Source of the DNA: [Candidatus Thermochlorobacteriaceae] bacterium GBChlB
GTDB lineage: Bacteria > Bacteroidota > Chlorobiia > Chlorobiales > Thermochlorobacteraceae
Reading direction: 5' to 3'
NCBI GenBank assembly: GCA_000724175.1
Contig: JPGV01000009.1
Location: 120,342-184,341, forward strand
Length of the DNA: 64,000 nucleotides
Positions 1 through 64,000 of this stretch are shown piece after piece. A model generated the notes under the pieces. That model made no database searches. It was not told the origin of the DNA and saw only the letters and a list, made by a program, of their open reading frames with translations. Positions within the stretch are counted from its first letter, which is position 1, and each line of letters begins with the position of its first letter. Made by a program: the position numbers and the translations under genes.

Positions 1-785
1 TTGACAATCACATCAGCGCCGCTGTTAATCGTCAAACTTGCGTGCGGCGCAGCAGCAGATAAAAGTAACGTAATCGTCCCCACGTTGGTCGCCACGTTTC
101 CGACATTGATCGTTCCAGCGGAGATGGTTACGGCTGCATTGTCATTCACGGTCAAATCGTTTTCCATCTGGATAGCCGTAACAGAAACGCTTTGTGTTGT
201 TCCATTGAAGGTCAGGTTATTGAGGTCGAAGGTACCTGCACCTGAAATATTGCCACCGATGGTGATATTGATGTTATCGAATCCGGGTCCGTCCGCCTCC
301 CGCCCGTCCAATGTGCCGGCATTGCTGAGATTTCCTGTCACGGTCAGCGTGTGGGTGTCTGTTCCACCGTCTCCCAATGCTGCGCTTGCATTTGTTTCCA
401 CGACGCCGCTGGAGTTAATCGTCAGGTTGCCGTTAATCGTGAAAGTTCTTGGCGCGTTGTCAAAGCGGTGCGTGCCGCCGCCCGCGTCGTCGTTCACGAC
501 AAGTTCGCTGATGGCGAGTCCGCCCACATTGTGCGTGATGATATGACCAGCACCGATGCGGACAAAATCGCCAGTCGCGTTCGGTACGCCTGTTGCGCCA
601 GAGGAGATAACCGTCGCGCGTCCAGGATCGACTGCGGCATTAATGAACCGCCATGTCGCTGCCGTGTTCCAGTTTCCAGTTTGGAAACTGTAAAAGTATC
701 GGTTTTGAGCCAATGCCTCAACGGCGCCGATAAACAAAAGAAACAAAAGAGCAGACAGGTTTTTTACAATAGACTGTTTTGACAT
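1..785 (-). CDS. Secreted repeat-rich protein, 3' end outside window
   Basis: Translating the complementary strand from the ATG at 785 gives an open frame that runs off the window edge at base 1, about 261 codons with no stop. The first ~27 residues look like a Sec signal peptide (MSKQSIVKNL, a hydrophobic run, then VEALAQ). The rest is rich in Gly, Asn, Thr and Val, with repeated short strands such as TINGNLTINSSG and TVTGNLSNAGTL, as in secreted beta-helix or beta-solenoid proteins. The opening GNWNTAATW resembles the start of many T9SS-exported proteins of this phylum, but the C-terminal sorting domain would lie outside the window, so export by T9SS is only inferred. No Shine-Dalgarno sequence precedes the start. 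Plus-strand reading frames across this region are shadows. Function unknown; a surface or adhesive role is a guess. Confidence 0.72.
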   Translation of the reverse strand, partial: MSKQSIVKNLSALLFLLFIGAVEALAQNRYFYSFQTGNWNTAATWRFINAAVDPGRATVISSGATGVPNATGDFVRIGAGHIITHNVGGLAISELVVNDDAGGGTHRFDNAPRTFTINGNLTINSSGVVETNASAALGDGGTDTHTLTVTGNLSNAGTLDGREADGPGFDNINITIGGNISGAGTFDLNNLTFNGTTQSVSVTAIQMENDLTVNDNAAVTISAGTINVGNVATNVGTITLLLSAAAPHASLTINSGADVIV

Positions 786-1062
786 ATTGGTCGTAGTTAT
801 CGTGAACAATTTTTTTGCTTAAAGCCCTTACGTTGTTAGAGCGCGCGCACTTCCCGTTCTTAGGTTTCACGCGTTCCTAATGCGTGCGCCATGCGCTGTA
901 TTTAACTTCGGAAAGAATGACAGATACAAGTTATGACCACGAACTGCGGTTGTCGCACACAATTTAGGTTAGGCGACGAGGATTTGATACTTAAAGATAT
1001 TTCAAGCCCGATTTACTTGCAAATACTTCACAAAATTTTAATCTACGCCATTTGGTCATGGG
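786..1062. other. Gene-free stretch
   Basis: No convincing coding frame is present. It contains the upstream region of the minus-strand secreted gene, and I could not find a clear promoter box. It leads into the dispersed repeat cluster from 1063 on. Confidence 0.5.
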
Positions 1063-1330
1063 CGGGTTGTGTATCAACACTGTGGTTGTGTCATTCTGAA
1101 CGCCGTGAAGCATCCACGCTGTCAATGGATTCCTCGCTGGCGATTGGAATGACACCGGTTGGTCGAGTGAGCAACTGCGGCGTCTGTCATGGCGAGGAGC
1201 AGAGCGACGACGCAGTCCAGACGGGACAAGTCGTTCCAAAGATGGGTTCCTCGCTCTGGCTCGGAATGACAGACAAAGCGTGTATGGATTGCGAGCGCGG
1301 CGACGCAATCTATTGTTCAGGGATGATCGC
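1063..1330. repeat. Dispersed palindromic repeat cluster
   Basis: Two or three adjacent degenerate copies of an element whose ends read GTCATTC and GAATGAC (GTCATTC at 1090-1096, GAATGAC at 1147-1153), with internal blocks such as GTGAAGCATCCACGCTGTC and GGATTCCTCGCT. A second unit lies around 1187-1275 and a partial one around 1276-1325. A close relative is at 41655-41742 and a short one at 2345-2385. Frames through it give Arg/Asn/Pro-rich pseudo-proteins typical of non-coding repeats, so none is called as a gene. Confidence 0.75.
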
Positions 1331-1499
1331 GGTGTTTAACCTTAACATCACTTTGGCTTTGGCGTTGGCGTCGCGTTGAGCGCATCACATCGTTTTCAAA
1401 AAAAGTGTTTAGCTCGAGTCTAACGGCTCATCGCCCGTAAACCCTTGTCAATACAGGGATTTTTGGGCGATTGCCGTTTAAAAATTAGAAAAATCGTAG

Positions 1500-1614
1500 G
1501 TCGACTCTTACATTTGCGCCAGACGCACATTTGTGTTTTGGAGGTATGGTGAGCGCCTTACCCCCACAGGCGCTTGCTGTGGATAAAAAGGCGGCTTGAC
1601 AAAGTCGCCTTTTT
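1500..1614 (+). ncRNA. Putative structured leader or small RNA
   Basis: A compact folded region ends in a strong terminator. It holds a perfect 7-bp hairpin, AGCGCCT (1552-1558) with AGGCGCT (1568-1574), then the terminator stem 1587-1597/1602-1612. A weaker CACA/TGTG hairpin lies near 1526-1536. Inside is a possible 17-codon leader ORF, ATG 1546 to TGA 1599, whose stop falls inside the terminator stem; a GGAGG stands at 1540-1544, only one base before that ATG, so a GTG at 1549 is the better-spaced start. A TAnnTTTG-like TACATTTG lies near 1508. The PAS gene starts 77 bases downstream with no obvious promoter of its own. It is either a free small RNA or an attenuator for the PAS gene. It matches no RNA family I recognise. 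Confidence 0.45.
1587..1613 (+). terminator. Intrinsic terminator
   Basis: Stem AAAGGCGGCTT (1587-1597) pairs with AAGTCGCCTTT (1602-1612) with one G-U pair, followed by T residues. It could act on both strands, but the only nearby transcription that would meet it is rightward, from the putative leader. Confidence 0.75.
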
Positions 1615-1690
1615 ACTTCTACTTTCCTCAATCTCCTAAAGCAGAACACTTTCCTGAATCCTTAACGTTAAAACATTTTATAGTTTTTGA

Positions 1691-2305
1691 ATGCACCATC
1701 TTGATTTACATCAATTTCAATCAGCCGCTCTTTCGATTGTCAAAGATGTGATTGTCGGCATCGACACTGAATACCGAGTTATCTATTGGAACAATGCCGC
1801 CGAGCAACTGTTCAACATTTCTGCTGCCGACGCTGTCGGTCAGCCTTATTCGTCGTTTTACGACTTTCGATGGCTACGCGAGGGCGACGCGCTCGAGGCG
1901 GCCAAAAGTTTAGAAGAACACAAAACATGGCGCGGCGAAGTATGCCTTTTGCCGAAAGATGGTCGGGAGATTTTCGTCGAGATTACCACCAGTTTCATTG
2001 AGCTTCACGGCAAAGCACTTGGCATGATGGCAATTATGCGCGACATTACCGAGCGCAAAAAAGCCGACCAGCAAAAAGAAGCCCTGATTTTAGAACTGCG
2101 CGACGCCCTGAACAAAGTCAAAGACTTGGAGGAAATCATCACCGTCTGCGCCTGGTCGGGTCAGGTCAAGATGAATGACCAGTGGATAAGTATGGAGAAA
2201 TTTTTGGAGACGCGCTTCGGCTTAAAAGTCTCGCACGGCATTGCGCCCAATGTGGCAGAAGAATTGCGTCAGCGATACAACATTGGTCGCCGCTCCGACG
2301 AGTAA
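1691..2305 (+). CDS. PAS domain protein with altered C-terminal zinc-type module
   Basis: This 204-residue cytoplasmic protein has a PAS sensor domain at about residues 10-120 (IVGIDTEYRVIYWNNAAEQL near the start, then MMAIMRDITERKKADQ, the usual PAC end). A short coiled coil (125-145) follows. The last ~60 residues correspond to the module often found after PAS domains that normally reads LLPICASCKKIRDD...FSHGICPECA. Here it is TVCAWSGQVKMND...VSHGIAPNVAEEL, so of the usual cysteines only the first remains. There is no kinase, GGDEF or HTH output domain. It stands alone between the leader/terminator and trpS, which is on the other strand. Likely a small sensory or adaptor protein; ligand unknown. 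Confidence 0.8.
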   Translation: MHHLDLHQFQSAALSIVKDVIVGIDTEYRVIYWNNAAEQLFNISAADAVGQPYSSFYDFRWLREGDALEAAKSLEEHKTWRGEVCLLPKDGREIFVEITTSFIELHGKALGMMAIMRDITERKKADQQKEALILELRDALNKVKDLEEIITVCAWSGQVKMNDQWISMEKFLETRFGLKVSHGIAPNVAEELRQRYNIGRRSDE

Positions 2306-2344
2306 TACCAAAAATAATTAGAAGAGGAGTAGATTTTACCACGG

Positions 2345-2385
2345 TGTCATTCCGAGCGAAGCGAGGAATCCATCTTCATCTTCAA
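2345..2385. repeat. Short copy of dispersed GTCATTC repeat
   Basis: GTCATTCCGAGCGAAGCGAGG followed by AATCCATCTTC resembles one half of the repeat units at 1063-1330 and 41655-41742. It sits between the 3' ends of the convergent PAS and trpS genes. Confidence 0.6.
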
Positions 2386-2400
2386 ATGATATCCGTATCC

Positions 2401-3426
2401 CTACCCCAGCTTCATCACGGCGCGCACATCGCGCATTGTTTCTTCGGCGACGTCTCTTGCGCGCGCCTCGCCTGCGAGCATCACGTCTTCTGCTTGTTTC
2501 GGCGAGAGTTTCCCGCGTCGTTCCAAAATTGGGTCGAGAAACATTGAGACGCTTGCCGCACAGCGTTTCTTGCACTCCACACAGCCTAAGGCGCCGCTTC
2601 GGCAGTCCGCGTCGATTTGCAGTGTTTCGTGTTCGGGCGTGAATTTTTTGTGATAAGCAAAGACCGTGCACACATCGGGATTGCCCGGGTCGTTTTTGCG
2701 GACTTTGTTCGTGTCAGTAACAGCGGTGCGCATATTCGCCATCACTTCATCGGGCGACGACGAGAGCAAAATCGTATTGCCGAGCGACTTCGACATTTTC
2801 GCTTTGCCATCAAGGCCAACCAGCCGTGAGAACTTTGTTATTTTGCCTTCGGGTTCGGGGAAGACGCCGTTTCCGTCGGGCTTCGGATACGTCGCGTTGA
2901 AGCGCCGTGCCAGTTCGCGGGTGATTTCAATGTGCGGCAATTGGTCTTCGCCGACAGGCACGATCTCGCCCTTGTAAAGCAAAATATCGGCGGCTTGCAA
3001 GACAGGATAGCCCAAATGCCCATAGGCAATGGTCTCCAGTTCCATATCGCGGACTTGCTCTTTGAGCGACGGATTGCGTTCCAAGCGCGATGTGGTAATG
3101 AGCATTGATAAAATCAAAAAGAGTTCCGTGTGCGGCTTAACTTGCGACTGCCGAAATATCGGGCTTTCATCGGGATTGATTCCGCTGGCAAGCCAATCGA
3201 GCACCATCTCGACAGAGTGTTGATGCAGCAGAGAAGAATCGGTGTTCGTGGTGAGCGCGTGGTAATCGGCGATGAGGTGAAAATTTTGATAGGTTTTTGC
3301 GCCGTTTTGCGCGCGTTCATTTTGGAGGTGAACCCAATTTTCGAGCGCGCCGACATAGTGTCCGAGATGCAATTTTCCCGTCGGGCGCATTCCGCTTAAA
3401 ATTCGTTTTGGTTGTGCGTGCGTCAT
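2401..3426 (-). CDS. trpS: Tryptophanyl-tRNA synthetase
   Basis: This class I aminoacyl-tRNA synthetase charges tRNA-Trp with tryptophan in the cytoplasm. At 341 residues it has normal bacterial length. The HIGH-type motif is KLHLGHYVGAL (about 18-28) and KMSKS is at 210-214, in GKAKMSKSLGN. Near the C-terminus the cysteines C253, C275, C282 and C285 have the spacing C-x21-C-x6-C-x2-C, close to the pattern that binds a [4Fe-4S] cluster in the Thermotoga maritima enzyme; a further Cys is at 289. The start codon gives the expected N-terminus MTHAQPKRILSGMRPTG. It is monocistronic and divergent from comM. The family assignment is secure; the cluster is inferred from spacing only. Confidence 0.97.
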   Translation of the reverse strand: MTHAQPKRILSGMRPTGKLHLGHYVGALENWVHLQNERAQNGAKTYQNFHLIADYHALTTNTDSSLLHQHSVEMVLDWLASGINPDESPIFRQSQVKPHTELFLILSMLITTSRLERNPSLKEQVRDMELETIAYGHLGYPVLQAADILLYKGEIVPVGEDQLPHIEITRELARRFNATYPKPDGNGVFPEPEGKITKFSRLVGLDGKAKMSKSLGNTILLSSSPDEVMANMRTAVTDTNKVRKNDPGNPDVCTVFAYHKKFTPEHETLQIDADCRSGALGCVECKKRCAASVSMFLDPILERRGKLSPKQAEDVMLAGEARARDVAEETMRDVRAVMKLG

Positions 3427-3560
3427 TTTGTGTTGCTATGGCTTCCAATACATTTTCATAATACAAAATCGGCTACTTTTTTCTCCGACGAAGTTCGTCC
3501 TGCTTTTTTATCTTTGCATTTGGCTCAATTTTTTCTCGTCACTTTTTGAGTTGCAGGGTT

Positions 3561-5114
3561 ATGCTCTCACAACTTTGTTCCGCCGCTGTTTTGGGCGTTG
3601 ATGCCATTCGCATTGATGTAGAAACGAATCTCGATAACGGCTTGCCGTCGTTCATCGTTGTTGGCTTGCCCGACAGTGCAATTAAAGAGAGCCGCGAGCG
3701 CGTTTTGACCGCGTTGAAAAATTCGGGCTTTGCGGCGCCGCCGAAAAAAATCACGGTCAATCTTGCACCTGCCGATGTGCGCAAAGAAGGAACAGCGTTT
3801 GACCTGCCAATTGCTGTTGGCATTTTGGCGTGCATGAGCATTGTTGAACCAGAAAAACTTAAAGGCGTTTTGATTTTAGGCGAACTTGCGCTCGATGGGA
3901 TGCTGCGCCGAGTGTCGGGGGCATTGCCGATGTCGGTCATGGCGGCGCGCGAGAAATTTTCAACCATCATTTTGCCGACAGAGAACGCCCGCGAAGCCGC
4001 CGTTGCCTCGAGCGACTCTGGCATGAAGGTTTTCGGCGTTCAGTCGCTTGCCGACGCCATCGACGCTCTCAATCATCCAAACGGCCGAGCATCGACGCAC
4101 ATTTCGCTCGCCGAGGTATTTTCAACGGAACAATTTTACGCGACGGATTTCGCCGACATCAAAGGACAGCAAGACGCCAAAGCCGCGATGGAAATTGCCG
4201 CTGCTGGCGGACACAACTTGATTATGATTGGCCCGCCCGGAAGCGGAAAAACTCTGCTCGCCAAAGCCCTGCCCAGCATCTTGCCGCCGCTGCTCTTCGA
4301 AGAAGCCTTAGAGACGACGAAAATTTATTCGGTGGCTGGGCTTCTGTCGTCGGGCGCAGCGTTGGTAACAACGCGACCGTTTCGAAGTCCGCATCATACC
4401 ACGAGCAGCGTTGCACTCATTGGCGGCGGCGCATCGGCAAAGCCCGGCGAAGTAAGTTTGGCGCACAACGGCGTGCTGTTTTTAGACGAACTGCCCGAGT
4501 TCGTCCGCGCTACTTTGGAAGTGATGCGCCAGCCGCTCGAAGACCGCGAAGTTACCGTCTCGCGCGCGGCGATTTCAATCAAGTATCCTGCCAGTTTTAT
4601 GCTCGTTGCCGCTATGAACCCCAGTCCTGCGGGCGCGCTCAAAGACGAACACGGCAACCTGACCGCAACGCCGCAACAAATTCAACGCTATCTTTCCAAA
4701 ATTTCAGGGCCGCTTTTAGACAGAATCGATATTCATATCGACGTGCCAAAGGTCGAGCATAAGGAACTTCTGTCGAAGGCGCCAGCAGAGACATCGGCGA
4801 CAATTCGCGAGCGCGTGATTCGTGCGCGCGAGGTTCAGCAGCATCGCTTCAAAGCATATCGCGCACAATCCGTATTTTGCAACGCGCAAATGAACACGAA
4901 ACTCATTAAAGAATTTTGCAAGCTCGATGAACAAAGCGAAACACGGCTTTTGGAAAGTATGAAACGGCTCAACCTTTCGGCGCGGGCGCACGACCGCATC
5001 TTGAAAGTCAGCCGCACCATCGCCGACCTGAACGGCTCTGAACACATTCAAATGAAACATCTCATTCAAGCCATTCAATATCGCAGCCTCGACCGAGAAT
5101 TTTGGAACGCATAA
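3561..5114 (+). CDS. comM: ComM/YifB-type Mg-chelatase-like AAA+ ATPase
   Basis: This 517-residue AAA+ protein of the YifB/ComM family is related to Mg-chelatase subunit ChlI. ComM is known as a hexameric helicase promoting branch migration during natural transformation. The N-terminal domain (SAAVLGVDAIRIDVETNL) is followed by Walker A GPPGSGKT (224-231), Walker B LFLDELPEF (near 305) and the C-terminal Mg_chelatase_C region ending YRSLDREFW. An upstream TTG at 3546 would add five residues (MSCRV), but ATG 3561 gives the family's usual start. A TATCTTTG box at 3509-3516 fits a Bacteroidota -7 element, though a good -33 TTG is missing. No other competence gene is nearby, so a role in DNA uptake is inferred from family only. 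Confidence 0.95.
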   Translation: MLSQLCSAAVLGVDAIRIDVETNLDNGLPSFIVVGLPDSAIKESRERVLTALKNSGFAAPPKKITVNLAPADVRKEGTAFDLPIAVGILACMSIVEPEKLKGVLILGELALDGMLRRVSGALPMSVMAAREKFSTIILPTENAREAAVASSDSGMKVFGVQSLADAIDALNHPNGRASTHISLAEVFSTEQFYATDFADIKGQQDAKAAMEIAAAGGHNLIMIGPPGSGKTLLAKALPSILPPLLFEEALETTKIYSVAGLLSSGAALVTTRPFRSPHHTTSSVALIGGGASAKPGEVSLAHNGVLFLDELPEFVRATLEVMRQPLEDREVTVSRAAISIKYPASFMLVAAMNPSPAGALKDEHGNLTATPQQIQRYLSKISGPLLDRIDIHIDVPKVEHKELLSKAPAETSATIRERVIRAREVQQHRFKAYRAQSVFCNAQMNTKLIKEFCKLDEQSETRLLESMKRLNLSARAHDRILKVSRTIADLNGSEHIQMKHLIQAIQYRSLDREFWNA

Positions 5115-5128
5115 CCATCGAGAACATC

Positions 5129-5467
5129 ATGATTCAGTCCATCGCGATACAGAATTTTCGCGGCATCACGCATCTGGACATGAACGATTTCCGGAAGGTC
5201 AATTTGCTTGTCGGAATTGAACAATTATTTTTGGATTCAGCGCAAAGAGACCGTGTTTTGGATTGTGTAGAGAAGTTTGTCGAGTGTTTGCCCCAAAAGC
5301 CAAAGGAAATTCTTAAAGCAAAAACACAAGCATATTTGAGCGCGCAGCCGAACCTTGTTCATCGCATCGGGTTGGCAGCGCGAAACGGCGATGTCAATTT
5401 TGACCACGTCGCATTTTCAGAACTCAAAACATTTTTACTTGAATTTAAACCACCGTCGTTGTCGTGA
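5129..5467 (+). CDS. Truncated RecF/OLD-like ATPase N-terminal fragment
   Basis: A 112-residue protein starting MIQSIAIQNFRGITHLDMND, the typical opening of ABC/AAA ATPases of the RecF/OLD/SMC-like group (beta strand, then IKNFRGI). In those proteins the next segment is the Walker A loop (LLVGxNNSGKS). Here it reads LLVGIEQLFLDSAQRD, so the P-loop is absent and the protein stops soon after. It cannot be a working ATPase by this motif. Its stop overlaps the next gene's GTG start by four bases (GTGA at 5464-5467), suggesting translational coupling, and the frame has normal codon use. It may be a decayed gene kept for coupling, or a small protein reused for another purpose. An in-frame ATG at 5102 overlaps comM; 5129 gives the better start. 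Confidence 0.6.
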   Translation: MIQSIAIQNFRGITHLDMNDFRKVNLLVGIEQLFLDSAQRDRVLDCVEKFVECLPQKPKEILKAKTQAYLSAQPNLVHRIGLAARNGDVNFDHVAFSELKTFLLEFKPPSLS

Positions 5468-8091
5468 GCCGCATCATTCTTTGTCTTTTCAGCCTTGTTT
5501 GTTCAGCCTCGCTTGTCGCACAGCCCTACACGTTTTTTGAGAATCGGAAAATCACGCCGTCGTCGGAGCGCGTCTATCCCGATTCCAAATCGCGGCACGT
5601 GATGCCGCTTGCAGGCGTGTGGAAAGCCAAGTTGCCCAACGGCACGGAAACCGACGTGTATGTTCCATCGTCGTTTGACTTTTTCGGCAAAGTCGTCTTC
5701 GAGCGCATGGTCGTTTTGCCAAAGGACATGGAAACCCGCCGATTGGAACTTGTCAGCGAAGGCATCAATAATCGATGCGATATTCTCGTCAATGACCAGT
5801 TCGTCGCGTCGCATGTAGCAAGCAGCGTGCCGTTTAAGCTCGACCTGCCGTCGGAGATGTTGCGCTTCGGTGCGGAAAACAAACTCACCATCGTCGTAGA
5901 CAGTCGGCTCAGCGCAGAGACGACATTTCCTTTGAAACCGCACGCGCTCGATAAGAAAAACTACGGTGGAATTTTTCGAAATCTTTATCTCGTGTCCGAG
6001 CCCACCTTACGGCTCGACGACGTCGGATTTAAATATGCCGTTTTTGATTCGGCAAAACCGCCGCAGCCTTTCACGCGCGGCGCGGCGCGCGACACCGCCA
6101 AGCAGATTTTTATGAAGCTCACGGTCGACTTAAAAATCAAAGCGTTCAACTTGCGCGACCTGCACCCCTTCGCTGATTCGCTTGGTCAGAAAAAGGCGCG
6201 TGCACTGTTTCGTTTGTTTTTGGATACACTGCTCGTCGCTGAAAAGTCGCCGCTCATTGAGTTTGAGCCGGAGAGCGATAAAATTTTCGCGTCCGAAACT
6301 GCCCTGCTTGTTCCCGATGTGAAGCTCTGGCAGCCCAACTCTCCCACCCGTTACCGCGTTGAGCTTCAACTTCAAACTGCGAAAGGCGATACGCTCGATG
6401 ACCTTTCGTTTTACACTGGCTTTCGCTCGCTCGATGTTCGCAATGGACAACTCACGCTGAACCGCACGCCGTTGTTTCTCAAAGGCGTTCATGTTGTTGA
6501 GGAAATCAACGGCGCATCGAATGCGCTTGCGCGTGAGGATATTCTCAAGGACATGGAATTGATTCGGAGTCTTGGCGCAAATGCGATTCGCTTTTCCGAT
6601 GCGCCGAACCCGTTGTGGTATCGTTTGTGCGACAGTCTCGGCATTTTGATTTTCGTCGAATTGCCTGTTGTCCAAGTGCCGCCGCGCTTATTATCGAAAT
6701 CGCCGTTTCTTCAGAATGCGGAAGCGGCGTTACGCGAAGTCGTCTCGTCGTCCAAGTTCAATCCATCGGTGGTTGCCTACGGCATGGGAAGCGGCATTGA
6801 CGTTGCCGATGCAAGAAGCGAAGTGTATCTGCAAACGCTCTATCCACAGGCGAAATCCGCGACGCAGAATTTTCTCTACTTTCTGCCGCATCGCTTGCAG
6901 CCAAGTTCGCTGCTCGACTATACCGACTTCATCGCTGTTGCAGCTGGGGGCGGTGATGTCAAAGAATTTGAACAGCAGATAAGCATGGCGCGCGCAGCAG
7001 CAAACGGCAAGCCTGTCCTCATTGGGGAATACGGCGTGCTTCCACAGCCCGATAATCACAACGGATACAGCGACCCACGCTCACTCGAGCATCAGGCGAA
7101 GTTCTTTTTAGACCGCTATAAATTCATTGAGCAAGAAAACAACGCCAAACGATTTATTTCAGGCGCGTTTGTTCTCACCATGGCGGATTATCATTTGGAG
7201 TTTTCACCGCTTCGTCAGGCAAGCGAGAGCGATAAAACGCTCTTCACGGCTGGTCTGCTCACAGTGCAGCGCGATAAGAAAATGAGCTATCAAATGGTAA
7301 AATCGCTCTATGCCGGAGAGCGCGTCTATAATCCGCCGATTGGCAGCCCTGATGTAGACTTTTCGCCCGCGCTCATTTTAATCAGCATTTTTCTTACCGC
7401 GTTTCTCGTCTATTTACTCAACAGCAATAAACGCATTCGCGACAATCTCACCCGCGCCGTTACGCGCCCGATGAACCTCTTTATGGACATTCGAGACCAA
7501 CGGCTTTACACGCCACTCGACCCGCTCTTGCTGCTTGTGTTGCTGTCGCTGCTTTGGGCGTCGATTCTCTCTGCGATGCTACACAGCTTGCACCAGAGCG
7601 CCGCCCTCGAATTTTGGCTTTCACATGTAGTTCGTTACAACGACTTGCGCGATGGCTTGAACTATCTGATTATCAATCCGCACATCGCTGTTCCGGTTTT
7701 CGGCATGGCGTTTTTCATCTTGTCGCTCCTGCTGTCGTTTTTCATCAAAGTGCTTTTTTTCCTCGCGCGGCGACAGATTACGTTTTTACAAATTTTGAAT
7801 GTCTGGTCGTGGTCGTCGTCGCATTGGATTGTTTTGATTTTTATTGCCGCCTTTATTGATAGGTTTGACAGTCAAGAGTTCACGCTTGCTCTGTTTTTCA
7901 TCTGCCTTTTGTTTCTGCTTGTTTCTTTGAGCCGCACGCTGCGCGGCGCAGCAGTGGTGTCGGAGTCGAGCCGCTTTGCCGTCTCACTCATCGGCGTTCT
8001 GCTTCTGGTCATGTTTCTCGGCACGGCGCTCTATCTCTTCAACGCTTACAACCAAACCTTTGCCTACATTGAATTTTGGCAAAGCAAGTAG
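5464..8091 (+). CDS. GH2-like protein with C-terminal membrane domain
   Basis: This 875-residue exported protein has a signal peptide (about 1-20). It then follows glycoside hydrolase family 2 order: jelly-roll sugar-binding domain (40-165, with YGGIFRNLYL), immunoglobulin-like domain (170-325), TIM barrel (325-600, LKGVHVVEE...). About 250 residues of hydrophobic sequence follow, with around six membrane spans (from residue ~630), which is unusual for GH2. The nucleophile region is intact (KPVLIGEYGV, Glu near 522). The acid/base region, normally W-S-L-G-N-E, reads AYGMGSGIDV near 440, so the catalytic Glu is absent. It may be a sugar-binding pseudoenzyme anchored in the inner membrane facing the periplasm. 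It begins with GTG, overlapping the preceding small gene by four bases. Confidence 0.8.
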   Translation: MSRIILCLFSLVCSASLVAQPYTFFENRKITPSSERVYPDSKSRHVMPLAGVWKAKLPNGTETDVYVPSSFDFFGKVVFERMVVLPKDMETRRLELVSEGINNRCDILVNDQFVASHVASSVPFKLDLPSEMLRFGAENKLTIVVDSRLSAETTFPLKPHALDKKNYGGIFRNLYLVSEPTLRLDDVGFKYAVFDSAKPPQPFTRGAARDTAKQIFMKLTVDLKIKAFNLRDLHPFADSLGQKKARALFRLFLDTLLVAEKSPLIEFEPESDKIFASETALLVPDVKLWQPNSPTRYRVELQLQTAKGDTLDDLSFYTGFRSLDVRNGQLTLNRTPLFLKGVHVVEEINGASNALAREDILKDMELIRSLGANAIRFSDAPNPLWYRLCDSLGILIFVELPVVQVPPRLLSKSPFLQNAEAALREVVSSSKFNPSVVAYGMGSGIDVADARSEVYLQTLYPQAKSATQNFLYFLPHRLQPSSLLDYTDFIAVAAGGGDVKEFEQQISMARAAANGKPVLIGEYGVLPQPDNHNGYSDPRSLEHQAKFFLDRYKFIEQENNAKRFISGAFVLTMADYHLEFSPLRQASESDKTLFTAGLLTVQRDKKMSYQMVKSLYAGERVYNPPIGSPDVDFSPALILISIFLTAFLVYLLNSNKRIRDNLTRAVTRPMNLFMDIRDQRLYTPLDPLLLLVLLSLLWASILSAMLHSLHQSAALEFWLSHVVRYNDLRDGLNYLIINPHIAVPVFGMAFFILSLLLSFFIKVLFFLARRQITFLQILNVWSWSSSHWIVLIFIAAFIDRFDSQEFTLALFFICLLFLLVSLSRTLRGAAVVSESSRFAVSLIGVLLLVMFLGTALYLFNAYNQTFAYIEFWQSK

Positions 8092-8142
8092 ATTTTTTAC
8101 ATCATTGTCGTCATTATTCACTTTTAAACTCTAACATCAGAG

Positions 8143-11100
8143 ATGTATCTCTCGAGATTGGAATTATTCGGATTTAAGAGCTTCGCGCAGCGCATCAATG
8201 TCAAGTTTGATAGCGGCTTGACGGCGATTGTCGGACCCAACGGGTGCGGCAAAACCAACATCGTTGATGCCATTCGTTGGGTGCTGGGCGAGCAAAAAAC
8301 CAGCGTGCTTCGCTCCGACAAAATGGAGAATGTCATCTTCAACGGCACACGCGCCCGAAAGCCTCTCGGCATGAGCGAAGTCAGCATCACGATTGAAAAC
8401 ACAAAGAACATTCTGCCGACCGAATACACCGAAGTTACACTCACGCGCCGACTGTATCGCAACGGCGATAGCGAATATCTGCTCAATAAAGTGCCGTGTC
8501 GATTGAAAGACATCACCGACCTTTTCGCCGATACAGGCATGGGAAGCGATGCTTACTCCGTCATTGAGCTGAAAATGATTGAGCAGATTCTCTCTGAAAA
8601 TGCTGAAGAGCGGCGCAAACTCTTTGAAGAAGCGGCAGGCATTACCAAATACAAGCAGCGTCGGAAACAAACATTCAAAAAATTGGAGACGACCTCGCAA
8701 GACCTTTCGCGCGTGCAAGACATTGTGCTTGAAGTCGAGAAAAAAGTTGCCTCACTTGAACGCCAAGCCAAAAAAGCCGAACAAGCCAAGCAGGTGAAAA
8801 TCGAGTTACAGCGATTGGAAATCGAGCTTGCCGAGCGCGGGCTTCGTGAACTACGCGAAAAAATCGAGCCGCTCGTTCAAACCATTCAGCAACACGAACA
8901 GCACAAAGGCGACTTGACCGCGCAACTTGATTCGCTCGATGCCGATATTCAAAAAAAATTGTTGGACATGGTCGAGATGGAAAAGCGCCTTTCGGCAGCG
9001 CAAAAAGACATCAACCAAAAAGCAGAACTGATAACGGCGACGGAAAAGCAAATTCTCGCCAACGAAGAACGACGCAAATCGCTCGCCGAAAACATCGCCC
9101 GTGCGCGCGGCGAACTAACCACCCATCAAACTCGGCTGGCTGAACTTCAGACGCAGCGCATCGAGCTCGAGACAGAACTCTCGCTACGCCTTGCTGCATT
9201 TGACGCCCAAAAGCAATCGTTTGAACAAGACAGCGCCGCGTTCATACAGACCGAGCAGTCGCTCCGCGAAGAGCGCGCCGCGCTTGAACAAAAACGTGCT
9301 GCCGCCGCTGACCTCTCCAAGAAAATTTCATCGCTGCAATTAGAAGCGCAGTCGTTTGAGAGCCGCCTTGAGAACTTATCCGTTCAATCGGCACGAAACG
9401 ACGCACGGAAGACCGACTTACACCAGATGATTGCGGAAAGGGCGTCCCAACTTGCCTTGCTCGGCGAGGGCATCGAGCGCTTTGCCACTGCACTTGCGTC
9501 CGAGACCGCCGCATTTGAGGACGCCAAATCGCAACGCGCTGCGCTGCAACAAACGCTTGAACAATACAAAGAAACCCTGCTCAAACACCGCGCTGACCTG
9601 AACGCGACGACGTCGCGCATTGAATTTTTACAATCGCTCTTGGAGAGCTATGAGGGCTTGCCCGAAGGCGTTAAGTTTTTGGACAACGACAATGAAAAAC
9701 AATTCGGGTTGGGCAGCCTTGCCGATTTAATTTCCATCGACGAGTCAGACAAACTCGCGCTTGCCGCCGCACTCGGCGAAGCACAAACCTATTACGTCTC
9801 GCGCACCGCGTCCGATGCGCTTGCGGCCATTTCAAAACTTCAAGAATCCGAAAAAGGCAAGCTCACTTTTGTCGTTCTTGAAAAAATTGCCCCGCCAGAA
9901 CGTATTGATTTTACTGGCATCGACGGCGCTCGACGCATTTCTGACCTTGTTCGCTGTGCCGACGACATTCGTCCTGTCATTGACCTATTGCTTTCAAACA
10001 CATTCGTCGTCGAGACGCTGGCGCAAGCAGCAGTTTTTTCAGAGGCTCACCCGCATGTGGATTTCGTTACGCGCGCTGGGGAGCGATTGAGCGCACGCGG
10101 CTTACTGCGCGGCGGCAGTGTCAAGGAATCCGAAGGCTTGCGCATTGGCAAACGCGAAGAGTTAGAACGACTTGCTGCTGAAAAAGCCACGCTTGCAGAT
10201 GCCATTCACGCGCTCGAGGCTGATATTGCTGCTGTTCAAAACGACATTCATGCCATCGACCTTTCGGCAATGGAACGGCGTTTGCGCGAGATGCAGCAAG
10301 GCATTATCGAAAATGAGAAGCGCTTGGCGCAAGTCAGTTTCGAGAAGGCGTCGTTTGAAGCCGAACTTACAACGCTCGATGCACGGCTCGCCGCCGACCG
10401 CAACGAATCGGAAAAATTCCAAACGGAACTTTCTCGACTGCACCCAGAGATTTCCATGCTTGAACTCTCGCTCAGCGCACTTCAGTCCGAACTTCAAGAG
10501 CAGCTCCAACATATTGCTGCGTCAGAACATCATGTGCAGGTCGTCGGCGCTGAAATTCAGCAAAAAAATCTCGCGCTGAAAGAATCGGAATTTGGTCTAG
10601 AGAAACTGCGCAGCGCGATTCAAGTCAGCGACCAAGAACACAAAAACGCCACGCGGCAAATCGAGCGGCTCACCACAGAAATTGAGCAATCCAACGACGA
10701 GTCGTTCCGTCTCAGTTCCGAACTTGAAACGATGAACGCCAATCTTCGTGCGCTCTACGCTGAAAAGGACGCGATGCAACATGCGCTCAACGACATTGAA
10801 GTTGCATACACGACGCTCAAAAGCGACCTCAACCAAAATGAATCGCGACTGCGCGACCTTTCGCGTCAGCGCGACGTGCTGTTGCAGATGATTTTGGAAT
10901 TTCAACAGCAGCTCTCGCAAGCAGAGGTGCGCGCCGAACACCTGCGCACGGTCATTAAAACCGAATACGACGTCGAGCTTGCCGACCGCACGTTCAGCGA
11001 CGCTGACGCCTTCGACCGTGATGATGCCGCAAGCCGTGTTCAACAGTTGAAAAATAAACTCAAATCGCTCGGGTTGGTCAATGAACTTGCGCTCGAAGAA

Positions 11101-11679
11101 TTTGAAGATGAAAAAAAACGGCTGGACTTTTTGACGACGCAACGCGCTGATTTGCTCGACGCCGAAAAACAACTGCGCGATACAATTCATGAAATCAACA
11201 AAACAGCGGAAGAGCAGTTTTCAAAAACCTTCGCCGCAATACGACAGAACTTCATCAGCATTTTCCGTGAGCTTTTCAACGACGGCGACGAAGCCGATTT
11301 GATGTTGCAGGAATCCGATGACCCATTGGAAGCCAATATCGATGTCATTGCCAAACCCAAAGGCAAGCGTCCGCAGTCGATTATGCTGCTCTCGGGCGGT
11401 GAAAAAACACTGACGGCAACCGCGCTGCTCTTTGCCATTTACCTTGTCAAGCCAAGCCCGTTCTGCATTCTCGACGAAGTCGATGCGCCGCTCGATGACG
11501 CGAATGTTGACCGATTTGTCAAATTGCTTGCTAAATTTGCGTCCGATACGCAGTTCATTATTGTAACGCACAACAAACGTACCATGGAAGCCTGCCGAAC
11601 ACTCTACGGCGTAACGATGGAAGAAGAAGGCGTATCGAAATTGGTCTCTGTGAAGTTCGACGACGCTAAACACAACTAA
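8143..11679 (+). CDS. smc: Chromosome segregation protein SMC
   Basis: This 1178-residue structural-maintenance-of-chromosomes ATPase is the core of the bacterial condensin that organises and separates chromosomes. Head: Walker A GPNGCGKTN (31-39). Two long coiled coils flank the hinge (about 500-640, including GLGSLADLISIDESDKLALA). The C-terminal head carries the signature LLSGGEKTLTA (near 1084) and Walker B FCILDEVDAPLDDANVDRF (near 1108). Full length for the family. The partners ScpA and ScpB are not in the window. The HAD gene follows 14 bases downstream, probably co-transcribed. Confidence 0.98.
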   Translation: MYLSRLELFGFKSFAQRINVKFDSGLTAIVGPNGCGKTNIVDAIRWVLGEQKTSVLRSDKMENVIFNGTRARKPLGMSEVSITIENTKNILPTEYTEVTLTRRLYRNGDSEYLLNKVPCRLKDITDLFADTGMGSDAYSVIELKMIEQILSENAEERRKLFEEAAGITKYKQRRKQTFKKLETTSQDLSRVQDIVLEVEKKVASLERQAKKAEQAKQVKIELQRLEIELAERGLRELREKIEPLVQTIQQHEQHKGDLTAQLDSLDADIQKKLLDMVEMEKRLSAAQKDINQKAELITATEKQILANEERRKSLAENIARARGELTTHQTRLAELQTQRIELETELSLRLAAFDAQKQSFEQDSAAFIQTEQSLREERAALEQKRAAAADLSKKISSLQLEAQSFESRLENLSVQSARNDARKTDLHQMIAERASQLALLGEGIERFATALASETAAFEDAKSQRAALQQTLEQYKETLLKHRADLNATTSRIEFLQSLLESYEGLPEGVKFLDNDNEKQFGLGSLADLISIDESDKLALAAALGEAQTYYVSRTASDALAAISKLQESEKGKLTFVVLEKIAPPERIDFTGIDGARRISDLVRCADDIRPVIDLLLSNTFVVETLAQAAVFSEAHPHVDFVTRAGERLSARGLLRGGSVKESEGLRIGKREELERLAAEKATLADAIHALEADIAAVQNDIHAIDLSAMERRLREMQQGIIENEKRLAQVSFEKASFEAELTTLDARLAADRNESEKFQTELSRLHPEISMLELSLSALQSELQEQLQHIAASEHHVQVVGAEIQQKNLALKESEFGLEKLRSAIQVSDQEHKNATRQIERLTTEIEQSNDESFRLSSELETMNANLRALYAEKDAMQHALNDIEVAYTTLKSDLNQNESRLRDLSRQRDVLLQMILEFQQQLSQAEVRAEHLRTVIKTEYDVELADRTFSDADAFDRDDAASRVQQLKNKLKSLGLVNELALEEFEDEKKRLDFLTTQRADLLDAEKQLRDTIHEINKTAEEQFSKTFAAIRQNFISIFRELFNDGDEADLMLQESDDPLEANIDVIAKPKGKRPQSIMLLSGGEKTLTATALLFAIYLVKPSPFCILDEVDAPLDDANVDRFVKLLAKFASDTQFIIVTHNKRTMEACRTLYGVTMEEEGVSKLVSVKFDDAKHN

Positions 11680-11693
11680 CGCGCGCCATCACC

Positions 11694-12383
11694 ATGTCTA
11701 AAAAGCTCGTTCTCTTCGATATTGACGGCACGCTGCTCAAAGTCGAAGGCATCAGCCGCAATGCCTTGATTGACGCGCTTCGTGCGGTTTATGGCACGGA
11801 AGGCTCGGCGCAAACGCACGACTTCGCTGGAAAACTCGACAGCGTCATTATCAACGAAGTCATGCGCGAAGTTGGCTTTACACATGCCGATATTGCGGCA
11901 GGACTGGAACAGGCGAAACAAGCCTACATTGCCATCTTCAAAGAGCGCGCCAAAGCCGAGCATATCCGCTTGATGGTCGGCGTGGTTGAACTGCTCGATG
12001 CTTTGGCGCAGCGCGACGATGTGGTGCTTGCATTGCTCACCGGAAATTTTGAAGAGTCGGGGCGGCACAAACTTATTTTGCCTAACATCAATCATTACTT
12101 TTCCTTCGGCGCTTTTGCCGACGACGCTGAAAGCCGTAACGCGCTGCCACCTATCGCTGTCGAGCGTGCCTACAAGCTAACAGGGAAAAAATTTGTCGGA
12201 AAAGATGTCGTTATTGTGGGCGACACAGAACACGATGTTCGATGCTCCAAGGTGTTGGGATCGAAGTGCGTCGCGGTGGCGACGGGACACTACACGGCAG
12301 CACGACTGGAATCCTACAATCCCGATTACACATTCCCGAATTTTTCCGATACCCGCGCCGCCATAGAGGCAATTATGTCATAA
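11694..12383 (+). CDS. HAD-superfamily phosphatase (phosphoglycolate phosphatase-like)
   Basis: A 229-residue HAD hydrolase. Motif I is FDIDGTLL (7-14, both Asp present), motif II is LLTGN (around 115), and motif IV is VIVGDTEHDVRCSK (around 180). A helical cap lies between motifs I and II, the arrangement of phosphoglycolate phosphatase and related sugar-phosphate phosphatases. It sits directly after smc (14-base gap) and converges on the minus-strand BNR gene with three bases between the stops. The substrate cannot be told from sequence. Confidence 0.88.
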   Translation: MSKKLVLFDIDGTLLKVEGISRNALIDALRAVYGTEGSAQTHDFAGKLDSVIINEVMREVGFTHADIAAGLEQAKQAYIAIFKERAKAEHIRLMVGVVELLDALAQRDDVVLALLTGNFEESGRHKLILPNINHYFSFGAFADDAESRNALPPIAVERAYKLTGKKFVGKDVVIVGDTEHDVRCSKVLGSKCVAVATGHYTAARLESYNPDYTFPNFSDTRAAIEAIMS

Positions 12384-12386
12384 GCA

Positions 12387-13865
12387 TTACTTCGCCACCA
12401 TCATTTTTCTCGTTTGCGTCAAGCCTGCTGCGCCGAGTTGATACACATATACGCCGCTCGCTAAGCCCGCCGCGTTGAACCGCACCTCATACCGCCCCGC
12501 CTCTTGGCGTTGATTGACCAGCGTTGCGATTTCTCTGCCCAACACATCATACACCTTCAAACGCACCGCACTGCTCACAGGCACCTGATAACTGATGACG
12601 GTTGACGGGTTGAACGGATTAGGGTAGTTTTGAAACAGCTCAAATGTGTTTGGTTTCTCGACAGATGATTTGGGCGCGGAACTGGTTCGTGCCTGTATTT
12701 GCGAGTAGTAAATGCCTACCCCCGACGCCAAACTGTCTGTCCAAGCAACATGCAGCAGATTGCTGCTATCTATCTCTAAAGAGGGATTAGTTGCCATGTC
12801 TGAATTAAATAACTGCGTTATTGTTTGCTCTCTTGCATTCCAGTAATATAACCGCGTGGGATAACGCACTATCGCGCTCATCCAATAAAATACGATATGC
12901 AAGACCCCCTGCCTATCTACTTTTCCTATCATACTCACCAGAAACCCGCTTGATTGAACAGGGAAAAGCCATGGGGACGACCAAGATGTTCCGTCAGGCG
13001 AAGTCGCATACCCGAACCCATTAGGCAAACTGCCGCGATTCAGCGGAGTCATCCAAAAAGCATGAAATGTTTCTCTTTGGTCAACTACTAACTTTGGATT
13101 GCTCACTGGCTGTTCGGTTCCTGCAATCGGCGACGGCTCGGACCAAGTCTCTCCATTGTCCTCCGATTGGATTGTGTGAATCATGAGCGGGTTAATGCCA
13201 GTTGTGCGAAAAGTGACAAAAATCAAATGCAGTCTGCCTTGTCGGTCAACGCTTAACTCAAAGTCAGTGCTGGGTCTGGCATAGAATTGATAGCGAATGT
13301 TTCTGGTCTCCCAAACGCCACGAACTCGCCGAAGATGGGTCATATTCATCGGACCGCGGGCATTTGAGGCGATAAGCGTCACATGCACATTGTTTTGTTT
13401 ATCTACCACAAGGCTTGTAGGACCTGCGATAGAACCGCCAGCAGGGTCTCTGAAAATGCTGACAGGCGCAGACCACCTGCCTCCAGCATTATTAGAGTAA
13501 AAAATATCGGTATTGGTCGAGGGTGTTGGATTGCCATTAATGATGCCTTCCGTCCAAATAGCATGAAGCACGCCATTGGTGTCCGCCACAATGGAGCGTG
13601 GCACAGGAAAGTTAAGGGTATTTGAGATAAGTTGCTGATCTGTCCAACTCGTATTTTGGCGTGTTAAAAGTGATATTTCTCTGGTTGCAAATTGGTCTAA
13701 CCGACTTATTCCGCCAGATATGAGCATGCGTAGGGAATCGTGATATATCAGTTGCGCTCTGCCAGCCAGAGTGACAAATTGGGGAGTCATCCATTGCGCG
13801 TCGGTTTTATTGCATTTGCATAGTATCGTGATTAACGCAGCCGTCAAAACGGTTTTGTAAAGCAT
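12387..13865 (-). CDS. BNR/sialidase-like secreted protein with T9SS sorting domain
   Basis: A 492-residue exported protein. The signal peptide is short (MLYKTVLTAALITILCK, then C and AQ). The body looks like a beta-propeller, with an Asp-box SEDNGETWSEP (around 230) and related turns (SPDGTSWSSP; DSLASGVGIYYSQ), as in sialidases and other BNR-repeat proteins; sialidase active-site residues cannot be assigned. The last ~80 residues are a type IX secretion sorting domain (FELFQNYPNPFNPST ... KVYDVLGREIATLV ... GVYVYQL). The DNA at 12496-12644 is identical to 15013-15161 in the subtilase gene. It is the last gene of the minus-strand surface block, separated from the lipoprotein gene by a hairpin. 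Confidence 0.85.
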   Translation of the reverse strand: MLYKTVLTAALITILCKCNKTDAQWMTPQFVTLAGRAQLIYHDSLRMLISGGISRLDQFATREISLLTRQNTSWTDQQLISNTLNFPVPRSIVADTNGVLHAIWTEGIINGNPTPSTNTDIFYSNNAGGRWSAPVSIFRDPAGGSIAGPTSLVVDKQNNVHVTLIASNARGPMNMTHLRRVRGVWETRNIRYQFYARPSTDFELSVDRQGRLHLIFVTFRTTGINPLMIHTIQSEDNGETWSEPSPIAGTEQPVSNPKLVVDQRETFHAFWMTPLNRGSLPNGFGYATSPDGTSWSSPWLFPVQSSGFLVSMIGKVDRQGVLHIVFYWMSAIVRYPTRLYYWNAREQTITQLFNSDMATNPSLEIDSSNLLHVAWTDSLASGVGIYYSQIQARTSSAPKSSVEKPNTFELFQNYPNPFNPSTVISYQVPVSSAVRLKVYDVLGREIATLVNQRQEAGRYEVRFNAAGLASGVYVYQLGAAGLTQTRKMMVAK

Positions 13866-13897
13866 ACAAGTAACTGTTGTTAGTGCCAGAGATAAAC

Positions 13898-13924
13898 CGC
13901 GGCGTTAGCCTGACTAACGCCGCG
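13898..13924 (-). terminator. Strong hairpin, likely terminator
   Basis: An 11-bp perfect stem (13898-13908 with 13914-13924, loop CCTGA) lies between the lipoprotein gene and the downstream BNR gene. The T-run after it on the minus strand is short (GGTTTATCTC), so it could partly terminate or protect mRNA. Confidence 0.55.
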
Positions 13925-13932
13925 ATATTGAT

Positions 13933-14664
13933 TCAGTTTAATAGAAACCCTGTTTGAGGAGGGAATTGAATGTCTATACCTTCTACCTTAAACTTATGAT
14001 TGGACTGCGCACCATAAATATTGAGATACATTGGGTCGTCTTGAATAACGCCGCTCTCAAATGCAATGGAAGTGTTTGAACTGATTTTTTCTTCGCCGCC
14101 AATGTAAAATCCGTCGACCCACACATCATAACTCACTGCAATCTCATCTATCGCAGCCGGAAAATAATTCGGAAGAGAAAATGCTTGTGAGGCGACCTCA
14201 ATCCAGACATCATTTCGCCAGCTATTTGTGAAGCCAACATATGTCGGGACTGTATAGGCTGCCAGTGTCCCCAGTAAAAAATACCGCCACAGCTGCAGGG
14301 TCGTTACGGTTTCCGACTGTTGCTGATGAGTAGAGTTTCCGTTCATCCATCCAATAGGTTGGGACGTCTTGGGTATTGTACGACTTATTAGCTTCGAGTT
14401 GTCAAGCCGCGCTCCTTCGTTTGTGAAGAGTTTTACATTGGGCCGCTCGGCTGGACGAACATACTCAGGTCGTTCAGATTGAAATCGACGAATAAATTCG
14501 TCAATCTTTGCGGGCATTTCCGCTTGTCCTCGTTGAATCATGTTTCTGAATTGCACGATAAAATCCATAGACACTTGGTCATCGCCGTCTTTCATAGCAC
14601 TCTTTGGCTGAATTCCATCGGTTGGTTCGGGAGCAACAGGCGAGTTCTCTTTACACCCAGTCAT
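13933..14664 (-). CDS. Probable lipoprotein, start blurred by heptamer repeat
   Basis: From ATG 14664 the protein is 243 residues and begins MTGCKENSPVAPEP. Upstream in the same frame, without any ATG, GTG or TTG, the codons read NRKSIVYTALLI, ALSFSLVA and then MTGC: a clear lipoprotein signal peptide ending in a lipobox Cys. That frame is closed by a TAA inside a tandem array of five 7-bp units (14715-14749). Just beyond the array, ATG 14756 would join the signal peptide in frame only if the array held three units. The body has no family I recognise; it has predicted beta-rich segments (YVGFTNSWRNDVWIEV, IAVSYDVWVDGFYIGG). Position after the subtilase suggests a surface role. As read here, the full lipoprotein would not be made from a standard start. 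Confidence 0.65.
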   Translation of the reverse strand: MTGCKENSPVAPEPTDGIQPKSAMKDGDDQVSMDFIVQFRNMIQRGQAEMPAKIDEFIRRFQSERPEYVRPAERPNVKLFTNEGARLDNSKLISRTIPKTSQPIGWMNGNSTHQQQSETVTTLQLWRYFLLGTLAAYTVPTYVGFTNSWRNDVWIEVASQAFSLPNYFPAAIDEIAVSYDVWVDGFYIGGEEKISSNTSIAFESGVIQDDPMYLNIYGAQSNHKFKVEGIDIQFPPQTGFLLN

Positions 14665-14714
14665 TGCAACGAGCGAGAACGAGAGCGCGATCAGAAGCGC
14701 AGTATAAACTATAG

Positions 14715-14749
14715 ATTTACGATTTACGATTTACGATTTGCGATTTGCG
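14715..14749. repeat. Five tandem heptamers at a lipoprotein gene start
   Basis: On the minus strand the units are two CGCAAAT then three CGTAAAT, directly after ATG AGC A (14756-14750). Seven is not a multiple of three, so a change in unit number shifts the frame between this ATG and the signal peptide of the downstream lipoprotein. Similar short heptamer arrays are known to be scattered in various bacterial genomes, so the location may also be chance. Confidence 0.85.
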
Positions 14750-14903
14750 TGCTCATAGTGGTGATTGTTTTGGTTAATGAAAAATGTAACACACTAAAGT
14801 AACGCTGAAAAAATAAATGCCACTCTGCAATTTTCCAATACAAGGAGATGAACTTCGCCCCAAACACCTTGATTTGACAAGCATTTTCAGCTATTACACC
14901 ACG

Positions 14904-17660
14904 CTATTTTGCAATCATCATTTTTTTCGTTTGCGTCAAGCCACCTGCGCTGAGTTGATACAGATACACGCCGCTTGCCAGCCCGACTGCGTTAAACTGC
15001 ACCTCATACCGTCCCGCCTCTTGGCGTTGATTGACCAGCGTTGCGATTTCTCTGCCCAACACATCATACACCTTCAAACGCACCGCACTGCTCACAGGCA
15101 CCTGATAACTGATGACGGTTGACGGGTTGAACGGATTAGGGTAGTTTTGAAACAGCTCAAAAGACAACGGTTTGGTTTTTTCTCTTTCCGCGATGCTGAC
15201 AATAACCGTCTGCGGATAGTCGTGAACAACGCCGTCAAGGTCGTAACTGCGAAGTTTGTAAGCATAGGTTTTATCCGCCTCGACGCCTGCGTCAAGAAAC
15301 CAGTAGGTCGTGGGGCTTGTCGTTGTGCCTCTGCCGCGCAAGCGTTGGTCGAAGCGATACGAGGCAATGGTTTGGAATGCCTCGTTCTGTTCATCGTTTT
15401 CCGTTCTTCGTTGCACCTCGAAGCCGGCATTGTTCCGCTCGCTCGCCGTTTTCCAGACGAGTTCGACGCCGCCTTCGGTCTTTCGACCTTTGAACTCCGA
15501 GAGTTCAACTGGCAACGGCGAATCCGACGGGTCTGCCATTGCCCAAAGACTAAACTCAGTTACGCCTGCAAGCTCGACGTAATTTTCAACCGTGTTATTC
15601 GTGCCGCCACGAAATTCCCACGTCGACCCATTGTATCGATACAGCCTTAAATTTCCTTCGGTAAGTCCGCCCGCCGCGACTTCTGCATCGTTGTAATACA
15701 GCCGCAGCGTGGCATTAAAATTCGTTCCGCCCGTAGCGGTAATTGACACATATCGCTTCACGGCTTTACTTGCTCCCGCAAATGGCGGCGGCGTGTCTGG
15801 AAAAACCGTCACTTGGACGGTGCTAATATCTTCGGAAGCAAAGTTGAGCATCACGGCGTAGCCCGCGTCGTCGCGCCAAATGTAATTTCCCGTGCGGTTG
15901 ATATTGACCGTCGTTCCGCTTCTCGGCAGCACCGCTTGCAACGCACCAAGCGCGTAAAGTTTTCCATATCCCCAGTCGTTGCGGTGTGGCGGAATCGTTC
16001 CTGTTGCGGCGTCTTTGCGCGAACTGTCTGCGATGGCTTGTCGGAATTGGCTTGTCGAGAGAGCTGGGTTAGCTTGCAGTAAAACCGCGCCGAGTCCTGC
16101 AAGATGTGGCGCAGATGCGGAGGTGCCGCCAAAGCTGCCGTTGGTAGTAATGACATTGGTCGGTGCAGCCAGTTCGGGTTTAGGTCGGTCGTTGCGCGTG
16201 AGTCCTCGACTCGAGAAACTTGCCCGCGTTCCGTCGCTGATTTCGTAAGCGGCTACCGAGAGTGCGGAATCCGCCGTGCTTGGCGTTGTCAGGTCTTTTT
16301 CGCCGCTTAGGCGCGTTGTCCAATTGCCGTCGCCGCTAATTTTCCAGCCGTCGTATTTACCTGCGTTTGCGCCGCCCGCGATGGTTACAGCATTTAATCG
16401 AGCTGTCCAACTCCCTGACGGGAGATTCGAGATGGTGAATTGAATTTGTCGGTCGCCGTTGGGCGGGAAGGTATTGTGAAAGACCTGAATGTTTCCGCCT
16501 GCCGCGCTTTGCACGGAACCGCTTATCGGAAACGGACCATAGACCGTCGCATCAGGCGCAATGAGCGACAGCGTAAATTCGTCGGCACCGCGATACCAGA
16601 GTTGCCCGAAAAATTGATTGGTCGTTGGACGGTTAATTCCAATATCATCGAAACTGCTTGGCGCGACCACGCCCGTTACATGAATGTTCTGACCACCGTT
16701 ATTTCCTGCTGCAACGGAGAACAACGTTCCCGCGCCCGCCAGCGAACTGATTGCGACCTCCGTTGAGCGCGAGCCATCATGCGCACCGAAATTACTGCCG
16801 TAGCTGTATCCAATTGATACGGGCAACCCAAGTGCTTGCGCTTTTTGTTTGATGTAGGTGAACGCCGCAATGACGCTCGTGTCGACTAAATTCGCTGCTT
16901 TGACCAAAATGATTCCTGCCTCAGGCGCGATGCCTTTTTGTCCGCTGGCTCGACCGTTCCCTGCTGCAATGCCCAGACAAGCCGTGCCGTGTCCGTCATT
17001 TGGAAACGAAATACCTGCATCAATGGCGACATTGTCGTATTCTACGCCGTAGGTGAATCCCGGCGGCGGCGTTCCTGTCGCTGATTGATTCCATGCGGCA
17101 AGCACGCGCGTCGTGTTATCGCTGTTCTTAAAATCCTCGTTGTAAATATCGAACCCTACATCGACGATGCCGACGAGGGCGTTCACGCCTGTGTATCCAA
17201 GCGCGTGCGCGGAATCTGCGTTTGTGCCTAACCAAATTCCAACGCTCTGCTGATTACTTCGGCTCACATTCATTGAGAGCGGCATATCGGGCGGCGAGAG
17301 TTCAACGCTGCCGAGTTCCTCAATGTTTTCAAGCAGTTCCAGACGGTCGCTCGGAACAGAAATGATCAGCAAATTTTTGAGCGCAAGGCTAATCGCTCCT
17401 CCTAACGATTGAACTTGCGCTCGAATTTTTCGAATATCACCTTCGGAAAACGTGTTGTTTTTGCCGCGCGCAATGAGAGAGAGATTTTTTGGAGTGGCCG
17501 GTTCGGCAACAGAAGATAAAAACGTTTGATGAGGTGAAAGAGCGCGTTGTTTTTCGGCAGCAAGTTGAAACTTGACTGCGCCAAGTTTAGTCGTTTGGGC
17601 AAGTAGGTTTACCGCAGAGCAGCAGAGCAGCAGGCTATAAAATCCGACGCGCCGATACAT
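14904..17660 (-). CDS. Subtilisin-like serine protease with T9SS sorting domain
   Basis: A 918-residue secreted S8 peptidase. Signal peptide MYRRVGFYSLLLCCSAVNLLAQ, then a propeptide-like region (about 25-145). The catalytic triad is visible: Asp in GIVDVGFD (near 165), His in NDGHGTACLG (near 223), Ser in GGTSASAPHLAG (near 513). Linker and beta-sandwich domains follow (VELSEFKGRKTEGGVELVW and the rest), and the protein ends in the T9SS sorting domain (FELFQNYPNPFNPST ... KKMMIAK). So it is expected to be exported by Sec, then by T9SS, and attached or released at the cell surface. A longer in-frame reading from 17816 lies inside the NlpC gene and lacks sense; ATG 17660 gives a clean signal peptide and overlaps the NlpC gene's 3' end by 26 bases. 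Confidence 0.93.
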   Translation of the reverse strand: MYRRVGFYSLLLCCSAVNLLAQTTKLGAVKFQLAAEKQRALSPHQTFLSSVAEPATPKNLSLIARGKNNTFSEGDIRKIRAQVQSLGGAISLALKNLLIISVPSDRLELLENIEELGSVELSPPDMPLSMNVSRSNQQSVGIWLGTNADSAHALGYTGVNALVGIVDVGFDIYNEDFKNSDNTTRVLAAWNQSATGTPPPGFTYGVEYDNVAIDAGISFPNDGHGTACLGIAAGNGRASGQKGIAPEAGIILVKAANLVDTSVIAAFTYIKQKAQALGLPVSIGYSYGSNFGAHDGSRSTEVAISSLAGAGTLFSVAAGNNGGQNIHVTGVVAPSSFDDIGINRPTTNQFFGQLWYRGADEFTLSLIAPDATVYGPFPISGSVQSAAGGNIQVFHNTFPPNGDRQIQFTISNLPSGSWTARLNAVTIAGGANAGKYDGWKISGDGNWTTRLSGEKDLTTPSTADSALSVAAYEISDGTRASFSSRGLTRNDRPKPELAAPTNVITTNGSFGGTSASAPHLAGLGAVLLQANPALSTSQFRQAIADSSRKDAATGTIPPHRNDWGYGKLYALGALQAVLPRSGTTVNINRTGNYIWRDDAGYAVMLNFASEDISTVQVTVFPDTPPPFAGASKAVKRYVSITATGGTNFNATLRLYYNDAEVAAGGLTEGNLRLYRYNGSTWEFRGGTNNTVENYVELAGVTEFSLWAMADPSDSPLPVELSEFKGRKTEGGVELVWKTASERNNAGFEVQRRTENDEQNEAFQTIASYRFDQRLRGRGTTTSPTTYWFLDAGVEADKTYAYKLRSYDLDGVVHDYPQTVIVSIAEREKTKPLSFELFQNYPNPFNPSTVISYQVPVSSAVRLKVYDVLGREIATLVNQRQEAGRYEVQFNAVGLASGVYLYQLSAGGLTQTKKMMIAK

Positions 17661-18228
17661 ATCGTTCCTTGTAGTATTTTTCTTGAAGATTGCTGACAAC
17701 AACACCCAGTTTTGTGCTGGCGTGAACAAAATTTCCGTCGCCGATGTAAATGCCAACATGCGAGATGCCGCGCCCGCGAATGTTGAAAAATACAAGGTCG
17801 CCGAATTGTAATTCATTTTTCTGAACTGACGCGCCCAGTTTCGCCTGCATCGCCGAGGAGTGTGGCAGTTCCAAATTCAACGCACCCATATACACGCGAA
17901 AGACAAAGCCGGAACAGTCTAACCCATTTTCGTTCAAGCCGCCGTATTTGTAGCGCGTGCCGATGTATTTGTCAATTTCTTTGTTGAGCCGAGTTACCAC
18001 ATCATAAGGCACATTCGTGCGGCGAATGTTCTCGTTGTATTTTCGCAGGTCAGGGCTTGTTTCGCTAATTGAGATAGTCGCGCCGCCAGCCGTGTCGGCT
18101 TCTATCAGCCGAATTTCGTCGCGCGTTACAGGCGAGGATTTGTAGCGCTTCGCTGCTGTGGTGGTTTTGCAAGCGGTCGTCATCAATGCTGCACAGACGA
18201 GCGAAAGAACGATTGCTACTTTTCGCAT
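17635..18228 (-). CDS. NlpC/P60 lipoprotein, cell-wall endopeptidase
   Basis: A 197-residue lipoprotein with signal MRKVAIVLSLVCAALMTTAC (lipobox Cys at 20). The NlpC/P60 domain fills the C-terminal ~115 residues: catalytic Cys in LDCSGFVF, His in SHVGIYIGDG and third polar His in NFVHAS. Such enzymes (Spr/MepS type) cut peptide cross-links or stem peptides of peptidoglycan. A start at 18237 would add MCL; the ATG at 18228 gives the standard signal. It overlaps the subtilase start by 26 bases, so the two are probably one transcript. Confidence 0.93.
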   Translation of the reverse strand: MRKVAIVLSLVCAALMTTACKTTTAAKRYKSSPVTRDEIRLIEADTAGGATISISETSPDLRKYNENIRRTNVPYDVVTRLNKEIDKYIGTRYKYGGLNENGLDCSGFVFRVYMGALNLELPHSSAMQAKLGASVQKNELQFGDLVFFNIRGRGISHVGIYIGDGNFVHASTKLGVVVSNLQEKYYKERYVSARRIL

Positions 18229-18334
18229 GAGGCACATCTTGTTTGGTTTTTTGGCTGCTGCGGAAAATTACATAATCGCCGCAACACCCGAAAACACTTG
18301 TCGAATCAACACACTTGCTGCTTCTTAACGCTCA

Positions 18335-19867
18335 ATGAACTCACTGCTTATTTTCAACGCAACGATTGTTGATGCGGCGTTTCAGCCGACGCCGTTCAGT
18401 GGTCTACGTATTCACGGAGGCAAAGTTGTGTCGTTTCTCACAGCATCGGAAACGATGCAAGATGGCGAGCGCGCACGGCTTGATGCACGCGGCGGCTTGG
18501 TGTTGCCATCGTTCTGCGACAGCCACATTCACTTACTCGATTTCGGCTTACGGCTCAAGCAACTTGATTTGACACAAAAAAGCCTCACAGAGTCGCTTCG
18601 GCTCATTGAGCAAGCCGTCAACACCACGCCCGATGGACAATGGATTTTAGGCGGCGGCTGGATGAAAACTTACTTCGGCGACTTCCCGACAGCAACAGCG
18701 CTCGACCGACTCTCAACAAGGCATTTCATCGCGCTGCGCAGTCAAGATTGGCACGCCGTATGGTGCAATACGCCCGCCCTGAATCGCCTTGCAGGACAAA
18801 CATTTTTGGACGCCGAACTTCCCAAAGATAGCGACGGACACATCATCGGGCTTGCCTTTGAACGCGCCGCACAAAAGATTTTCTCATTGCCCGAATTTTC
18901 TGACTCGGAAAAACGCGCTGCTCTACTCAGCGCCCAAACGGAACTGCTTAGGCTTGGCGTTACAGAAGTTTTGTCAATGGAACATGCTGCAGATTTAGCG
19001 CATTACCATGCACTCGGCGGCGCGCTCAAATTGCGCGCTGGTATTGCAGTTTATCTTGAGTCGCTTCAAGAGGCAAAGTCTTTCTACGCGGCGCACCCAG
19101 AGACAACTACAAAACTTCTGGCGGCAAAATTATTTCTCGACGGCGCGCTCGGTGCAGAAACCTGTTCGCTGCTCAACCCGTTTGAAGGCTCAACGCAAAG
19201 AGGTATTGACCTTTACGCCGATGCCGACCTTCCCTCACTCTTTCGCCTCATTGAGCGCGAAGGACTTTTCGTTTCCGTTCATGCCATCGGCGACCGTGCT
19301 GTGCGCCGCGCCCTCAACACATTCGAGACACTCAAAAACAAACGACAATACTTAGCCCACTTACGGCATCGCATAGAACACGCACAAATGATTCACGGAG
19401 ACGACGTTCATCGTTTTGCAGCGCTCAATGTAGTTGCCTCTATGCAACCGGTTCACATCAAAGAAGATATTGCAACGGCGGCAAGGCTGTTAGGCAACCG
19501 GACGAATCGATTATATCCGTTTCGCTCACTGCTCAATTCAGGCGCGACGCTCTTGTTCGGCAGCGATGCACCGATTGAAACGCCGAATGTATTTGAGGGT
19601 CTCTATTACGCTGTTGAGCGACGCGATAGAGAAAATCATGTTTGGCATGGCAACGAAAAACTTTCGCTCTCAGACGCGCTTCATGCTTACACATCAACGC
19701 CGCGCGACCTTGTTGGCGCATCAACGCGCGGGCGATTGGTCGTCGGCGCAGACGCGGATTTGGTTATCGTAACGCCGAACATTTTTGCAACCCCAACAAC
19801 CGAGCTACGCAGCACAGAAGTCTTAGCGACGATTGTTCGCGGAGAGATTGTCTACTCAAAAATCTGA
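18335..19867 (+). CDS. Amidohydrolase 3 family (YtcJ-like) metal hydrolase
   Basis: A 510-residue cytoplasmic amidohydrolase. Metal-site motifs appear in order: SHIHLLDFG (H-x-H near 65), [13 protein letters not shown] (near 265), HAIGDRAV (near 312), HRIEHAQ (near 345) and [11 protein letters not shown] (Asp near 410). The C-terminal composite beta domain returns ([17 protein letters not shown]). Members act on amide or related bonds; the substrate is not predictable. Monocistronic, divergent from the NlpC gene. Confidence 0.9.
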
Positions 19868-19944
19868 TTTTCAGACAATCTGTTTTTGCGTATTTTGTGT
19901 CCTGTCAAACCTTTCATAAAACGCTATTAAATCAAACCATAATC

Positions 19945-20688
19945 ATGCCAGCACATGAAATTGACTACAAAATCTTCGGCGATGATATGCAAGTCGTTGA
20001 AGTAGAATTAGACCCTAACGAGGCAGTTCGCGCTGAAGTTGGCACAATGCTTTACATGGAGAACAGCATTGAGATGCAGACCAGCACTGGCGGCGGCATC
20101 TTTTCAGGCTTGAAGCGTATGTTCACTGGCGAAAGTTTTTTCATCACCACTTTCTTGAATAAGGGCGATGGGAAACAACGCGTTGCGTTTGCAGCACCGT
20201 ATCCGGGCAAAATTATTCCGCTGGATTTGAAAGCACTCGGCGGCGAGTTCATTTGCCAAAAAGATGGCTTCCTTTGTGCCGCACAAGGCATTGAAATTGA
20301 TATTGCCTTCACGAAAAAAATTGGCACGGGGCTGTTCGGCGGCGAAGGCTTTATTTTGCAACGGCTCACGGGCGACGGGTGGGCGTTTGTTCATTCAGGC
20401 GGCACGATTATCCAACGCAACTTGCACGCAGGCGAAACCTTGCGCGTCGATACGGGCTGCTTAGTTGCGTTTGCGCCGACCGTCGATTATGACATTAAAT
20501 TCGTCGGCGGATTCAAAAATGCGCTCTTTGGCGGCGAGGGACTTTTCTTTGCGACTGTTACAGGACCCGGCTTGGTGTATTTGCAAAGCCTGCCGTTCTC
20601 ACGCTTGGCTGACCGTGTTGCGCGGGCGTCCTACGGCGGCAAGGAAGAAGGCGGCATCGGCATCGGGAGCATCTTCGGCGGCGATTGA
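19945..20688 (+). CDS. TIGR00266/AIM24 family protein
   Basis: A 247-residue protein rich in Gly and beta strands, matching the TIGR00266 (AIM24-like, tryptophan RNA-binding attenuator-fold) family: starts [20 protein letters not shown], with [19 protein letters not shown] and [17 protein letters not shown]. The biochemical role of the family is unknown. A longer frame from 19642 overlaps the amidohydrolase gene and is not used; ATG 19945 gives the family N-terminus. It converges on phoH. Confidence 0.9.
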
Positions 20689-20739
20689 TTGCTCAACTCT
20701 TAACCACGAAAGCATGACCGTATAAGTTGTGAGGTGCGG

Positions 20740-21726
20740 TCAAACTGATTCGGTTGCTGGTTCAGTTTTCTCGCGTTTGGGCTTGTCGGCTTTTTCAGCG
20801 TCGCGCCGCTCTCGGTCTTTGTCGTAGGCATCAATGATGTCGCGCACCAGTCGATGACGGACCACATCAGCTTTGTCCAGAAACACAAACGAGATACCTT
20901 CAATGTGTTCCAAGAGGCGTGGCGCTTCAATGAGTCCCGAATCGCCTTTTTTAGGTAAGTCAATTTGTGAAACGTCGCCCGTGATGATCGCCTTCGCATT
21001 CGTGCCAAGCCGCGTTAAGCACATTTTCATTTGCAAACTTGTGGCGTTTTGCGCTTCATCGAGAATAATAAAGGCATTGTTGAGCGTGCGACCGCGCATA
21101 TAGGCAAGCGGCACAATCTCAATCACCTTTTTTTCCATATACTCTTTGAGTTTTTCGGGCGTAATCATATCGCCGAGCGCATCGTAGAGCGGTCGCAAAT
21201 ACGGGTCGATTTTTTGTTGCAAATCGCCGGGCAAAAATCCCAGACTTTCTCCCGCCTCGACCGCTGGGCGTGCCAAGACGATTCTCGAGATAATTCGTGC
21301 CTTCAATGCGGCGACGGCGATTGCAACAGCCGTGTAAGTTTTGCCCGTTCCCGCAGGCCCGATGGCAAAGACAATGTCGTTTTTTCTTGACTCCGCAACC
21401 ATTCGGCGCTGACCCGGCGTTTTGGCGCGAACCGCGTCGGTGCGCGTTACGACAATCACATCGTCGTTTCCCTCGACGAGCGTCGCCGCTTGATGCTGCG
21501 CTTCGCCTGCCACGACCAATCGAATCACTGCATCAACATCTTTCGGATACAGCTCTCCGTTTCGATTGACGAGAAACATCAACTCAGCGAAGACTTTCTC
21601 GACGACTTTCACATCAGCATCTGTGCCGCGCAGCGTGACGTCGTTGCCGCGTGCAACAATAGAGACATCCGCAAACTCCTCCTCAATTCGACGCAGGTGT
21701 GCATCTTGTGCGCCGAAGACCAGCAT
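20740..21726 (-). CDS. phoH: PhoH-like ATPase
   Basis: A 328-residue PhoH-type P-loop protein, cytoplasmic, of a family tied to RNA metabolism. Walker A GPAGTGKT is at 123-130 and Walker B FIILDEAQN around 219-227; an N-terminal KH-like region precedes them and a charged tail (PKREKTEPATE) ends the protein. The first ATG is at 21726, but the reading frame upstream encodes 15 further residues (ETLIEKKFSIKGIEP) that look like the usual start of PhoH proteins. No ATG, GTG or TTG lies between the preceding in-frame stop (21777-21775) and them; the first codon after that stop is ACG (21774). The true start may be non-AUG. Confidence 0.94.
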   Translation of the reverse strand: MLVFGAQDAHLRRIEEEFADVSIVARGNDVTLRGTDADVKVVEKVFAELMFLVNRNGELYPKDVDAVIRLVVAGEAQHQAATLVEGNDDVIVVTRTDAVRAKTPGQRRMVAESRKNDIVFAIGPAGTGKTYTAVAIAVAALKARIISRIVLARPAVEAGESLGFLPGDLQQKIDPYLRPLYDALGDMITPEKLKEYMEKKVIEIVPLAYMRGRTLNNAFIILDEAQNATSLQMKMCLTRLGTNAKAIITGDVSQIDLPKKGDSGLIEAPRLLEHIEGISFVFLDKADVVRHRLVRDIIDAYDKDRERRDAEKADKPKREKTEPATESV

Positions 21727-21819
21727 CGGCTCAATACCCTTGATTGAAAACTTTTTTTCGATGAGCGTCTCCGTTTAGATGGTTAAAAAAACTTCTATGT
21801 GTAGGAAAGTAAATTGGTG

Positions 21820-22467
21820 TCAAACAAAAATTTCGGTCTCGGCATGTTCAGCGCGCAGCAAAATTTTTTCCATGCCGTTCAGGTCAGTGATGAATGCACG
21901 CTTGGCACCCTCGACCAAACTTTGCGCGGCAGTGTCGCGCAGGTTGGGCTGCGGCGTTTTTTGCTCCGATAAAAATATCACGACGTCGGCATGGACAGCG
22001 GCAGCAAGTTTTGCGGCAACCTTGTCGCCTGCTGCGTCAACCAATTGTCTGTCGGCGCTTTGCACAATCGGCGCAACAACGGGCAAGACATTGCGGCTAA
22101 GCACTTCGAGCAACGTCTCTGTTTTCACGATAAGTGTTTTTTCTCCCTCTCGTTCAACTTCGCGCACCAGCCCTAAATGATGCGCGGCAATTGGTAGCGC
22201 AGGCACAAGGTCTTCGGAGAGCTTCGCCGCAAAGGTTTTGTTCAAAGTCGTCAGCGTCTCGAGCTTGAGCGACAGCGTATCGAGCAGCGTCGTTGCTTGA
22301 GCCGCATTGCCGCGCCGCGCCAACGCTTGCTGAAATTGATACTCTGCATCATGAACTAAAATCAACTGATGCGTCTGAACGATTTTTCTGACATCTGCCC
22401 GTAGCCGATTGAATATCAAGACATCGTCCAACTCTTTTCCTGAAACATAAATCGTGATGTTCTTCAT
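21820..22467 (-). CDS. Divergent amino-acid-kinase-fold protein
   Basis: A 215-residue protein, possibly a relic or reused form of the acetylglutamate/aspartate/uridylate kinase fold. LSRNVLPVVAPIVQSADRQL followed by VDAAGDKVAAKLAAAVHADV and VIFLSE parallels the acetylglutamate-kinase segment that usually has GxxPVIAPI ... NINAD ... LAxALxAExLIxLTD. The glycine-rich phosphate-binding N-terminus (normally KxGG) is replaced by IYVSGKELDD, and NxNAD by VDAAGD. So activity is doubtful. The start is two bases after hldD's stop, so the genes are probably co-transcribed. The assignment is by fold resemblance and is moderate. Confidence 0.55.
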   Translation of the reverse strand: MKNITIYVSGKELDDVLIFNRLRADVRKIVQTHQLILVHDAEYQFQQALARRGNAAQATTLLDTLSLKLETLTTLNKTFAAKLSEDLVPALPIAAHHLGLVREVEREGEKTLIVKTETLLEVLSRNVLPVVAPIVQSADRQLVDAAGDKVAAKLAAAVHADVVIFLSEQKTPQPNLRDTAAQSLVEGAKRAFITDLNGMEKILLRAEHAETEIFV

Positions 22468-22469
22468 CG

Positions 22470-23450
22470 TCAGTCGGTATGAGAGAGATATGGAAATTCT
22501 TTCAACAGGTATTGCTGCACGTAATCGGCGACGCTTTCTTCAAGCGATTTAAATTTCACCGGGCACCCAGCCTTAGCGAGTTTGTCCATGCGCGCTTCGG
22601 TGAAGTATTGATACTTGCCTTGTAGTGCAGGCGGCATCGGGATATACTCAATGTTCACAGGCTTTCTCATCGCAATGAACGCAGCCGTTACCAAGTCTTT
22701 AAAGGTTCTGGCTTTACCTGTGCCAAGATTATAGACGCCGTTCACATCTGGTTTTTGCATCAGCCAATACATTACCTCGACGCAATCTTTGACATACACG
22801 AAGTCGCGCATCTGCTCGCCATCGGCGTAAGCAGGATTATCCGATTGAAAGAGTTTAACGACACCTTTATCGGCAATTTGATGATAGGCTTTAAACACCA
22901 CGCTTGCCATATCACCTTTGTGATACTCGTTTGGGCCGAACACGTTGAAAAATTTCAAGCCGACAATCTTGTTCAACAGCTGCTTTCGCTGCGCCCACAC
23001 ATCGAAGATGTATTTCGAGTAGCCGTAGCCGTTGAGCGGGCGAAGCGACGTGAGTTTTTCTTCATCGTCGTTGTAACCTTGCGAGCCATCACCGTAAGTT
23101 GCTGCGCTGGACGCATAGATGAATCGAATCGAGCGCTGCGCGCAAAACAGCGCAAGGTCTTTCGTATATGCAAAATTATTTTCCATGAGCAAATCGACGT
23201 TGGTTTCGGTCGTCGCACTAATCGCGCCCATGTGTATGATGGTATCAATACGCGGGAATTTCTCTTCGCAAAGTTTTTTTAGGAAGTCTGTCTTATGCAA
23301 GTAGTCGTGGAAGCGCAGCCCAACAAGGTTTTTCCATTTGTTGGAGTCACCGAGTTCATCGGCGATAATGACGTCGCTTATCCCAACTTGGTTGAGTTTC
23401 CAGAGCATTGCACTGCCAATGAAGCCCGCGCCGCCAGTGATAATAATCAT
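22470..23450 (-). CDS. hldD: ADP-L-glycero-D-manno-heptose-6-epimerase
   Basis: A 326-residue SDR-type epimerase that converts ADP-D-glycero-D-manno-heptose to the L-glycero form, the last step in making the heptose of LPS inner core. NAD(P) motif TGGAGFIGS (5-13), heptose-epimerase hallmarks DELGDSNKWKNL and HDYLHKTDFL, then YGYSKYIFD with the catalytic Tyr/Lys (YxxxK, near 145). Full length. It supports an LPS-bearing outer membrane. Upstream of the kinase-like gene with a two-base gap. Confidence 0.96.
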   Translation of the reverse strand: MIIITGGAGFIGSAMLWKLNQVGISDVIIADELGDSNKWKNLVGLRFHDYLHKTDFLKKLCEEKFPRIDTIIHMGAISATTETNVDLLMENNFAYTKDLALFCAQRSIRFIYASSAATYGDGSQGYNDDEEKLTSLRPLNGYGYSKYIFDVWAQRKQLLNKIVGLKFFNVFGPNEYHKGDMASVVFKAYHQIADKGVVKLFQSDNPAYADGEQMRDFVYVKDCVEVMYWLMQKPDVNGVYNLGTGKARTFKDLVTAAFIAMRKPVNIEYIPMPPALQGKYQYFTEARMDKLAKAGCPVKFKSLEESVADYVQQYLLKEFPYLSHTD

Positions 23451-23504
23451 TCGAAGTTCGGTTGTGGTTTGCCAAATTTAACGTAAGTCGTTACACAAAC
23501 GCAA

Positions 23505-23525
23505 AAGCCGCCCGATGGGCGGCTT
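23505..23525 (-). terminator. Intrinsic terminator
   Basis: Nine-base perfect stem AAGCCGCCC (23505-23513) with GGGCGGCTT (23517-23525), loop GAT. On the minus strand it is followed by TTTTGCG, so it ends transcription of the small sigma-like gene. Confidence 0.8.
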
Positions 23526-23555
23526 AGGAACTTGCTTGTAGTGCCTTACGCTAGA

Positions 23556-23990
23556 TTAGTTGACTTTTTCTTCGGCTTCAACACTGAGCAGCTTGCGTCC
23601 CCAGCGCAGCCAAAGGCGAATGGCGTCGATGGGTTTATCAAGGACTTCCGCGATTTGGCTGTGCGAGAGCCCAACCATATCTGCAAGCAGGGTTGCCAGT
23701 TTGAAATCTGCTGATGTGTTGATGACTGCGCGTGCGACTTCTGCATCGTCAATGTTCATTGCGTCCGCGGCGCCGAACCCACCTTCTTGTCCGTAGCTAC
23801 GCACGTACACATTGCGAAACGCTTTGAACAGACTTGCCGCGTTTTTGAACCCTGTGTTGTTGAGATAAGTTTGACTAACAAGCATTCCCGCACTGGCTTC
23901 GTCACCGGTCATCCATAGAGCGACACTATACACGTCGTCAATTAACTCCATCGCAATCGAGCCTGCTGAAACATCGTTATGTGTGTTCAT
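23556..23990 (-). CDS. Small ECF sigma-like protein
   Basis: A 144-residue cytoplasmic protein arranged like an extracytoplasmic-function sigma factor. The N-terminal part (DDVYSVALWMTGDEASAGML, then FKAFRNVYVR) follows region 2; the C-terminal part (VGLSHSQIAEVLDKPIDAIR, then LWLRWGRKLL) is a region-4-like helix-turn-helix. Region 2 is short and the acidic/aromatic -10-reading motifs are not obvious, so it may be a divergent sigma or a DNA-binding relative. An AAGGAG lies just before the ATG. Own terminator at 23505-23525; no anti-sigma gene beside it. Confidence 0.6.
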   Translation of the reverse strand: MNTHNDVSAGSIAMELIDDVYSVALWMTGDEASAGMLVSQTYLNNTGFKNAASLFKAFRNVYVRSYGQEGGFGAADAMNIDDAEVARAVINTSADFKLATLLADMVGLSHSQIAEVLDKPIDAIRLWLRWGRKLLSVEAEEKVN

Positions 23991-24132
23991 TCAAGTTCTC
24001 CTTTTGGTCGATAAATTTTGAAGTTGCTGTTACTTATTTGGCTCTAATATAGCGCGGTATCGAGGTGAATGTCAAGGCGTTATCTCATTATTTTTTCAAT
24101 ACTTATTTTAGAATCCGTCTAAATCGCCCACT

Positions 24133-26418
24133 TTATTTTTCGAGCTGTAGCGCGTTTTCCAATGCATTAAAATAGACATCGGCAATCGCGTCAATCGTCG
24201 CTGAAAAAATTTCTCTCCCGCTGACGCGCAGTCGCGCCGCCTTGCCACCAACTGTTCCAATGGCGTCGCACGAGAGTTCAAATTCTTTCGCCAATGCCTG
24301 CACTGCCTCGATATGGCTCGGTCTAATGCTCAACACCACTCTTCCTTGCGTTTCGGCAAACAGCAGTTCTTGAATCGCTGTCTCCGATGGTTGCGCAGAG
24401 AGTTCAACGTCAAATCCTAACGACAGGGTTTGGTTCATGATTGCGCATTCCAAGAGCGAAACAACCAGCCCGCCATCGGAGACATCGTGCGCCGATTGCG
24501 CGAGAGATTGGTTGGCGAGTTGATTGAGAAAATCTTGCAAACGTTTCTCGGCGTCTAAATCTACATGCGGCGCGTCCGTGCCGAGCTCGCCGTAAAACGC
24601 GACAATAAATTCCGACCCGTTGAGCGCACCTGATGATGTGTCGCTCATTTTTCCGCCAACGAGCAGAATTGTATCGCCATCTTGCCTAAATGTTGCCATT
24701 AGGATTTTACTCACATCGTCAATCAGTCCAACCATGCCAATCGTCGGTGTTGGATAGACCGCAACCGTTCCCTGTTCTGTTACGCTCTCATTATAGAAGC
24801 TCACGTTGCCGCCGGTTACGGGCGTCTCGAATTTTTCGCAAGCCTCGCCCATTCCCTTTGCCGCTTCTTGAAACTGAAAAAAAATGTCGGGTTTATACGG
24901 ATTGCCAAAGTTGAGGCAGTTCGTTACGGCAAGCGGTCTTGCGCCGCTACAGGCGATGTTTCTGGCGCACTCGGCAACAGCAATTTGCGCACCCTTCCGC
25001 GGATTCAGATACACATATCTCGAATTACAATCGACTTTCATTGCTAAGGCTTTCGTTGTGCCTTTGAGTCGGATGACCGCCGCATCGGAAACACCCGCGC
25101 CGACGACGGTATTTGTTCGCACCATTGTGTCATACTGCTCAAACACCCACTGTTTACTGGCGATGTTCGGGCGTGAGAGCAGTGATAGAATTTCTTTTTG
25201 AAAGTCAATTTCCGCATCTGGCTTCAAGGTTGGGAAGGTCGTATTCGGTTTTTTTTCAACGGCGTCGCGGTAATAGACCGGCGCGCCGCCGCCCAAGACC
25301 AATTCCATCGGAGGAATGTCTGCAACCAATTGACCGTGATGCCAAACACGGAGCTTTCCGTCCGATGTTACTTTTCCAATGACGACCGCATTCAAATCCC
25401 ACTTTTTGAAAATGTCAATAATTTTTTGTTCGTGTCCTTTTTCGGCAACAATCAGCATTCGCTCTTGCGATTCGGAGAGCATAATTTCGTAGGCGGTCAT
25501 ATCTTTTTCACGAATCGGCACATGGTCGAGAGTGAGTTCCATGCCGCCTTTCCCTGTTTTTTCAATGCCTTTCGCCGACATCTCCGACGACGAACATGTC
25601 AAGCCCGCCGCGCCCATATCTTGAATGCCGACGACGTAGCCGCTTTCAATTGCTTCGAGCGTTGCTTCCAAAAGCAATTTTTCGGTGAATGGGTCTCCGA
25701 CTTGAACACTGGGACGCTTTTCTTCCGACGCTTCAGAGAGTTCTTCGGAGGCAAATGTTGCACCGTGAATGCCGTCGCGTCCGGTCGCTGAGCCGACAAT
25801 CAACACAGGGTTTCCTTCGCCCTTGGCAATCGCGCGCGCCACTTTATGATGCTCAACGATGCCAACCGACATAGCATTGACAAGCGGGTTGCCTTGATAA
25901 CATTTATCGAAATAGACTTCGCCGCCAACGGTCGCTACGCCGAAAGAATTTCCATAATCGCCGATGCCGCGCACCACACCATCGATAAGATAGCGCACCC
26001 GCTGGTCGGTCGGATTTCCAAAGCGCAACGAGTTTAATGCGGCGATTGGACGCGCGCCCATTGTAAAAATGTCGCGGTGAATGCCGCCGACGCCAGTCGC
26101 CGCGCCTTGATATGGCTCAACGGCGGACGGGTGATTATGCGATTCAATTTTAAATGCCACTGCCAGACCGTCGCCAATGTCAATGAGTCCTGCATTTTCT
26201 TCACCCGCTTTGGCAAGCAGATGTTTGCCGTTGCGCGGTAACTTTTTGAGAACGGCAATAGAGTTTTTGTAACTGCAATGCTCCGACCACATTACGGAAA
26301 AAATGCCGAGTTCGGTATGCGACGGCGTGCGTCCTAAAATCGCGAGAATGCGATTGTATTCTTCTGGCAGCAGTCCGTATTTCTTAGCGAGTTCAAGCGT
26401 TACGACAGGTTCGGTCAT
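24133..26418 (-). CDS. purL: Phosphoribosylformylglycinamidine synthase II
   Basis: The 761-residue small-form PurL, which makes FGAM from FGAR, ATP and ammonia in purine synthesis. It starts [19 protein letters not shown] and carries the ATP/metal site SEHCSYKNS and [24 protein letters not shown] in pieces, with two AIRS-like halves. Small-form PurL works with PurS and PurQ, neither of which is in the window. purM is at 51967 and a purine phosphorylase at 46083, so the pathway is scattered. Standalone gene on the minus strand. Confidence 0.97.
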
Positions 26419-26461
26419 GGCTGTGAAGAGTGATATTTGCTGGTTCGTTGTTGTAAAAACA

Positions 26462-26490
26462 AAACAGCCTTTGGTTCACAAAGGCTGTTT
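26462..26490 (-). terminator. Intrinsic terminator
   Basis: A 12-bp perfect stem (AAACAGCCTTTG 26462-26473 with CAAAGGCTGTTT 26479-26490), with TTTTGTTTTTAC after it on the minus strand. It ends the porU-to-OMP operon. Confidence 0.85.
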
Positions 26491-26514
26491 GACGTTACAT
26501 TTCTCGCGAAGAGA

Positions 26515-27786
26515 TTACTTGGGTTGTTTTGGTTCTTCTTGTTTCGGCTCTTCCTTCTTTGGTTCGGTCTTCGGCGGCTCAGGTTGCTTCGGCTCTTCTT
26601 TCTTCGCGGGTTCACCTTCTTTGAGGATGTTGCGAAGTTGCTGCAAATTCTTTTCGATGTCTTGGCGACGGCGGCGCAATTCCTCGATTTTACGAGCCGT
26701 TGATTCTTTGTCTTCGCCGATGTCCTCGAGTTTGCGCAGAATGATGTCCGAGCCTTGGCTTCCGGTCGTGAAATCAATCAGGCTTGGGTCGGCAGCGGAG
26801 CCAAAGCTAAGCGGCAAGATGTTGAACTGCAAGCCAAGAATAAGCCGCCATTCGGTATAGTTTGTTGGGCTGTTCGGCGGACGGCGCAGAATAGAAAATG
26901 GCGCCCCTGCGATGTAGTCGGTTTGGTCATCTCTGCCCGTGATTTGATAATCAAAGCCGAGCGTGAAGGCTAAGAAGTCAACTGGTTTAAGGCGACCAGC
27001 GACCGTAACGAATGTCATGCTCTCACGGGTGTAGGCCACAGACGGCGGCTGATTAATGAACGCCCAACCCCAGACTTCCAGCATCAGGTCTACCGCAGTT
27101 GTCGGATACTTGAAGCCTAATGAGTAGTTGATGGCGCTGCTGGTCGACGCGACTTCAATGCGGTTTGTCAGGTTATTAGAAATGTTCTTGCCTTGGTCAA
27201 GAAAGGTGTAGAAGCCGACATTCGCGTTGACATTAAACGCCTCTTTGGGGAAAAGATTATCGGCGTAATACGACAAAAGGAGGTTTATTCCGATTTCCGT
27301 TCCTCCTGCCGTGTATGGATTTCCGAAAGAGTTGAAGCGATTCGAGATGGGAATCATCACTGTTGCCATACCGCCAACATAGAAATAGTCATTTACAAAC
27401 CCAAACGAGCCGCCTTTGAGAGCAACGATAATGTGTTCGAGCGCGTTGCCGCCAGTGGCGCCAGTACTTCCATCATTGAAGTGTGTATCTTGGTAAATCA
27501 GTGGATTGATCGCCAGTGTGATATTGTTGTTAATGGCGTAATCTAAATGAATTGAGTTACGGAGAATAGAGTGTGCAACCACACTGCCAAGGTTTCCCAC
27601 ATAGGCGCCGGTAACGGTGTTGTAATCCAAGTGCGTGTAGAAGGTCAGCGCGCCAGATTTCGCGGTTAGGGCTTCTTGGGTGCGCACCATGCGACCGCTC
27701 GCAGTGTAGACATATTGTGCCGAAACCGTAGATGCAGCAAAGAGCAGAACAGAGAGCAGAAGAACAAGAGGTAAGCGTTTTTGCAT
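26515..27786 (-). CDS. Outer-membrane barrel protein with Pro/Lys/Glu-rich tail
   Basis: A 423-residue exported protein with signal MQKRLPLVLLLSVLLFAAST. The middle (25-340) alternates like an outer-membrane beta-barrel (LDYAINNNITLAINPLIYQD; TLGFDYQITGRDDQTDYIAG). After residue ~345 comes a helical coiled coil (REST...KIEELRRRRQDIEKNLQQLR) and a low-complexity tail (EEPKQPEPPKTEPKKEEPKQ). Such a tail could reach across the periplasm towards peptidoglycan or an inner-membrane partner. It is the last gene of the operon that starts with porU (57 bases from the SLBB gene). No family recognised with certainty. Confidence 0.75.
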   Translation of the reverse strand: MQKRLPLVLLLSVLLFAASTVSAQYVYTASGRMVRTQEALTAKSGALTFYTHLDYNTVTGAYVGNLGSVVAHSILRNSIHLDYAINNNITLAINPLIYQDTHFNDGSTGATGGNALEHIIVALKGGSFGFVNDYFYVGGMATVMIPISNRFNSFGNPYTAGGTEIGINLLLSYYADNLFPKEAFNVNANVGFYTFLDQGKNISNNLTNRIEVASTSSAINYSLGFKYPTTAVDLMLEVWGWAFINQPPSVAYTRESMTFVTVAGRLKPVDFLAFTLGFDYQITGRDDQTDYIAGAPFSILRRPPNSPTNYTEWRLILGLQFNILPLSFGSAADPSLIDFTTGSQGSDIILRKLEDIGEDKESTARKIEELRRRRQDIEKNLQQLRNILKEGEPAKKEEPKQPEPPKTEPKKEEPKQEEPKQPK

Positions 27787-27842
27787 GTCTCCTCCAAAAG
27801 GGCTTTTTATTGTTTTAGCTTAAACTTCTAAGGTTTGTTTCT

Positions 27843-28388
27843 TTAAGAGAGTTGTCGGTTCAAAATCAAGATAAACAGCACGGCATTCAAAATACCAAAT
27901 ATGCCTGTTGTTACGGTTACAATAGTGTTGAATACACTGAGCGCGCCGCCGGGAACGATGACCGTGTCTCCTCGAAGCAGCGGCGGAAAATTTTGTTCGC
28001 CCGTCTCAATGAATTTTTCAATATCGACCCTGACGACCTTTTCTACAACCGAGGTATCCTGCCTTGTATATCGTATCACCCTGATGTCGTCTAACTTTGC
28101 CGTTAACTGTGGCCCTCCTGCGATTGAAATCAGCGAAACCAAGTCAGTCGTGTAAGGCACGTAATACTTACCCGGACTTCCAACTTGTCCCCAGAGGTTG
28201 ATATCTATCAGAACACCTTGCCCCTGACCAAAGTAGTAAGCCGATGGGGCACCGCCTGTCGGAGCGCTTTGGGTGGACGGCGTAGATGGCTGCGAACCGC
28301 CTCCGCCGAAAACTTGCCCCAACGCATTGCTACGTAGGCAAGTTATACAAATGAGCGTTATTGTGCAAATTAACTTTATTTTTAACAT
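27843..28388 (-). CDS. SLBB domain protein with C-terminal membrane span
   Basis: A 181-residue protein with signal peptide (MLKIKLICTITLICITCLRSN), a Gly/Ser/Pro/Thr linker (GGGGSQPSTPSTQSAPTGG) and one SLBB domain (INLWGQVGSPGKYYVPYTTD, LVSLISIAGGP ... LLRGDTVIVPGG). It ends in a hydrophobic segment (TIVTVTTGIFGILNAVLFIL). SLBB domains occur in polysaccharide export channel proteins (Wza type), but the Poly_export domain is missing and no capsule genes are near. Topology: exported domain held by a C-terminal span. Position between the FN3 lipoprotein and the OMP in the porU operon suggests a T9SS-linked envelope role, which is inference. Confidence 0.75.
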   Translation of the reverse strand: MLKIKLICTITLICITCLRSNALGQVFGGGGSQPSTPSTQSAPTGGAPSAYYFGQGQGVLIDINLWGQVGSPGKYYVPYTTDLVSLISIAGGPQLTAKLDDIRVIRYTRQDTSVVEKVVRVDIEKFIETGEQNFPPLLRGDTVIVPGGALSVFNTIVTVTTGIFGILNAVLFILILNRQLS

Positions 28389-28403
28389 TCTAAAATAGTT
28401 TTT

Positions 28404-29240
28404 TTAATTCACTGTTAATCGGAATCCTGCTAATTCAGAACTTGCTCCTCTGAACCGTTCCAAACCAACTGGCAAGGTGAAAACTCTCCACCGATATTCT
28501 CGTCCGCTTTCGAGCAAGCGAAAAACTCGTGTTCCCGTCTCGCCCTGTAATTGTGAGTTAATTCGGTTGAAATTTATACGAAGCGTATCAACTGTGGTAA
28601 AGCTGGATATTTGATAGGAAACAGCAATACAGTCACTTTCTTCAAACACTTCATTTTCATTAAACAGATAGAGCTTGAAGGCATAGAAACCGCTTGCGTC
28701 TAACGGTTTTTGCCACTCAAAAGTAATTGAGCTGTCTCGACGAGACAATAAAACAGATGTAGAGGGACGCACGGGAGTAGCCCTGCGCGCCAGTTCATAG
28801 GTTACAATCGAATCAGCGAAGTCGCTTTCGCCACCTGAGCGGGAGTAAGCGCGAAGACGGTAATAGTATCGTGTGCCGATAACCACATTTGCGTCAAAAA
28901 ATACCGTGTCGGCGATTCCCAGAGGGGCTTGTGAGCCCAGTGGCAAATCGCGATAAAGTCTAAAGTTGACCGGCGTTCCGCCAATCACCTCCGTTGTTCG
29001 GAACAGGCGATAGCCTGCCAAATCGCGCTCGGTGTTGCGTTGCCATTCCAAGTAAATCGCGGTTTGTCCATACGCCGCACGGATTCCGCGCTCCACGCGT
29101 GCTGTATCAGAGTTTTTGTTGATAAACACTGGCTTTCTCGGCGTCGATTGAACAGGCGGTTGGCAGTTCAAGCGCATCGTCAGCATCAGCAGGATTATTG
29201 TGCTTAGGGCTGTTGCGATGAATGTCAATTGCCGTTGCAT
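28404..29240 (-). CDS. FN3-domain exported protein, probable lipoprotein
   Basis: From ATG 29240, 278 residues. Signal region MQRQLTFIATALSTIILLML then TMRLNC, a weak lipobox. Two fibronectin type III-like domains follow (YLEWQRNTERDLAGYRLFRT ... YYYRLRAYSRSGGESDFA; SITFEWQKPLDASGFYAFKL). In-frame ATGs at 29279 and 29246 lie upstream; the first would overlap the PorV-like gene by 17 bases, and 29240 gives the best signal. Gap to the SLBB gene is 15 bases. No enzyme motif. FN3 domains usually bind proteins or glycans, so a scaffold or substrate contact role beside PorU/PorV is possible. Confidence 0.7.
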   Translation of the reverse strand: MQRQLTFIATALSTIILLMLTMRLNCQPPVQSTPRKPVFINKNSDTARVERGIRAAYGQTAIYLEWQRNTERDLAGYRLFRTTEVIGGTPVNFRLYRDLPLGSQAPLGIADTVFFDANVVIGTRYYYRLRAYSRSGGESDFADSIVTYELARRATPVRPSTSVLLSRRDSSITFEWQKPLDASGFYAFKLYLFNENEVFEESDCIAVSYQISSFTTVDTLRINFNRINSQLQGETGTRVFRLLESGREYRWRVFTLPVGLERFRGASSELAGFRLTVN

Positions 29241-29262
29241 TGTTACCATCTGCTCATCTGTT

Positions 29263-30351
29263 TTATAACCACTCGGCAAGGTTTACGGTCAGCCCAATTC
29301 GATGCGGCGCGCCAAGTGGGCTAGATTGATACGCATAATCAATAAAGACCGCTCTGAACAAAAACAATCCTGCGCCTAAGGTCAGTTCACGGTCAAACGA
29401 GCCAACGCGCAAGGCAAAGAGCTGACGGAATCGGTATTCAAGTCCAATTGATGTAATTCCGTCGTAGCGCGTATCGCGTGTGATAGCGAAAATCAAACTG
29501 CTTGATAAGAACTCGAGCGGCTGTTTGTAGGACGCAGATAGAAACGTCGCGCGTGGGATAGAGGCTCTGGCTCTGGAATCTGTATTCCAAGAAACAGGTG
29601 TGTTGAACACGTCGCGGATATTGATACCTAAGGCAAGGTCGCCGAAAATCGGGCGGGCGACGAAATCGCCGAATTTGAACTTAATCATTGCGCCGACATC
29701 TACGCCGACGCCCGTGCCTGAAAAATTCACACGGCTATCTCCGCCGAAACTTTGCGAGATGTATTTGAATGTTATGCCAATTGGGATTTCAATCGGAATG
29801 CGAAAATACTGCCAGCCGAAATCGACCGCGTTAATCACATTTTTTGCAATTGAGAGAAACAGCGCGTCGTCGTTGTTGGAAAATGTTGCGCCTCCATTAT
29901 CGAGCAGCCCTTGTTGGATAAGGCGTAAAAATTCGCCGCTCGTGCCGAACAGTCGCGGGTCGTCGGTCAAAGGAATGTTAGCGATGCTGTTTCGAATCCA
30001 GTTGGCGGAGACGCCGACGCCATTGCCCAAGTCTTGCGCGTAGCCAATGTGAAAATAATTCGAGAGCGGTCTGCCAAGCGAGCCAAACTGATTGGAATAC
30101 ATCGTGGAGATATACTTGCCTTTGATGAGCGCAAGGGCGGAGGGATTCCAGAAAAACGCTGCGCCGTCGTATTGGTCAATCGGCGTGTATTGCCCGCCCA
30201 TGCCCAGCGCGCGCGCGCCGAGCGGGATACTTAAAAAATCTGCCGCGTAACGCGCGTCGCCTTGCGCTGTATTGGTCGTTGTTTGCGCAATCGCCGACGC
30301 AGTAAGCGCTATGCAACAGAGCGCAATTGCCGAGAGTTTTTTCATCATCAT
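29263..30351 (-). CDS. porV: PorV-like type IX secretion outer-membrane protein
   Basis: A 362-residue OMP of the PorV/PorQ (UPF0164-like) group, with signal MMMKKLSAIALCCIALTASA. The typical opening ARYAADFLSIPLGARALGMG, then AAFFWNPSALALIKGKY, is present, followed by alternating strands to the end (GLTVNLAEWL). PorV is known as the FadL-like barrel that carries T9SS substrates from the translocon to PorU. Directly follows porU (14-base gap), the pairing expected for the attachment complex. PorV and PorQ are alike; adjacency to porU favours PorV. Confidence 0.85.
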   Translation of the reverse strand: MMMKKLSAIALCCIALTASAIAQTTTNTAQGDARYAADFLSIPLGARALGMGGQYTPIDQYDGAAFFWNPSALALIKGKYISTMYSNQFGSLGRPLSNYFHIGYAQDLGNGVGVSANWIRNSIANIPLTDDPRLFGTSGEFLRLIQQGLLDNGGATFSNNDDALFLSIAKNVINAVDFGWQYFRIPIEIPIGITFKYISQSFGGDSRVNFSGTGVGVDVGAMIKFKFGDFVARPIFGDLALGINIRDVFNTPVSWNTDSRARASIPRATFLSASYKQPLEFLSSSLIFAITRDTRYDGITSIGLEYRFRQLFALRVGSFDRELTLGAGLFLFRAVFIDYAYQSSPLGAPHRIGLTVNLAEWL

Positions 30352-30365
30352 TCGGAAAGAAAAAT

Positions 30366-33300
30366 TTATTGCAACCGCGCGATTTTAATGGTCTCCTCCA
30401 ATACTCTGCCGCGCAAACTGATTCGAATTTTAGCGAAATAAACGCCGTTAGCAACAGGGTTGCCTTTGTCGTCGAGTCCCTGCCAAACGACAATCTTTCC
30501 GCCTATCGACGTCAGACTGCCCGAAAGCCTTTCTTCGAAGCCAATCGGCGCGACACCGGGTTCGCGGTAGGTGCTTATCAACCTGCCCGATGCGGTGTAG
30601 ATTTTAATTTCAAAATCGTCGGCTTGTTCCTGTCCAATAATTTCATAGCTGATGTAGGCTTTATCGCTGAACGGATTGGGATAAGAGCCATAGACCTTCA
30701 AGCGAAAACCGTCCTCGACGTTGAAGCGCAGCGTATCAGTTCTGGTCAGGTTCAAGTTGGCGTCGTAGAAGAGAAACGCAACGCTTTGCCGCCCTTCTTG
30801 AAATTCTTCCGAATATGTGATGCCGACAGTGTTGGCGTTGGCGGTGGTTTGCGGAATGCTTAGGCGTTCTTGAAATATGGCAGACGTATCGCCATTGCGA
30901 ATGACTCTGACAAAACCGGGTTCAAGATAGACGCCGTTTTGGTCTTGCACCACAGCGACAATGCGTGAACGGCGCGGCGCAAATCCATTTGGCACGTATT
31001 GTTGTCCCTCGATGCCGAGCGTTACGATTGGGCGCGTAATGTCGCTTGTTTCCATCAGCGCGTATGTTCCGAAGCGATCGACGTCGACAGACACGGTGTT
31101 GAGGTCGGGCTTAGACTGCGTCGGCACACGCAGCCAGCGTTCAAGCGACTCGGAGAATCGATAGGCAAACGTGGTGCCCTGCGCAGAGTCAATTGGGTTG
31201 AGCCGCATTGTCACGCGAAGCGGTCGCGTGAGGGCAAGCGCACTATCTACTGGTTCAATGCGGTAAGCCAAGCGCGTCGTATCGGTTCTCATCTGCGAGG
31301 CAAAGCGCATCAATCGATTGTCGGGCTGTGCGATTTTCGGCGGATTAACCAAACGCTCGACCCTAATCAGACCGTCGCGTGAGAAATTTCCCGCTGTGGT
31401 GTTCAAGACGACGTTGTTGTCGAGCGTGATAGTGTTTGCCACGTTGTTTTGTAGGCGCACAAGGTTATAGGTCAGTCGTCTTTGACTCGACAAGTTGTTG
31501 ATGTAAGTAGCTTCAATGCCTGCCGTTGCACTGTCGGCGATGACGCGCATAGCGATTTGGTAATCTCTCAACAGTTGGAAATTTGGCGGCACAGGAATTT
31601 CAGCGCGCGCTCGACCGTTGGCTGGCACTTGCACGACGGTGGTGCCGATAACGGTTGGATTTGGATTTAATCTTGGCGCTATACCGCCCGCTGTTTCAAT
31701 CGGATTGGTTACCGAATTTTCATAGAAAATCACATTGGTGCGAACTGGCGTGCTGCTCCAATTAAACACATCGCCGCCAATGACCACTTGTGTTGAGGAA
31801 TTGTAAAAATTGATGGTTGGGTTCTCATAGACTTGCAAAACGCCGCCTCGAGATTGTTCAAACGCCGCCACGTCAATCGGCGTGCCGACTGTATCCACTA
31901 CTGTTTGCGAGACAATCTCTCTGCCGCCGACGCGCGCCACGGCTTGATACGACACGCGGCTGAAGCGTTGGAAGAACTGCGCTGGCACGGTTGTGGTCGT
32001 TACGAATGCCCCAGTTGAAGTGCGCGTTGTATTGAGCGTTGCATTAAATAGTGTTCTCTCTGTTTCCAATGTGTTGGATTGCGCAGTTCCGGGCGTAATG
32101 GCTCTAACGGTGCAGCGAACCGTCACGTTTTCAATCGGCTGTCGCGCATCGAGTTGAACAGAGAAACCAATCGGTCGCTGAGGCGCCGTTCTGATAACTT
32201 CGGTTGGCGTAACGCTACGAAAGAAGGGCGCTTGGGTTCTGAACTCGACTTTGCCGTTGGTCTCGATGCCGTTGTCGCCTTGAATGTATACCTTAAACTG
32301 CCCGCCGCCGTTTGTTGAGCTTAGGAAGTTCTGGATATTTGCCCCCGTGATGTTTGGCGGTTGCGGAATTTGGACGACGAGGCTATCGACAAACTGCCCG
32401 CCGACCAGTTGCCCGATGCGTCCATTGCGCACGACGAACGGGATATTGTTTGGCGTTACCTCAAAGTTGTTTTGGTCGGTAATTCTGCCGACACCTGTGC
32501 CGTTCACCATCTCTTGAACCGTTCCTTTGATGACCAGCCTTTCGCCGACCGTCGCGATATGAGAAGGCAAGTTCCATTGTATTCTCGGTGAGCCAAGACG
32601 GGTATTTGCAACTGGCGATGCCAGTCGTACTATTGGGTCTCCGAAGACATTATATTGATACATCATGCCAGGCGCTTGTGGCCAGATCCGGCGGTTGAGG
32701 GCATAATACCGCGTCTTTGCTCGGAAAAGCATGTCAGCAATGCCTAACCCTTGAAATCTGTCGTTCAAGAGAAAATCATAGACGGATTGAGCCACGAGAT
32801 AATCGTTAATGAACCACCCCACGCCGGAAGAAGCAATAATACCAATGCATCCTTTGTTTGGGGTAAAGAGAAGTTTCTCACTTAGGGCAAGGCTTCCGAA
32901 AATTCCATCGAACGCGCCGACAAAGCATGTAAAACTTGTGATAAATGGAAAGATGCCCGACTCAGGAAGCTGGTTTACATCTTCCAGCGTCAGCAGTTGG
33001 CTATCCGACCAGATTGCGCCGCCGCCATGCCCCATGAAATTAATCACAAGGCTTCCGTCCCCGAATGCAGACCGAAGTTGGGCAAACCTTCCAACATACT
33101 TGTCTTGCGGGAACCCACCTACAATATTTCGCCCTGTCCCTGTATGCAATCGGTCTGAAAAAAAGCGACGCTCGACGTAGCGGTCTATCAATTCATCTGT
33201 TTGCACAACTTTATTGTCCTCTGCTTCGCCCGATATTGCTTCTCCTGCAATAAAAAACAGTCGGTTTTTCCATACGCCGGCGGGACTGGCAGTTTCATAT

Positions 33301-35864
33301 CGTCGTAATTTTGCCAAGTATGTGGCCACATCGTCGCGCGAAGCAGCGGGAATGCGGGAGATCTGAATTTCCGGGAGGACATCCAACTGTCCTGTATCAT
33401 CTACTCCATCAACCATCACAAACCAGCCATCTGTCGCCACTGCGCCTGCTGAAAGTGCTTGCACATACATGGTCGGGATGGCTCCCGACGAGATATTGTC
33501 AGCGAAATCATCGGCATCTCCCAGTAAGAGCACGTATGTCGGTGCCGCCTGCCACTCGTGATAGGCATAGTCGATAAAGTCGCGGATAGCGTGCGGGCTT
33601 TTAATTCCCGAGTTAAATTCATCGTAGATGTTATCAACCGTTGTTACCAAAATTTTGTCTTGCTCTCCAAGCGCGCGAAGACGCTCCTCCCGAAACTGCT
33701 TGTATTGAAACACGGGATTTCTTGGGTCATTAAAATCACGTTCGTTGATGAAATTCCGCGACGTGATGATGATAAAGTTGTAATTATTGTTTTTATCAAT
33801 CAGCCTTATCGTCGGCTCGTAGAAAGAGGCAGGCGTGAGTTTTTCATACCGTATCGGAGAAAGTTTTTTGGATGAGCTGACGGCAATGTAGTTGACATCA
33901 GCAGTGTTGATAACATCGTCTTGAAAAATCGCTCGAAAAAAACTTCCAAAGCTGCCTCCGGCTGTATCCTGTTCCAAATAGGATTCAACCGTCACATTGG
34001 ATAGTTTGCCGACGCCTTGTTTGTAAATATCAATATCAGGTGTTGTAAATCCATTTAGCTCAAACTGGTATCGTCCTGCGCTGCGGCCCGGAGGCAACGT
34101 AAATTTCAACTCATTTTCAAATGCGCGATACAACCGATTATATTTGATGTTCACCCAGTTTAAGGCGAACTGCCTTAGGTTACTACCAAATGTATTTTGA
34201 TCAATGTTCGATATCTGAAAAACAGCTCTCCCATTTGCATCTGCGATGTTCCGCTGTGCGCTTGCGGGGATTTCCGCATCTACTAGTTGAACTTCTTGTG
34301 ATCGGTCGCCTTTTCCCCAACTTGTGGTCGCTATTTGAATCGGCGTTAATTGACTTCCCAAAAAGATGTTTGCTGTATTTTGCGGCGTTACTTCCTTGAC
34401 AGTGCTGAGTCCGTGCAGCGCTACTTTGATTTGTAACGGGCGAAGGGTGGTCGGCGTTGTTCTGGCGACTCCGGGAATTTGTATGACGTAACTTTGACTT
34501 TTGCCAAAAAGCACCTCGTCCCAAAAGGTGTTGTCTCGTGCGTCGCTGTGGTTCCTCGTTCTTTGATACCTTGCCAACTCAGCACCGCCGTTAATCGGCG
34601 AATCATACACACTGAATAGCCGTTGCTTTATGCGATTCGGCTCTATGTGCAACGTCGATTGAAATGTAGAATTTCGCAGGATATTTGTCCTTGTAGGCCT
34701 TACTTCCCCTGAAATTTCAACCAAGCGCAGCCCACGATTCTGTGGCGTAGACACTTGTTCCCAATAGAAGTAATACACATTTTCGTCGGTGTAAGGGTCT
34801 GAATACATATCCGGACGAGCCGGGTCGGAGAAGGCCAAGCGATTTGGCTCGCCAATGAACTCAAAATAGTCGTCTCGATTGAACCGCCCGTCTTGTTCGC
34901 CTCTGACATATATCGGCACCTCTTTGCCTTTATTGAACACGCGAAATGTGCGCGGGTCAGCCGAAAAAAACTCGTTTGGAAATTCCGCCTCTTGCAACTC
35001 AAAAAAGCCAACGCGATGCACGCCTTCTTGATTGACAATCATACGATACTTCGGCACGACGGGCAATTGACCCAAGCCTTTTCCAAACGCAAGTTGCGTT
35101 GTATTCGCAAATGCAGTTAACTGGGCGGTTGCTGCATTTTTTTTGATTCGCTCATCGAGTTTGGAGTATGGTCCGCGCTTCGCTGGCGTCTGTCGCATCA
35201 CATTCATTTCATCCAAGCCGACCTTGAAGTTCTGCGCGTCCGCTGTATGCAGCGTTATCTCAACCGTCATCTTTTTAGCGTAGGTCAGCGTCTTTGTCAT
35301 GGGGTTGTATATGTATGGCGAGACAGTCAGGGTTGAAATCTCTACGCCGCGCATTGAGCCTGCAAACCCCCATTCTACCGCCTGCTTTGGATAGACTTCA
35401 TTTGGCTTGACCTCAACGGTGGCGGGGATTGGCTGTGCGTTCTCGATTCCAGTCGGCGTATCGGAGAGCATTTCGGGATGGAATTTCAGCGCGACATTTT
35501 GCAGCGTCCCTGTCTCCGATTGCGCAATCACCCGTGCCGATTGCACACGACATTGCAGCGTGTAGCTGAACGACGGAATTTTGTAGACAGGGTTCATCAC
35601 TTGATTTTCCCTTGTCGCCGAGCGCAGTTCAAGTTCCGTTGAACCGTCTTTCAAAGCCACTGTATCGAGATAGGGCACATCGAAGTCCAGTTTCAACACA
35701 ACCTTATTGTTCTCGCGGCTCGCAATTTGCAGCGACGGTGTCGGCGCGTCTCCAAACGCCGGCAGTGCGACAGATTGTTTTGCTGTGGAAAGCGATTGAG
35801 CTATCGCGGTCGTGGCAGCGAGATGAAAAAGCAGAAATGTTGCAATCCGACAAAGTGTCGTCAT
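30366..35864 (-). CDS. porU: Type IX secretion sortase PorU
   Basis: An 1832-residue exported member of the gingipain-like C25 family. PorU cuts the sorting domain from T9SS cargo and attaches the cargo to the surface. Signal peptide MTTLCRIATFLLFHLAATTAIA. The protease domain has YVLLLGDADDF (around 770), catalytic His in VINFMGHGGGAIWSD (near 943) and Cys in ITSFTCFVGAFDG (near 978). A long Ig/FlgD-like region and a C-terminal FlgD-like domain (YPNPFSDKAYISYEI ... GVYFAKI) follow. It is much longer than the P. gingivalis protein (about 1160). A TTG-N20-TATTTTTG promoter lies about 60 bases before the start. Confidence 0.9.
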   Translation of the reverse strand: MTTLCRIATFLLFHLAATTAIAQSLSTAKQSVALPAFGDAPTPSLQIASRENNKVVLKLDFDVPYLDTVALKDGSTELELRSATRENQVMNPVYKIPSFSYTLQCRVQSARVIAQSETGTLQNVALKFHPEMLSDTPTGIENAQPIPATVEVKPNEVYPKQAVEWGFAGSMRGVEISTLTVSPYIYNPMTKTLTYAKKMTVEITLHTADAQNFKVGLDEMNVMRQTPAKRGPYSKLDERIKKNAATAQLTAFANTTQLAFGKGLGQLPVVPKYRMIVNQEGVHRVGFFELQEAEFPNEFFSADPRTFRVFNKGKEVPIYVRGEQDGRFNRDDYFEFIGEPNRLAFSDPARPDMYSDPYTDENVYYFYWEQVSTPQNRGLRLVEISGEVRPTRTNILRNSTFQSTLHIEPNRIKQRLFSVYDSPINGGAELARYQRTRNHSDARDNTFWDEVLFGKSQSYVIQIPGVARTTPTTLRPLQIKVALHGLSTVKEVTPQNTANIFLGSQLTPIQIATTSWGKGDRSQEVQLVDAEIPASAQRNIADANGRAVFQISNIDQNTFGSNLRQFALNWVNIKYNRLYRAFENELKFTLPPGRSAGRYQFELNGFTTPDIDIYKQGVGKLSNVTVESYLEQDTAGGSFGSFFRAIFQDDVINTADVNYIAVSSSKKLSPIRYEKLTPASFYEPTIRLIDKNNNYNFIIITSRNFINERDFNDPRNPVFQYKQFREERLRALGEQDKILVTTVDNIYDEFNSGIKSPHAIRDFIDYAYHEWQAAPTYVLLLGDADDFADNISSGAIPTMYVQALSAGAVATDGWFVMVDGVDDTGQLDVLPEIQISRIPAASRDDVATYLAKLRRYETASPAGVWKNRLFFIAGEAISGEAEDNKVVQTDELIDRYVERRFFSDRLHTGTGRNIVGGFPQDKYVGRFAQLRSAFGDGSLVINFMGHGGGAIWSDSQLLTLEDVNQLPESGIFPFITSFTCFVGAFDGIFGSLALSEKLLFTPNKGCIGIIASSGVGWFINDYLVAQSVYDFLLNDRFQGLGIADMLFRAKTRYYALNRRIWPQAPGMMYQYNVFGDPIVRLASPVANTRLGSPRIQWNLPSHIATVGERLVIKGTVQEMVNGTGVGRITDQNNFEVTPNNIPFVVRNGRIGQLVGGQFVDSLVVQIPQPPNITGANIQNFLSSTNGGGQFKVYIQGDNGIETNGKVEFRTQAPFFRSVTPTEVIRTAPQRPIGFSVQLDARQPIENVTVRCTVRAITPGTAQSNTLETERTLFNATLNTTRTSTGAFVTTTTVPAQFFQRFSRVSYQAVARVGGREIVSQTVVDTVGTPIDVAAFEQSRGGVLQVYENPTINFYNSSTQVVIGGDVFNWSSTPVRTNVIFYENSVTNPIETAGGIAPRLNPNPTVIGTTVVQVPANGRARAEIPVPPNFQLLRDYQIAMRVIADSATAGIEATYINNLSSQRRLTYNLVRLQNNVANTITLDNNVVLNTTAGNFSRDGLIRVERLVNPPKIAQPDNRLMRFASQMRTDTTRLAYRIEPVDSALALTRPLRVTMRLNPIDSAQGTTFAYRFSESLERWLRVPTQSKPDLNTVSVDVDRFGTYALMETSDITRPIVTLGIEGQQYVPNGFAPRRSRIVAVVQDQNGVYLEPGFVRVIRNGDTSAIFQERLSIPQTTANANTVGITYSEEFQEGRQSVAFLFYDANLNLTRTDTLRFNVEDGFRLKVYGSYPNPFSDKAYISYEIIGQEQADDFEIKIYTASGRLISTYREPGVAPIGFEERLSGSLTSIGGKIVVWQGLDDKGNPVANGVYFAKIRISLRGRVLEETIKIARLQ

Positions 35865-35926
35865 TCAGAAGTAGTTTTTTTACTTGGTGGTTTGAAAACT
35901 GATTTGGGCATTACCATTTTCAAATG

Positions 35927-35957
35927 CAAAAATACCTGCTCGTAAACCCGTTGTCAA
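35927..35957 (-). promoter_or_regulatory. Bacteroidota-type promoter for porU operon
   Basis: Minus strand: TTG (35957-35955), 20-base spacer, TATTTTTG (35934-35927), matching TTG-N19-21-TAnnTTTG. It lies about 62 bases before the porU start codon and downstream of secA, so porU is transcribed separately from secA. Confidence 0.65.
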
Positions 35958-36005
35958 TACCTTGCTTTGGGACAACCATCGTTGCCGCCTTGTTACACCA
36001 TTACC

Positions 36006-39000
36006 TTACAGTTGAGCCTTGCCGTGGCAGTTTTTATACTTCTTTCCGCTTCCGCAGAAACACGGGTCGTTGCGTCCGGGGGCTTTCTCGACGCGAATCG
36101 GCTGCTGCTTGACCGTCGGCTCTTCTTCGGCAGTTTCAACGTCGCTGCCGTTCTGTGGTGCGCCGCTATACACGCTTTTAGCTTGACTGTGCGTAGCGAC
36201 CAGCCGTTCTTTTTTAATGCGGCGCGGTTGCACCTGCTCGGATTTTTGTTCTGTCGGATACAACTTGAAAGCTAAGGAAAGCGTGTCGGCTGCAATGGAT
36301 TCCAGCATCTCGACAAAGAGCTTGAACGCCTCTTGTTTGTATTCCAATAGTGGGTCTTTTTGTCCGTAGGCGCGCAAATTGATGCCTTCCTTGACGTCGT
36401 CGATATCGCGCAAGTGTTCGCGCCATTTTTCGTCGATGACATTCAGCACAGCGAACTTCTCGATGCGCCCCATCATCTCGCTGCCCAAGTGTTCTTCTTT
36501 GCGCTTGTAAAATTCTGCGGCAGTTTGGTAAATCAAATCCGCAACGCCTTCTTTGCCAAGCCGTTGATACTCCGTCGACGTGAGCGGCAAGTCAATCGAG
36601 AGTTCGCGCAGGGTTTGCTCTTTCAAGTTGTCGGCATCGAACTCTTCTGCAAACTTTGCGGCAACCTGTTCGGCGTAATCGTGTAGCAAATCAAATATCT
36701 CGATTCTCAATCGGTCTTTGAAGAGCGCGTTGCGGCGGCGGGCATAAATAATCTCGCGCTGCTGGTTCATCACGTTGTCGTATTCCAAAAGCCGTTTGCG
36801 CGTGGCGAAATTTTGCTCTTCAACTCTGCGTTGCGCGCGCTCGATGGATTTTGTTACCATCGGGTGCTGAATGATGTCGCCCTCTTGATGCCCAAGTCGA
36901 TCCATCACCGATGCAATGCGTTCCGAACCGAAGAGCCGCATCAGGTCGTCTTCGAGCGAGACGAAAAATTCTGTGGTGCCCGGGTCGCCTTGCCGTCCCG
37001 CACGTCCGCGCAACTGTCGGTCAATGCGTCGAGCTTCATGCCGCTCGGTGCCAAGAATGTAAAGCCCGCCCAATTCTTTGACGCCCAGACCAAGTTTGAT
37101 GTCCGTGCCGCGTCCTGCCATGTTGGTTGCAATCGTTACCGCGCCTTTTTGACCAGCCTGTGCCACAATCTCTGCTTCGCGCTGATGCTGTTTCGCGTTC
37201 AGCACATTGTGGGGAATCTTTTTCATTTTCAGCATCCGCGAGAGCGTCTCCGATACCTCCACACTTGTCGTGCCGACCAACACGGGCTGTCCTGTTTGGC
37301 GTAACTCCTCGATTTTTTTAATCGCCGCATTGTATTTTTCGCGCTTGGTTTTAAACACCAAATCCTCGCGGTCTTGGCGCACGGGCGGGCGATTTGTCGG
37401 GATAACCACTACATCCAGTTTGTAGATTTCAAAAAACTCCGACGCTTCGGTTTCTGCCGTGCCAGTCATGCCTGCAAGTTTTTTGTAAAGCCGAAAATAG
37501 TTTTGCAGCGTGATGGTTGCCATCGTTTGAGTTTCACCCTCGATTTTCACGCCTTCCTTAGCTTCAATGGCTTGATGTAAACCGTCGCTGTATCGGCGTC
37601 CCGACAAAATTCTGCCCGTAAATTCATCAACGATAAGCACCTTGCCGTCTTGAACGACATATTCATCGTCTTTTTCGTAGAGCGAATAGGCGCGTAAGAG
37701 CTGCGAGACATTGTGAATGCGTTCCGAGCGTTCTGAAAACAAACGATACAACTCATCTTTTTTCTCTTGCTTCTGCGCGTCGTTCAAACTTGGGTCGCTT
37801 TGAATTTTGGCAATCTCTGTGCCGACATCAGGCAAGACGAAAAAGTCTTTGTCTTGATTGCTGTCGGTAATCAGTTCTCGTCCTTTTTCAGTCAGGTCAA
37901 TGTTGTGGAAACGTTCATCAATGGAGAAGTAGAGTTCGTCGTCGACTTCGTGCATACGGCGGGCATTGTCGCGCAGAAATTCGTTCTCGACGGCTTGCAT
38001 CAACCGAGCATTGCCTGCTTCGCCGATGAGTTTCAAGTAGCGTTTGTTTTTTGGCTGTCCGCGTTTGGCACGCAAGAGCGCCAAGCCCGCCTTGAACTCC
38101 CAGTCTTTATCGGCTTTTTCGCCCTCGGCCATCAGCCTTTCCGCCTCGGATAGAAACTTCGCGACTAAATTTTGTTGCGCCCGAACTAATCGCTCCACGC
38201 GCGGCTTCATCTCGGCGAATTTATCTGTGTTGGATTGCGGCACAGGTCCGGAGATAATCAGCGGCGTGCGGGCTTCATCAATCAGGACACTATCGACTTC
38301 GTCGACGATGGCGAAATTGAATCCGCGCTGCACGACTTCTTCCTTATCGGTTGCCATGTTGTCGCGTAGGTAGTCGAAGCCGAACTCGTTATTTGTGCCG
38401 AATGTAATGTCAGCGGCATATTGCTCACGTCGCTCCGATGAATCCATTTCAGAGAGAATCACACCGACCTTCAAGCCGTGAAATTCAAAGATAGGCGCCA
38501 TCCACTCTTTATCGCGCCGAGCTAAATAGTCATTAACCGTAACAATATGCACGCCTTTGCCTGTCAGTGCGTTCAGAAACGTGGGCAGTGTCGCCACCAG
38601 TGTTTTACCTTCGCCCGTCGCCATTTCTGCAATCTTGCCCTCATGAAGCACAACGCCGCCGATGAGTTGCACGTCGTAGGGAATCATATCCCACGTAATT
38701 TCGTTGCCAGCGGCTATCCATTTTTTTCCAACGAGTCTGCGGCATGTGTCTTTGACGATAGCAAACGCTTCGGGCAGAATTTCATTTAAAATTTCCTCGC
38801 TTGCTTCATGGCGCTCTTTTTCCAGCCGCTCGATGTCTTCTTTAATTGCCTGCACCTCTTCGAATGTCAGGTCGAGGTTTTTGAGTTTTTCTTGTTCTTC
38901 GGCAAGTGCGGCGTCGATATCGGCGAGATGTTCCCTAACGCGCGTTTTTAGCTCGTTGGTTTTGGCGCGCAAGTCGGCGTCGGAGAGCGCTTTGTATTCT

Positions 39001-39095
39001 TCCGCGTAGGCATTAATCTCGTCGACAATTGGTCGGATGCGTTTGATGTCTTTATCGTGTTTAGAGCCGAAAATTTTCTCTATGAATTTGAGCAT
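36006..39095 (-). CDS. secA: Preprotein translocase ATPase SecA
   Basis: A 1029-residue SecA, the motor that drives unfolded preproteins through SecYEG. Starts [16 protein letters not shown]. Walker A region [19 protein letters not shown]-like box [16 protein letters not shown], second helicase half ([28 protein letters not shown]), and a C-terminal Zn motif ([17 protein letters not shown]). Slightly longer than E. coli SecA because of inserts, usual in this phylum. In-frame ATG 39110 would add five residues. Upstream of the porU operon, but porU has its own promoter. Confidence 0.97.
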
Positions 39096-39163
39096 AGTAT
39101 TTTCATTCAAGTGATAGTCGTTGATGTCGTGCGGTCAGCGTCGCCTTGTTTTACCTTGTCAAA

Positions 39164-39577
39164 TCAAACCTGTTTCGATTCGCGTTCCGACACCCATTGG
39201 CGAATGTATTGCACAATATCGGACGTTGGTGCGCCGGGCGTAAAGAGTTTTCCAGTCCCCATATCTTGAAGTTTCAAGATGTCAGCGTCAGGGATAATGC
39301 CGCCGCCGGTGAGCAGCACATCGTCCAAGCCTTTTTCCTTCATGAGCGCCAAGATACGCGGAAAAATGGTCAGATGTGCGCCCGATAAAATGCTAATGCC
39401 AATCGCGTCGACGTCTTCTTGCAGCGCGGCTTGCACAATCATTTCGGGCGTCTGGCGCAGTCCTGTGTAAATGACCTCCATACCTGCGTCGCGCAAGGCG
39501 GCGGCAATGACTTTTGCGCCTCGGTCGTGTCCATCGAGTCCAGCTTTGGCAATCAGGACGCGAATTGGTCGTGTCAT
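39164..39577 (-). CDS. Cobalamin-binding domain protein (methylmalonyl-CoA mutase C-terminal-like)
   Basis: A 137-residue stand-alone B12-binding Rossmann domain, starting [20 protein letters not shown]. It has the lower-ligand signature DGHDRG (DxHxxG), followed by [19 protein letters not shown] and [20 protein letters not shown]. It matches the C-terminal domain of methylmalonyl-CoA mutase or the small subunit of split acyl-CoA mutases. No mutase large subunit, epimerase or MeaB is in the window. A longer frame (to 39856) runs antisense through tRNA-Gly and is rejected; ATG 39577 fits. Confidence 0.92.
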
Positions 39578-39669
39578 ATTTTTCAGCGTCGTTGTCGGTT
39601 TCGGTTGAACTGCAAAGAGCGTGAAGATAGCGAAATGAGCGTGTTGGCGCAAAGTGAGACAAAAAAAGT

Positions 39670-39699
39670 TTGCACTTGAGAAAACTTTTCGTATTTTTG
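39670..39699 (+). promoter_or_regulatory. Promoter for tRNA-Gly
   Basis: TTG (39670-39672), exactly 19 bases, then TATTTTTG (39692-39699), the Bacteroidota TTG-N19-TAnnTTTG pattern. The region after it (TTTGCAGCCCGT) is the same as after the initiator-tRNA promoter. Confidence 0.75.
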
Positions 39700-39733
39700 C
39701 AGCCCGTCTTTGAAAGATCATCAAGGGCGCCAT

Positions 39734-39806
39734 GCGAGAGTAGCTCAGCTGGTAGAGCATCACCTTGCCAAGGTGAGGGTCGCGGGTTCGAATCTCGTCT
39801 CTCGCT
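39734..39806 (+). tRNA. tRNA-Gly (GCC)
   Basis: Cloverleaf with acceptor GCGAGAG/CTCTCGC, anticodon loop CTTGCCAAG (anticodon GCC) and T-loop TTCGAAT; discriminator T. No encoded CCA. Antisense frames across it are shadows. Confidence 0.96.
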
Positions 39807-39815
39807 CTACAAGAT

Positions 39816-39841
39816 AAAAGCCTCAACAAGGGGCTTTTTTC
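39816..39841 (+). terminator. Terminator between tRNA genes
   Basis: AAAAGCCTC (39816-39824) pairs with GGGGCTTTT (39830-39838) with one G-T pair, loop AACAA, then TT. Confidence 0.7.
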
Positions 39842-39871
39842 ATTTGTTGCAGACATGCATTACATCATATT

Positions 39872-39958
<87 letters not shown>

Positions 39959-39989
39959 CGTTACAAAAAGTAAAAACCAAACCCCCAAC

Positions 39990-40112
39990 AAAACCCTCAT
40001 CGAGCAGCGACGGGCGTTCTTTGAGCAGTTGTTTGGCACGATAGAGCCGTTTTTGAATCGTCTCTTCGCCGACAAGAAATACCGGTTGTCGCTTGTCGAC
40101 GAACTTACGCAC
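39990..40112 (-). pseudogene. Remnant of an ECF/SigJ-type sigma factor
   Basis: On the minus strand a short frame contains VFLVGEETIQKRLYRAKQLL, the region-4 recognition-helix segment typical of long ECF-type sigma factors (AFLVxExTIxKRLYRAKxK). No region 2 or upstream part is found; the sequence before it to 40240 is not coding in one frame, and the frame then runs into the tRNA-Ser antisense. I read it as a decayed fragment next to the 3' end of tRNA-Ser. Confidence 0.55.
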
Positions 40113-40239
40113 TGCTCAAGACTAAGGCGACGGTGCACGCTGCCACTCCGTCCGTGTAAAGTTCAGTTGCACCCAAGACCAAAATCAAGTAGAACGGTTG
40201 TCCAATTGCTTGACGCATTACAGCCCTGCTGTAAATTAT

Positions 40240-40893
40240 TCATTTGTCAGCATCATTTAGTTTCGCCAGCACGCGCCCGACGATTTCCTTATGAATTTCT
40301 GTAACTGATTTCAAGGCATCAATTTCAACGAACCGCCCTCGATGTTCCGACGAAAGAGATTTGTAGCCGTTGCGGACGCGGTGATAAAAATCCAGTCCCG
40401 AACTTTCCATGCGGTCGAGCGGCGAATCATGTTTGCCAAACGAGAGCGGTAACGACTTCTCCGAGAACTTGCGCATCATTGCGTCCTCTGGCACGATGTC
40501 CAAAAAAAACGTCAGCGACGGCGAAAGCCCAAACGACGCAATGCGGTTAATGTCGGCAATAATGTTCAAATCCACGCCGCGCCCGTAGCCTTGATACGCA
40601 GTCGTTGAGTCGTAGAATCGGTCGAGAATGACAATTTGTTTTTTTTCAAGTGCGGGCAGGACGAGTTTTTTGACGAGTTCGGCGCGGCTGGCAGCAAAGA
40701 GCAGGAGTTCAGCAACGGCACTAATGTCCTGTTGACTTTGCAAAAGCAGCATGCGGATATTTTCCGACAATTCTATGCCGCCCGGCTCACGAAACACGAC
40801 AGCATCAATCTTTTTCGCCTGAAAGTAGTTTTTGAGCAACTTGACTTGCGTCGATTTGCCCGAGCCGTCGATTCCCTCAAAGGTGATAAGCAT
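40240..40893 (-). CDS. tmk: Thymidylate kinase
   Basis: A 217-residue dTMP kinase making dTDP. P-loop GIDGSGKST (7-15), DRFYDSTTAYQGYGRG (the DR-Y motif, near 92) and the typical TLDIVPEDA-like segment (LTFFLDIVPEDAMMR). Full length. Between tRNA-Ser and the rpmA/rplU genes, with its own direction. Confidence 0.97.
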   Translation of the reverse strand: MLITFEGIDGSGKSTQVKLLKNYFQAKKIDAVVFREPGGIELSENIRMLLLQSQQDISAVAELLLFAASRAELVKKLVLPALEKKQIVILDRFYDSTTAYQGYGRGVDLNIIADINRIASFGLSPSLTFFLDIVPEDAMMRKFSEKSLPLSFGKHDSPLDRMESSGLDFYHRVRNGYKSLSSEHRGRFVEIDALKSVTEIHKEIVGRVLAKLNDADK

Positions 40894-40928
40894 AGCAGTG
40901 TGTCTATCAAAGCGGCATAAAATAAAAA

Positions 40929-40954
40929 AGCAAGTTGCCTTTCGGGAACTTGCT
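40929..40954 (-). terminator. Terminator after rpmA
   Basis: AGCAAGTT (40929-40936) with AACTTGCT (40947-40954); on the minus strand it is followed by TTTTTTATTTTAT. It ends the rplU-rpmA transcript. Confidence 0.85.
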
Positions 40955-40976
40955 CTGCAACATTCATCTTGGCGCG

Positions 40977-41252
40977 TTACGCTTTGGTAACAGGCGTGCT
41001 AATAGGATCGATGCCGACGACCGTGCGGTCTTCTTTGGTTACTTTGAAGACCACTTTTCCGTCTTTCGTTGCAAAAATTGTGTGGTCTTTGCCTAAGCCA
41101 ACGTTTTTGCCCGGAAGGTACACCGTGCCGCGCTGACGCACGATGATAGAGCCTGCGGTAACGACTTCGCCGCCGAAAGCCTTGACGCCTAAGTATTTCG
41201 GATTACTGTCGCGCCCGTTCTTGGTAGAGCCCGCGCCCTTTTTGTGTGCCAT
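40977..41252 (-). CDS. rpmA: Ribosomal protein L27
   Basis: The 91-residue 50S protein L27, whose N-terminus reaches the peptidyl-transferase centre. Begins [19 protein letters not shown] with the usual [10 protein letters not shown] core. Follows rplU with a 26-base gap, the common L21-L27 operon. Confidence 0.98.
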
Positions 41253-41278
41253 AAGTGCCTCTGCTTGCGATTAGTGAA

Positions 41279-41575
41279 TTATGCAATGGATAAAATTTCA
41301 AGTTCGGTAAAGCCTTGTCGATGCCCGCGCGTGCGACGGTAACGCTTGCGGCGTTTTTTCTTAAAGACCAAAACTTTTTCGCCTTTAAGATGACGCAGCA
41401 CTTTCGCCGTTACTTTTGAAGACGGAGAGAGTGCGGCGGTTGTGCCGTCGCTTGTTAAAAGCACGTTGCCAAGCGTCAGCGTTGCGCCTTCGTCGGCGGC
41501 TTGGGTGGGAACGAAAACCTTGTCGCCCGGTTGCACCAAAAACTGTTTGTCCGAAATTTCTACAAGCGCTCGCAT
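41279..41575 (-). CDS. rplU: Ribosomal protein L21
   Basis: The 98-residue 50S protein L21, binding 23S rRNA. It has VEISDKQFLVQPGDK and the basic tail KKKRRKRYRRTRGHRQ. First gene of the rplU-rpmA operon; promoter at 41605-41634. Confidence 0.98.
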   Translation of the reverse strand: MRALVEISDKQFLVQPGDKVFVPTQAADEGATLTLGNVLLTSDGTTAALSPSSKVTAKVLRHLKGEKVLVFKKKRRKRYRRTRGHRQGFTELEILSIA

Positions 41576-41604
41576 GGTAATCTGAATTTTGAAAAAGTGA
41601 GCCG

Positions 41605-41634
41605 CAAATATACGGCTCGACAGGAAATTTTCAA
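41605..41634 (-). promoter_or_regulatory. Promoter for rplU-rpmA
   Basis: Minus strand: TTG (41634-41632), 19-base spacer, TATATTTG (41612-41605), about 30 bases before the rplU ATG. The -7 box lies in the loop of a 6-bp hairpin GAGCCG/CGGCTC (41599-41604 with 41613-41618), which could also be chance. Confidence 0.75.
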
Positions 41635-41654
41635 GCGGGAAATAAAAAAATATG

Positions 41655-41742
41655 GTTGTGCATCAACGCGGTGGTTGTGTCGTTCTGAACACCGTGAAGC
41701 ATCCACGCTGTCAGTGGATTCCTCGCGTTGTTCGGAATGATG
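41655..41742. repeat. Dispersed palindromic repeat copy
   Basis: Closely resembles 1063-1153: CATCAACGCGGTGGTTGTGT, GTGAAGCATCCACGCTGTC, GTGGATTCCTCGC and a final GGAATGA. Lies upstream of rplU, between it and the REC-GGDEF gene. Confidence 0.8.
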
Positions 41743-41797
41743 ACGACTCAGTGTTGCAAAATTAAACACAAGTTGACTGCACAACCGCTAAGTGCGT

Positions 41798-42703
41798 TTA
41801 GGCGGCGCCGCGTTTTTTGGCCTGCTTATTTTGATACATCGCCAAGTCCGCCGTCTCGATAAGATTCTCGTAGGTTTCTGCGCTGCTGCTGATACCGACG
41901 CTGAGCGAGAGCTCGGTCGGAAATTGTCCTTTTTTATTGAACGTATCTAATGCTGCTTGAATGCGGTCGAAGGTAGATTTGGCTTGCTCGTAGTCAGTTT
42001 CGGGCATGACGACGATGAACTCGTCGCCGCCGTAGCGCCCAATGATGTCGGTCGAGCGCAGTTGCGCTTTTAGCGTGTCGCTAATGCTGACAAGCGCGAA
42101 GTCGCCCATTTTGTGTCCGAACTTGTCGTTGATTTCTTTGAACTTGTCAATGTCAATCATGGCAATCGAGATTGGGCGTTTGTAACGCTGCGCGCTGACA
42201 ATTTCGTGTTCCAAAAGCTCGGTGAATCGATGCCGATTGTAGACGCCAGTGAGAAAGTCTTTATTGGCGCGCTCTTCAAGCTGCTGCTGCAACTGAATGT
42301 TGAGCATCTCAAATTTGTGTTTCTCCATCACTTGGTCAATCGTGATGTGCAGGGCTTTGTAGTATTCGCCCGATTTGATGACATAGTCTTTCGCGCCTGA
42401 TTTCATAATCTCGACCGCAACAGCTTCCGAGCCGAGTCCAGTAATGACGACAATAGGAATAAATCGGCTGATGCTTTGAATGCGGCGCAGAATATCCAAG
42501 CCCGTTTGGTCAGGCAGATGATAGTCAAGCAGAATGATGTCGAACCGAGAGGGGTTTTCTTGAATCCACTTGACGCCTTGCTCGCCAGACTGTGCCACCT
42601 CGACGTGGTATTTGCCTTTCGAGTTCAAATTCGTTTTGACCAAAAAACTGTGGTCGGCATTGTCCTCAATGAGAAGCACTTTTATCGTATCGGCGGTCGC
42701 CAT
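41798..42703 (-). CDS. Response regulator with GGDEF domain (diguanylate cyclase)
   Basis: A 301-residue protein. REC domain (about 8-125) with phospho-acceptor Asp in IILLDYHLPDQTG and the KSGAKDYVIKSGEY lysine. The GGDEF domain (150-295) has intact GRYGGDEFIVV, with the inhibitory I-site RSTD five residues before it. So it likely makes c-di-GMP under phosphorylation control and product inhibition. No histidine kinase gene is adjacent; the 55135 kinase lacks a receiver and could be a partner, which is speculative. Confidence 0.95.
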   Translation of the reverse strand: MATADTIKVLLIEDNADHSFLVKTNLNSKGKYHVEVAQSGEQGVKWIQENPSRFDIILLDYHLPDQTGLDILRRIQSISRFIPIVVITGLGSEAVAVEIMKSGAKDYVIKSGEYYKALHITIDQVMEKHKFEMLNIQLQQQLEERANKDFLTGVYNRHRFTELLEHEIVSAQRYKRPISIAMIDIDKFKEINDKFGHKMGDFALVSISDTLKAQLRSTDIIGRYGGDEFIVVMPETDYEQAKSTFDRIQAALDTFNKKGQFPTELSLSVGISSSAETYENLIETADLAMYQNKQAKKRGAA

Positions 42704-42857
42704 AGCTGCGTCGTCTGTTAAACTGGTTGATTGCGTTAGGATTTTTGAAACGGTTTTTTAAGATAACAAAGAAAATCGTTCAGGTCAATTCGCTGCATCA
42801 CAGGTGTTGCAACGCTCAAAAAGGTTTGGATTTGACAGTCGAATAATGCTACATTGC

Positions 42858-42986
42858 ATTTGGGAGGTTTCCTCTGAGCGCTGGATACTGCATCTTTTGG
42901 TAGTCCGTTTCTAACAGTTGGGTGTTACTTAAAAGTCCTGCTTCCTTGCTCTCAGTTTTCAACAATATTCAAACGCGCTCAGTAAA
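42858..42986 (+). promoter_or_regulatory. Structured 5' leader of RRM gene
   Basis: An 8-bp perfect stem, CTGAGCGC (42874-42881) with GCGCTCAG (42975-42982), closes about 93 bases and ends four bases before the ATG. Inside is a hairpin TAACA (42912-42916)/TGTTA (42923-42927); before it lies GAGG-TTT-CCTC (42864-42874), sharing a base with the long stem. A TTGGAT ... TACATT promoter lies near 42828-42857. Chlorobi-RRM is a published conserved RNA motif found before RRM genes in Chlorobi; I cannot recall its consensus well enough to say whether this is it. Confidence 0.6.
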
Positions 42987-43340
42987 ATGGCATCTAAACT
43001 CTACGTTGGCAACTTAAACTACGCTACGACGGAAGACTCGTTGCGAAACGCTTTCTCGACTTATGGCGAGGTCATCTCTGTAAAAATTATCCAGGGCAAG
43101 GGATTCGGTTTTGTAGAATTCAAATCCGACTCGGAAGCCGGAACTGCCAAAGAAGCTCTAAACAACACACAAATCGATGGCCGACCGATTAAGGTCAGCG
43201 ACGCACGTCCGCAAGAGAAAAAACCTTACGGCGGCGGCGAAAAGAAATTCTACGGCGGCGGCAACCGTGGCGACTACGGTGGCGGCGGCAACCGCGGCGG
43301 TGGCGGTGGATACAACAAAGGCAACCGCGACCGATACTAA
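42987..43340 (+). CDS. RRM RNA-binding protein with glycine-rich tail
   Basis: A 117-residue single-RRM protein: RNP2 LYVGNL (4-9) and RNP1 GKGFGFVEF (37-45), then from ~80 a Gly/Tyr/Arg-rich tail (KFYGGGNRGDYGGGGNRGGG). Resembles the cold-induced Rbp proteins of cyanobacteria and related Chlorobiota proteins that bind RNA. Preceded by the structured leader and followed by a terminator, so it is monocistronic. Confidence 0.95.
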   Translation: MASKLYVGNLNYATTEDSLRNAFSTYGEVISVKIIQGKGFGFVEFKSDSEAGTAKEALNNTQIDGRPIKVSDARPQEKKPYGGGEKKFYGGGNRGDYGGGGNRGGGGGYNKGNRDRY

Positions 43341-43367
43341 ATGCTTCGCGATTCCTGCAATTTCTCC

Positions 43368-43393
43368 AAGCCGTGAACACACTTCACGGCTTT
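43368..43393 (+). terminator. Terminator after RRM gene
   Basis: AAGCCGTGAA (43368-43377) with TTCACGGCTT (43383-43392), loop CACAC, followed by TCTCC. The T-run is short but the stem is strong. Confidence 0.7.
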
Positions 43394-43610
43394 CTCCTTA
43401 CTGATGTTCTTGAAGGTCTCCATACTTTCTCGATAGTTGCGTTAATCATCAGCGAGGGCGACCTGCGCGGTATGCGTAACCTGTGATTTGTTTGCATTCG
43501 CAGAGACATCATGCTTGATGACAAGCAAAATAAGCTTACCAGCGGCAGTAACAACTATACCATGCCAGATAAGTGAACATGTGTTCTCAACACGATGAGC
43601 CTTACTATCA
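43394..43610. other. Gap between RRM and tadA genes
   Basis: No clear gene. A minus-strand frame (43442 to about 43610) has mildly coding-like composition (KLILLVIKHDV) but no start codon outside the tadA gene and no family I recognise. It may be a fragment. Confidence 0.3.
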
Positions 43611-44078
43611 ATGATGCTTGAACGATATATGGAACTGGCGCTGCGCGAAGCGGAAAAGGCGTTTGACAAAGACGAAGTTCCCGTCGGCTGCGTGATTGTA
43701 GATTCCAACGGGTCGGTCGTCGGGCGCGGGTTCAATCAAGTCGAGATGCTCAAAGACGCGACGGCGCACGCTGAAATGATTGCGCTTACATCGGCAATGT
43801 CAACGATGCAGTCAAAGTATCTGTCCGATTGCACATTGGTAGTAACCTTGGAGCCATGTCCAATGTGCGCAGGCGCGATTGTGTTAGCGAAAGTCGGGCG
43901 CGTGGTGTTCGGCAGTTACGATGCAAAATTGGGCGCAGCAGGAACAGCGGTGAACTTGCTAGAAAATCAAAAGCTGACGCACCGCGCCGATGTCGTTGGT
44001 GGTATTATGGAACAACGGACGACGGGACTTTTAAAGGACTTTTTCGCTAAAAAACGCGCAGCGCAAAACGGTCGATAA
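43611..44078 (+). CDS. tadA: tRNA-specific adenosine deaminase
   Basis: A 155-residue cytidine/deoxycytidylate-deaminase-family enzyme that makes inosine at the wobble base of tRNA-Arg(ACG). Zinc site: TAHAEMIAL (HAE, near 57) and LEPCPMCAGAI (PCxxC, near 87). Length and the VPVGCVIVD opening fit TadA. Other family members such as guanine deaminase are less likely. Monocistronic, convergent with aldolase. Confidence 0.93.
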   Translation: MMLERYMELALREAEKAFDKDEVPVGCVIVDSNGSVVGRGFNQVEMLKDATAHAEMIALTSAMSTMQSKYLSDCTLVVTLEPCPMCAGAIVLAKVGRVVFGSYDAKLGAAGTAVNLLENQKLTHRADVVGGIMEQRTTGLLKDFFAKKRAAQNGR

Positions 44079-44134
44079 GCATTCCGCGCAGGACAATGGC
44101 ACTAAATTGCATCGTTTAGCGACGGCGGAAAAAG

Positions 44135-44164
44135 AAACAGCCTCTCGGAAACAAGAGGCTGTTT
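44135..44164 (-). terminator. Terminator after aldolase gene
   Basis: AAACAGCCTCT (44135-44145) with AGAGGCTGTTT (44154-44164); CTTTTTCC follows on the minus strand. Confidence 0.85.
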
Positions 44165-44177
44165 GACCAAGTGTTCT

Positions 44178-45269
44178 TTACGCAATCGTGATGTTTTTAT
44201 CGAGATAGACGTCTTGAATGGCGTTGAGAATCGCCACGCCGTCTTTTATTGATTTTTGGAAGGCTTTGCGTCCCGAGATTAAGCCCATGCCGCCAGCGCG
44301 TTTATTGATAACGGCCGTTTTGACCGCATCGAACAAATCGTTTTCGCCCGAGGCGCCGCCCGAATTAATCAAGCCTGCTCTCCCCATGTAGCAATTCAGC
44401 ACTTGATAGCGGCAAAGGTCAATCGGGTGGTCGGTTACAAGGTCGGTGTACATGCGCTTGTCGTTTTTGCCGTAGGGACTTTCTTTGGTGTTGAGCGCGT
44501 TGTAGCCGCCGTTGTTTTCAGGCATTTTTTGTTTGATGATGTCTGCTTCAATCGTTACGCCCAAGTGATTTGCCTGCGATGACAGGTCGGCGGAGACATG
44601 GTAGTCGGTGCCATTGACTTTGAAAGCGGGATTGCGCAGATAGCACCAAAGAATGGTTACCATGCCCAAATCGTGTGCTTGCTTGAACGCTTCGGAGACT
44701 TCAATGATTTGTCTGCCAGATTCGGGCGAGCCGAAATAAATTGTCGCGCCGACAGCCACGCAGCCCATATCGAAGGCTTGACGAATGTTTCCAAACATAA
44801 TTTGGTCGAACTTGTTTGGATACGTCAAAAATTCGTTGTGATTGATTTTGGCAATGAACGGAATTTTATGTGCGTATTTACGGGCGACGCTGCCGAGAAC
44901 GCCGAAGGTCGAGGCGACCGCGTTACAGCCGCCCTCAATGGCGAGTTTGACGATGTTTTCACCATCAAAATAAGCTGGGTTTTTGGCAAACGACGCGCCC
45001 GCCGAATGCTCAACCCCTTGGTCGACAGGCAAGATGGACAAATAGCCTGTGTTGGCAAGCCGTCCGTGAGCGAACAGTGATTGCATATTGCGCAGCACAT
45101 TCGGCGAACGGTCGCTGCCTACCCAAACACGGTCGATAAAATCGACGCCCGGCAGATGCAGATGCTCTTTGGAGACCTTTGCCTGATGCTCCAAGAGTCC
45201 TTGTGCTTCTTTACCTAAAATTTCTTCAACATCAATAGTGAGATTGCTCTCTATTACGGCGGTACTCAT
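44178..45269 (-). CDS. fbaB: Class I fructose-bisphosphate aldolase (DhnA type)
   Basis: A 363-residue Schiff-base aldolase of the archaeal/DhnA type, interconverting fructose-1,6-bisphosphate with DHAP and glyceraldehyde-3-phosphate. Hallmarks: [37 protein letters not shown] (catalytic region), [13 protein letters not shown] and [18 protein letters not shown]. Full length. Its direction and terminator make it monocistronic. It serves glycolysis and gluconeogenesis. Confidence 0.95.
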
Positions 45270-45521
45270 AGTCGTAAAAGGTTAGCGGTTGGTAAAAATT
45301 GATTGTTCATTTAATGTGGTCATCGGGAATATACATAGAGTTCGCCGAATCTCGATTGATGCTTTTGCGCACCCCTTCTGTTGTAGGGACATCGCCTTCC
45401 AAGATTTTTGACTTTTTTCTCTGCATTGTCCGCTTTTGGATTCCTCAATCGTTCTCTCTGTGCAGACGGACGAAACACCGCCTCATCAAAACAATCAACT
45501 CTAAAAATTCAGGAGGTTATT

Positions 45522-45892
45522 ATGGCAACCGCGCAATCAACACGGTATATTTTGAAATCCCCGCCGCTGATTTCAACCGCGCTAAAAAATTCTACGAATC
45601 GGGTTTCAGCGTCTTGTTGTCCACGCAAGACCTATTCGGTTTTCAAATGGCAATTTTTCCCAACGATGGCGTGAAAGGTGCCATTGTCGCTGGACAAGGC
45701 TACGAGCCCTCAGCAAAAGGCGCGGTCGTTTATTTCAACGGTGGCGAGGACTTGAATCAACCGCTCTCCAAAGTTGAACGCGCTGGTGGCAAAGTCTTGA
45801 CGCCCAAGACGTTCATCAACGAGCAAATTGGCTTTTGCGCCCGCGTCTTGGACAGCGAAGGCAATCTCGTCGCTCTGCACTCACGCAAATAG
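45522..45892 (+). pseudogene. Frameshifted VOC/glyoxalase-family gene
   Basis: A good AGGAGG (five bases before) leads to ATG 45522, giving MATAQSTRYILKS, which soon loses all similarity. One frame over, from about 45525, the sequence is a clear VOC protein: NTVYFEIPAADFNRAKKFYE ... GAIVAGQGYEPSAKGAVVYF ... NEQIGFCARVLDSEGNLVAL to the stop at 45892. The conserved GTA codon (45545) is 23 bases from the ATG, so one base appears missing (or two extra) between them. There is no ATG close upstream in the VOC frame (nearest 45359). Either a decayed gene, a sequencing or assembly error, or a non-standard start. If intact it would be about 122 residues. Confidence 0.75.
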
Positions 45893-46082
45893 GTTGTATT
45901 GACAAATAGATAGTAAAACGGTTTCCAATCGCTTGATGCCTTAGAGTGGCACCACGCGCGATATGACAAGACCGCCCGCAGTTTCTTGGCGTTTATGTTT
46001 ATTTATCAACACATCTAAACGAAGACGAATAGAAAAGTCTCGACGGGCATCGGGACTTTCTCTAAACATCGGGGGTTGAAGT

Positions 46083-46904
46083 TCATATCTGTTCAATCAC
46101 GCGCTTGAAAATTGCCGTCATCTTCGGTTCGGCTTCGTTTGCCGCTGCAATGATTTCTTTGACATCGACGGGCTTCAAACTCTCGGGAAAACATTCATCG
46201 GTAATGATAGAAATACCAATGACTTCCGTGCCTTGATGCGCCGCGACAATCACCTCTGGCACGGTTGACATTCCAACCACATCTGCTTGCAACAATCGCA
46301 GCATTCGATACTCTGCTCGCGTCTCCAAGTTCGGTCCCGACAGCGCGACATAGACGCCACGATGCGCCTTGATTTTCAGCTCCAACGCCGCTTCTTCCGC
46401 AAGTGCAATCAATCGTTTGGAATACGGCTCGCTCATATCGGGAAATCTCGGTCCTAACTCATCATCGTTTTTGCCGATGAGCGGGTTATCGCCGAGCATA
46501 TTGATATGGTCGTCGATAATCATCACGTCGCCTTTTCGATAGAGCGGATTGAGTCCGCCGCAAGCATTCGAGATGCAGAGCGTTTTGACGCCGAGTGTTT
46601 TCATGACGCGAATCGGAAATGTGATTTCCTGCATCGAGTAGCCCTCGTAGTAGTGAAATCGTCCTTGCATGGCGACGACATTTTTTCCGCCGAGCGTGCC
46701 AAAGATGAGCCGTCCATGATGCGATTCCACCGTTGAAATTGGAAAGTGCGGAATGTGGTCGTATTCAATCGCAAGCGTTTGCTTGATTTCTTTGCCAAGC
46801 CCGCCGAGTCCGGTGCCAAGCACGATTCCGACAGGATAGAGTTGCTCTGTTTTGGCGCGCAGGAACGCCGACGCCTCTTGAATTTTTTTGCGAAGGTCAG
46901 TCAT
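46083..46904 (-). CDS. punA: Purine-nucleoside phosphorylase
   Basis: A 273-residue trimeric-type PNP that splits purine nucleosides with phosphate. Phosphate-site GIVLGTGLGGLGKEI (near 27), ESHHGRLIFG, RFHYYEGYSM, SNACGGLNPLYRKGDV, and signature VGMSTVPEVIVAAHQG. A role in purine salvage. Close to the aminotransferase gene (gap 114 bases), not clearly an operon. Confidence 0.94.
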   Translation of the reverse strand: MTDLRKKIQEASAFLRAKTEQLYPVGIVLGTGLGGLGKEIKQTLAIEYDHIPHFPISTVESHHGRLIFGTLGGKNVVAMQGRFHYYEGYSMQEITFPIRVMKTLGVKTLCISNACGGLNPLYRKGDVMIIDDHINMLGDNPLIGKNDDELGPRFPDMSEPYSKRLIALAEEAALELKIKAHRGVYVALSGPNLETRAEYRMLRLLQADVVGMSTVPEVIVAAHQGTEVIGISIITDECFPESLKPVDVKEIIAAANEAEPKMTAIFKRVIEQI

Positions 46905-47018
46905 TGTTTTTTGATTTAGGAAAGTTGTCCGACATACGGCTTGGTCTCGCAGAGAAATTCCGCTGTGCCGTTTTGCCCAAACGCATCAAAAGCCGTTTCA
47001 ACTCCGTCATCTGCTGCA

Positions 47019-48254
47019 TTATTTTACTTCCGCTGTCGATTTTACTTCACGAAATTCTGCGGCAAACTCTGCCAGCCGCGTATAGACGTCGCGCAAGGTT
47101 TCAGCGTTGGGCAAAAAGACAATTCGGAAGAATCCGTCTTTCGGCGCTGTGCCGAAGCCAGACCCGTGAACGAACAGCACGCCTTTTTCGCGCAGCAATC
47201 CTAACACAAATTCCTCGTCCGTGCCGAGGTCGCCATTTTCCAAATCGACTTGTGCCATTGCATAGAACGCGCCTTCGGGCTTGTTGCACCGCATTCCCTT
47301 GATTTTATTGATGGATTCAAATGTAATGTCGCGTTGCTCGCGCAGGCGTTTCATCGGCGCATCGAGATATGAGGTTGGCAAGGAGATCGCGGTTTTAATC
47401 ACGTGTTGCGGCGACATCGGTGCGCAGAGCCGCGCGTCGGCAAGTTTTCGAATCGCGGCTTTCAGGTCGGGCATGACAGCAGAGTTTGTCATCGTCATCC
47501 AGCCCAATCGCCAGCCCGGTGCAAGATAGTTTTTCGAGAGCGACTCCATCGTTATCACAGGCAAATCCGTTCCTGCCAGACTCCCCATCGGCACATGCTT
47601 GCCGTCGAACAAGAGTTTGTGATACACTTCATCGGCAATGACGACCAGTTTGTATTCACGGGCGACGTTGAGCATTGCTTCAAGCGTCTCTTTGGAATAA
47701 ACCGCGCCCGTCGGGTTGTTCGGATTGATAATGACAAGCGCTTTGGTGCGCGGCGAAATTTTTGAGCGCAGTTCGTCGGCGTCGGGCTGCCAATTGTTGT
47801 CGGCATTTTGCGAATACTTGATTTCAACCGCGCCGAGTTTCGTAGCAATGGCAGTGTAAAGCGGATAGCCGGGTGCTGGCACAAGCACCTCGTCGCCAGC
47901 GTCGAGTAGCGCGGTCAACACAAGGTCGGCAGCTTCGGACGCACCGTAAGTGAATAGCACGTCGTCGGGCGTTGTTTGAATGCCACGTCGGTTGGCATCG
48001 TCGGCAACGGCAATTCGCGCCTCTAAAATGCCTGCCGATGGCGAATACCCACAGTAGCCATCGCGTATGGCTTTGATGTTCGCCTCAATGAGTTCCTCTG
48101 GCGGCTGAAATCCATAGAGCGACGGGTCGCCGATGTTCAGGTAAGTTACCTTCTTGCCTTGCGCTTCGATTTTCTGTGCCTCGACGACGATGTTGCGAAT
48201 CGCATACTTGTAATTTTTCGTGCGGGCAGCGGGTTCGTAAAACGGCTTTGACAT
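47019..48254 (-). CDS. Pyridoxal-phosphate aminotransferase (class I/II)
   Basis: A 411-residue fold-type I aminotransferase. PLP lysine in ESLSKNYLAPGWRLGW (near 245), IINPNNPTGAVYS (near 175) and ADEVYHKLLF (near 205). The N-terminus (YAIRNIVVEAQKIEAQGKKV) and PSAGILEAR resemble alanine/glutamate-pyruvate aminotransferases (AlaA type), but the substrate cannot be settled from sequence. Located between PNP and the DivIVA-like gene, same strand. Confidence 0.9.
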   Translation of the reverse strand: MSKPFYEPAARTKNYKYAIRNIVVEAQKIEAQGKKVTYLNIGDPSLYGFQPPEELIEANIKAIRDGYCGYSPSAGILEARIAVADDANRRGIQTTPDDVLFTYGASEAADLVLTALLDAGDEVLVPAPGYPLYTAIATKLGAVEIKYSQNADNNWQPDADELRSKISPRTKALVIINPNNPTGAVYSKETLEAMLNVAREYKLVVIADEVYHKLLFDGKHVPMGSLAGTDLPVITMESLSKNYLAPGWRLGWMTMTNSAVMPDLKAAIRKLADARLCAPMSPQHVIKTAISLPTSYLDAPMKRLREQRDITFESINKIKGMRCNKPEGAFYAMAQVDLENGDLGTDEEFVLGLLREKGVLFVHGSGFGTAPKDGFFRIVFLPNAETLRDVYTRLAEFAAEFREVKSTAEVK

Positions 48255-48287
48255 ACTTCTTGAATTTAAGATTGACGATATTAATGT

Positions 48288-49055
48288 TTATTCTAAACCG
48301 TCTAAAAGGTCGTCGATGTTCATCGCGCGTTTAGCGGACGAGCCTTTGTAGCCATCAAGCGGGACGTCAATACGCACCGTTTTTTCGGGCAGCGGCTCGG
48401 ATTTCGGCGCTGATTGTTTTTCAACGGGCGTGCTATTTGATACTGGCGGCTGACTTGCCGACGCCATGTCTGCTGTCGGAGGCTCGCGCAAGTCTTCGGG
48501 AACTGCGGAGGGCGGCGTCTTCACTTCTGAAAGTTTTGGGTCTTCGGCAGCGTCTTCTGAGCGCATTTTTTTCCGCGCCGCAATTTGAGTAACGATGTAT
48601 GCGTCTTCATTCGCGCTGAACGAATTAAGCAGGTCAAGTTGCGACGACAACAACAAACGGAGTTTGCTGACGACTTCATGCTTCTGCATATTCAGGCGTT
48701 GCACATCGTCGCCAAGTGCAATGACGTCGGCTTTCGCGCGGTCGATGAGTTGCGCGGCTTTCAATTGTGCTTCTTGACGAATCAGTTCGGCTTCACGCTT
48801 AGCGTTCTCCACAACCGCAGCAGTTGATTGCTGCGCTTGCGCCAATGTTTGATGCAAGATTCCCTCGAGTTCCTTATGCTTTTTGATTTCGCCTTCCAAC
48901 TCGGCAAGACGGCGTTTTGCATGGTCGTGGTCGTCCAACAGTTCTTCCCACTGTTTAGCAATGGTTTCCAAGAACGCCTCAACCTCGACGGGGTCGTAGC
49001 CGCGCAAGGCTTTATTAAATGTTTGCTTTTTAATGTCAATCGGTGTGAGCTTCAT
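48288..49055 (-). CDS. DivIVA-domain coiled-coil protein
   Basis: A 255-residue protein starting MKLTPIDIKKQTFNKALRGY, the DivIVA/GpsB N-terminal domain (DPVEVEAFLE). A long coiled coil (about 30-150) follows, then a Pro/Ser/Ala/Lys-rich region and a short C-terminal KRAMNIDDLLDGLE. Such proteins mark curved membranes or the division site. A longer frame from 49136 is not used because 49055 gives the family start. The gene lies 33 bases upstream of the aminotransferase on the minus strand. Confidence 0.88.
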   Translation of the reverse strand: MKLTPIDIKKQTFNKALRGYDPVEVEAFLETIAKQWEELLDDHDHAKRRLAELEGEIKKHKELEGILHQTLAQAQQSTAAVVENAKREAELIRQEAQLKAAQLIDRAKADVIALGDDVQRLNMQKHEVVSKLRLLLSSQLDLLNSFSANEDAYIVTQIAARKKMRSEDAAEDPKLSEVKTPPSAVPEDLREPPTADMASASQPPVSNSTPVEKQSAPKSEPLPEKTVRIDVPLDGYKGSSAKRAMNIDDLLDGLE

Positions 49056-49183
49056 TGGTCTGCAGTATGTTGCATTTTGAGCTGCGCATTTTAAGCCTGC
49101 GATGTGTAAAAGTAATCCTATTGCGCGGCTTTTCACAACCGCAACGTTTTTTGGCGGCGCGCGTAGAAAGTCTCAGCAAAGAT

Positions 49184-49213
49184 TTGGATTGCCGAAAAAA
49201 TCTTGTATCTTTG
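49184..49213 (+). promoter_or_regulatory. Promoter for initiator tRNA
   Basis: TTG (49184-49186), 19 bases, TATCTTTG (49206-49213). Identical spacing to the tRNA-Gly promoter, and the same start region TTTGCAGCCCGT follows. Confidence 0.8.
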
Positions 49214-49246
49214 CAGCCCGTTAGTTAAAACGAACTAACGCCACAT

Positions 49247-49319
<73 letters not shown>

Positions 49320-49324
49320 CAGCC

Positions 49325-49352
49325 AAAGCCGTCTCTTTCGGAGGCGGCTTTT
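49325..49352 (+). terminator. Terminator after initiator tRNA
   Basis: AAAGCCGTCTC (49325-49335) with GAGGCGGCTTT (49341-49351), loop TTTCG, then TCTCC. Stem nearly perfect. Confidence 0.75.
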
Positions 49353-49443
49353 CTCCATTCACTCGCCATTTACAATTTGCCGCCCGCGTTACACTTTCAT
49401 GACGAAAAATTCATAGACTCGTCCAAATTTATTCTGCGTATGT

Positions 49444-50454
49444 ATGACTTACCGTCGAATCTTCATTTCACGACTTTTCTGCCTATTGCTGCTCGCGCAG
49501 CGTTTTTTGGTGGCTCAACCCGTCGAGCGCGTTGACGCCGTTGGAATCACGGTCTCCGATATGGACAAGGCGCTTGCCTTTTACACCAAAGTCTTGCCGT
49601 TTGAAAAAATCTCCGAGCAGGAGTTCTACGGCAGCGAATATGAACGGCTGAAAGGGCTGTTCGGCATTCGATTTCGAAAAGCGCGCCTTCGCTTGGGCGA
49701 CGAAGAAATCGAGCTTACCGATTATCTCACCGTTGGCGGTCGACCAATTCCCGTCGAGTCGCGCAGCAATGATTTGTGGTTTCAGCACATCGCCATCGTC
49801 GTGCGCGATATGGATTCGGCGTATGCTCGATTACGGCGGTTCAATGTTGAACACATCTCCACTGCGCCGCAAACCTTGCCGCCAAGCATTCCTGCGGCGG
49901 CGGGCATCAAGGCGTTTTACTTCCGCGATATGGACGGACACGCGCTCGAGCTTATTTACTTTCCGCCCGACAAAGGCAATCCAAAGTGGCAGAGACCAAC
50001 CGACAAAATTTTTCTCGGCATTGACCACACAGCCATCGGAATTTCAAGCACTCAAAAAAGCACAGTGTTTTATCAGCAGTTGCTCGGCATGAGCAAACTC
50101 GGCGAGAGTTTCAATTTTGGCACAGAGCAAGAGCATCTCAATAATGTCTTTGGCGCAAGCCTGCATATCACTGGCAACGGCGCTGCATCGGGCTTTGGCG
50201 TGGAGTTTCTCGAATACCTTGCGCCGCGCGGAGCCAGACCATATCCCGCTGACGCCCGCGCCGACGACCTTATCCACTGGGAGACGATTTTCGTCGTCAA
50301 AAATATCGAGTCGCTTTTTAAGACGCTCATTGCGTCTGGCGTAACGTTGCTGTCCGCATCGGTTGTTACAGTTCCAAGCCGTGCGTTTGGCTACAAAAAA
50401 GCATTTTACGCACGCGACCCCGACGGACACGTGGTGGGTTTCTTTGAGAAGTAG
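49444..50454 (+). CDS. Exported double-VOC (glyoxalase-like) protein
   Basis: A 336-residue protein with an N-terminal signal (MTYRRIFISRLFCLLLLAQR ... FLVAQ). Two VOC domains follow, first VERVDAVGITVSDMDKALAF, then FLGIDHTAIGISSTQKSTVF; each ends in a DPDGHVVGF/DMDGHALELI type strand, which in VOC enzymes carries metal-binding residues (His and Glu). Metal dependence is likely, but the reaction is unknown. VOC enzymes are usually cytoplasmic, so export is notable. Divergent from the DivIVA-like gene. Confidence 0.85.
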   Translation: MTYRRIFISRLFCLLLLAQRFLVAQPVERVDAVGITVSDMDKALAFYTKVLPFEKISEQEFYGSEYERLKGLFGIRFRKARLRLGDEEIELTDYLTVGGRPIPVESRSNDLWFQHIAIVVRDMDSAYARLRRFNVEHISTAPQTLPPSIPAAAGIKAFYFRDMDGHALELIYFPPDKGNPKWQRPTDKIFLGIDHTAIGISSTQKSTVFYQQLLGMSKLGESFNFGTEQEHLNNVFGASLHITGNGAASGFGVEFLEYLAPRGARPYPADARADDLIHWETIFVVKNIESLFKTLIASGVTLLSASVVTVPSRAFGYKKAFYARDPDGHVVGFFEK

Positions 50455-50517
50455 CGCAATTCTTTTTCTCCGACGCTCGCTTTTCTTTACCTTTGCAGTT
50501 AAATTTTTCAACTCATT

Positions 50518-51918
50518 ATGGTTGTGATGAAATTTGGCGGCACGTCGGTCGAAGATGCCGCCGCCATGCGAAATGTCGTGGAGATTGTACGCAAAGAAGC
50601 CACATCTGCGCGTCAGCGCGGCGACGCCGCGCCAATGGTGATCACAAGCGCTTGCGCGGGCATTACCAATAAGCTCATTATGCTCGCCGAAATCGCCGCA
50701 CAAGGCAAGCGGAGCGAAGCAAAAGACGTTTTGAAAGCGATAAAATCGCATCACCAAAAAATCGTCGCCGAGTTAATTCAAAGCGACACCAAGCCGCTCA
50801 ACGAACAGCTCTCCGAACTCTTCGACGACTTATCGAACTTCATTAAAGCACTCGATGTGTTTGGCGAACTCACGCCACGTTTGCTTGATAGCGTTGCCTC
50901 TAATGGTGAGTTGTTTTCATCGCTCATTTTAGCGCGAGCGTTGAACGATGCAGAAGTCCGAACCGTTTGGGTAGACGCCCGCGAGGCGCTCATCACGGAC
51001 GATAGCTTCGGTAAAGCACAGCCGCTTTGGGACATTGTCGAGAAAAACGCCCAAGAAAAAATTTTACCTCATCTTCACGCAGGAACCGTAGTGCTGTCGC
51101 AAGGCTACCTTGGTGCCACGATGTCGGGCAAAACCACGACGTTAGGGCGTGGCGGCTCTGATTACTCGGCGGCTATTTTTGGCGCGGCGCTGGGGGCATC
51201 GGCAATTCAGATTTGGACAGATGTTGATGGCGTATTGACTACCGACCCGCGCCTCGTTCCCGAAGCGCGGCGCCTAAAAGTCATGACGTTCCGGGAAGCC
51301 GCCGAACTTGCCTATTTCGGCGCAAAAGTCTTGCATCCCTCGACAATTCGTCCTGCGGTCAAGCAAAATATCCCCGTCTATGTGCTTAACTCGAAGCGCC
51401 CGCACATTGAAGGCACGCTCATCACCAACGCCGTCCAATCGTTTGAGGGCATGATGAAATCTATCGCGCATAAGAAAGGGCAAGTTATTGTCAATTTGAC
51501 CTCAACCCAAATGCTCGATGCTTACGGGTTTCTTTACAAGGTCTCGAAAGTGTTTGCCGATTACCAAACGCCGATTGATATGATTTCCACGAGCGAAGTT
51601 TCTATTTCGCTCACGATTGGCGACGCCACGCATCTCGATAAAATTGTCGCTGAATTGGAATCAATTGCGGAAGTGGAAATTGAGCGTAACATTGCCATCG
51701 TATGTGTCGTGGGCGATAATCTTCGCGCCGCGCCCGGCGTTGCTGCAAGAATTTTCTCCGCGCTCGCCCAGCAGCGCATCAACATTAAAATGATTTCGCA
51801 AGGTGCGTCGGAAATTAACATCGGCTTCGCCGTCGATGAAAAAGACGCGCAAACGGCTGTCAAAGCACTGCACCAAGAGTTCTTTTCCGAAGTGCTCTCG
51901 AGCACCATTTTTGCATGA
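50518..51918 (+). CDS. lysC: Aspartate kinase
   Basis: A 466-residue monofunctional aspartokinase, first step to lysine, threonine, methionine and diaminopimelate. N-terminal VVMKFGGTSVEDAAAM (kinase site), TTTLGRGGSDYSAAIFGAAL, then two ACT domains (LINLTSTQMLDAYGF..., IAIVCVVGDNLRAAPGVAAR) for feedback control. A TACCTTTG box lies at 50488-50495. Followed by purM with a 48-base gap, perhaps the same transcript. Confidence 0.96.
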   Translation: MVVMKFGGTSVEDAAAMRNVVEIVRKEATSARQRGDAAPMVITSACAGITNKLIMLAEIAAQGKRSEAKDVLKAIKSHHQKIVAELIQSDTKPLNEQLSELFDDLSNFIKALDVFGELTPRLLDSVASNGELFSSLILARALNDAEVRTVWVDAREALITDDSFGKAQPLWDIVEKNAQEKILPHLHAGTVVLSQGYLGATMSGKTTTLGRGGSDYSAAIFGAALGASAIQIWTDVDGVLTTDPRLVPEARRLKVMTFREAAELAYFGAKVLHPSTIRPAVKQNIPVYVLNSKRPHIEGTLITNAVQSFEGMMKSIAHKKGQVIVNLTSTQMLDAYGFLYKVSKVFADYQTPIDMISTSEVSISLTIGDATHLDKIVAELESIAEVEIERNIAIVCVVGDNLRAAPGVAARIFSALAQQRINIKMISQGASEINIGFAVDEKDAQTAVKALHQEFFSEVLSSTIFA

Positions 51919-51966
51919 AGTTAAATTCATCATCTTTCGTCATTTAAAACCTAAGCCGCGAGTGTC

Positions 51967-52956
51967 ATGGATTACAAAACATCAGGCGTTGATATTGACG
52001 CAGGCGAAGAAGTGGTCAGACGCATTAAGCCCTTGGTTCGACAAACATTTACGAAAGGCGTCGTCGGTGATATTGGCGCCTTCGGTGCGTTTTTCGAGGT
52101 CGACACGTTCGAGTATCAGCGCCCTGTGTTGGTCAGCAGCGTCGATGGCGTCGGCACAAAATTGAAAGTCGCTGCCGCGCTTGGTAAATACGACACCGTT
52201 GGGCAGTGCCTCGTCAATCATTGCGTCAATGACATTCTCGTCTGCGGCGCAAAACCGCTCTACTTTTTGGATTACTACGCCTGTGGGAAGCTCACGCCTG
52301 ACCACGCGGTCGCTGTCATTGGCGGCATGGCAAAAGCGTGTGCCGAAAACGAGTGCGCGCTCATTGGCGGCGAAACCGCAGAAATGCCCGGCGTTTATGA
52401 CGGCGACGATTTCGACCTTGCGGGAACAATCGTTGGCATCGTCGAAAAAGAAAAAATCGTCAACGGTAAATCTATCGTCGCAGGCGACGTGCTTTTGGCG
52501 CTCGGCTCAACGGGCTTGCACACCAACGGCTACTCGCTCGCCCGAAAAATCTTTGCTCATCGATTCCAGGAATTTTCCGAAACGCTTGGCAAAACCATCG
52601 GTGAAGCCTTGCTCGCGGTGCATCGCTCGTATTTGCGTATTGTTTATCCGATGCTCTCGCAGTTTGAGATTAAAGGCTTATCGCATATCACGGGCGGCGG
52701 TCTTGTCGGAAACACGATGCGCGTTGTTCCCAAAGGACTTACGTTGAACATTGATTGGAACGCTTGGACATTGCCGCCCATCTTTGAGATGATTCAACGA
52801 GAGGGAAATGTGCCGAACGAGGACATGCGTCGAACATTTAATTTAGGCATCGGGCTTGTCATCATTGTCTCTAAAACAGAAGCTACTCGCGTGGTGGCGC
52901 ACTTGAACTCCATCAATGAGCCGAATTGGCTTATCGGCACTGTTGTCTGTGCCTAA
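51967..52956 (+). CDS. purM: Phosphoribosylformylglycinamidine cyclo-ligase
   Basis: The 329-residue AIR synthetase (FGAM to AIR, fifth step of purine synthesis). Starts [17 protein letters not shown], with [31 protein letters not shown] and [15 protein letters not shown]. Full length. Same pathway as purL (24133) but not linked. Confidence 0.97.
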
Positions 52957-53103
52957 ACCCATTGCACAATTTCTTCGCTTTGTGTTTCAGCCCACACACC
53001 GTTTTAACTTTTTGTTACCTGTGCCTATTGTGTCTGGGAGAAATGTATATTTGCATCTTCAAGTTTTAATAGACACTAAATTTCGAATACTCATTCACTC
53101 GCT

Positions 53104-53598
53104 ATGAAAATTCTTATCGCAAGCATCTTCATCTTAGCTGCAGCCACCGAAGGCTTTTCCCAAGAAAAACAACTTGGCTTGGCAGACCGGCGCGCCCTCA
53201 AAAAATATCAAGATGAAAAACTGCCCGAACTCAAAAAAGCAATAGACGCTGCTGCTGGCTTTTCAGTGGAACTGGATATTAAGTGGGAAAAAATTGCGCG
53301 CCCCGGCGAAGGCGAGCGATATAACGACGATGACTATTGGACGAACATTTACTTTGTGCCTCTGACGGGCGCGTTAAAGTCCATCGCCACCGATGAGATG
53401 GGCAAAAGTGGATTGAAAGCAGGTCTGAAAAAAGTCGTTATTGATTTCGACGAAAAAACTGCCCCTGCATCGAACTACCCCAATGGCTTGAAGCTCGAGA
53501 ATAAGACGCTATTCATCAACTTCACCCCATATAGCAATGTGGCAGACATCAAAGAGCGCGAGAAAGCCATTAAGGATCTTTTAGAATCCAAACTCTGA
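53104..53598 (+). CDS. Small exported protein, unknown
   Basis: A 164-residue protein with a signal peptide MKILIASIFILAAATEGFSQ. The mature part starts with charged helix LADRRALKKYQDEKLPELKK and continues as a compact alpha/beta sequence (WTNIYFVPLTGALKSIATDE; LKAGLKKVVIDFDEK). No Cys, no transmembrane span. I do not recognise the family. Next gene starts 17 bases downstream, also a small exported protein, so they may be co-transcribed. Confidence 0.72.
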   Translation: MKILIASIFILAAATEGFSQEKQLGLADRRALKKYQDEKLPELKKAIDAAAGFSVELDIKWEKIARPGEGERYNDDDYWTNIYFVPLTGALKSIATDEMGKSGLKAGLKKVVIDFDEKTAPASNYPNGLKLENKTLFINFTPYSNVADIKEREKAIKDLLESKL

Positions 53599-53614
53599 GT
53601 TTCATTTTTTACCA

Positions 53615-54070
53615 ATGAAGCGCTCTGTTCTCTTGATTACCATCTTGCTTGCTGCACTGGACAATTCATCGGCGCAAGAGCGACCAGCAATGGCGCGCTA
53701 CGCAAAAGGATATAAAGGTTACGAAGGGCTTCGCATTGCCGTCTCGCCCTATGCCGATATGAAACATGCGCTTGTCATGTTTTATGGAGTCAATCATCCT
53801 TGGGACAGGAAGATATTTTACTGTGATATGAACGAAGTCCAATCGTCCGTCAATCCGCGCGTCGAGTATCAAACGCTTATTGACGGGCAGCCGTGGAATC
53901 TCCTTATTGTGTCGCCTCAGGGCAGTGGAGAGGCGTTTTTGAAAGATGTGAAATACGCACATTTAGTTTCCTACGACGAAGAAACATCGAGGGACATCAA
54001 TAACGAGCATCAACTCACCCAGTATTTGGAACAAGAAGCAAAGGCGAGGCAAGAGAAGCGGAAGAAGTAA
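53615..54070 (+). CDS. Small exported protein, unknown
   Basis: A 151-residue protein with signal MKRSVLLITILLAALDNSSA then a short beta-rich body (GLRIAVSPYADMKHALVMFY; YQTLIDGQPWNLLIVSPQGS) and a charged C-terminal helix ending KARQEKRKK. No recognised domain. Adjacent to the other small exported gene (17-base gap); 127 bases before the OmpA-like lipoprotein. Confidence 0.65.
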   Translation: MKRSVLLITILLAALDNSSAQERPAMARYAKGYKGYEGLRIAVSPYADMKHALVMFYGVNHPWDRKIFYCDMNEVQSSVNPRVEYQTLIDGQPWNLLIVSPQGSGEAFLKDVKYAHLVSYDEETSRDINNEHQLTQYLEQEAKARQEKRKK

Positions 54071-54197
54071 TTTTTCACTGAGAGGAAGCCGTGATGAAGC
54101 GCACGGCGCTTGACGCCGGCTAAACCGCTGCGATTGATTTGAGCGTATCGTTTTCCGAACATTACCGATTTCAATTCAAAACAAAACTTATTCAAAT

Positions 54198-55058
54198 ATG
54201 ACGAAACCATCGCTGTTTCCTCTGCTCTTTGTTTGTTTCCTACTTTTCTTTCTCTCTGCCTGCGGCATCACCAAAGATGCTTACGATGCCTTAGAGCGCG
54301 ATAAGAAACGCGCAGAAGACTCGCTTCAAGCCGTGATTTCAAAAATGGCCTCTGAAAACAATGCTTTACGCAAAGACTCTGCTGATATGCGGGCGGAACT
54401 TGCCAAAGCACAAGAACGCGAGCAAAAGCTAAACGAGGAGGCGCAGAAGAATATCGCTGACCGTGAGCGAAAACTTGCTATGACCGAAAAGGAACTGGCT
54501 GCGCGCGACGCCAAACTCGCCGAACTGCAAGGCGCGCTCAACGATGCACTGCTGAACTTCCGTGAAAGCGGACTTTCGGTCTATACCCGCGGCGATAAAG
54601 TCTATGTCTCGCTCTCCGATAAACTGGTTTTTCCAAGCGGCAAGACCGATATCGACGAGCGCGGCAAGAAGGCTCTCAATCAATTGGCATCGGTACTTAA
54701 TAAGCAAAACGACATTGCCATTCAAGTCGAGGGACATACCGACAACACGCCTATCACTAAGCTGGAAAATGTTAAAGACAATTGGGATTTGAGCGTCTTG
54801 CGAGCAACCCAAGTGGTGCGTTACCTAACGGAAGAATGCAACGTCGATGCCAAGCGCGTTACCGCCGCTGGACGCGGGCAGTATTTTCCTGTTGACGCTG
54901 CGAACAACGAGCGCGCGCGCGCCAAGAATCGCCGAATTGAAGTTGTAATTACGCCGAAACTTGGCGAACTGATGCAGATTGCCAAAGCTGACGCGCGCAA
55001 GGGCAAGTCGTCTAAGAGCAAAAGCGCAGCGAAGTCGAAGAAAAAGAAAGGTCGCTGA
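54198..55058 (+). CDS. OmpA-like lipoprotein
   Basis: A 286-residue protein. Lipoprotein signal (MTKPSLFPLLFVCFLLFFLS then AC), lipobox Cys at 22. A long coiled coil follows (about 30-115, SLQAVISKMASENNALRKDS...), then an OmpA/MotB peptidoglycan-binding domain (about 130-250: VSLSDKLVFPSGKTDIDERG, EGHTDNTPI, NWDLSVLRATQVVRYL, NNERARAKNRRIEVV). The tail is rich in Lys and Ser. It tethers the outer membrane to peptidoglycan. Terminator at 55086. Confidence 0.92.
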   Translation: MTKPSLFPLLFVCFLLFFLSACGITKDAYDALERDKKRAEDSLQAVISKMASENNALRKDSADMRAELAKAQEREQKLNEEAQKNIADRERKLAMTEKELAARDAKLAELQGALNDALLNFRESGLSVYTRGDKVYVSLSDKLVFPSGKTDIDERGKKALNQLASVLNKQNDIAIQVEGHTDNTPITKLENVKDNWDLSVLRATQVVRYLTEECNVDAKRVTAAGRGQYFPVDAANNERARAKNRRIEVVITPKLGELMQIAKADARKGKSSKSKSAAKSKKKKGR

Positions 55059-55085
55059 AACTCCGACGCAATATCCTAATTTTAC

Positions 55086-55114
55086 AAGGCTCATTGCTTG
55101 ATGAGCCTTTTTGT
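55086..55114 (+). terminator. Intrinsic terminator after OmpA-like gene
   Basis: AAGGCTCAT (55086-55094) with ATGAGCCTT (55101-55109) and TTTTTG after. It overlaps the extended start of the next frame, which argues that the histidine kinase begins at 55135. Confidence 0.85.
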
Positions 55115-55134
55115 TTTTCTTGAAGGTCATTGAT

Positions 55135-56556
55135 ATGGTGACGGAATCAACACTCGATATTCTTAGAAGTCTTTTGATTTTCAAAGACGTTCCAAACGAC
55201 GATTTGGAGTGGCTGATTTCAAAGGCGGAGATACGCGACTTCAACACCGGCGATTATGCGTTCAAACCGGGCGACAAGATTGAACAGCTTACCGTTGTTT
55301 TGAGCGGACGCTTCAGCATTCGGTTGCCGCAAGGAGACCAACTGCGCGAATACACCGTTTTGGAGCGCGGCACGATTACAGGCGCACTGCCATACTCTCG
55401 AATGAGCGAAGCGCGCGGCGTCGGCATTGCGCTTGAACCGTCGCGGCTCTTGATGCTGCACAAAAATCATTTTCACGATTTGACGATTCGGAGTTACGCG
55501 CTGACGCAAGCGCTCGTCGGCGTGATGATTGACCGCACACGCGAATTCACTGCCTTCACACAGCAAAACGAAAAACTCATTTCGCTTGGCAAACTCTCTG
55601 CTGGTCTTGCACACGAACTTAACAATCCAGCGGCAGCGATTGTGCGCAGCGCATCTCGCTTGAAACAACATTTGAGCAAAACACCTGAGAGTTTCAAACG
55701 CATCATTCAAGTTAGAATGACGCCCGAACAAGTCGATGCGCTCATCGTGCTGCTCTTTTCAAAACTTGATAGAACCAACCACAAGCCGCTCTCGATGATG
55801 CAGCGCGCTGCGCTCGAGGACGACCTGCGCGATTGGTTCGACGAACACGATTTTGTCTGTACCGACTCAGCCGCCAACGACGAGCGCGTCGAGATTTTCG
55901 CCGACTTTCAAATCACGGTCGACGATTTGGAAGGCATCGCCAAAGAATTTTCAGGCGTGGAACTTTTCACTGCGCTGGAATGGTGCGAGGGCGTGCTTAA
56001 CACAGAACAATATGTGAGCGACATTCACGAGGCTGCAAGCCGCATCAAAAAACTCATTGAGTCCGTCAAAGGCTACTCGAATATGGATAGGGCAAATGAC
56101 GCAGAACCGCTCGATGTGCGCGACGGCATTCGCAGCACGCTGACAATGCTCGGCTATAAACTCAAACAAAAGCGCATTCAAGTCCGCGAACAATTCCAAG
56201 AAGATGCGCCGCGCATCATGGGCTACATCGGCGAACTCAACCAAGTTTGGACGAACCTGATTGACAATGCGATTGATGCGATGGACGAGAACGGCGTGTT
56301 GGAAATTCACTCCAAAGTCGAAGCGGGTTCTTTAAAGGTGAGCGTAATTGACAATGGAAGCGGAATTCCCGACAACATCGTCTCAAGGATTTTCGACCCG
56401 TTTTTTACGACGAAACCGGTCGGACACGGCACGGGATTGGGACTTGACATCGTTAAAAAAATCATTGACCGACACAAATCGGACATCAAAGTCAGGTCGA
56501 AGCCCGGTAGAACGGAATTTGAAATTCGCTTTCCGATTCCAGAGCCGCTGGCGTAG
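55135..56556 (+). CDS. Histidine kinase with cyclic-nucleotide-binding-like sensor
   Basis: A 473-residue cytoplasmic kinase. N-terminal cNMP-binding fold (about 15-125: FKPGDKIEQLTVVLSGRFSI; GVGIALEPSRLLMLHKNHFH), followed by an H-box region (SLGKLSAGLAHELNNPAAAI, His near 155) and a GHKL ATPase (QVWTNLIDNAIDAM; DNGSGIPD; GHGTGLGLDIVKK). No receiver, TM span or response regulator is adjacent. A frame from 55111 would begin inside the terminator. Ligand unknown; the cNMP fold often just binds another signal. Confidence 0.93.
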   Translation: MVTESTLDILRSLLIFKDVPNDDLEWLISKAEIRDFNTGDYAFKPGDKIEQLTVVLSGRFSIRLPQGDQLREYTVLERGTITGALPYSRMSEARGVGIALEPSRLLMLHKNHFHDLTIRSYALTQALVGVMIDRTREFTAFTQQNEKLISLGKLSAGLAHELNNPAAAIVRSASRLKQHLSKTPESFKRIIQVRMTPEQVDALIVLLFSKLDRTNHKPLSMMQRAALEDDLRDWFDEHDFVCTDSAANDERVEIFADFQITVDDLEGIAKEFSGVELFTALEWCEGVLNTEQYVSDIHEAASRIKKLIESVKGYSNMDRANDAEPLDVRDGIRSTLTMLGYKLKQKRIQVREQFQEDAPRIMGYIGELNQVWTNLIDNAIDAMDENGVLEIHSKVEAGSLKVSVIDNGSGIPDNIVSRIFDPFFTTKPVGHGTGLGLDIVKKIIDRHKSDIKVRSKPGRTEFEIRFPIPEPLA

Positions 56557-56608
56557 CATGTCGGGCGTTGTCCGAAGCCAACATTGCCCTGCTTTTGTGC
56601 AAGGCAGT

Positions 56609-57094
56609 TTAGGGAGTGGCCTTGTAAAGTTTTCGCAGCGCGTCTTCGGTCAATCGATACGATTTCCATTCTTTCAAGTGCATTGCGCCGAGTTGATGGT
56701 AAAAATCAATCGCAAGTTGATTCCAATCCAACACCTGCCATTCCATACGCCCGCACTCCCTTGTTATGGCAAGAGACACAAGGTGTTTCATCAATCCGTA
56801 GCCGACTTTTTGTTTGCGATAACTTGGTAAAACGAATAAATCTTCCAAGTAAAGCGTCGGCTTGGCAAGAAAGCTCGAGTAGGTCTCGAAGACAATTGCG
56901 TAGCCGACGGCAATCCCGTCGATACGCGCCAAGAAGGCTTCGTATTTCGGATTTTCTGTGAAGGCGTGTTGTTTTAATCGCGCCTTAGCATCGTCGTTTG
57001 GCGGCGCGAGGGATTCGTAATCGGCAAGCGCAACAATAAGCGCGAAAAATTCTTCAAAGTCTTGTTCCTTAACGGGCGCGATACAGAGGCTCAT
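56609..57094 (-). CDS. GNAT N-acetyltransferase
   Basis: A 161-residue GCN5-type acetyltransferase. Acetyl-CoA loop motif LYLEDLFVLPSYRKQKVGYG (near 85), then MEWQVLDWNQLAIDFYHQLG. Resembles diamine (spermidine/spermine-type) acetyltransferases by LEDLFV and the order of motifs, but the substrate is uncertain. Convergent with the histidine kinase. Confidence 0.9.
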   Translation of the reverse strand: MSLCIAPVKEQDFEEFFALIVALADYESLAPPNDDAKARLKQHAFTENPKYEAFLARIDGIAVGYAIVFETYSSFLAKPTLYLEDLFVLPSYRKQKVGYGLMKHLVSLAITRECGRMEWQVLDWNQLAIDFYHQLGAMHLKEWKSYRLTEDALRKLYKATP

Positions 57095-57182
57095 ACAATT
57101 GTGATGTCTTTTGCAAATTTAAGTTCTATGGTCGTCGGAGAAGATATTTTATTTTTGATTGTTTACATTGTCCTGTTTGAAT

Positions 57183-59390
57183 ATGTCCATGTCTGTCGTC
57201 TCTCGATTAGCTCGCCGCAATGCCTTGCTCACGCTGGGGGTTTCGGCCGTGCTGTCTGTTCTGCTCTCGCAACTACCTTTGCTCAATTCGCTTGGGTATG
57301 AATTCTCGCTCGTTATGGGCGTACTGTTGCCGTTTGTGCTTGGCATTTATTGGCTGTCCGACGCCGTCAGAAAAATCCAAACGATTTTACTTGCGCTCGC
57401 TGTGCCGCCGCTCGTTATGCTTGTCAATACGCTTTTCGTCAAAAACTGTACATATCTTGAAGGGCTGCTGTTTTATGTGCTTGCGCCGGTTGTTGGTGCA
57501 GCGTTCTCGGTTGCCCTTGCGAGTGCCATTGAGTCGACTGCGACGACGCGCAAAAAGACATGGTTCGCGTGTCTCTATCTCGGCGTGTTGATATTGCCTG
57601 TTTTTCTTCGCGTTTACTTTTCGCCACAGATATTTTTTTTCAACCATATTTTCGGATTTTTTGCAGGCTCGCTTTACGACGATGCGATTGAGATTGACGA
57701 GCGGTATTTCATTTTTCGCGCCGAAACGCTTTGTCTGGTTGCACTTCTGCTGTTTTGGACATCTCGACACCATATTGGACAAACATCGCTTCGTGTCTTG
57801 CCCGCGCTTGCAGCGATTTGTGTTGTCGGATTGGAACTTAAAAGCGACGACTTGGGAATCACCTCATCGTATGGGCATATCCGAAAAACCCTTGTCCCAA
57901 TTGACTCTGCGGGCAGATGGTTCATGGACGCGTCGACGTCGGGCATCAAAAAAGCGGTTTTCAGAAAACGCCTTGAACTTGAGATTGCCGATTTAGCGCG
58001 CGTCATTGACTTAAAACACGTCGCACCGATTCAAGTGTTTATCTATCCTGATGCGGCGACGAAAAAGAAGTTCACTGGTGCCGATAATACGGAGTTTGCA
58101 GAGCCTTGGACGCGGACGATTCACATCACGGAATCAAGTTTCGACCATGTCATTCGACACGAGTTGGTTCACATTTTATTCGGCGAGTTCGGCGATGCGA
58201 TTTTCGGTGCATCGTTCAGCGTTGGACTGCTTGAAGGCATCGCTGTTGCGCTCGAGACACCGTCGGTTGATTGGACCAGCGATGAATTTTCTGCTGCAAT
58301 GTTCAAGCTCGGCTTCGCGCCTTCAAGTCCTGAAACCCTGCTCGGTGGCTTTGGATTTTTCACCACGCTGAGCGGGCGCAGTTATACGCTCATGGGGTCG
58401 TTTGTCAACTATCTGCTTGATGCTTATGGCATTGAAACATTCAAAGCGTTGTATGGCGGCGCAAGTTTTGAGAGCCTTTACCACAAATCGCCGACGGAGT
58501 TGATTGCAGAATGGACATCCGCCGTCGCTCAAATTCCTGTGCCGCCAGACTTAGAATCGACGGTTCGATTTCGATTCGAGCGAAAGAGTATTTTCCAAAC
58601 AGAGTGTCCTCACGCTGTTGCGGTGTCGCTCAAGCGCGGCGCAGCGGCATTGTCGCTTTGGAAACATGATGATGCAGAGGCGTTCTACCGACGGGCACTC
58701 TCAATGACCGAGGGCAAACACGCTTCGGCGGCGTTGGGATACGTGAATACAAAGCTGCTGCGCGCCGCACGAAGTGAACGCCCGCAGAGCGACAGCTTAT
58801 TCACAGAAACCTTTCGAGAAGCCGATTCGCTGATTCGTCGCGTTGAAAAGCCGGTCGCGCTTGAATTTGCAGTTGCAAACGCGCTTTTGTGGAGCAAGTC
58901 GAGACAAATGGATTCCGCCGCCGCGCTGTTGCAACACATTTACGAGCAACATATTTCGTTTGGATACGATGTGGCAGCGGTAAAGCGTCTTTCGGCATTG
59001 ACGGCAGGCGTTGATATGTCGATTTTTTCTCCCGTCGTATCGGGCGACTTTAAAGACAGCCTGATTCAGGTAGAACTTTCTGCTCTGGATTCTACATCGG
59101 AAAAGTTTAAATTATACGTCCTTTTAGCGGCTGAAAAGGATATTGACGCACATCGTTACAGCGGCGCGTTTGCGCGATTAAAGACACTGACACCACTCTC
59201 CGCAAGAGAATTGGAGTTACACCGCCAGTTACTTCTGCTCGATGCTGCGTTGCAAACAGAACGGTTCCGTGAGGCAATTGAGATTGCTGAAACCGTCAAA
59301 CAGCTCAGCCAATTGTTTTCAAGCAGGGCGGCGAAGATGCAGTTGATTGATCACGTTTTGCAACTTTACAATGTTGCATCTGCTCGTTGA
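57183..59390 (+). CDS. Membrane gluzincin-like metalloprotease with TPR-like tail
   Basis: From ATG 57183, 735 residues (a TTG at 57159 adds eight). About seven hydrophobic spans fill the first ~215 residues. A soluble region follows with the zinc motif IRHELVHILFGEFG (HExxH near 326-330) and, 20 residues on, a Glu in GLLEGIAVALE, the gluzincin pattern HExxH-x20-E. The last ~280 residues are helical, with TPR-like pairs (LWKHDDAEAFYRRALSMTEG). It looks like an integral membrane peptidase with a helical-repeat domain. I do not recognise a named family. Monocistronic, divergent from GNAT. Confidence 0.75.
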   Translation: MSMSVVSRLARRNALLTLGVSAVLSVLLSQLPLLNSLGYEFSLVMGVLLPFVLGIYWLSDAVRKIQTILLALAVPPLVMLVNTLFVKNCTYLEGLLFYVLAPVVGAAFSVALASAIESTATTRKKTWFACLYLGVLILPVFLRVYFSPQIFFFNHIFGFFAGSLYDDAIEIDERYFIFRAETLCLVALLLFWTSRHHIGQTSLRVLPALAAICVVGLELKSDDLGITSSYGHIRKTLVPIDSAGRWFMDASTSGIKKAVFRKRLELEIADLARVIDLKHVAPIQVFIYPDAATKKKFTGADNTEFAEPWTRTIHITESSFDHVIRHELVHILFGEFGDAIFGASFSVGLLEGIAVALETPSVDWTSDEFSAAMFKLGFAPSSPETLLGGFGFFTTLSGRSYTLMGSFVNYLLDAYGIETFKALYGGASFESLYHKSPTELIAEWTSAVAQIPVPPDLESTVRFRFERKSIFQTECPHAVAVSLKRGAAALSLWKHDDAEAFYRRALSMTEGKHASAALGYVNTKLLRAARSERPQSDSLFTETFREADSLIRRVEKPVALEFAVANALLWSKSRQMDSAAALLQHIYEQHISFGYDVAAVKRLSALTAGVDMSIFSPVVSGDFKDSLIQVELSALDSTSEKFKLYVLLAAEKDIDAHRYSGAFARLKTLTPLSARELELHRQLLLLDAALQTERFREAIEIAETVKQLSQLFSSRAAKMQLIDHVLQLYNVASAR

Positions 59391-59445
59391 GTTCTGCCCT
59401 AACACAATATGAATTGTTGCGCTGCTGCGCGATGAGTTTAGACTT

Positions 59446-60324
59446 ATGACTGAAACCGAGCATCTCAACATACCGTCGCAACAGCCGAAGCTACTCGAGG
59501 ATTTACGCAAAGAAAAGTTGCGCATTGAGCGGCTCATCAAAGACTGCGACGAACTTGCCAGAAAAGCCTTGATGACAGAAGAGACGAAGTCGCTGCTGAG
59601 ACAGCACCGTGCTGGGTTGGTCGAGCTGCTGAGCGACTATGAAAACTCTGTGGAGCGAGACTTCTTGCTCATTTTAGAGGAGTTGGAGCGCGAGCGACTG
59701 AAAGCTGAAAAATCATTTATGGCCTTAGATGAATTGCGCCGCGAATTAGAAATTGCCAATGAAGCGCTACAGTTTCTTGATTCACAAAAAACACAACTGC
59801 TTGCAAAGCTCGAGGATCAAAAGCATGCATTGGAGCGACAAAGCCGTGAAGACGGGTTGACCGGGCTTTACAATAGGCGCTTTTTGGACATCACGCTTGC
59901 CCAAGAATTTGAGCGCAGCAGCCGCTTTCGGCATCCATTCTCTGCGGCGATTGCCGACATCGACCACTTCAAACAAATCAACGATAAGTTTTCACATCAA
60001 ATCGGCGACGAAGTCATTCGCACGGTCGCCCAAATTTTGAAAAACACGTGCCGCACGATGGATATACTTGGCCGCTATGGTGGCGAGGAATTTGTGATTG
60101 GGTTCGTGGAAACGCCGCTTCCAAACGCGACCGCTGCCTGCGAGAAGATTCGTCGCTCCGTAGAGGAATTTAATTGGCTCATGGTTCACCCCGACCTTCG
60201 TGTTACGCTCAGCATTGGGGTTGCGGAAAATGTCAAGGCGGTCAATCATGAAAAAATGTTGAGCGAAGCCGATAAAAAACTCTACGAAGCTAAGCGCGCT
60301 GGACGCAACCTTGTCAGATATTGA
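59446..60324 (+). CDS. GGDEF diguanylate cyclase with coiled coil
   Basis: A 292-residue cytoplasmic protein. About 125 residues of coiled coil (KLEDLRKEKLRIERLIKDC-like heptads) lead into a GGDEF domain (REDGLTGLYNRRFLDITL; ADIDHFKQINDKF; GRYGGEEFVIGF). GGEEF is an active variant, and the I-site RTMD is present. No sensory domain is evident. Second c-di-GMP synthase in the window; convergent with the TPR gene. Confidence 0.93.
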   Translation: MTETEHLNIPSQQPKLLEDLRKEKLRIERLIKDCDELARKALMTEETKSLLRQHRAGLVELLSDYENSVERDFLLILEELERERLKAEKSFMALDELRRELEIANEALQFLDSQKTQLLAKLEDQKHALERQSREDGLTGLYNRRFLDITLAQEFERSSRFRHPFSAAIADIDHFKQINDKFSHQIGDEVIRTVAQILKNTCRTMDILGRYGGEEFVIGFVETPLPNATAACEKIRRSVEEFNWLMVHPDLRVTLSIGVAENVKAVNHEKMLSEADKKLYEAKRAGRNLVRY

Positions 60325-60330
60325 CTGCTT

Positions 60331-61296
60331 TCATTGACCGTTGAACTGCTCCAAGAGTTCTGCCGCTTTTTTTCCTGCCTCGTTGCTGGGGTCGATAGCT
60401 TGAGCGGTCTTCCACAAGTTTCTCGCCTCGTCTATTCTACCGATTTGCCCGTAGAGGATTCCCAAGTTCAAATTCGCTTTCTGATGTTTCGGATTGTCCT
60501 CGACAGCTTGTCGCATTTGGGCGACACCGTCTTGCGGCTTATTCAGGCGCAAGAGGCAAATGGCGTAATCGACCCTCGCATCGGTATTCTTGGGCTGCAG
60601 CGCGAGAAACATCTCATACAGTTCGGCGGCGGCTTGAAATTCCTGCGCGTCGTCGTAGAGGTTCGCGGCTTTCAGGAGCAGCTTTTGGTCTTTTCTGCCC
60701 GATGCCTCGTAGGCGGATTTGGCGTAGAACCCTGCTCGGTCTAAGCGTTGGAGTCTAATATACTCATCGACCAACGCGAGCGCGAGTTTTTGTTTTTTCG
60801 CATTGTCTTTTTCCGCATCGTGTTGCTGTTGCAGGGCGGCAAGTTTATCTATCGTTGCCTTATCAGCAATGAGCGGCTGTGGCGCGCGCGAATTGACGGC
60901 GGGATTTTGCGCTGGCGGCGTGGATTCGTTCAAGGGCTGTGCGCCTGCGCCCGCTGCGCCTGATAAGTCAAATCCTTTTTTGCCCGACGTCATGCTTTGA
61001 TACCCAAATACGCTCAACGTGGCGAGCAACATTGCTGCTGCCGAAAAAAGAATCACTTGCTCTTGCTTTACCGCGCCTAATTTTTTTTGTTTGGATTTTT
61101 TCGGAGGTGTTACGGCTTTAGGCGCCGTTGCGCCAAGCGGCTCTGATGTTTCTTCAAGCGTGGGATTCTTTAAGTCGCTGCCGCAGTGCGGACATCTCTC
61201 GTCAGTTTCTGCAACGACCATACCGCAAGAATGGCACGTTGTTTTTTTGCCGAGCGGTTTGGCGCTGGCTGCGCCGTTAGGTTTAGTCTCGTTCAT
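60331..61296 (-). CDS. Zinc-ribbon, single-span membrane protein with TPR repeats
   Basis: A 321-residue protein. N-terminal zinc ribbon (TCHSCGMVVAETDERCPHCG, four Cys, near 20-40), a Lys/Pro linker, one TM span (about 80-100, VILFSAAAMLLATLSVFGYQ), a Gly/Pro linker and about three or four TPRs (ADLYEMFLALQPKNTDARVD; NLGILYGQIGRIDEARNLW). TPRs face the periplasm if the span is oriented N-in. Overlaps HU by four bases (ATGA), so the two are translationally coupled. Confidence 0.9.
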   Translation of the reverse strand: MNETKPNGAASAKPLGKKTTCHSCGMVVAETDERCPHCGSDLKNPTLEETSEPLGATAPKAVTPPKKSKQKKLGAVKQEQVILFSAAAMLLATLSVFGYQSMTSGKKGFDLSGAAGAGAQPLNESTPPAQNPAVNSRAPQPLIADKATIDKLAALQQQHDAEKDNAKKQKLALALVDEYIRLQRLDRAGFYAKSAYEASGRKDQKLLLKAANLYDDAQEFQAAAELYEMFLALQPKNTDARVDYAICLLRLNKPQDGVAQMRQAVEDNPKHQKANLNLGILYGQIGRIDEARNLWKTAQAIDPSNEAGKKAAELLEQFNGQ

Positions 61297-61607
61297 GCCT
61301 CTTCGGTCTCCTGTTCCGGCAAGCGTTTCAATTTATCGCTGACGGCCGTTTTAAATTCTTTTGAAATTTTGAATGTCGGCACCACTTTTTCTTTGATGAT
61401 GACCTTTTCGCCTGTGCGCGGATTATGGGCAATGCGCTTGTTTTTCTTGCGCACGTTGAATGTGCCGAACCCTCTGATTTCAATGCGCTCGCCGGACTTT
61501 AAGCTTTCAATGACTGCCTCGATAAACCCATCGACGACCGTCTCGGTTTCTTGTTTTGTTAGTCCGGTTCGACTTGAAATGATGTTCACGATGTCTGCTT
61601 TGGTCAC
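61293..61607 (-). CDS. HU/IHF-family DNA-binding protein
   Basis: A 104-residue histone-like protein: MTKADIVNIISSRTGLTKQE and IEIRGFGTFNVRKKNKRIAH ... NPRTGE. Longer by about 12 residues than HU, with an acidic tail LPEQETEEA. IHF versus HU cannot be told; a bent-DNA architectural role is expected. First gene of the pair with the TPR protein. Confidence 0.95.
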   Translation of the reverse strand: MTKADIVNIISSRTGLTKQETETVVDGFIEAVIESLKSGERIEIRGFGTFNVRKKNKRIAHNPRTGEKVIIKEKVVPTFKISKEFKTAVSDKLKRLPEQETEEA

Positions 61608-61652
61608 GGTTTGATACTACGGTTAATTAAAGATACTACACTCTTTGGGCGA

Positions 61653-62021
61653 CTATTTAACGAGCCACAGCCGTGCGGCGACTGCCACCAAAAATACCGC
61701 AAAGGCTTTTCGCAACATATCTTCCGGCAGGGCAATGGAAATCCTCACGCCCATATAGACACCGACAAGCAGTCCTACTGCTATAACGAATCCCGACTGG
61801 ATATTGTCGTTGGAAAGTTTTCCGGCTTGATAATACTGCCATGCGCCGAGAATGCCGACAGGCAGGAGAAGCGCGACGAGCGATGTAGCACTGGCAGTTT
61901 GCTGCGCGTAGCCGAAGACGAGCGTCAGAATCGGCACAATGACCACACCGCCGCCAATGCCGAACATTCCCGATAAAACTCCCGCCGCAACGCCCGTCAA
62001 AGCAAGGTAAAAATACTGCAT
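61653..62021 (-). CDS. Half-size TSUP (TauE/SafE) transporter
   Basis: A 122-residue membrane protein with about four spans: LALTGVAAGVLSGMFGIGGG, VVIVPILTLVFGYA, ATSLVALLLPVGILGAW, GFVIAVGLLVGVYMG. It matches one half of the TSUP family, which normally has two such halves (about 250 residues) as an anion exporter. It would need to dimerise to form a pore. ATG 62021 is used; the frame continues upstream to 62045. Downstream of ftsH. Confidence 0.85.
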   Translation of the reverse strand: MQYFYLALTGVAAGVLSGMFGIGGGVVIVPILTLVFGYAQQTASATSLVALLLPVGILGAWQYYQAGKLSNDNIQSGFVIAVGLLVGVYMGVRISIALPEDMLRKAFAVFLVAVAARLWLVK

Positions 62022-62059
62022 ACCTGTTGACTTCTTAATAAACACCCTTTATTTAATCG

Positions 62060-64000
62060 TTAGGGAACAGCCGGCAATGCTTCACCCGCGATAACGCGGT
62101 CGATGTCGGCGGCGTCTAAACTTTCGCGCTCTATGAGCGTTTTGGCGAGCCGATGCAAGACATCGATTTGTTCCGACAAAATTCGGCGGGCGTTTGCCAT
62201 GCACTCCGAAACAATATGGCGCACTTCGGAATCAATCGTTTGAGCGGTTTCTTCGCTGTAATCGCGCGTGCGCCCAAAATCGCGTCCCAGAAACACCTCT
62301 TGATGTTTTGAGCCGTAGTTGAGCGGGCCCAAACGTTCGCTCATTCCCCATTCGCAGACCATTTTGCGAGCCAGTTCAGTCGCACGCTCAATGTCGTTGC
62401 CCGCGCCGGTGCTGATCTCGTTGAAGATGAGTTCCTCTGCGGCTCTGCCGCCAAGCGCGTAGGTGATGGTCGCTAAAATGTATTTGCGTGTGTAGGTGTA
62501 TTTATCTTCAAGCGGCAAATAAGATGTCAATCCTAACGCTCGACCGCGCGGAATAATGGTTACTTTATGCACAGGGTCGCTGCCTTCGGTAAACTTAGCG
62601 ACAAGCACATGCCCGCATTCGTGATACGACGTAACTTCTTTGTCTTTCGCTGAGATGAGAACACTTTTGCGTTCTGGCCCCATCAAGACTTTGTCTCGGG
62701 CGTTTTCCAAGTCGTTCATTTGCACTTCGGTGCGATTGGCACGGGCGGCGAAGAGCGCGGCTTCATTAACCAAATTCGCTAAGTCCGCTCCCGCAAAGCC
62801 GGGCGTGCCTTTGGCGACGGTGGTTAAATCCACGTTTTTGGCAAGCGGCACTTTGCGCGTGTGAATTTTCAAGATGGCTTCTCTGCCGCGCACATCGGGT
62901 TTATCGACGACGATTTGGCGGTCAAAGCGTCCGGGACGCAAGAGCGCAGAGTCGAGTACGTCGGGACGATTGGTTGCAGCGATGAGAATGACATTGTCCG
63001 TTGTGCCGAAGCCGTCCATTTCGACGAGCAGCTGGTTGAGCGTTTGTTCGCGTTCATCGTGTCCGCCGCCCAAGCCCGCACCGCGAGAACGACCGACTGC
63101 GTCGATTTCATCGATGAACACAATGCAAGGCGAATTGCGTTTGGCTTGCTCGAACAAATCGCGCACACGGCTGGCGCCGACGCCGACGAACATCTCGACG
63201 AAATCCGCGCCCGACATTGAAAAGAACGGCACGCCTGCTTCGCCCGCGACGGCTTTGGCAAGCAAGGTTTTTCCCGTGCCGGGCGAACCTGTAAGCAAAA
63301 CCCCTTTCGGAATTTTTCCGCCCAAACGCTGAAACTTATCCGGCTCTTTCAAAAATTCGACGACTTCCTTCAATTCTTCTTTGGCTTCTTCGCAGCCTGC
63401 CACATCGTTGAAGCCTGTTTTTGTATCGAACTCAGTAATCATTTTCGCGCGACTTCTGCCGAAGTTGAACACATTGCGCGACATGCTGGTTTGTGCCGAT
63501 ACGCGCCGTATTATCACCATGTAAATTAACCCGAGCAAAATCCATGGTCCGAACACAACGAGCAGTTGAAGTATCCCGCCCGAAGACTGTTCGATTTTTA
63601 GGCGGACATTTTTTGCGACGAGGTCATCTGCCGTTGCGCGGTCAAACGCCGGAAGTTTAACGATAAATCGGTCGGTTTTGCGCTCACCTTTTCCATCGGC
63701 AAGTGCCAGTGTTTCATATTTGGAGAGAATTCCGCGAAGTACGGTCGGTTCGCCGGTTTCAACGAGAGCATCTTTGAGCAAATTCGAGTCAAGCAGGCGG
63801 CGATATTCGTTGTAGGAAATTTCGGGTTCAAGTTGTTCGGTCGATGTAAAAAACCGGTGGAGCAAAACGAACAGTCCAAATAACATTGCGCCGTAAAGCA
63901 CAACACGCAGAAAACGCCTTGAACTGTCGTCGGGGTCACTGTCGCCGCCGAATCCGCCGAAGGGTTGGTCGTCCTCGCGGACGGGCTTGAAACGGTTGCG
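62060..64000 (-). CDS. ftsH: ATP-dependent zinc protease FtsH, 5' end outside window
   Basis: The membrane-bound AAA protease that degrades membrane and regulatory proteins. Two TM spans ([35 protein letters not shown]), Walker [14 protein letters not shown], Walker [34 protein letters not shown], then zinc motif [13 protein letters not shown] (HExxH with Cys where Ala is usual). The reading frame stays open upstream of a GTG at 63901 for 33 codons to the window edge ([16 protein letters not shown]...), so the N-terminus is longer and the start is not visible. Confidence 0.97.

Follow-up and report, generated by a model that had tools for sequence, protein, structure and literature searches.

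A run of five genes in the 64,000-nucleotide stretch of Candidatus Thermochlorobacteriaceae bacterium GBChlB analysed here (the window) encodes a PorU-like C25 peptidase, a PorV-like barrel, an FN3 lipoprotein, a small SLBB protein and an outer-membrane barrel protein. It raises the question whether this is the porU-porV operon of the genome with three extra genes, as a preliminary description had it, or a system apart. The PorU of P. gingivalis is held in place by PorV; it cleaves the CTD and attaches the cargo to A-LPS, the surface glycan donor that it needs and that PorZ delivers (PMC8545088). Our comparisons indicate that the locus is not porU-porV itself. Sequence evidence gives good support to a conserved module of separate ancestry, and strong support to the view that its C25 protein, here called PorUx, has been inherited with its own PorV-family barrel (PorVx), along with FN3 and SLBB proteins and often a second barrel protein. 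As to its role, we favour a conserved paralogous sortase or anchor module of the type IX secretion system (T9SS) provided with its own glycan- or anchor-delivery parts, a reading to which we give a little less than an even chance (about 0.45).

Table 1. Features of the locus (window coordinates) and T9SS genes found elsewhere in the genome (contig, with position where given).
Feature	Position	Strand	Basis or remark
PorUx (C25 peptidase, 1832 aa)	30366..35864	-	Pfam C25, 234 bits
PorVx (PorV/PorQ family, 362 aa)	29263..30351	-	NCBIfam PorV_fam, 79 bits
FN3 lipoprotein	28404..29279 (TTG start)	-	Pfam fn3, 25 bits; Cys39
Small SLBB protein	27843..28388	-	Pfam SLBB, 24.1 bits; AF2 model
Outer-membrane barrel protein	26515..27786	-	AF2 model; Foldseek
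Intrinsic-terminator-like stem-loop, operon end	26462..26490	-	12 pairs, T tail
secA	36006..39110	-	directly upstream of the PorUx gene
Promoter-like match TTGACA-17-TATTTT	35927..35957	-	chance-level frequency
Canonical PorU	C20:226959		947 bits
PorU2	C37		452 bits; locus with glycosyltransferases and a Wzy-like protein
Canonical PorV	C9:4593		286 bits
PorQ	C38		265 bits
Closest PorV2 relative	C15		245 bits
PorZ	C24		408 bits
SprA	C16		

The five open reading frames (26515-35864) are real, all on the minus strand and tightly spaced (Table 1). From PorUx to the barrel the spacings are 14, -17, 15 and 56 bases, so that the uninterrupted series of short gaps first described holds for three junctions, but the fourth is an overlap of 17 bases between the PorVx gene and the FN3 gene when the latter is read from its TTG. 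Were translation to begin at the in-frame ATG at 29249, a gap of about 13 bases would follow the PorVx gene; the FN3 start is probably this ATG or one nearby rather than the TTG at 29279. The terminator at the end of the run is real as a pattern—one such structure, with 12 paired positions and a T tail, where shuffled regions contain 0.075 on average—while the promoter-like site had to be dropped as evidence, 17 such matches being found where 14.5 +/- 4.3 are expected by chance. Upstream, and likewise on the minus strand, secA is only 141 bases from the PorUx gene; the two are neighbours as a rule in Chlorobiales, in a Bacteroidota lineage (f4), in the lineage f21 and in Kryptonia, which makes a co-transcription of secA and the module possible.

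The canonical PorU and PorV encoded elsewhere in the genome rule out the locus as its only or canonical PorU-PorV pair. PorQ and PorZ are both present too, so the module does not replace them, and the best matches to NCBIfam PorU2 and PorV2 (NF052324, NF052325) likewise lie elsewhere, which sets aside an assignment to that pair. With the canonical PorU, PorV, PorQ and PorZ thus accounted for, what the locus holds is a full module of paralogues that has a C25 protein and a PorV-family protein to itself.

The scores and trees agree with this. PorUx reaches 226.6 bits with the NCBIfam PorU model (NF033707, cut-off 420) and 214.9 bits with that of PorU2 (NF052324, cut-off 450); in a maximum likelihood tree built on 61 C25 domains, those of the module fall into one clade (98/96), separate from the clades of PorU (100/99) and PorU2 (100/99). 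PorVx scores 79 bits with PorV_fam (PorV/PorQ subfamily NF033709, cut-off 90, which the orthologue L041 passes with 93), 59.8 with PorV2 and only 32.1 with PorV (NF033710), far from the cut-off of 250; it also falls in a clade of its own (94/98), apart from PorV, PorQ and PorV2. The sole match of its profile in the PDB is PorV (6h3i). Neither protein is therefore the orthologue of P. gingivalis PorU or PorV that the names first given to them implied. The module shares with the PorU-PorV-PorQ-PorZ complex a PorU-type C25 protein with a probable sorting tail, a PorV-family barrel, a sortase-like dyad and a genome with SprA; it differs from it in that the canonical four are present elsewhere in the same genome and that FN3, SLBB and barrel proteins are not among the known partners. 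Like PorU2/PorV2 it is a further PorU/PorV-type pair, with a comparable C25 score (215 bits) for PorUx, but it stays below both cut-offs and in a separate clade.

Some observations concern T9SS-related genes outside the module. Two SprA genes were found in this genome (G000:C16:17299 and G000:C5:511), one apparently broken by a contig end; there are likewise two in the Thermochlorobacter genome G248, so that a pair of translocons may be usual in this family. The PorU2-type C25 protein (G000:C37, L063:6562-14704) adjoins a Wzy-like protein and several glycosyltransferases, neighbours which hint that PorU2 too is tied to surface glycan. The window proteins encoded at 12387-13865 and 14904-17816 each carry a clear T9SS sorting domain of type A (41.5 and 46 bits, respectively) and are likely T9SS cargo; the latter resembles subtilisin-type proteases. 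At L059:8544-9671 a PorV-family protein is fused to a ComEA-like helix-hairpin-helix domain.

The gene order is not peculiar to this genome: it recurs in Thermochlorobacteraceae (f1), Chloroherpetonaceae (f2), other Bacteroidota lineages and Calditrichota. All f1, f2 and f4 genomes with the barrel have the order PorUx-PorVx-FN3-SLBB-barrel, some of the loci being broken by contig ends; secA stands upstream wherever the contig extends that far, and the identity of PorUx goes down to 28%. The Calditrichota loci, with the same five genes in the same order, were picked up when named genomes were scanned with the PorVx profile. The module occurs without the barrel in Kryptonia, in a Latescibacterota-like genome and in the lineages f21 and f34; in three KSB1-like loci only the C25 and PorV-type genes are present. 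Close or overlapping genes are thus kept in order across deeply diverged FCB lineages.

Among 248 genomes of the phylum the PorVx scores are two-peaked, 14 genomes exceeding 385 bits and the next reaching 198; the same 14 carry an SLBB protein of at least 124 bits, and all have SprA. SprA and at least one C25 protein are also found in 21 of 21 further genomes tested, most of which encode another C25 protein, about 1320-1370 aa long, 13 of these being placed in the canonical PorU clade. The module is thus found in SprA-bearing genomes, mostly with canonical PorU as well. The opposite situation, genes scattered widely away from porU in genomes without T9SS, was not encountered: no close SLBB or barrel orthologue was found away from a C25/PorV-like pair, and none in a genome without SprA. 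Chlorobiaceae are without SprA, PorVx and the barrel, their more distant SLBB proteins staying in polysaccharide loci. The co-occurrence with SprA is supportive, not decisive, and counts as weak evidence because T9SS is near-universal in the lineages compared.

PorUx is composed of a signal peptide, a PorU-like N-terminal region, a C25 domain (residues 697-1081) accompanied in Pfam by the C25 propeptide, an extra region of about 600 residues and, at about residues 1728-1829, a probable type A T9SS sorting domain; the match to the latter is weak (19.9 bits with Por_Secre_tail, whose cut-off is 27) and falls where such a domain is expected, with its motif kept in the alignment. The protein is about 460 residues longer than canonical PorU. 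Its catalytic pair H946/C980 is invariant, His and Cys being present in 31 of 31 aligned proteins. In G212 (L105:4470-5920) the C25 gene adjoining PorVx is reduced to 145 aa and matches weakly, with PorVx and SLBB kept.

The exported FN3 protein has FN3-like domains, and its Cys39, invariant in 11 orthologues, is consistent with the lipoprotein it had been taken for. The SLBB protein scores slightly below the Pfam cut-off (E 3e-5; cut-off 27); its AF2 model (pLDDT 80) has a signal peptide, a flexible linker, one beta-grasp and a C-terminal helix of 32 residues, and its best Foldseek matches in the PDB are the class-3 OPX protein WzaB (9n9a) and Wza. In class 1 OPX proteins an amphipathic C-terminal helix spans the outer membrane; the helix of the SLBB protein is amphipathic in outgroups, with a moment of about 0.5, and consists largely of apolar residues in the lineage of the window. 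Pfam gives no match in it to the Poly_export domain (PF02563), which is common to all OPX proteins (PMC9603273), so that by definition it is not an OPX protein. With WzaB and its porin Wzp it shares the SLBB beta-grasp fold, a C-terminal helix as in Wza and the adjoining outer-membrane barrel; it differs from them by the missing Poly_export domain, by the lack of a co-polymerase nearby and by a barrel of 12 strands instead of 18. Relatives outside the module, matched over most of their length, adjoin Wzz/GNVR/BY-kinase genes in Chlorobiaceae and other Bacteroidota families; these resemble it in size and in their hydrophobic C-terminal end, but belong to polysaccharide loci and are found also in genomes without T9SS. 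A Wzz/Wzc-type co-polymerase gene, present beside these paralogues, was not recognised beside the SLBB gene of the window. In L103 a sugar-nucleotidyltransferase-type gene lies between the SLBB and barrel genes; an ORF of equal size occupies the equivalent place in L095.

The barrel protein is modelled (AF2, pLDDT 77) with 12 strands (residues 47-324), a C-terminal coiled-coil helix (342-391) that presumably faces the periplasm, and a disordered Pro/Glu/Lys tail. The coiled coil is kept in 14 relatives whereas the charged tail is confined to the protein's own family, which rules out the tail as a conserved device spanning the periplasm, the role first imagined for it. The barrel protein has no Pfam and no credible NCBIfam match, and a search for solved relatives by sequence returned only unrelated coiled coils. 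The nearest folds in Foldseek are the 12-strand barrels of FapF and COG4313, alike in topology but only 9-12% identical and without a shared sequence family; such likeness between a model and known folds says little on function, and the modelled barrel could equally belong to a generic porin. A periplasmic coiled coil is present in FapF too; that of the module barrel is C-terminal. Other forms of the barrel were noticed: a tandem second copy in Chloroherpetonaceae and in G133, a divergent paralogue after purL, just past the module, in one genus (L035:10237-11997, L036:16487-18307), and in the present genome (G000:C15, L047:6816-9221) a distant paralogue of 491 aa with an AgmX/PglI-type C-terminal domain, adjoining an MlaD-type protein.

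From these likenesses we infer a sortase activity, a PorUx-PorVx pairing and a glycan step. By analogy with PorU and PorV, PorUx would be exported via SprA, would be retained on the surface by PorVx, and would serve as an additional sortase for part of the CTD cargo. The SLBB protein, possibly as an OPX/Wza-like ring, would join with the 12-stranded barrel and FN3 lipoprotein in bringing or positioning an acceptor, and the acceptor joined to the cargo by PorUx would be a glycan other than, or added to, the PorZ-delivered LPS. Against this reading, no polysaccharide co-polymerase is encoded near and the SLBB protein is without Poly_export. Since the modules of Kryptonia, f21, f34 and the Latescibacterota-like locus have no barrel gene next to them, the barrel cannot be essential to the mechanism in every carrier. 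The three KSB1-like loci with no more than the C25-PorV pair also count against this reading, as does the possibility of a generic porin. The earlier idea of a T9SS attachment or cargo-glycan module thus survives in part: a conserved envelope module tied to T9SS, missing from the greater part of the phylum sampled, does stand here, with attachment or glycan supply as the best lead, but it is not built on porU-porV itself.

The main rival to a sortase module makes of PorUx a cargo, i.e. a gingipain-like surface C25 protease with PorVx as its private shuttle and anchor, the FN3, SLBB and barrel proteins then helping in its anchoring or assembly. Barrel partners dedicated to a single T9SS client are indeed known, SprF binding SprB and PorP binding PG1035 (PMC9143113); PorUx has a sorting tail and some 600 residues past its C25 domain, and the canonical PorU of the genome would be able to process it. 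The parallel is incomplete: in those pairs as here a FadL-type barrel adjoins one client, but PorVx is of the PorV type, the tail of PorUx is type A-like, and three more partners are conserved. Moreover PorUx-type proteins resemble PorU over several stretches reaching beyond C25, including the N-terminal part and the C-terminal end, and in the PDB comparison they prefer PorU to gingipains (95 vs 57 bits). A surface protease is not obviously expected to retain four ordered partner genes across such a range, and the relationship of the SLBB protein would be left unexplained; we therefore hold PorUx as cargo to be rather unlikely.

Another possibility is that the SLBB protein and the 12-stranded barrel form a small polysaccharide exporter sharing the operon by chance, C25, PorV and FN3 proteins acting separately on secreted proteins. 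OPX proteins without a part spanning the outer membrane pair with barrel porins, a pairing established in Myxococcus (PMC9603273); the SLBB homologues at Wzz/BY-kinase genes and the occasional absence of the barrel or of SLBB go in the same direction. But SLBB similarity at the level of the module was found only in PorVx genomes and beside PorVx, no synthase, flippase or co-polymerase is adjacent and Poly_export is absent; we hold this exporter reading to be improbable. Chloroherpeton glides, and G005, a genome of Chloroherpeton size, carries the module, which could then serve gliding or surface adhesion with PorUx processing an adhesin. In Flavobacterium gliding depends on a T9SS client, SprB (PMC9143113). 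Yet the module is also found in many lineages that are not known to glide (Kryptonia, Calditrichota) and no Gld- or SprB-type gene was recognised nearby; a gliding module appears very improbable.

Returning to the sortase module, we found no paper joining type IX secretion with SLBB, or T9SS with Calditrich-, in a search that left out most subscription journals and preprints, for which reason an earlier description may exist; nor was a described family found with all five parts. The parts are of known kinds; their assembly, ancestry and spread were not found described within the literature searched. To our knowledge, nearly all that is known of T9SS anchoring comes from P. gingivalis and Flavobacterium. 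A bolder version of the sortase reading, in which a dedicated sortase-barrel pair, glycan-fed by an OPX-like SLBB ring and the 12-stranded barrel, provides a second, LPS-independent route of cargo anchoring by a module of old standing in the FCB superphylum that most of the sampled Bacteroidota lack, is doubtful when taken as a whole.

The syntenic five-gene module, extending from relatives of green sulfur bacteria to Calditrichota, would mean that the attachment step has at least one old branch that is unstudied, with the SLBB protein, the barrel and the FN3 lipoprotein as named candidates for delivering the anchor to the sortase. The order being found in several phyla and not in the model bacteria where type IX secretion has been studied, a step of this secretion may have been missed; phyla carrying the module are predicted to sort their cargo into separately anchored sets.
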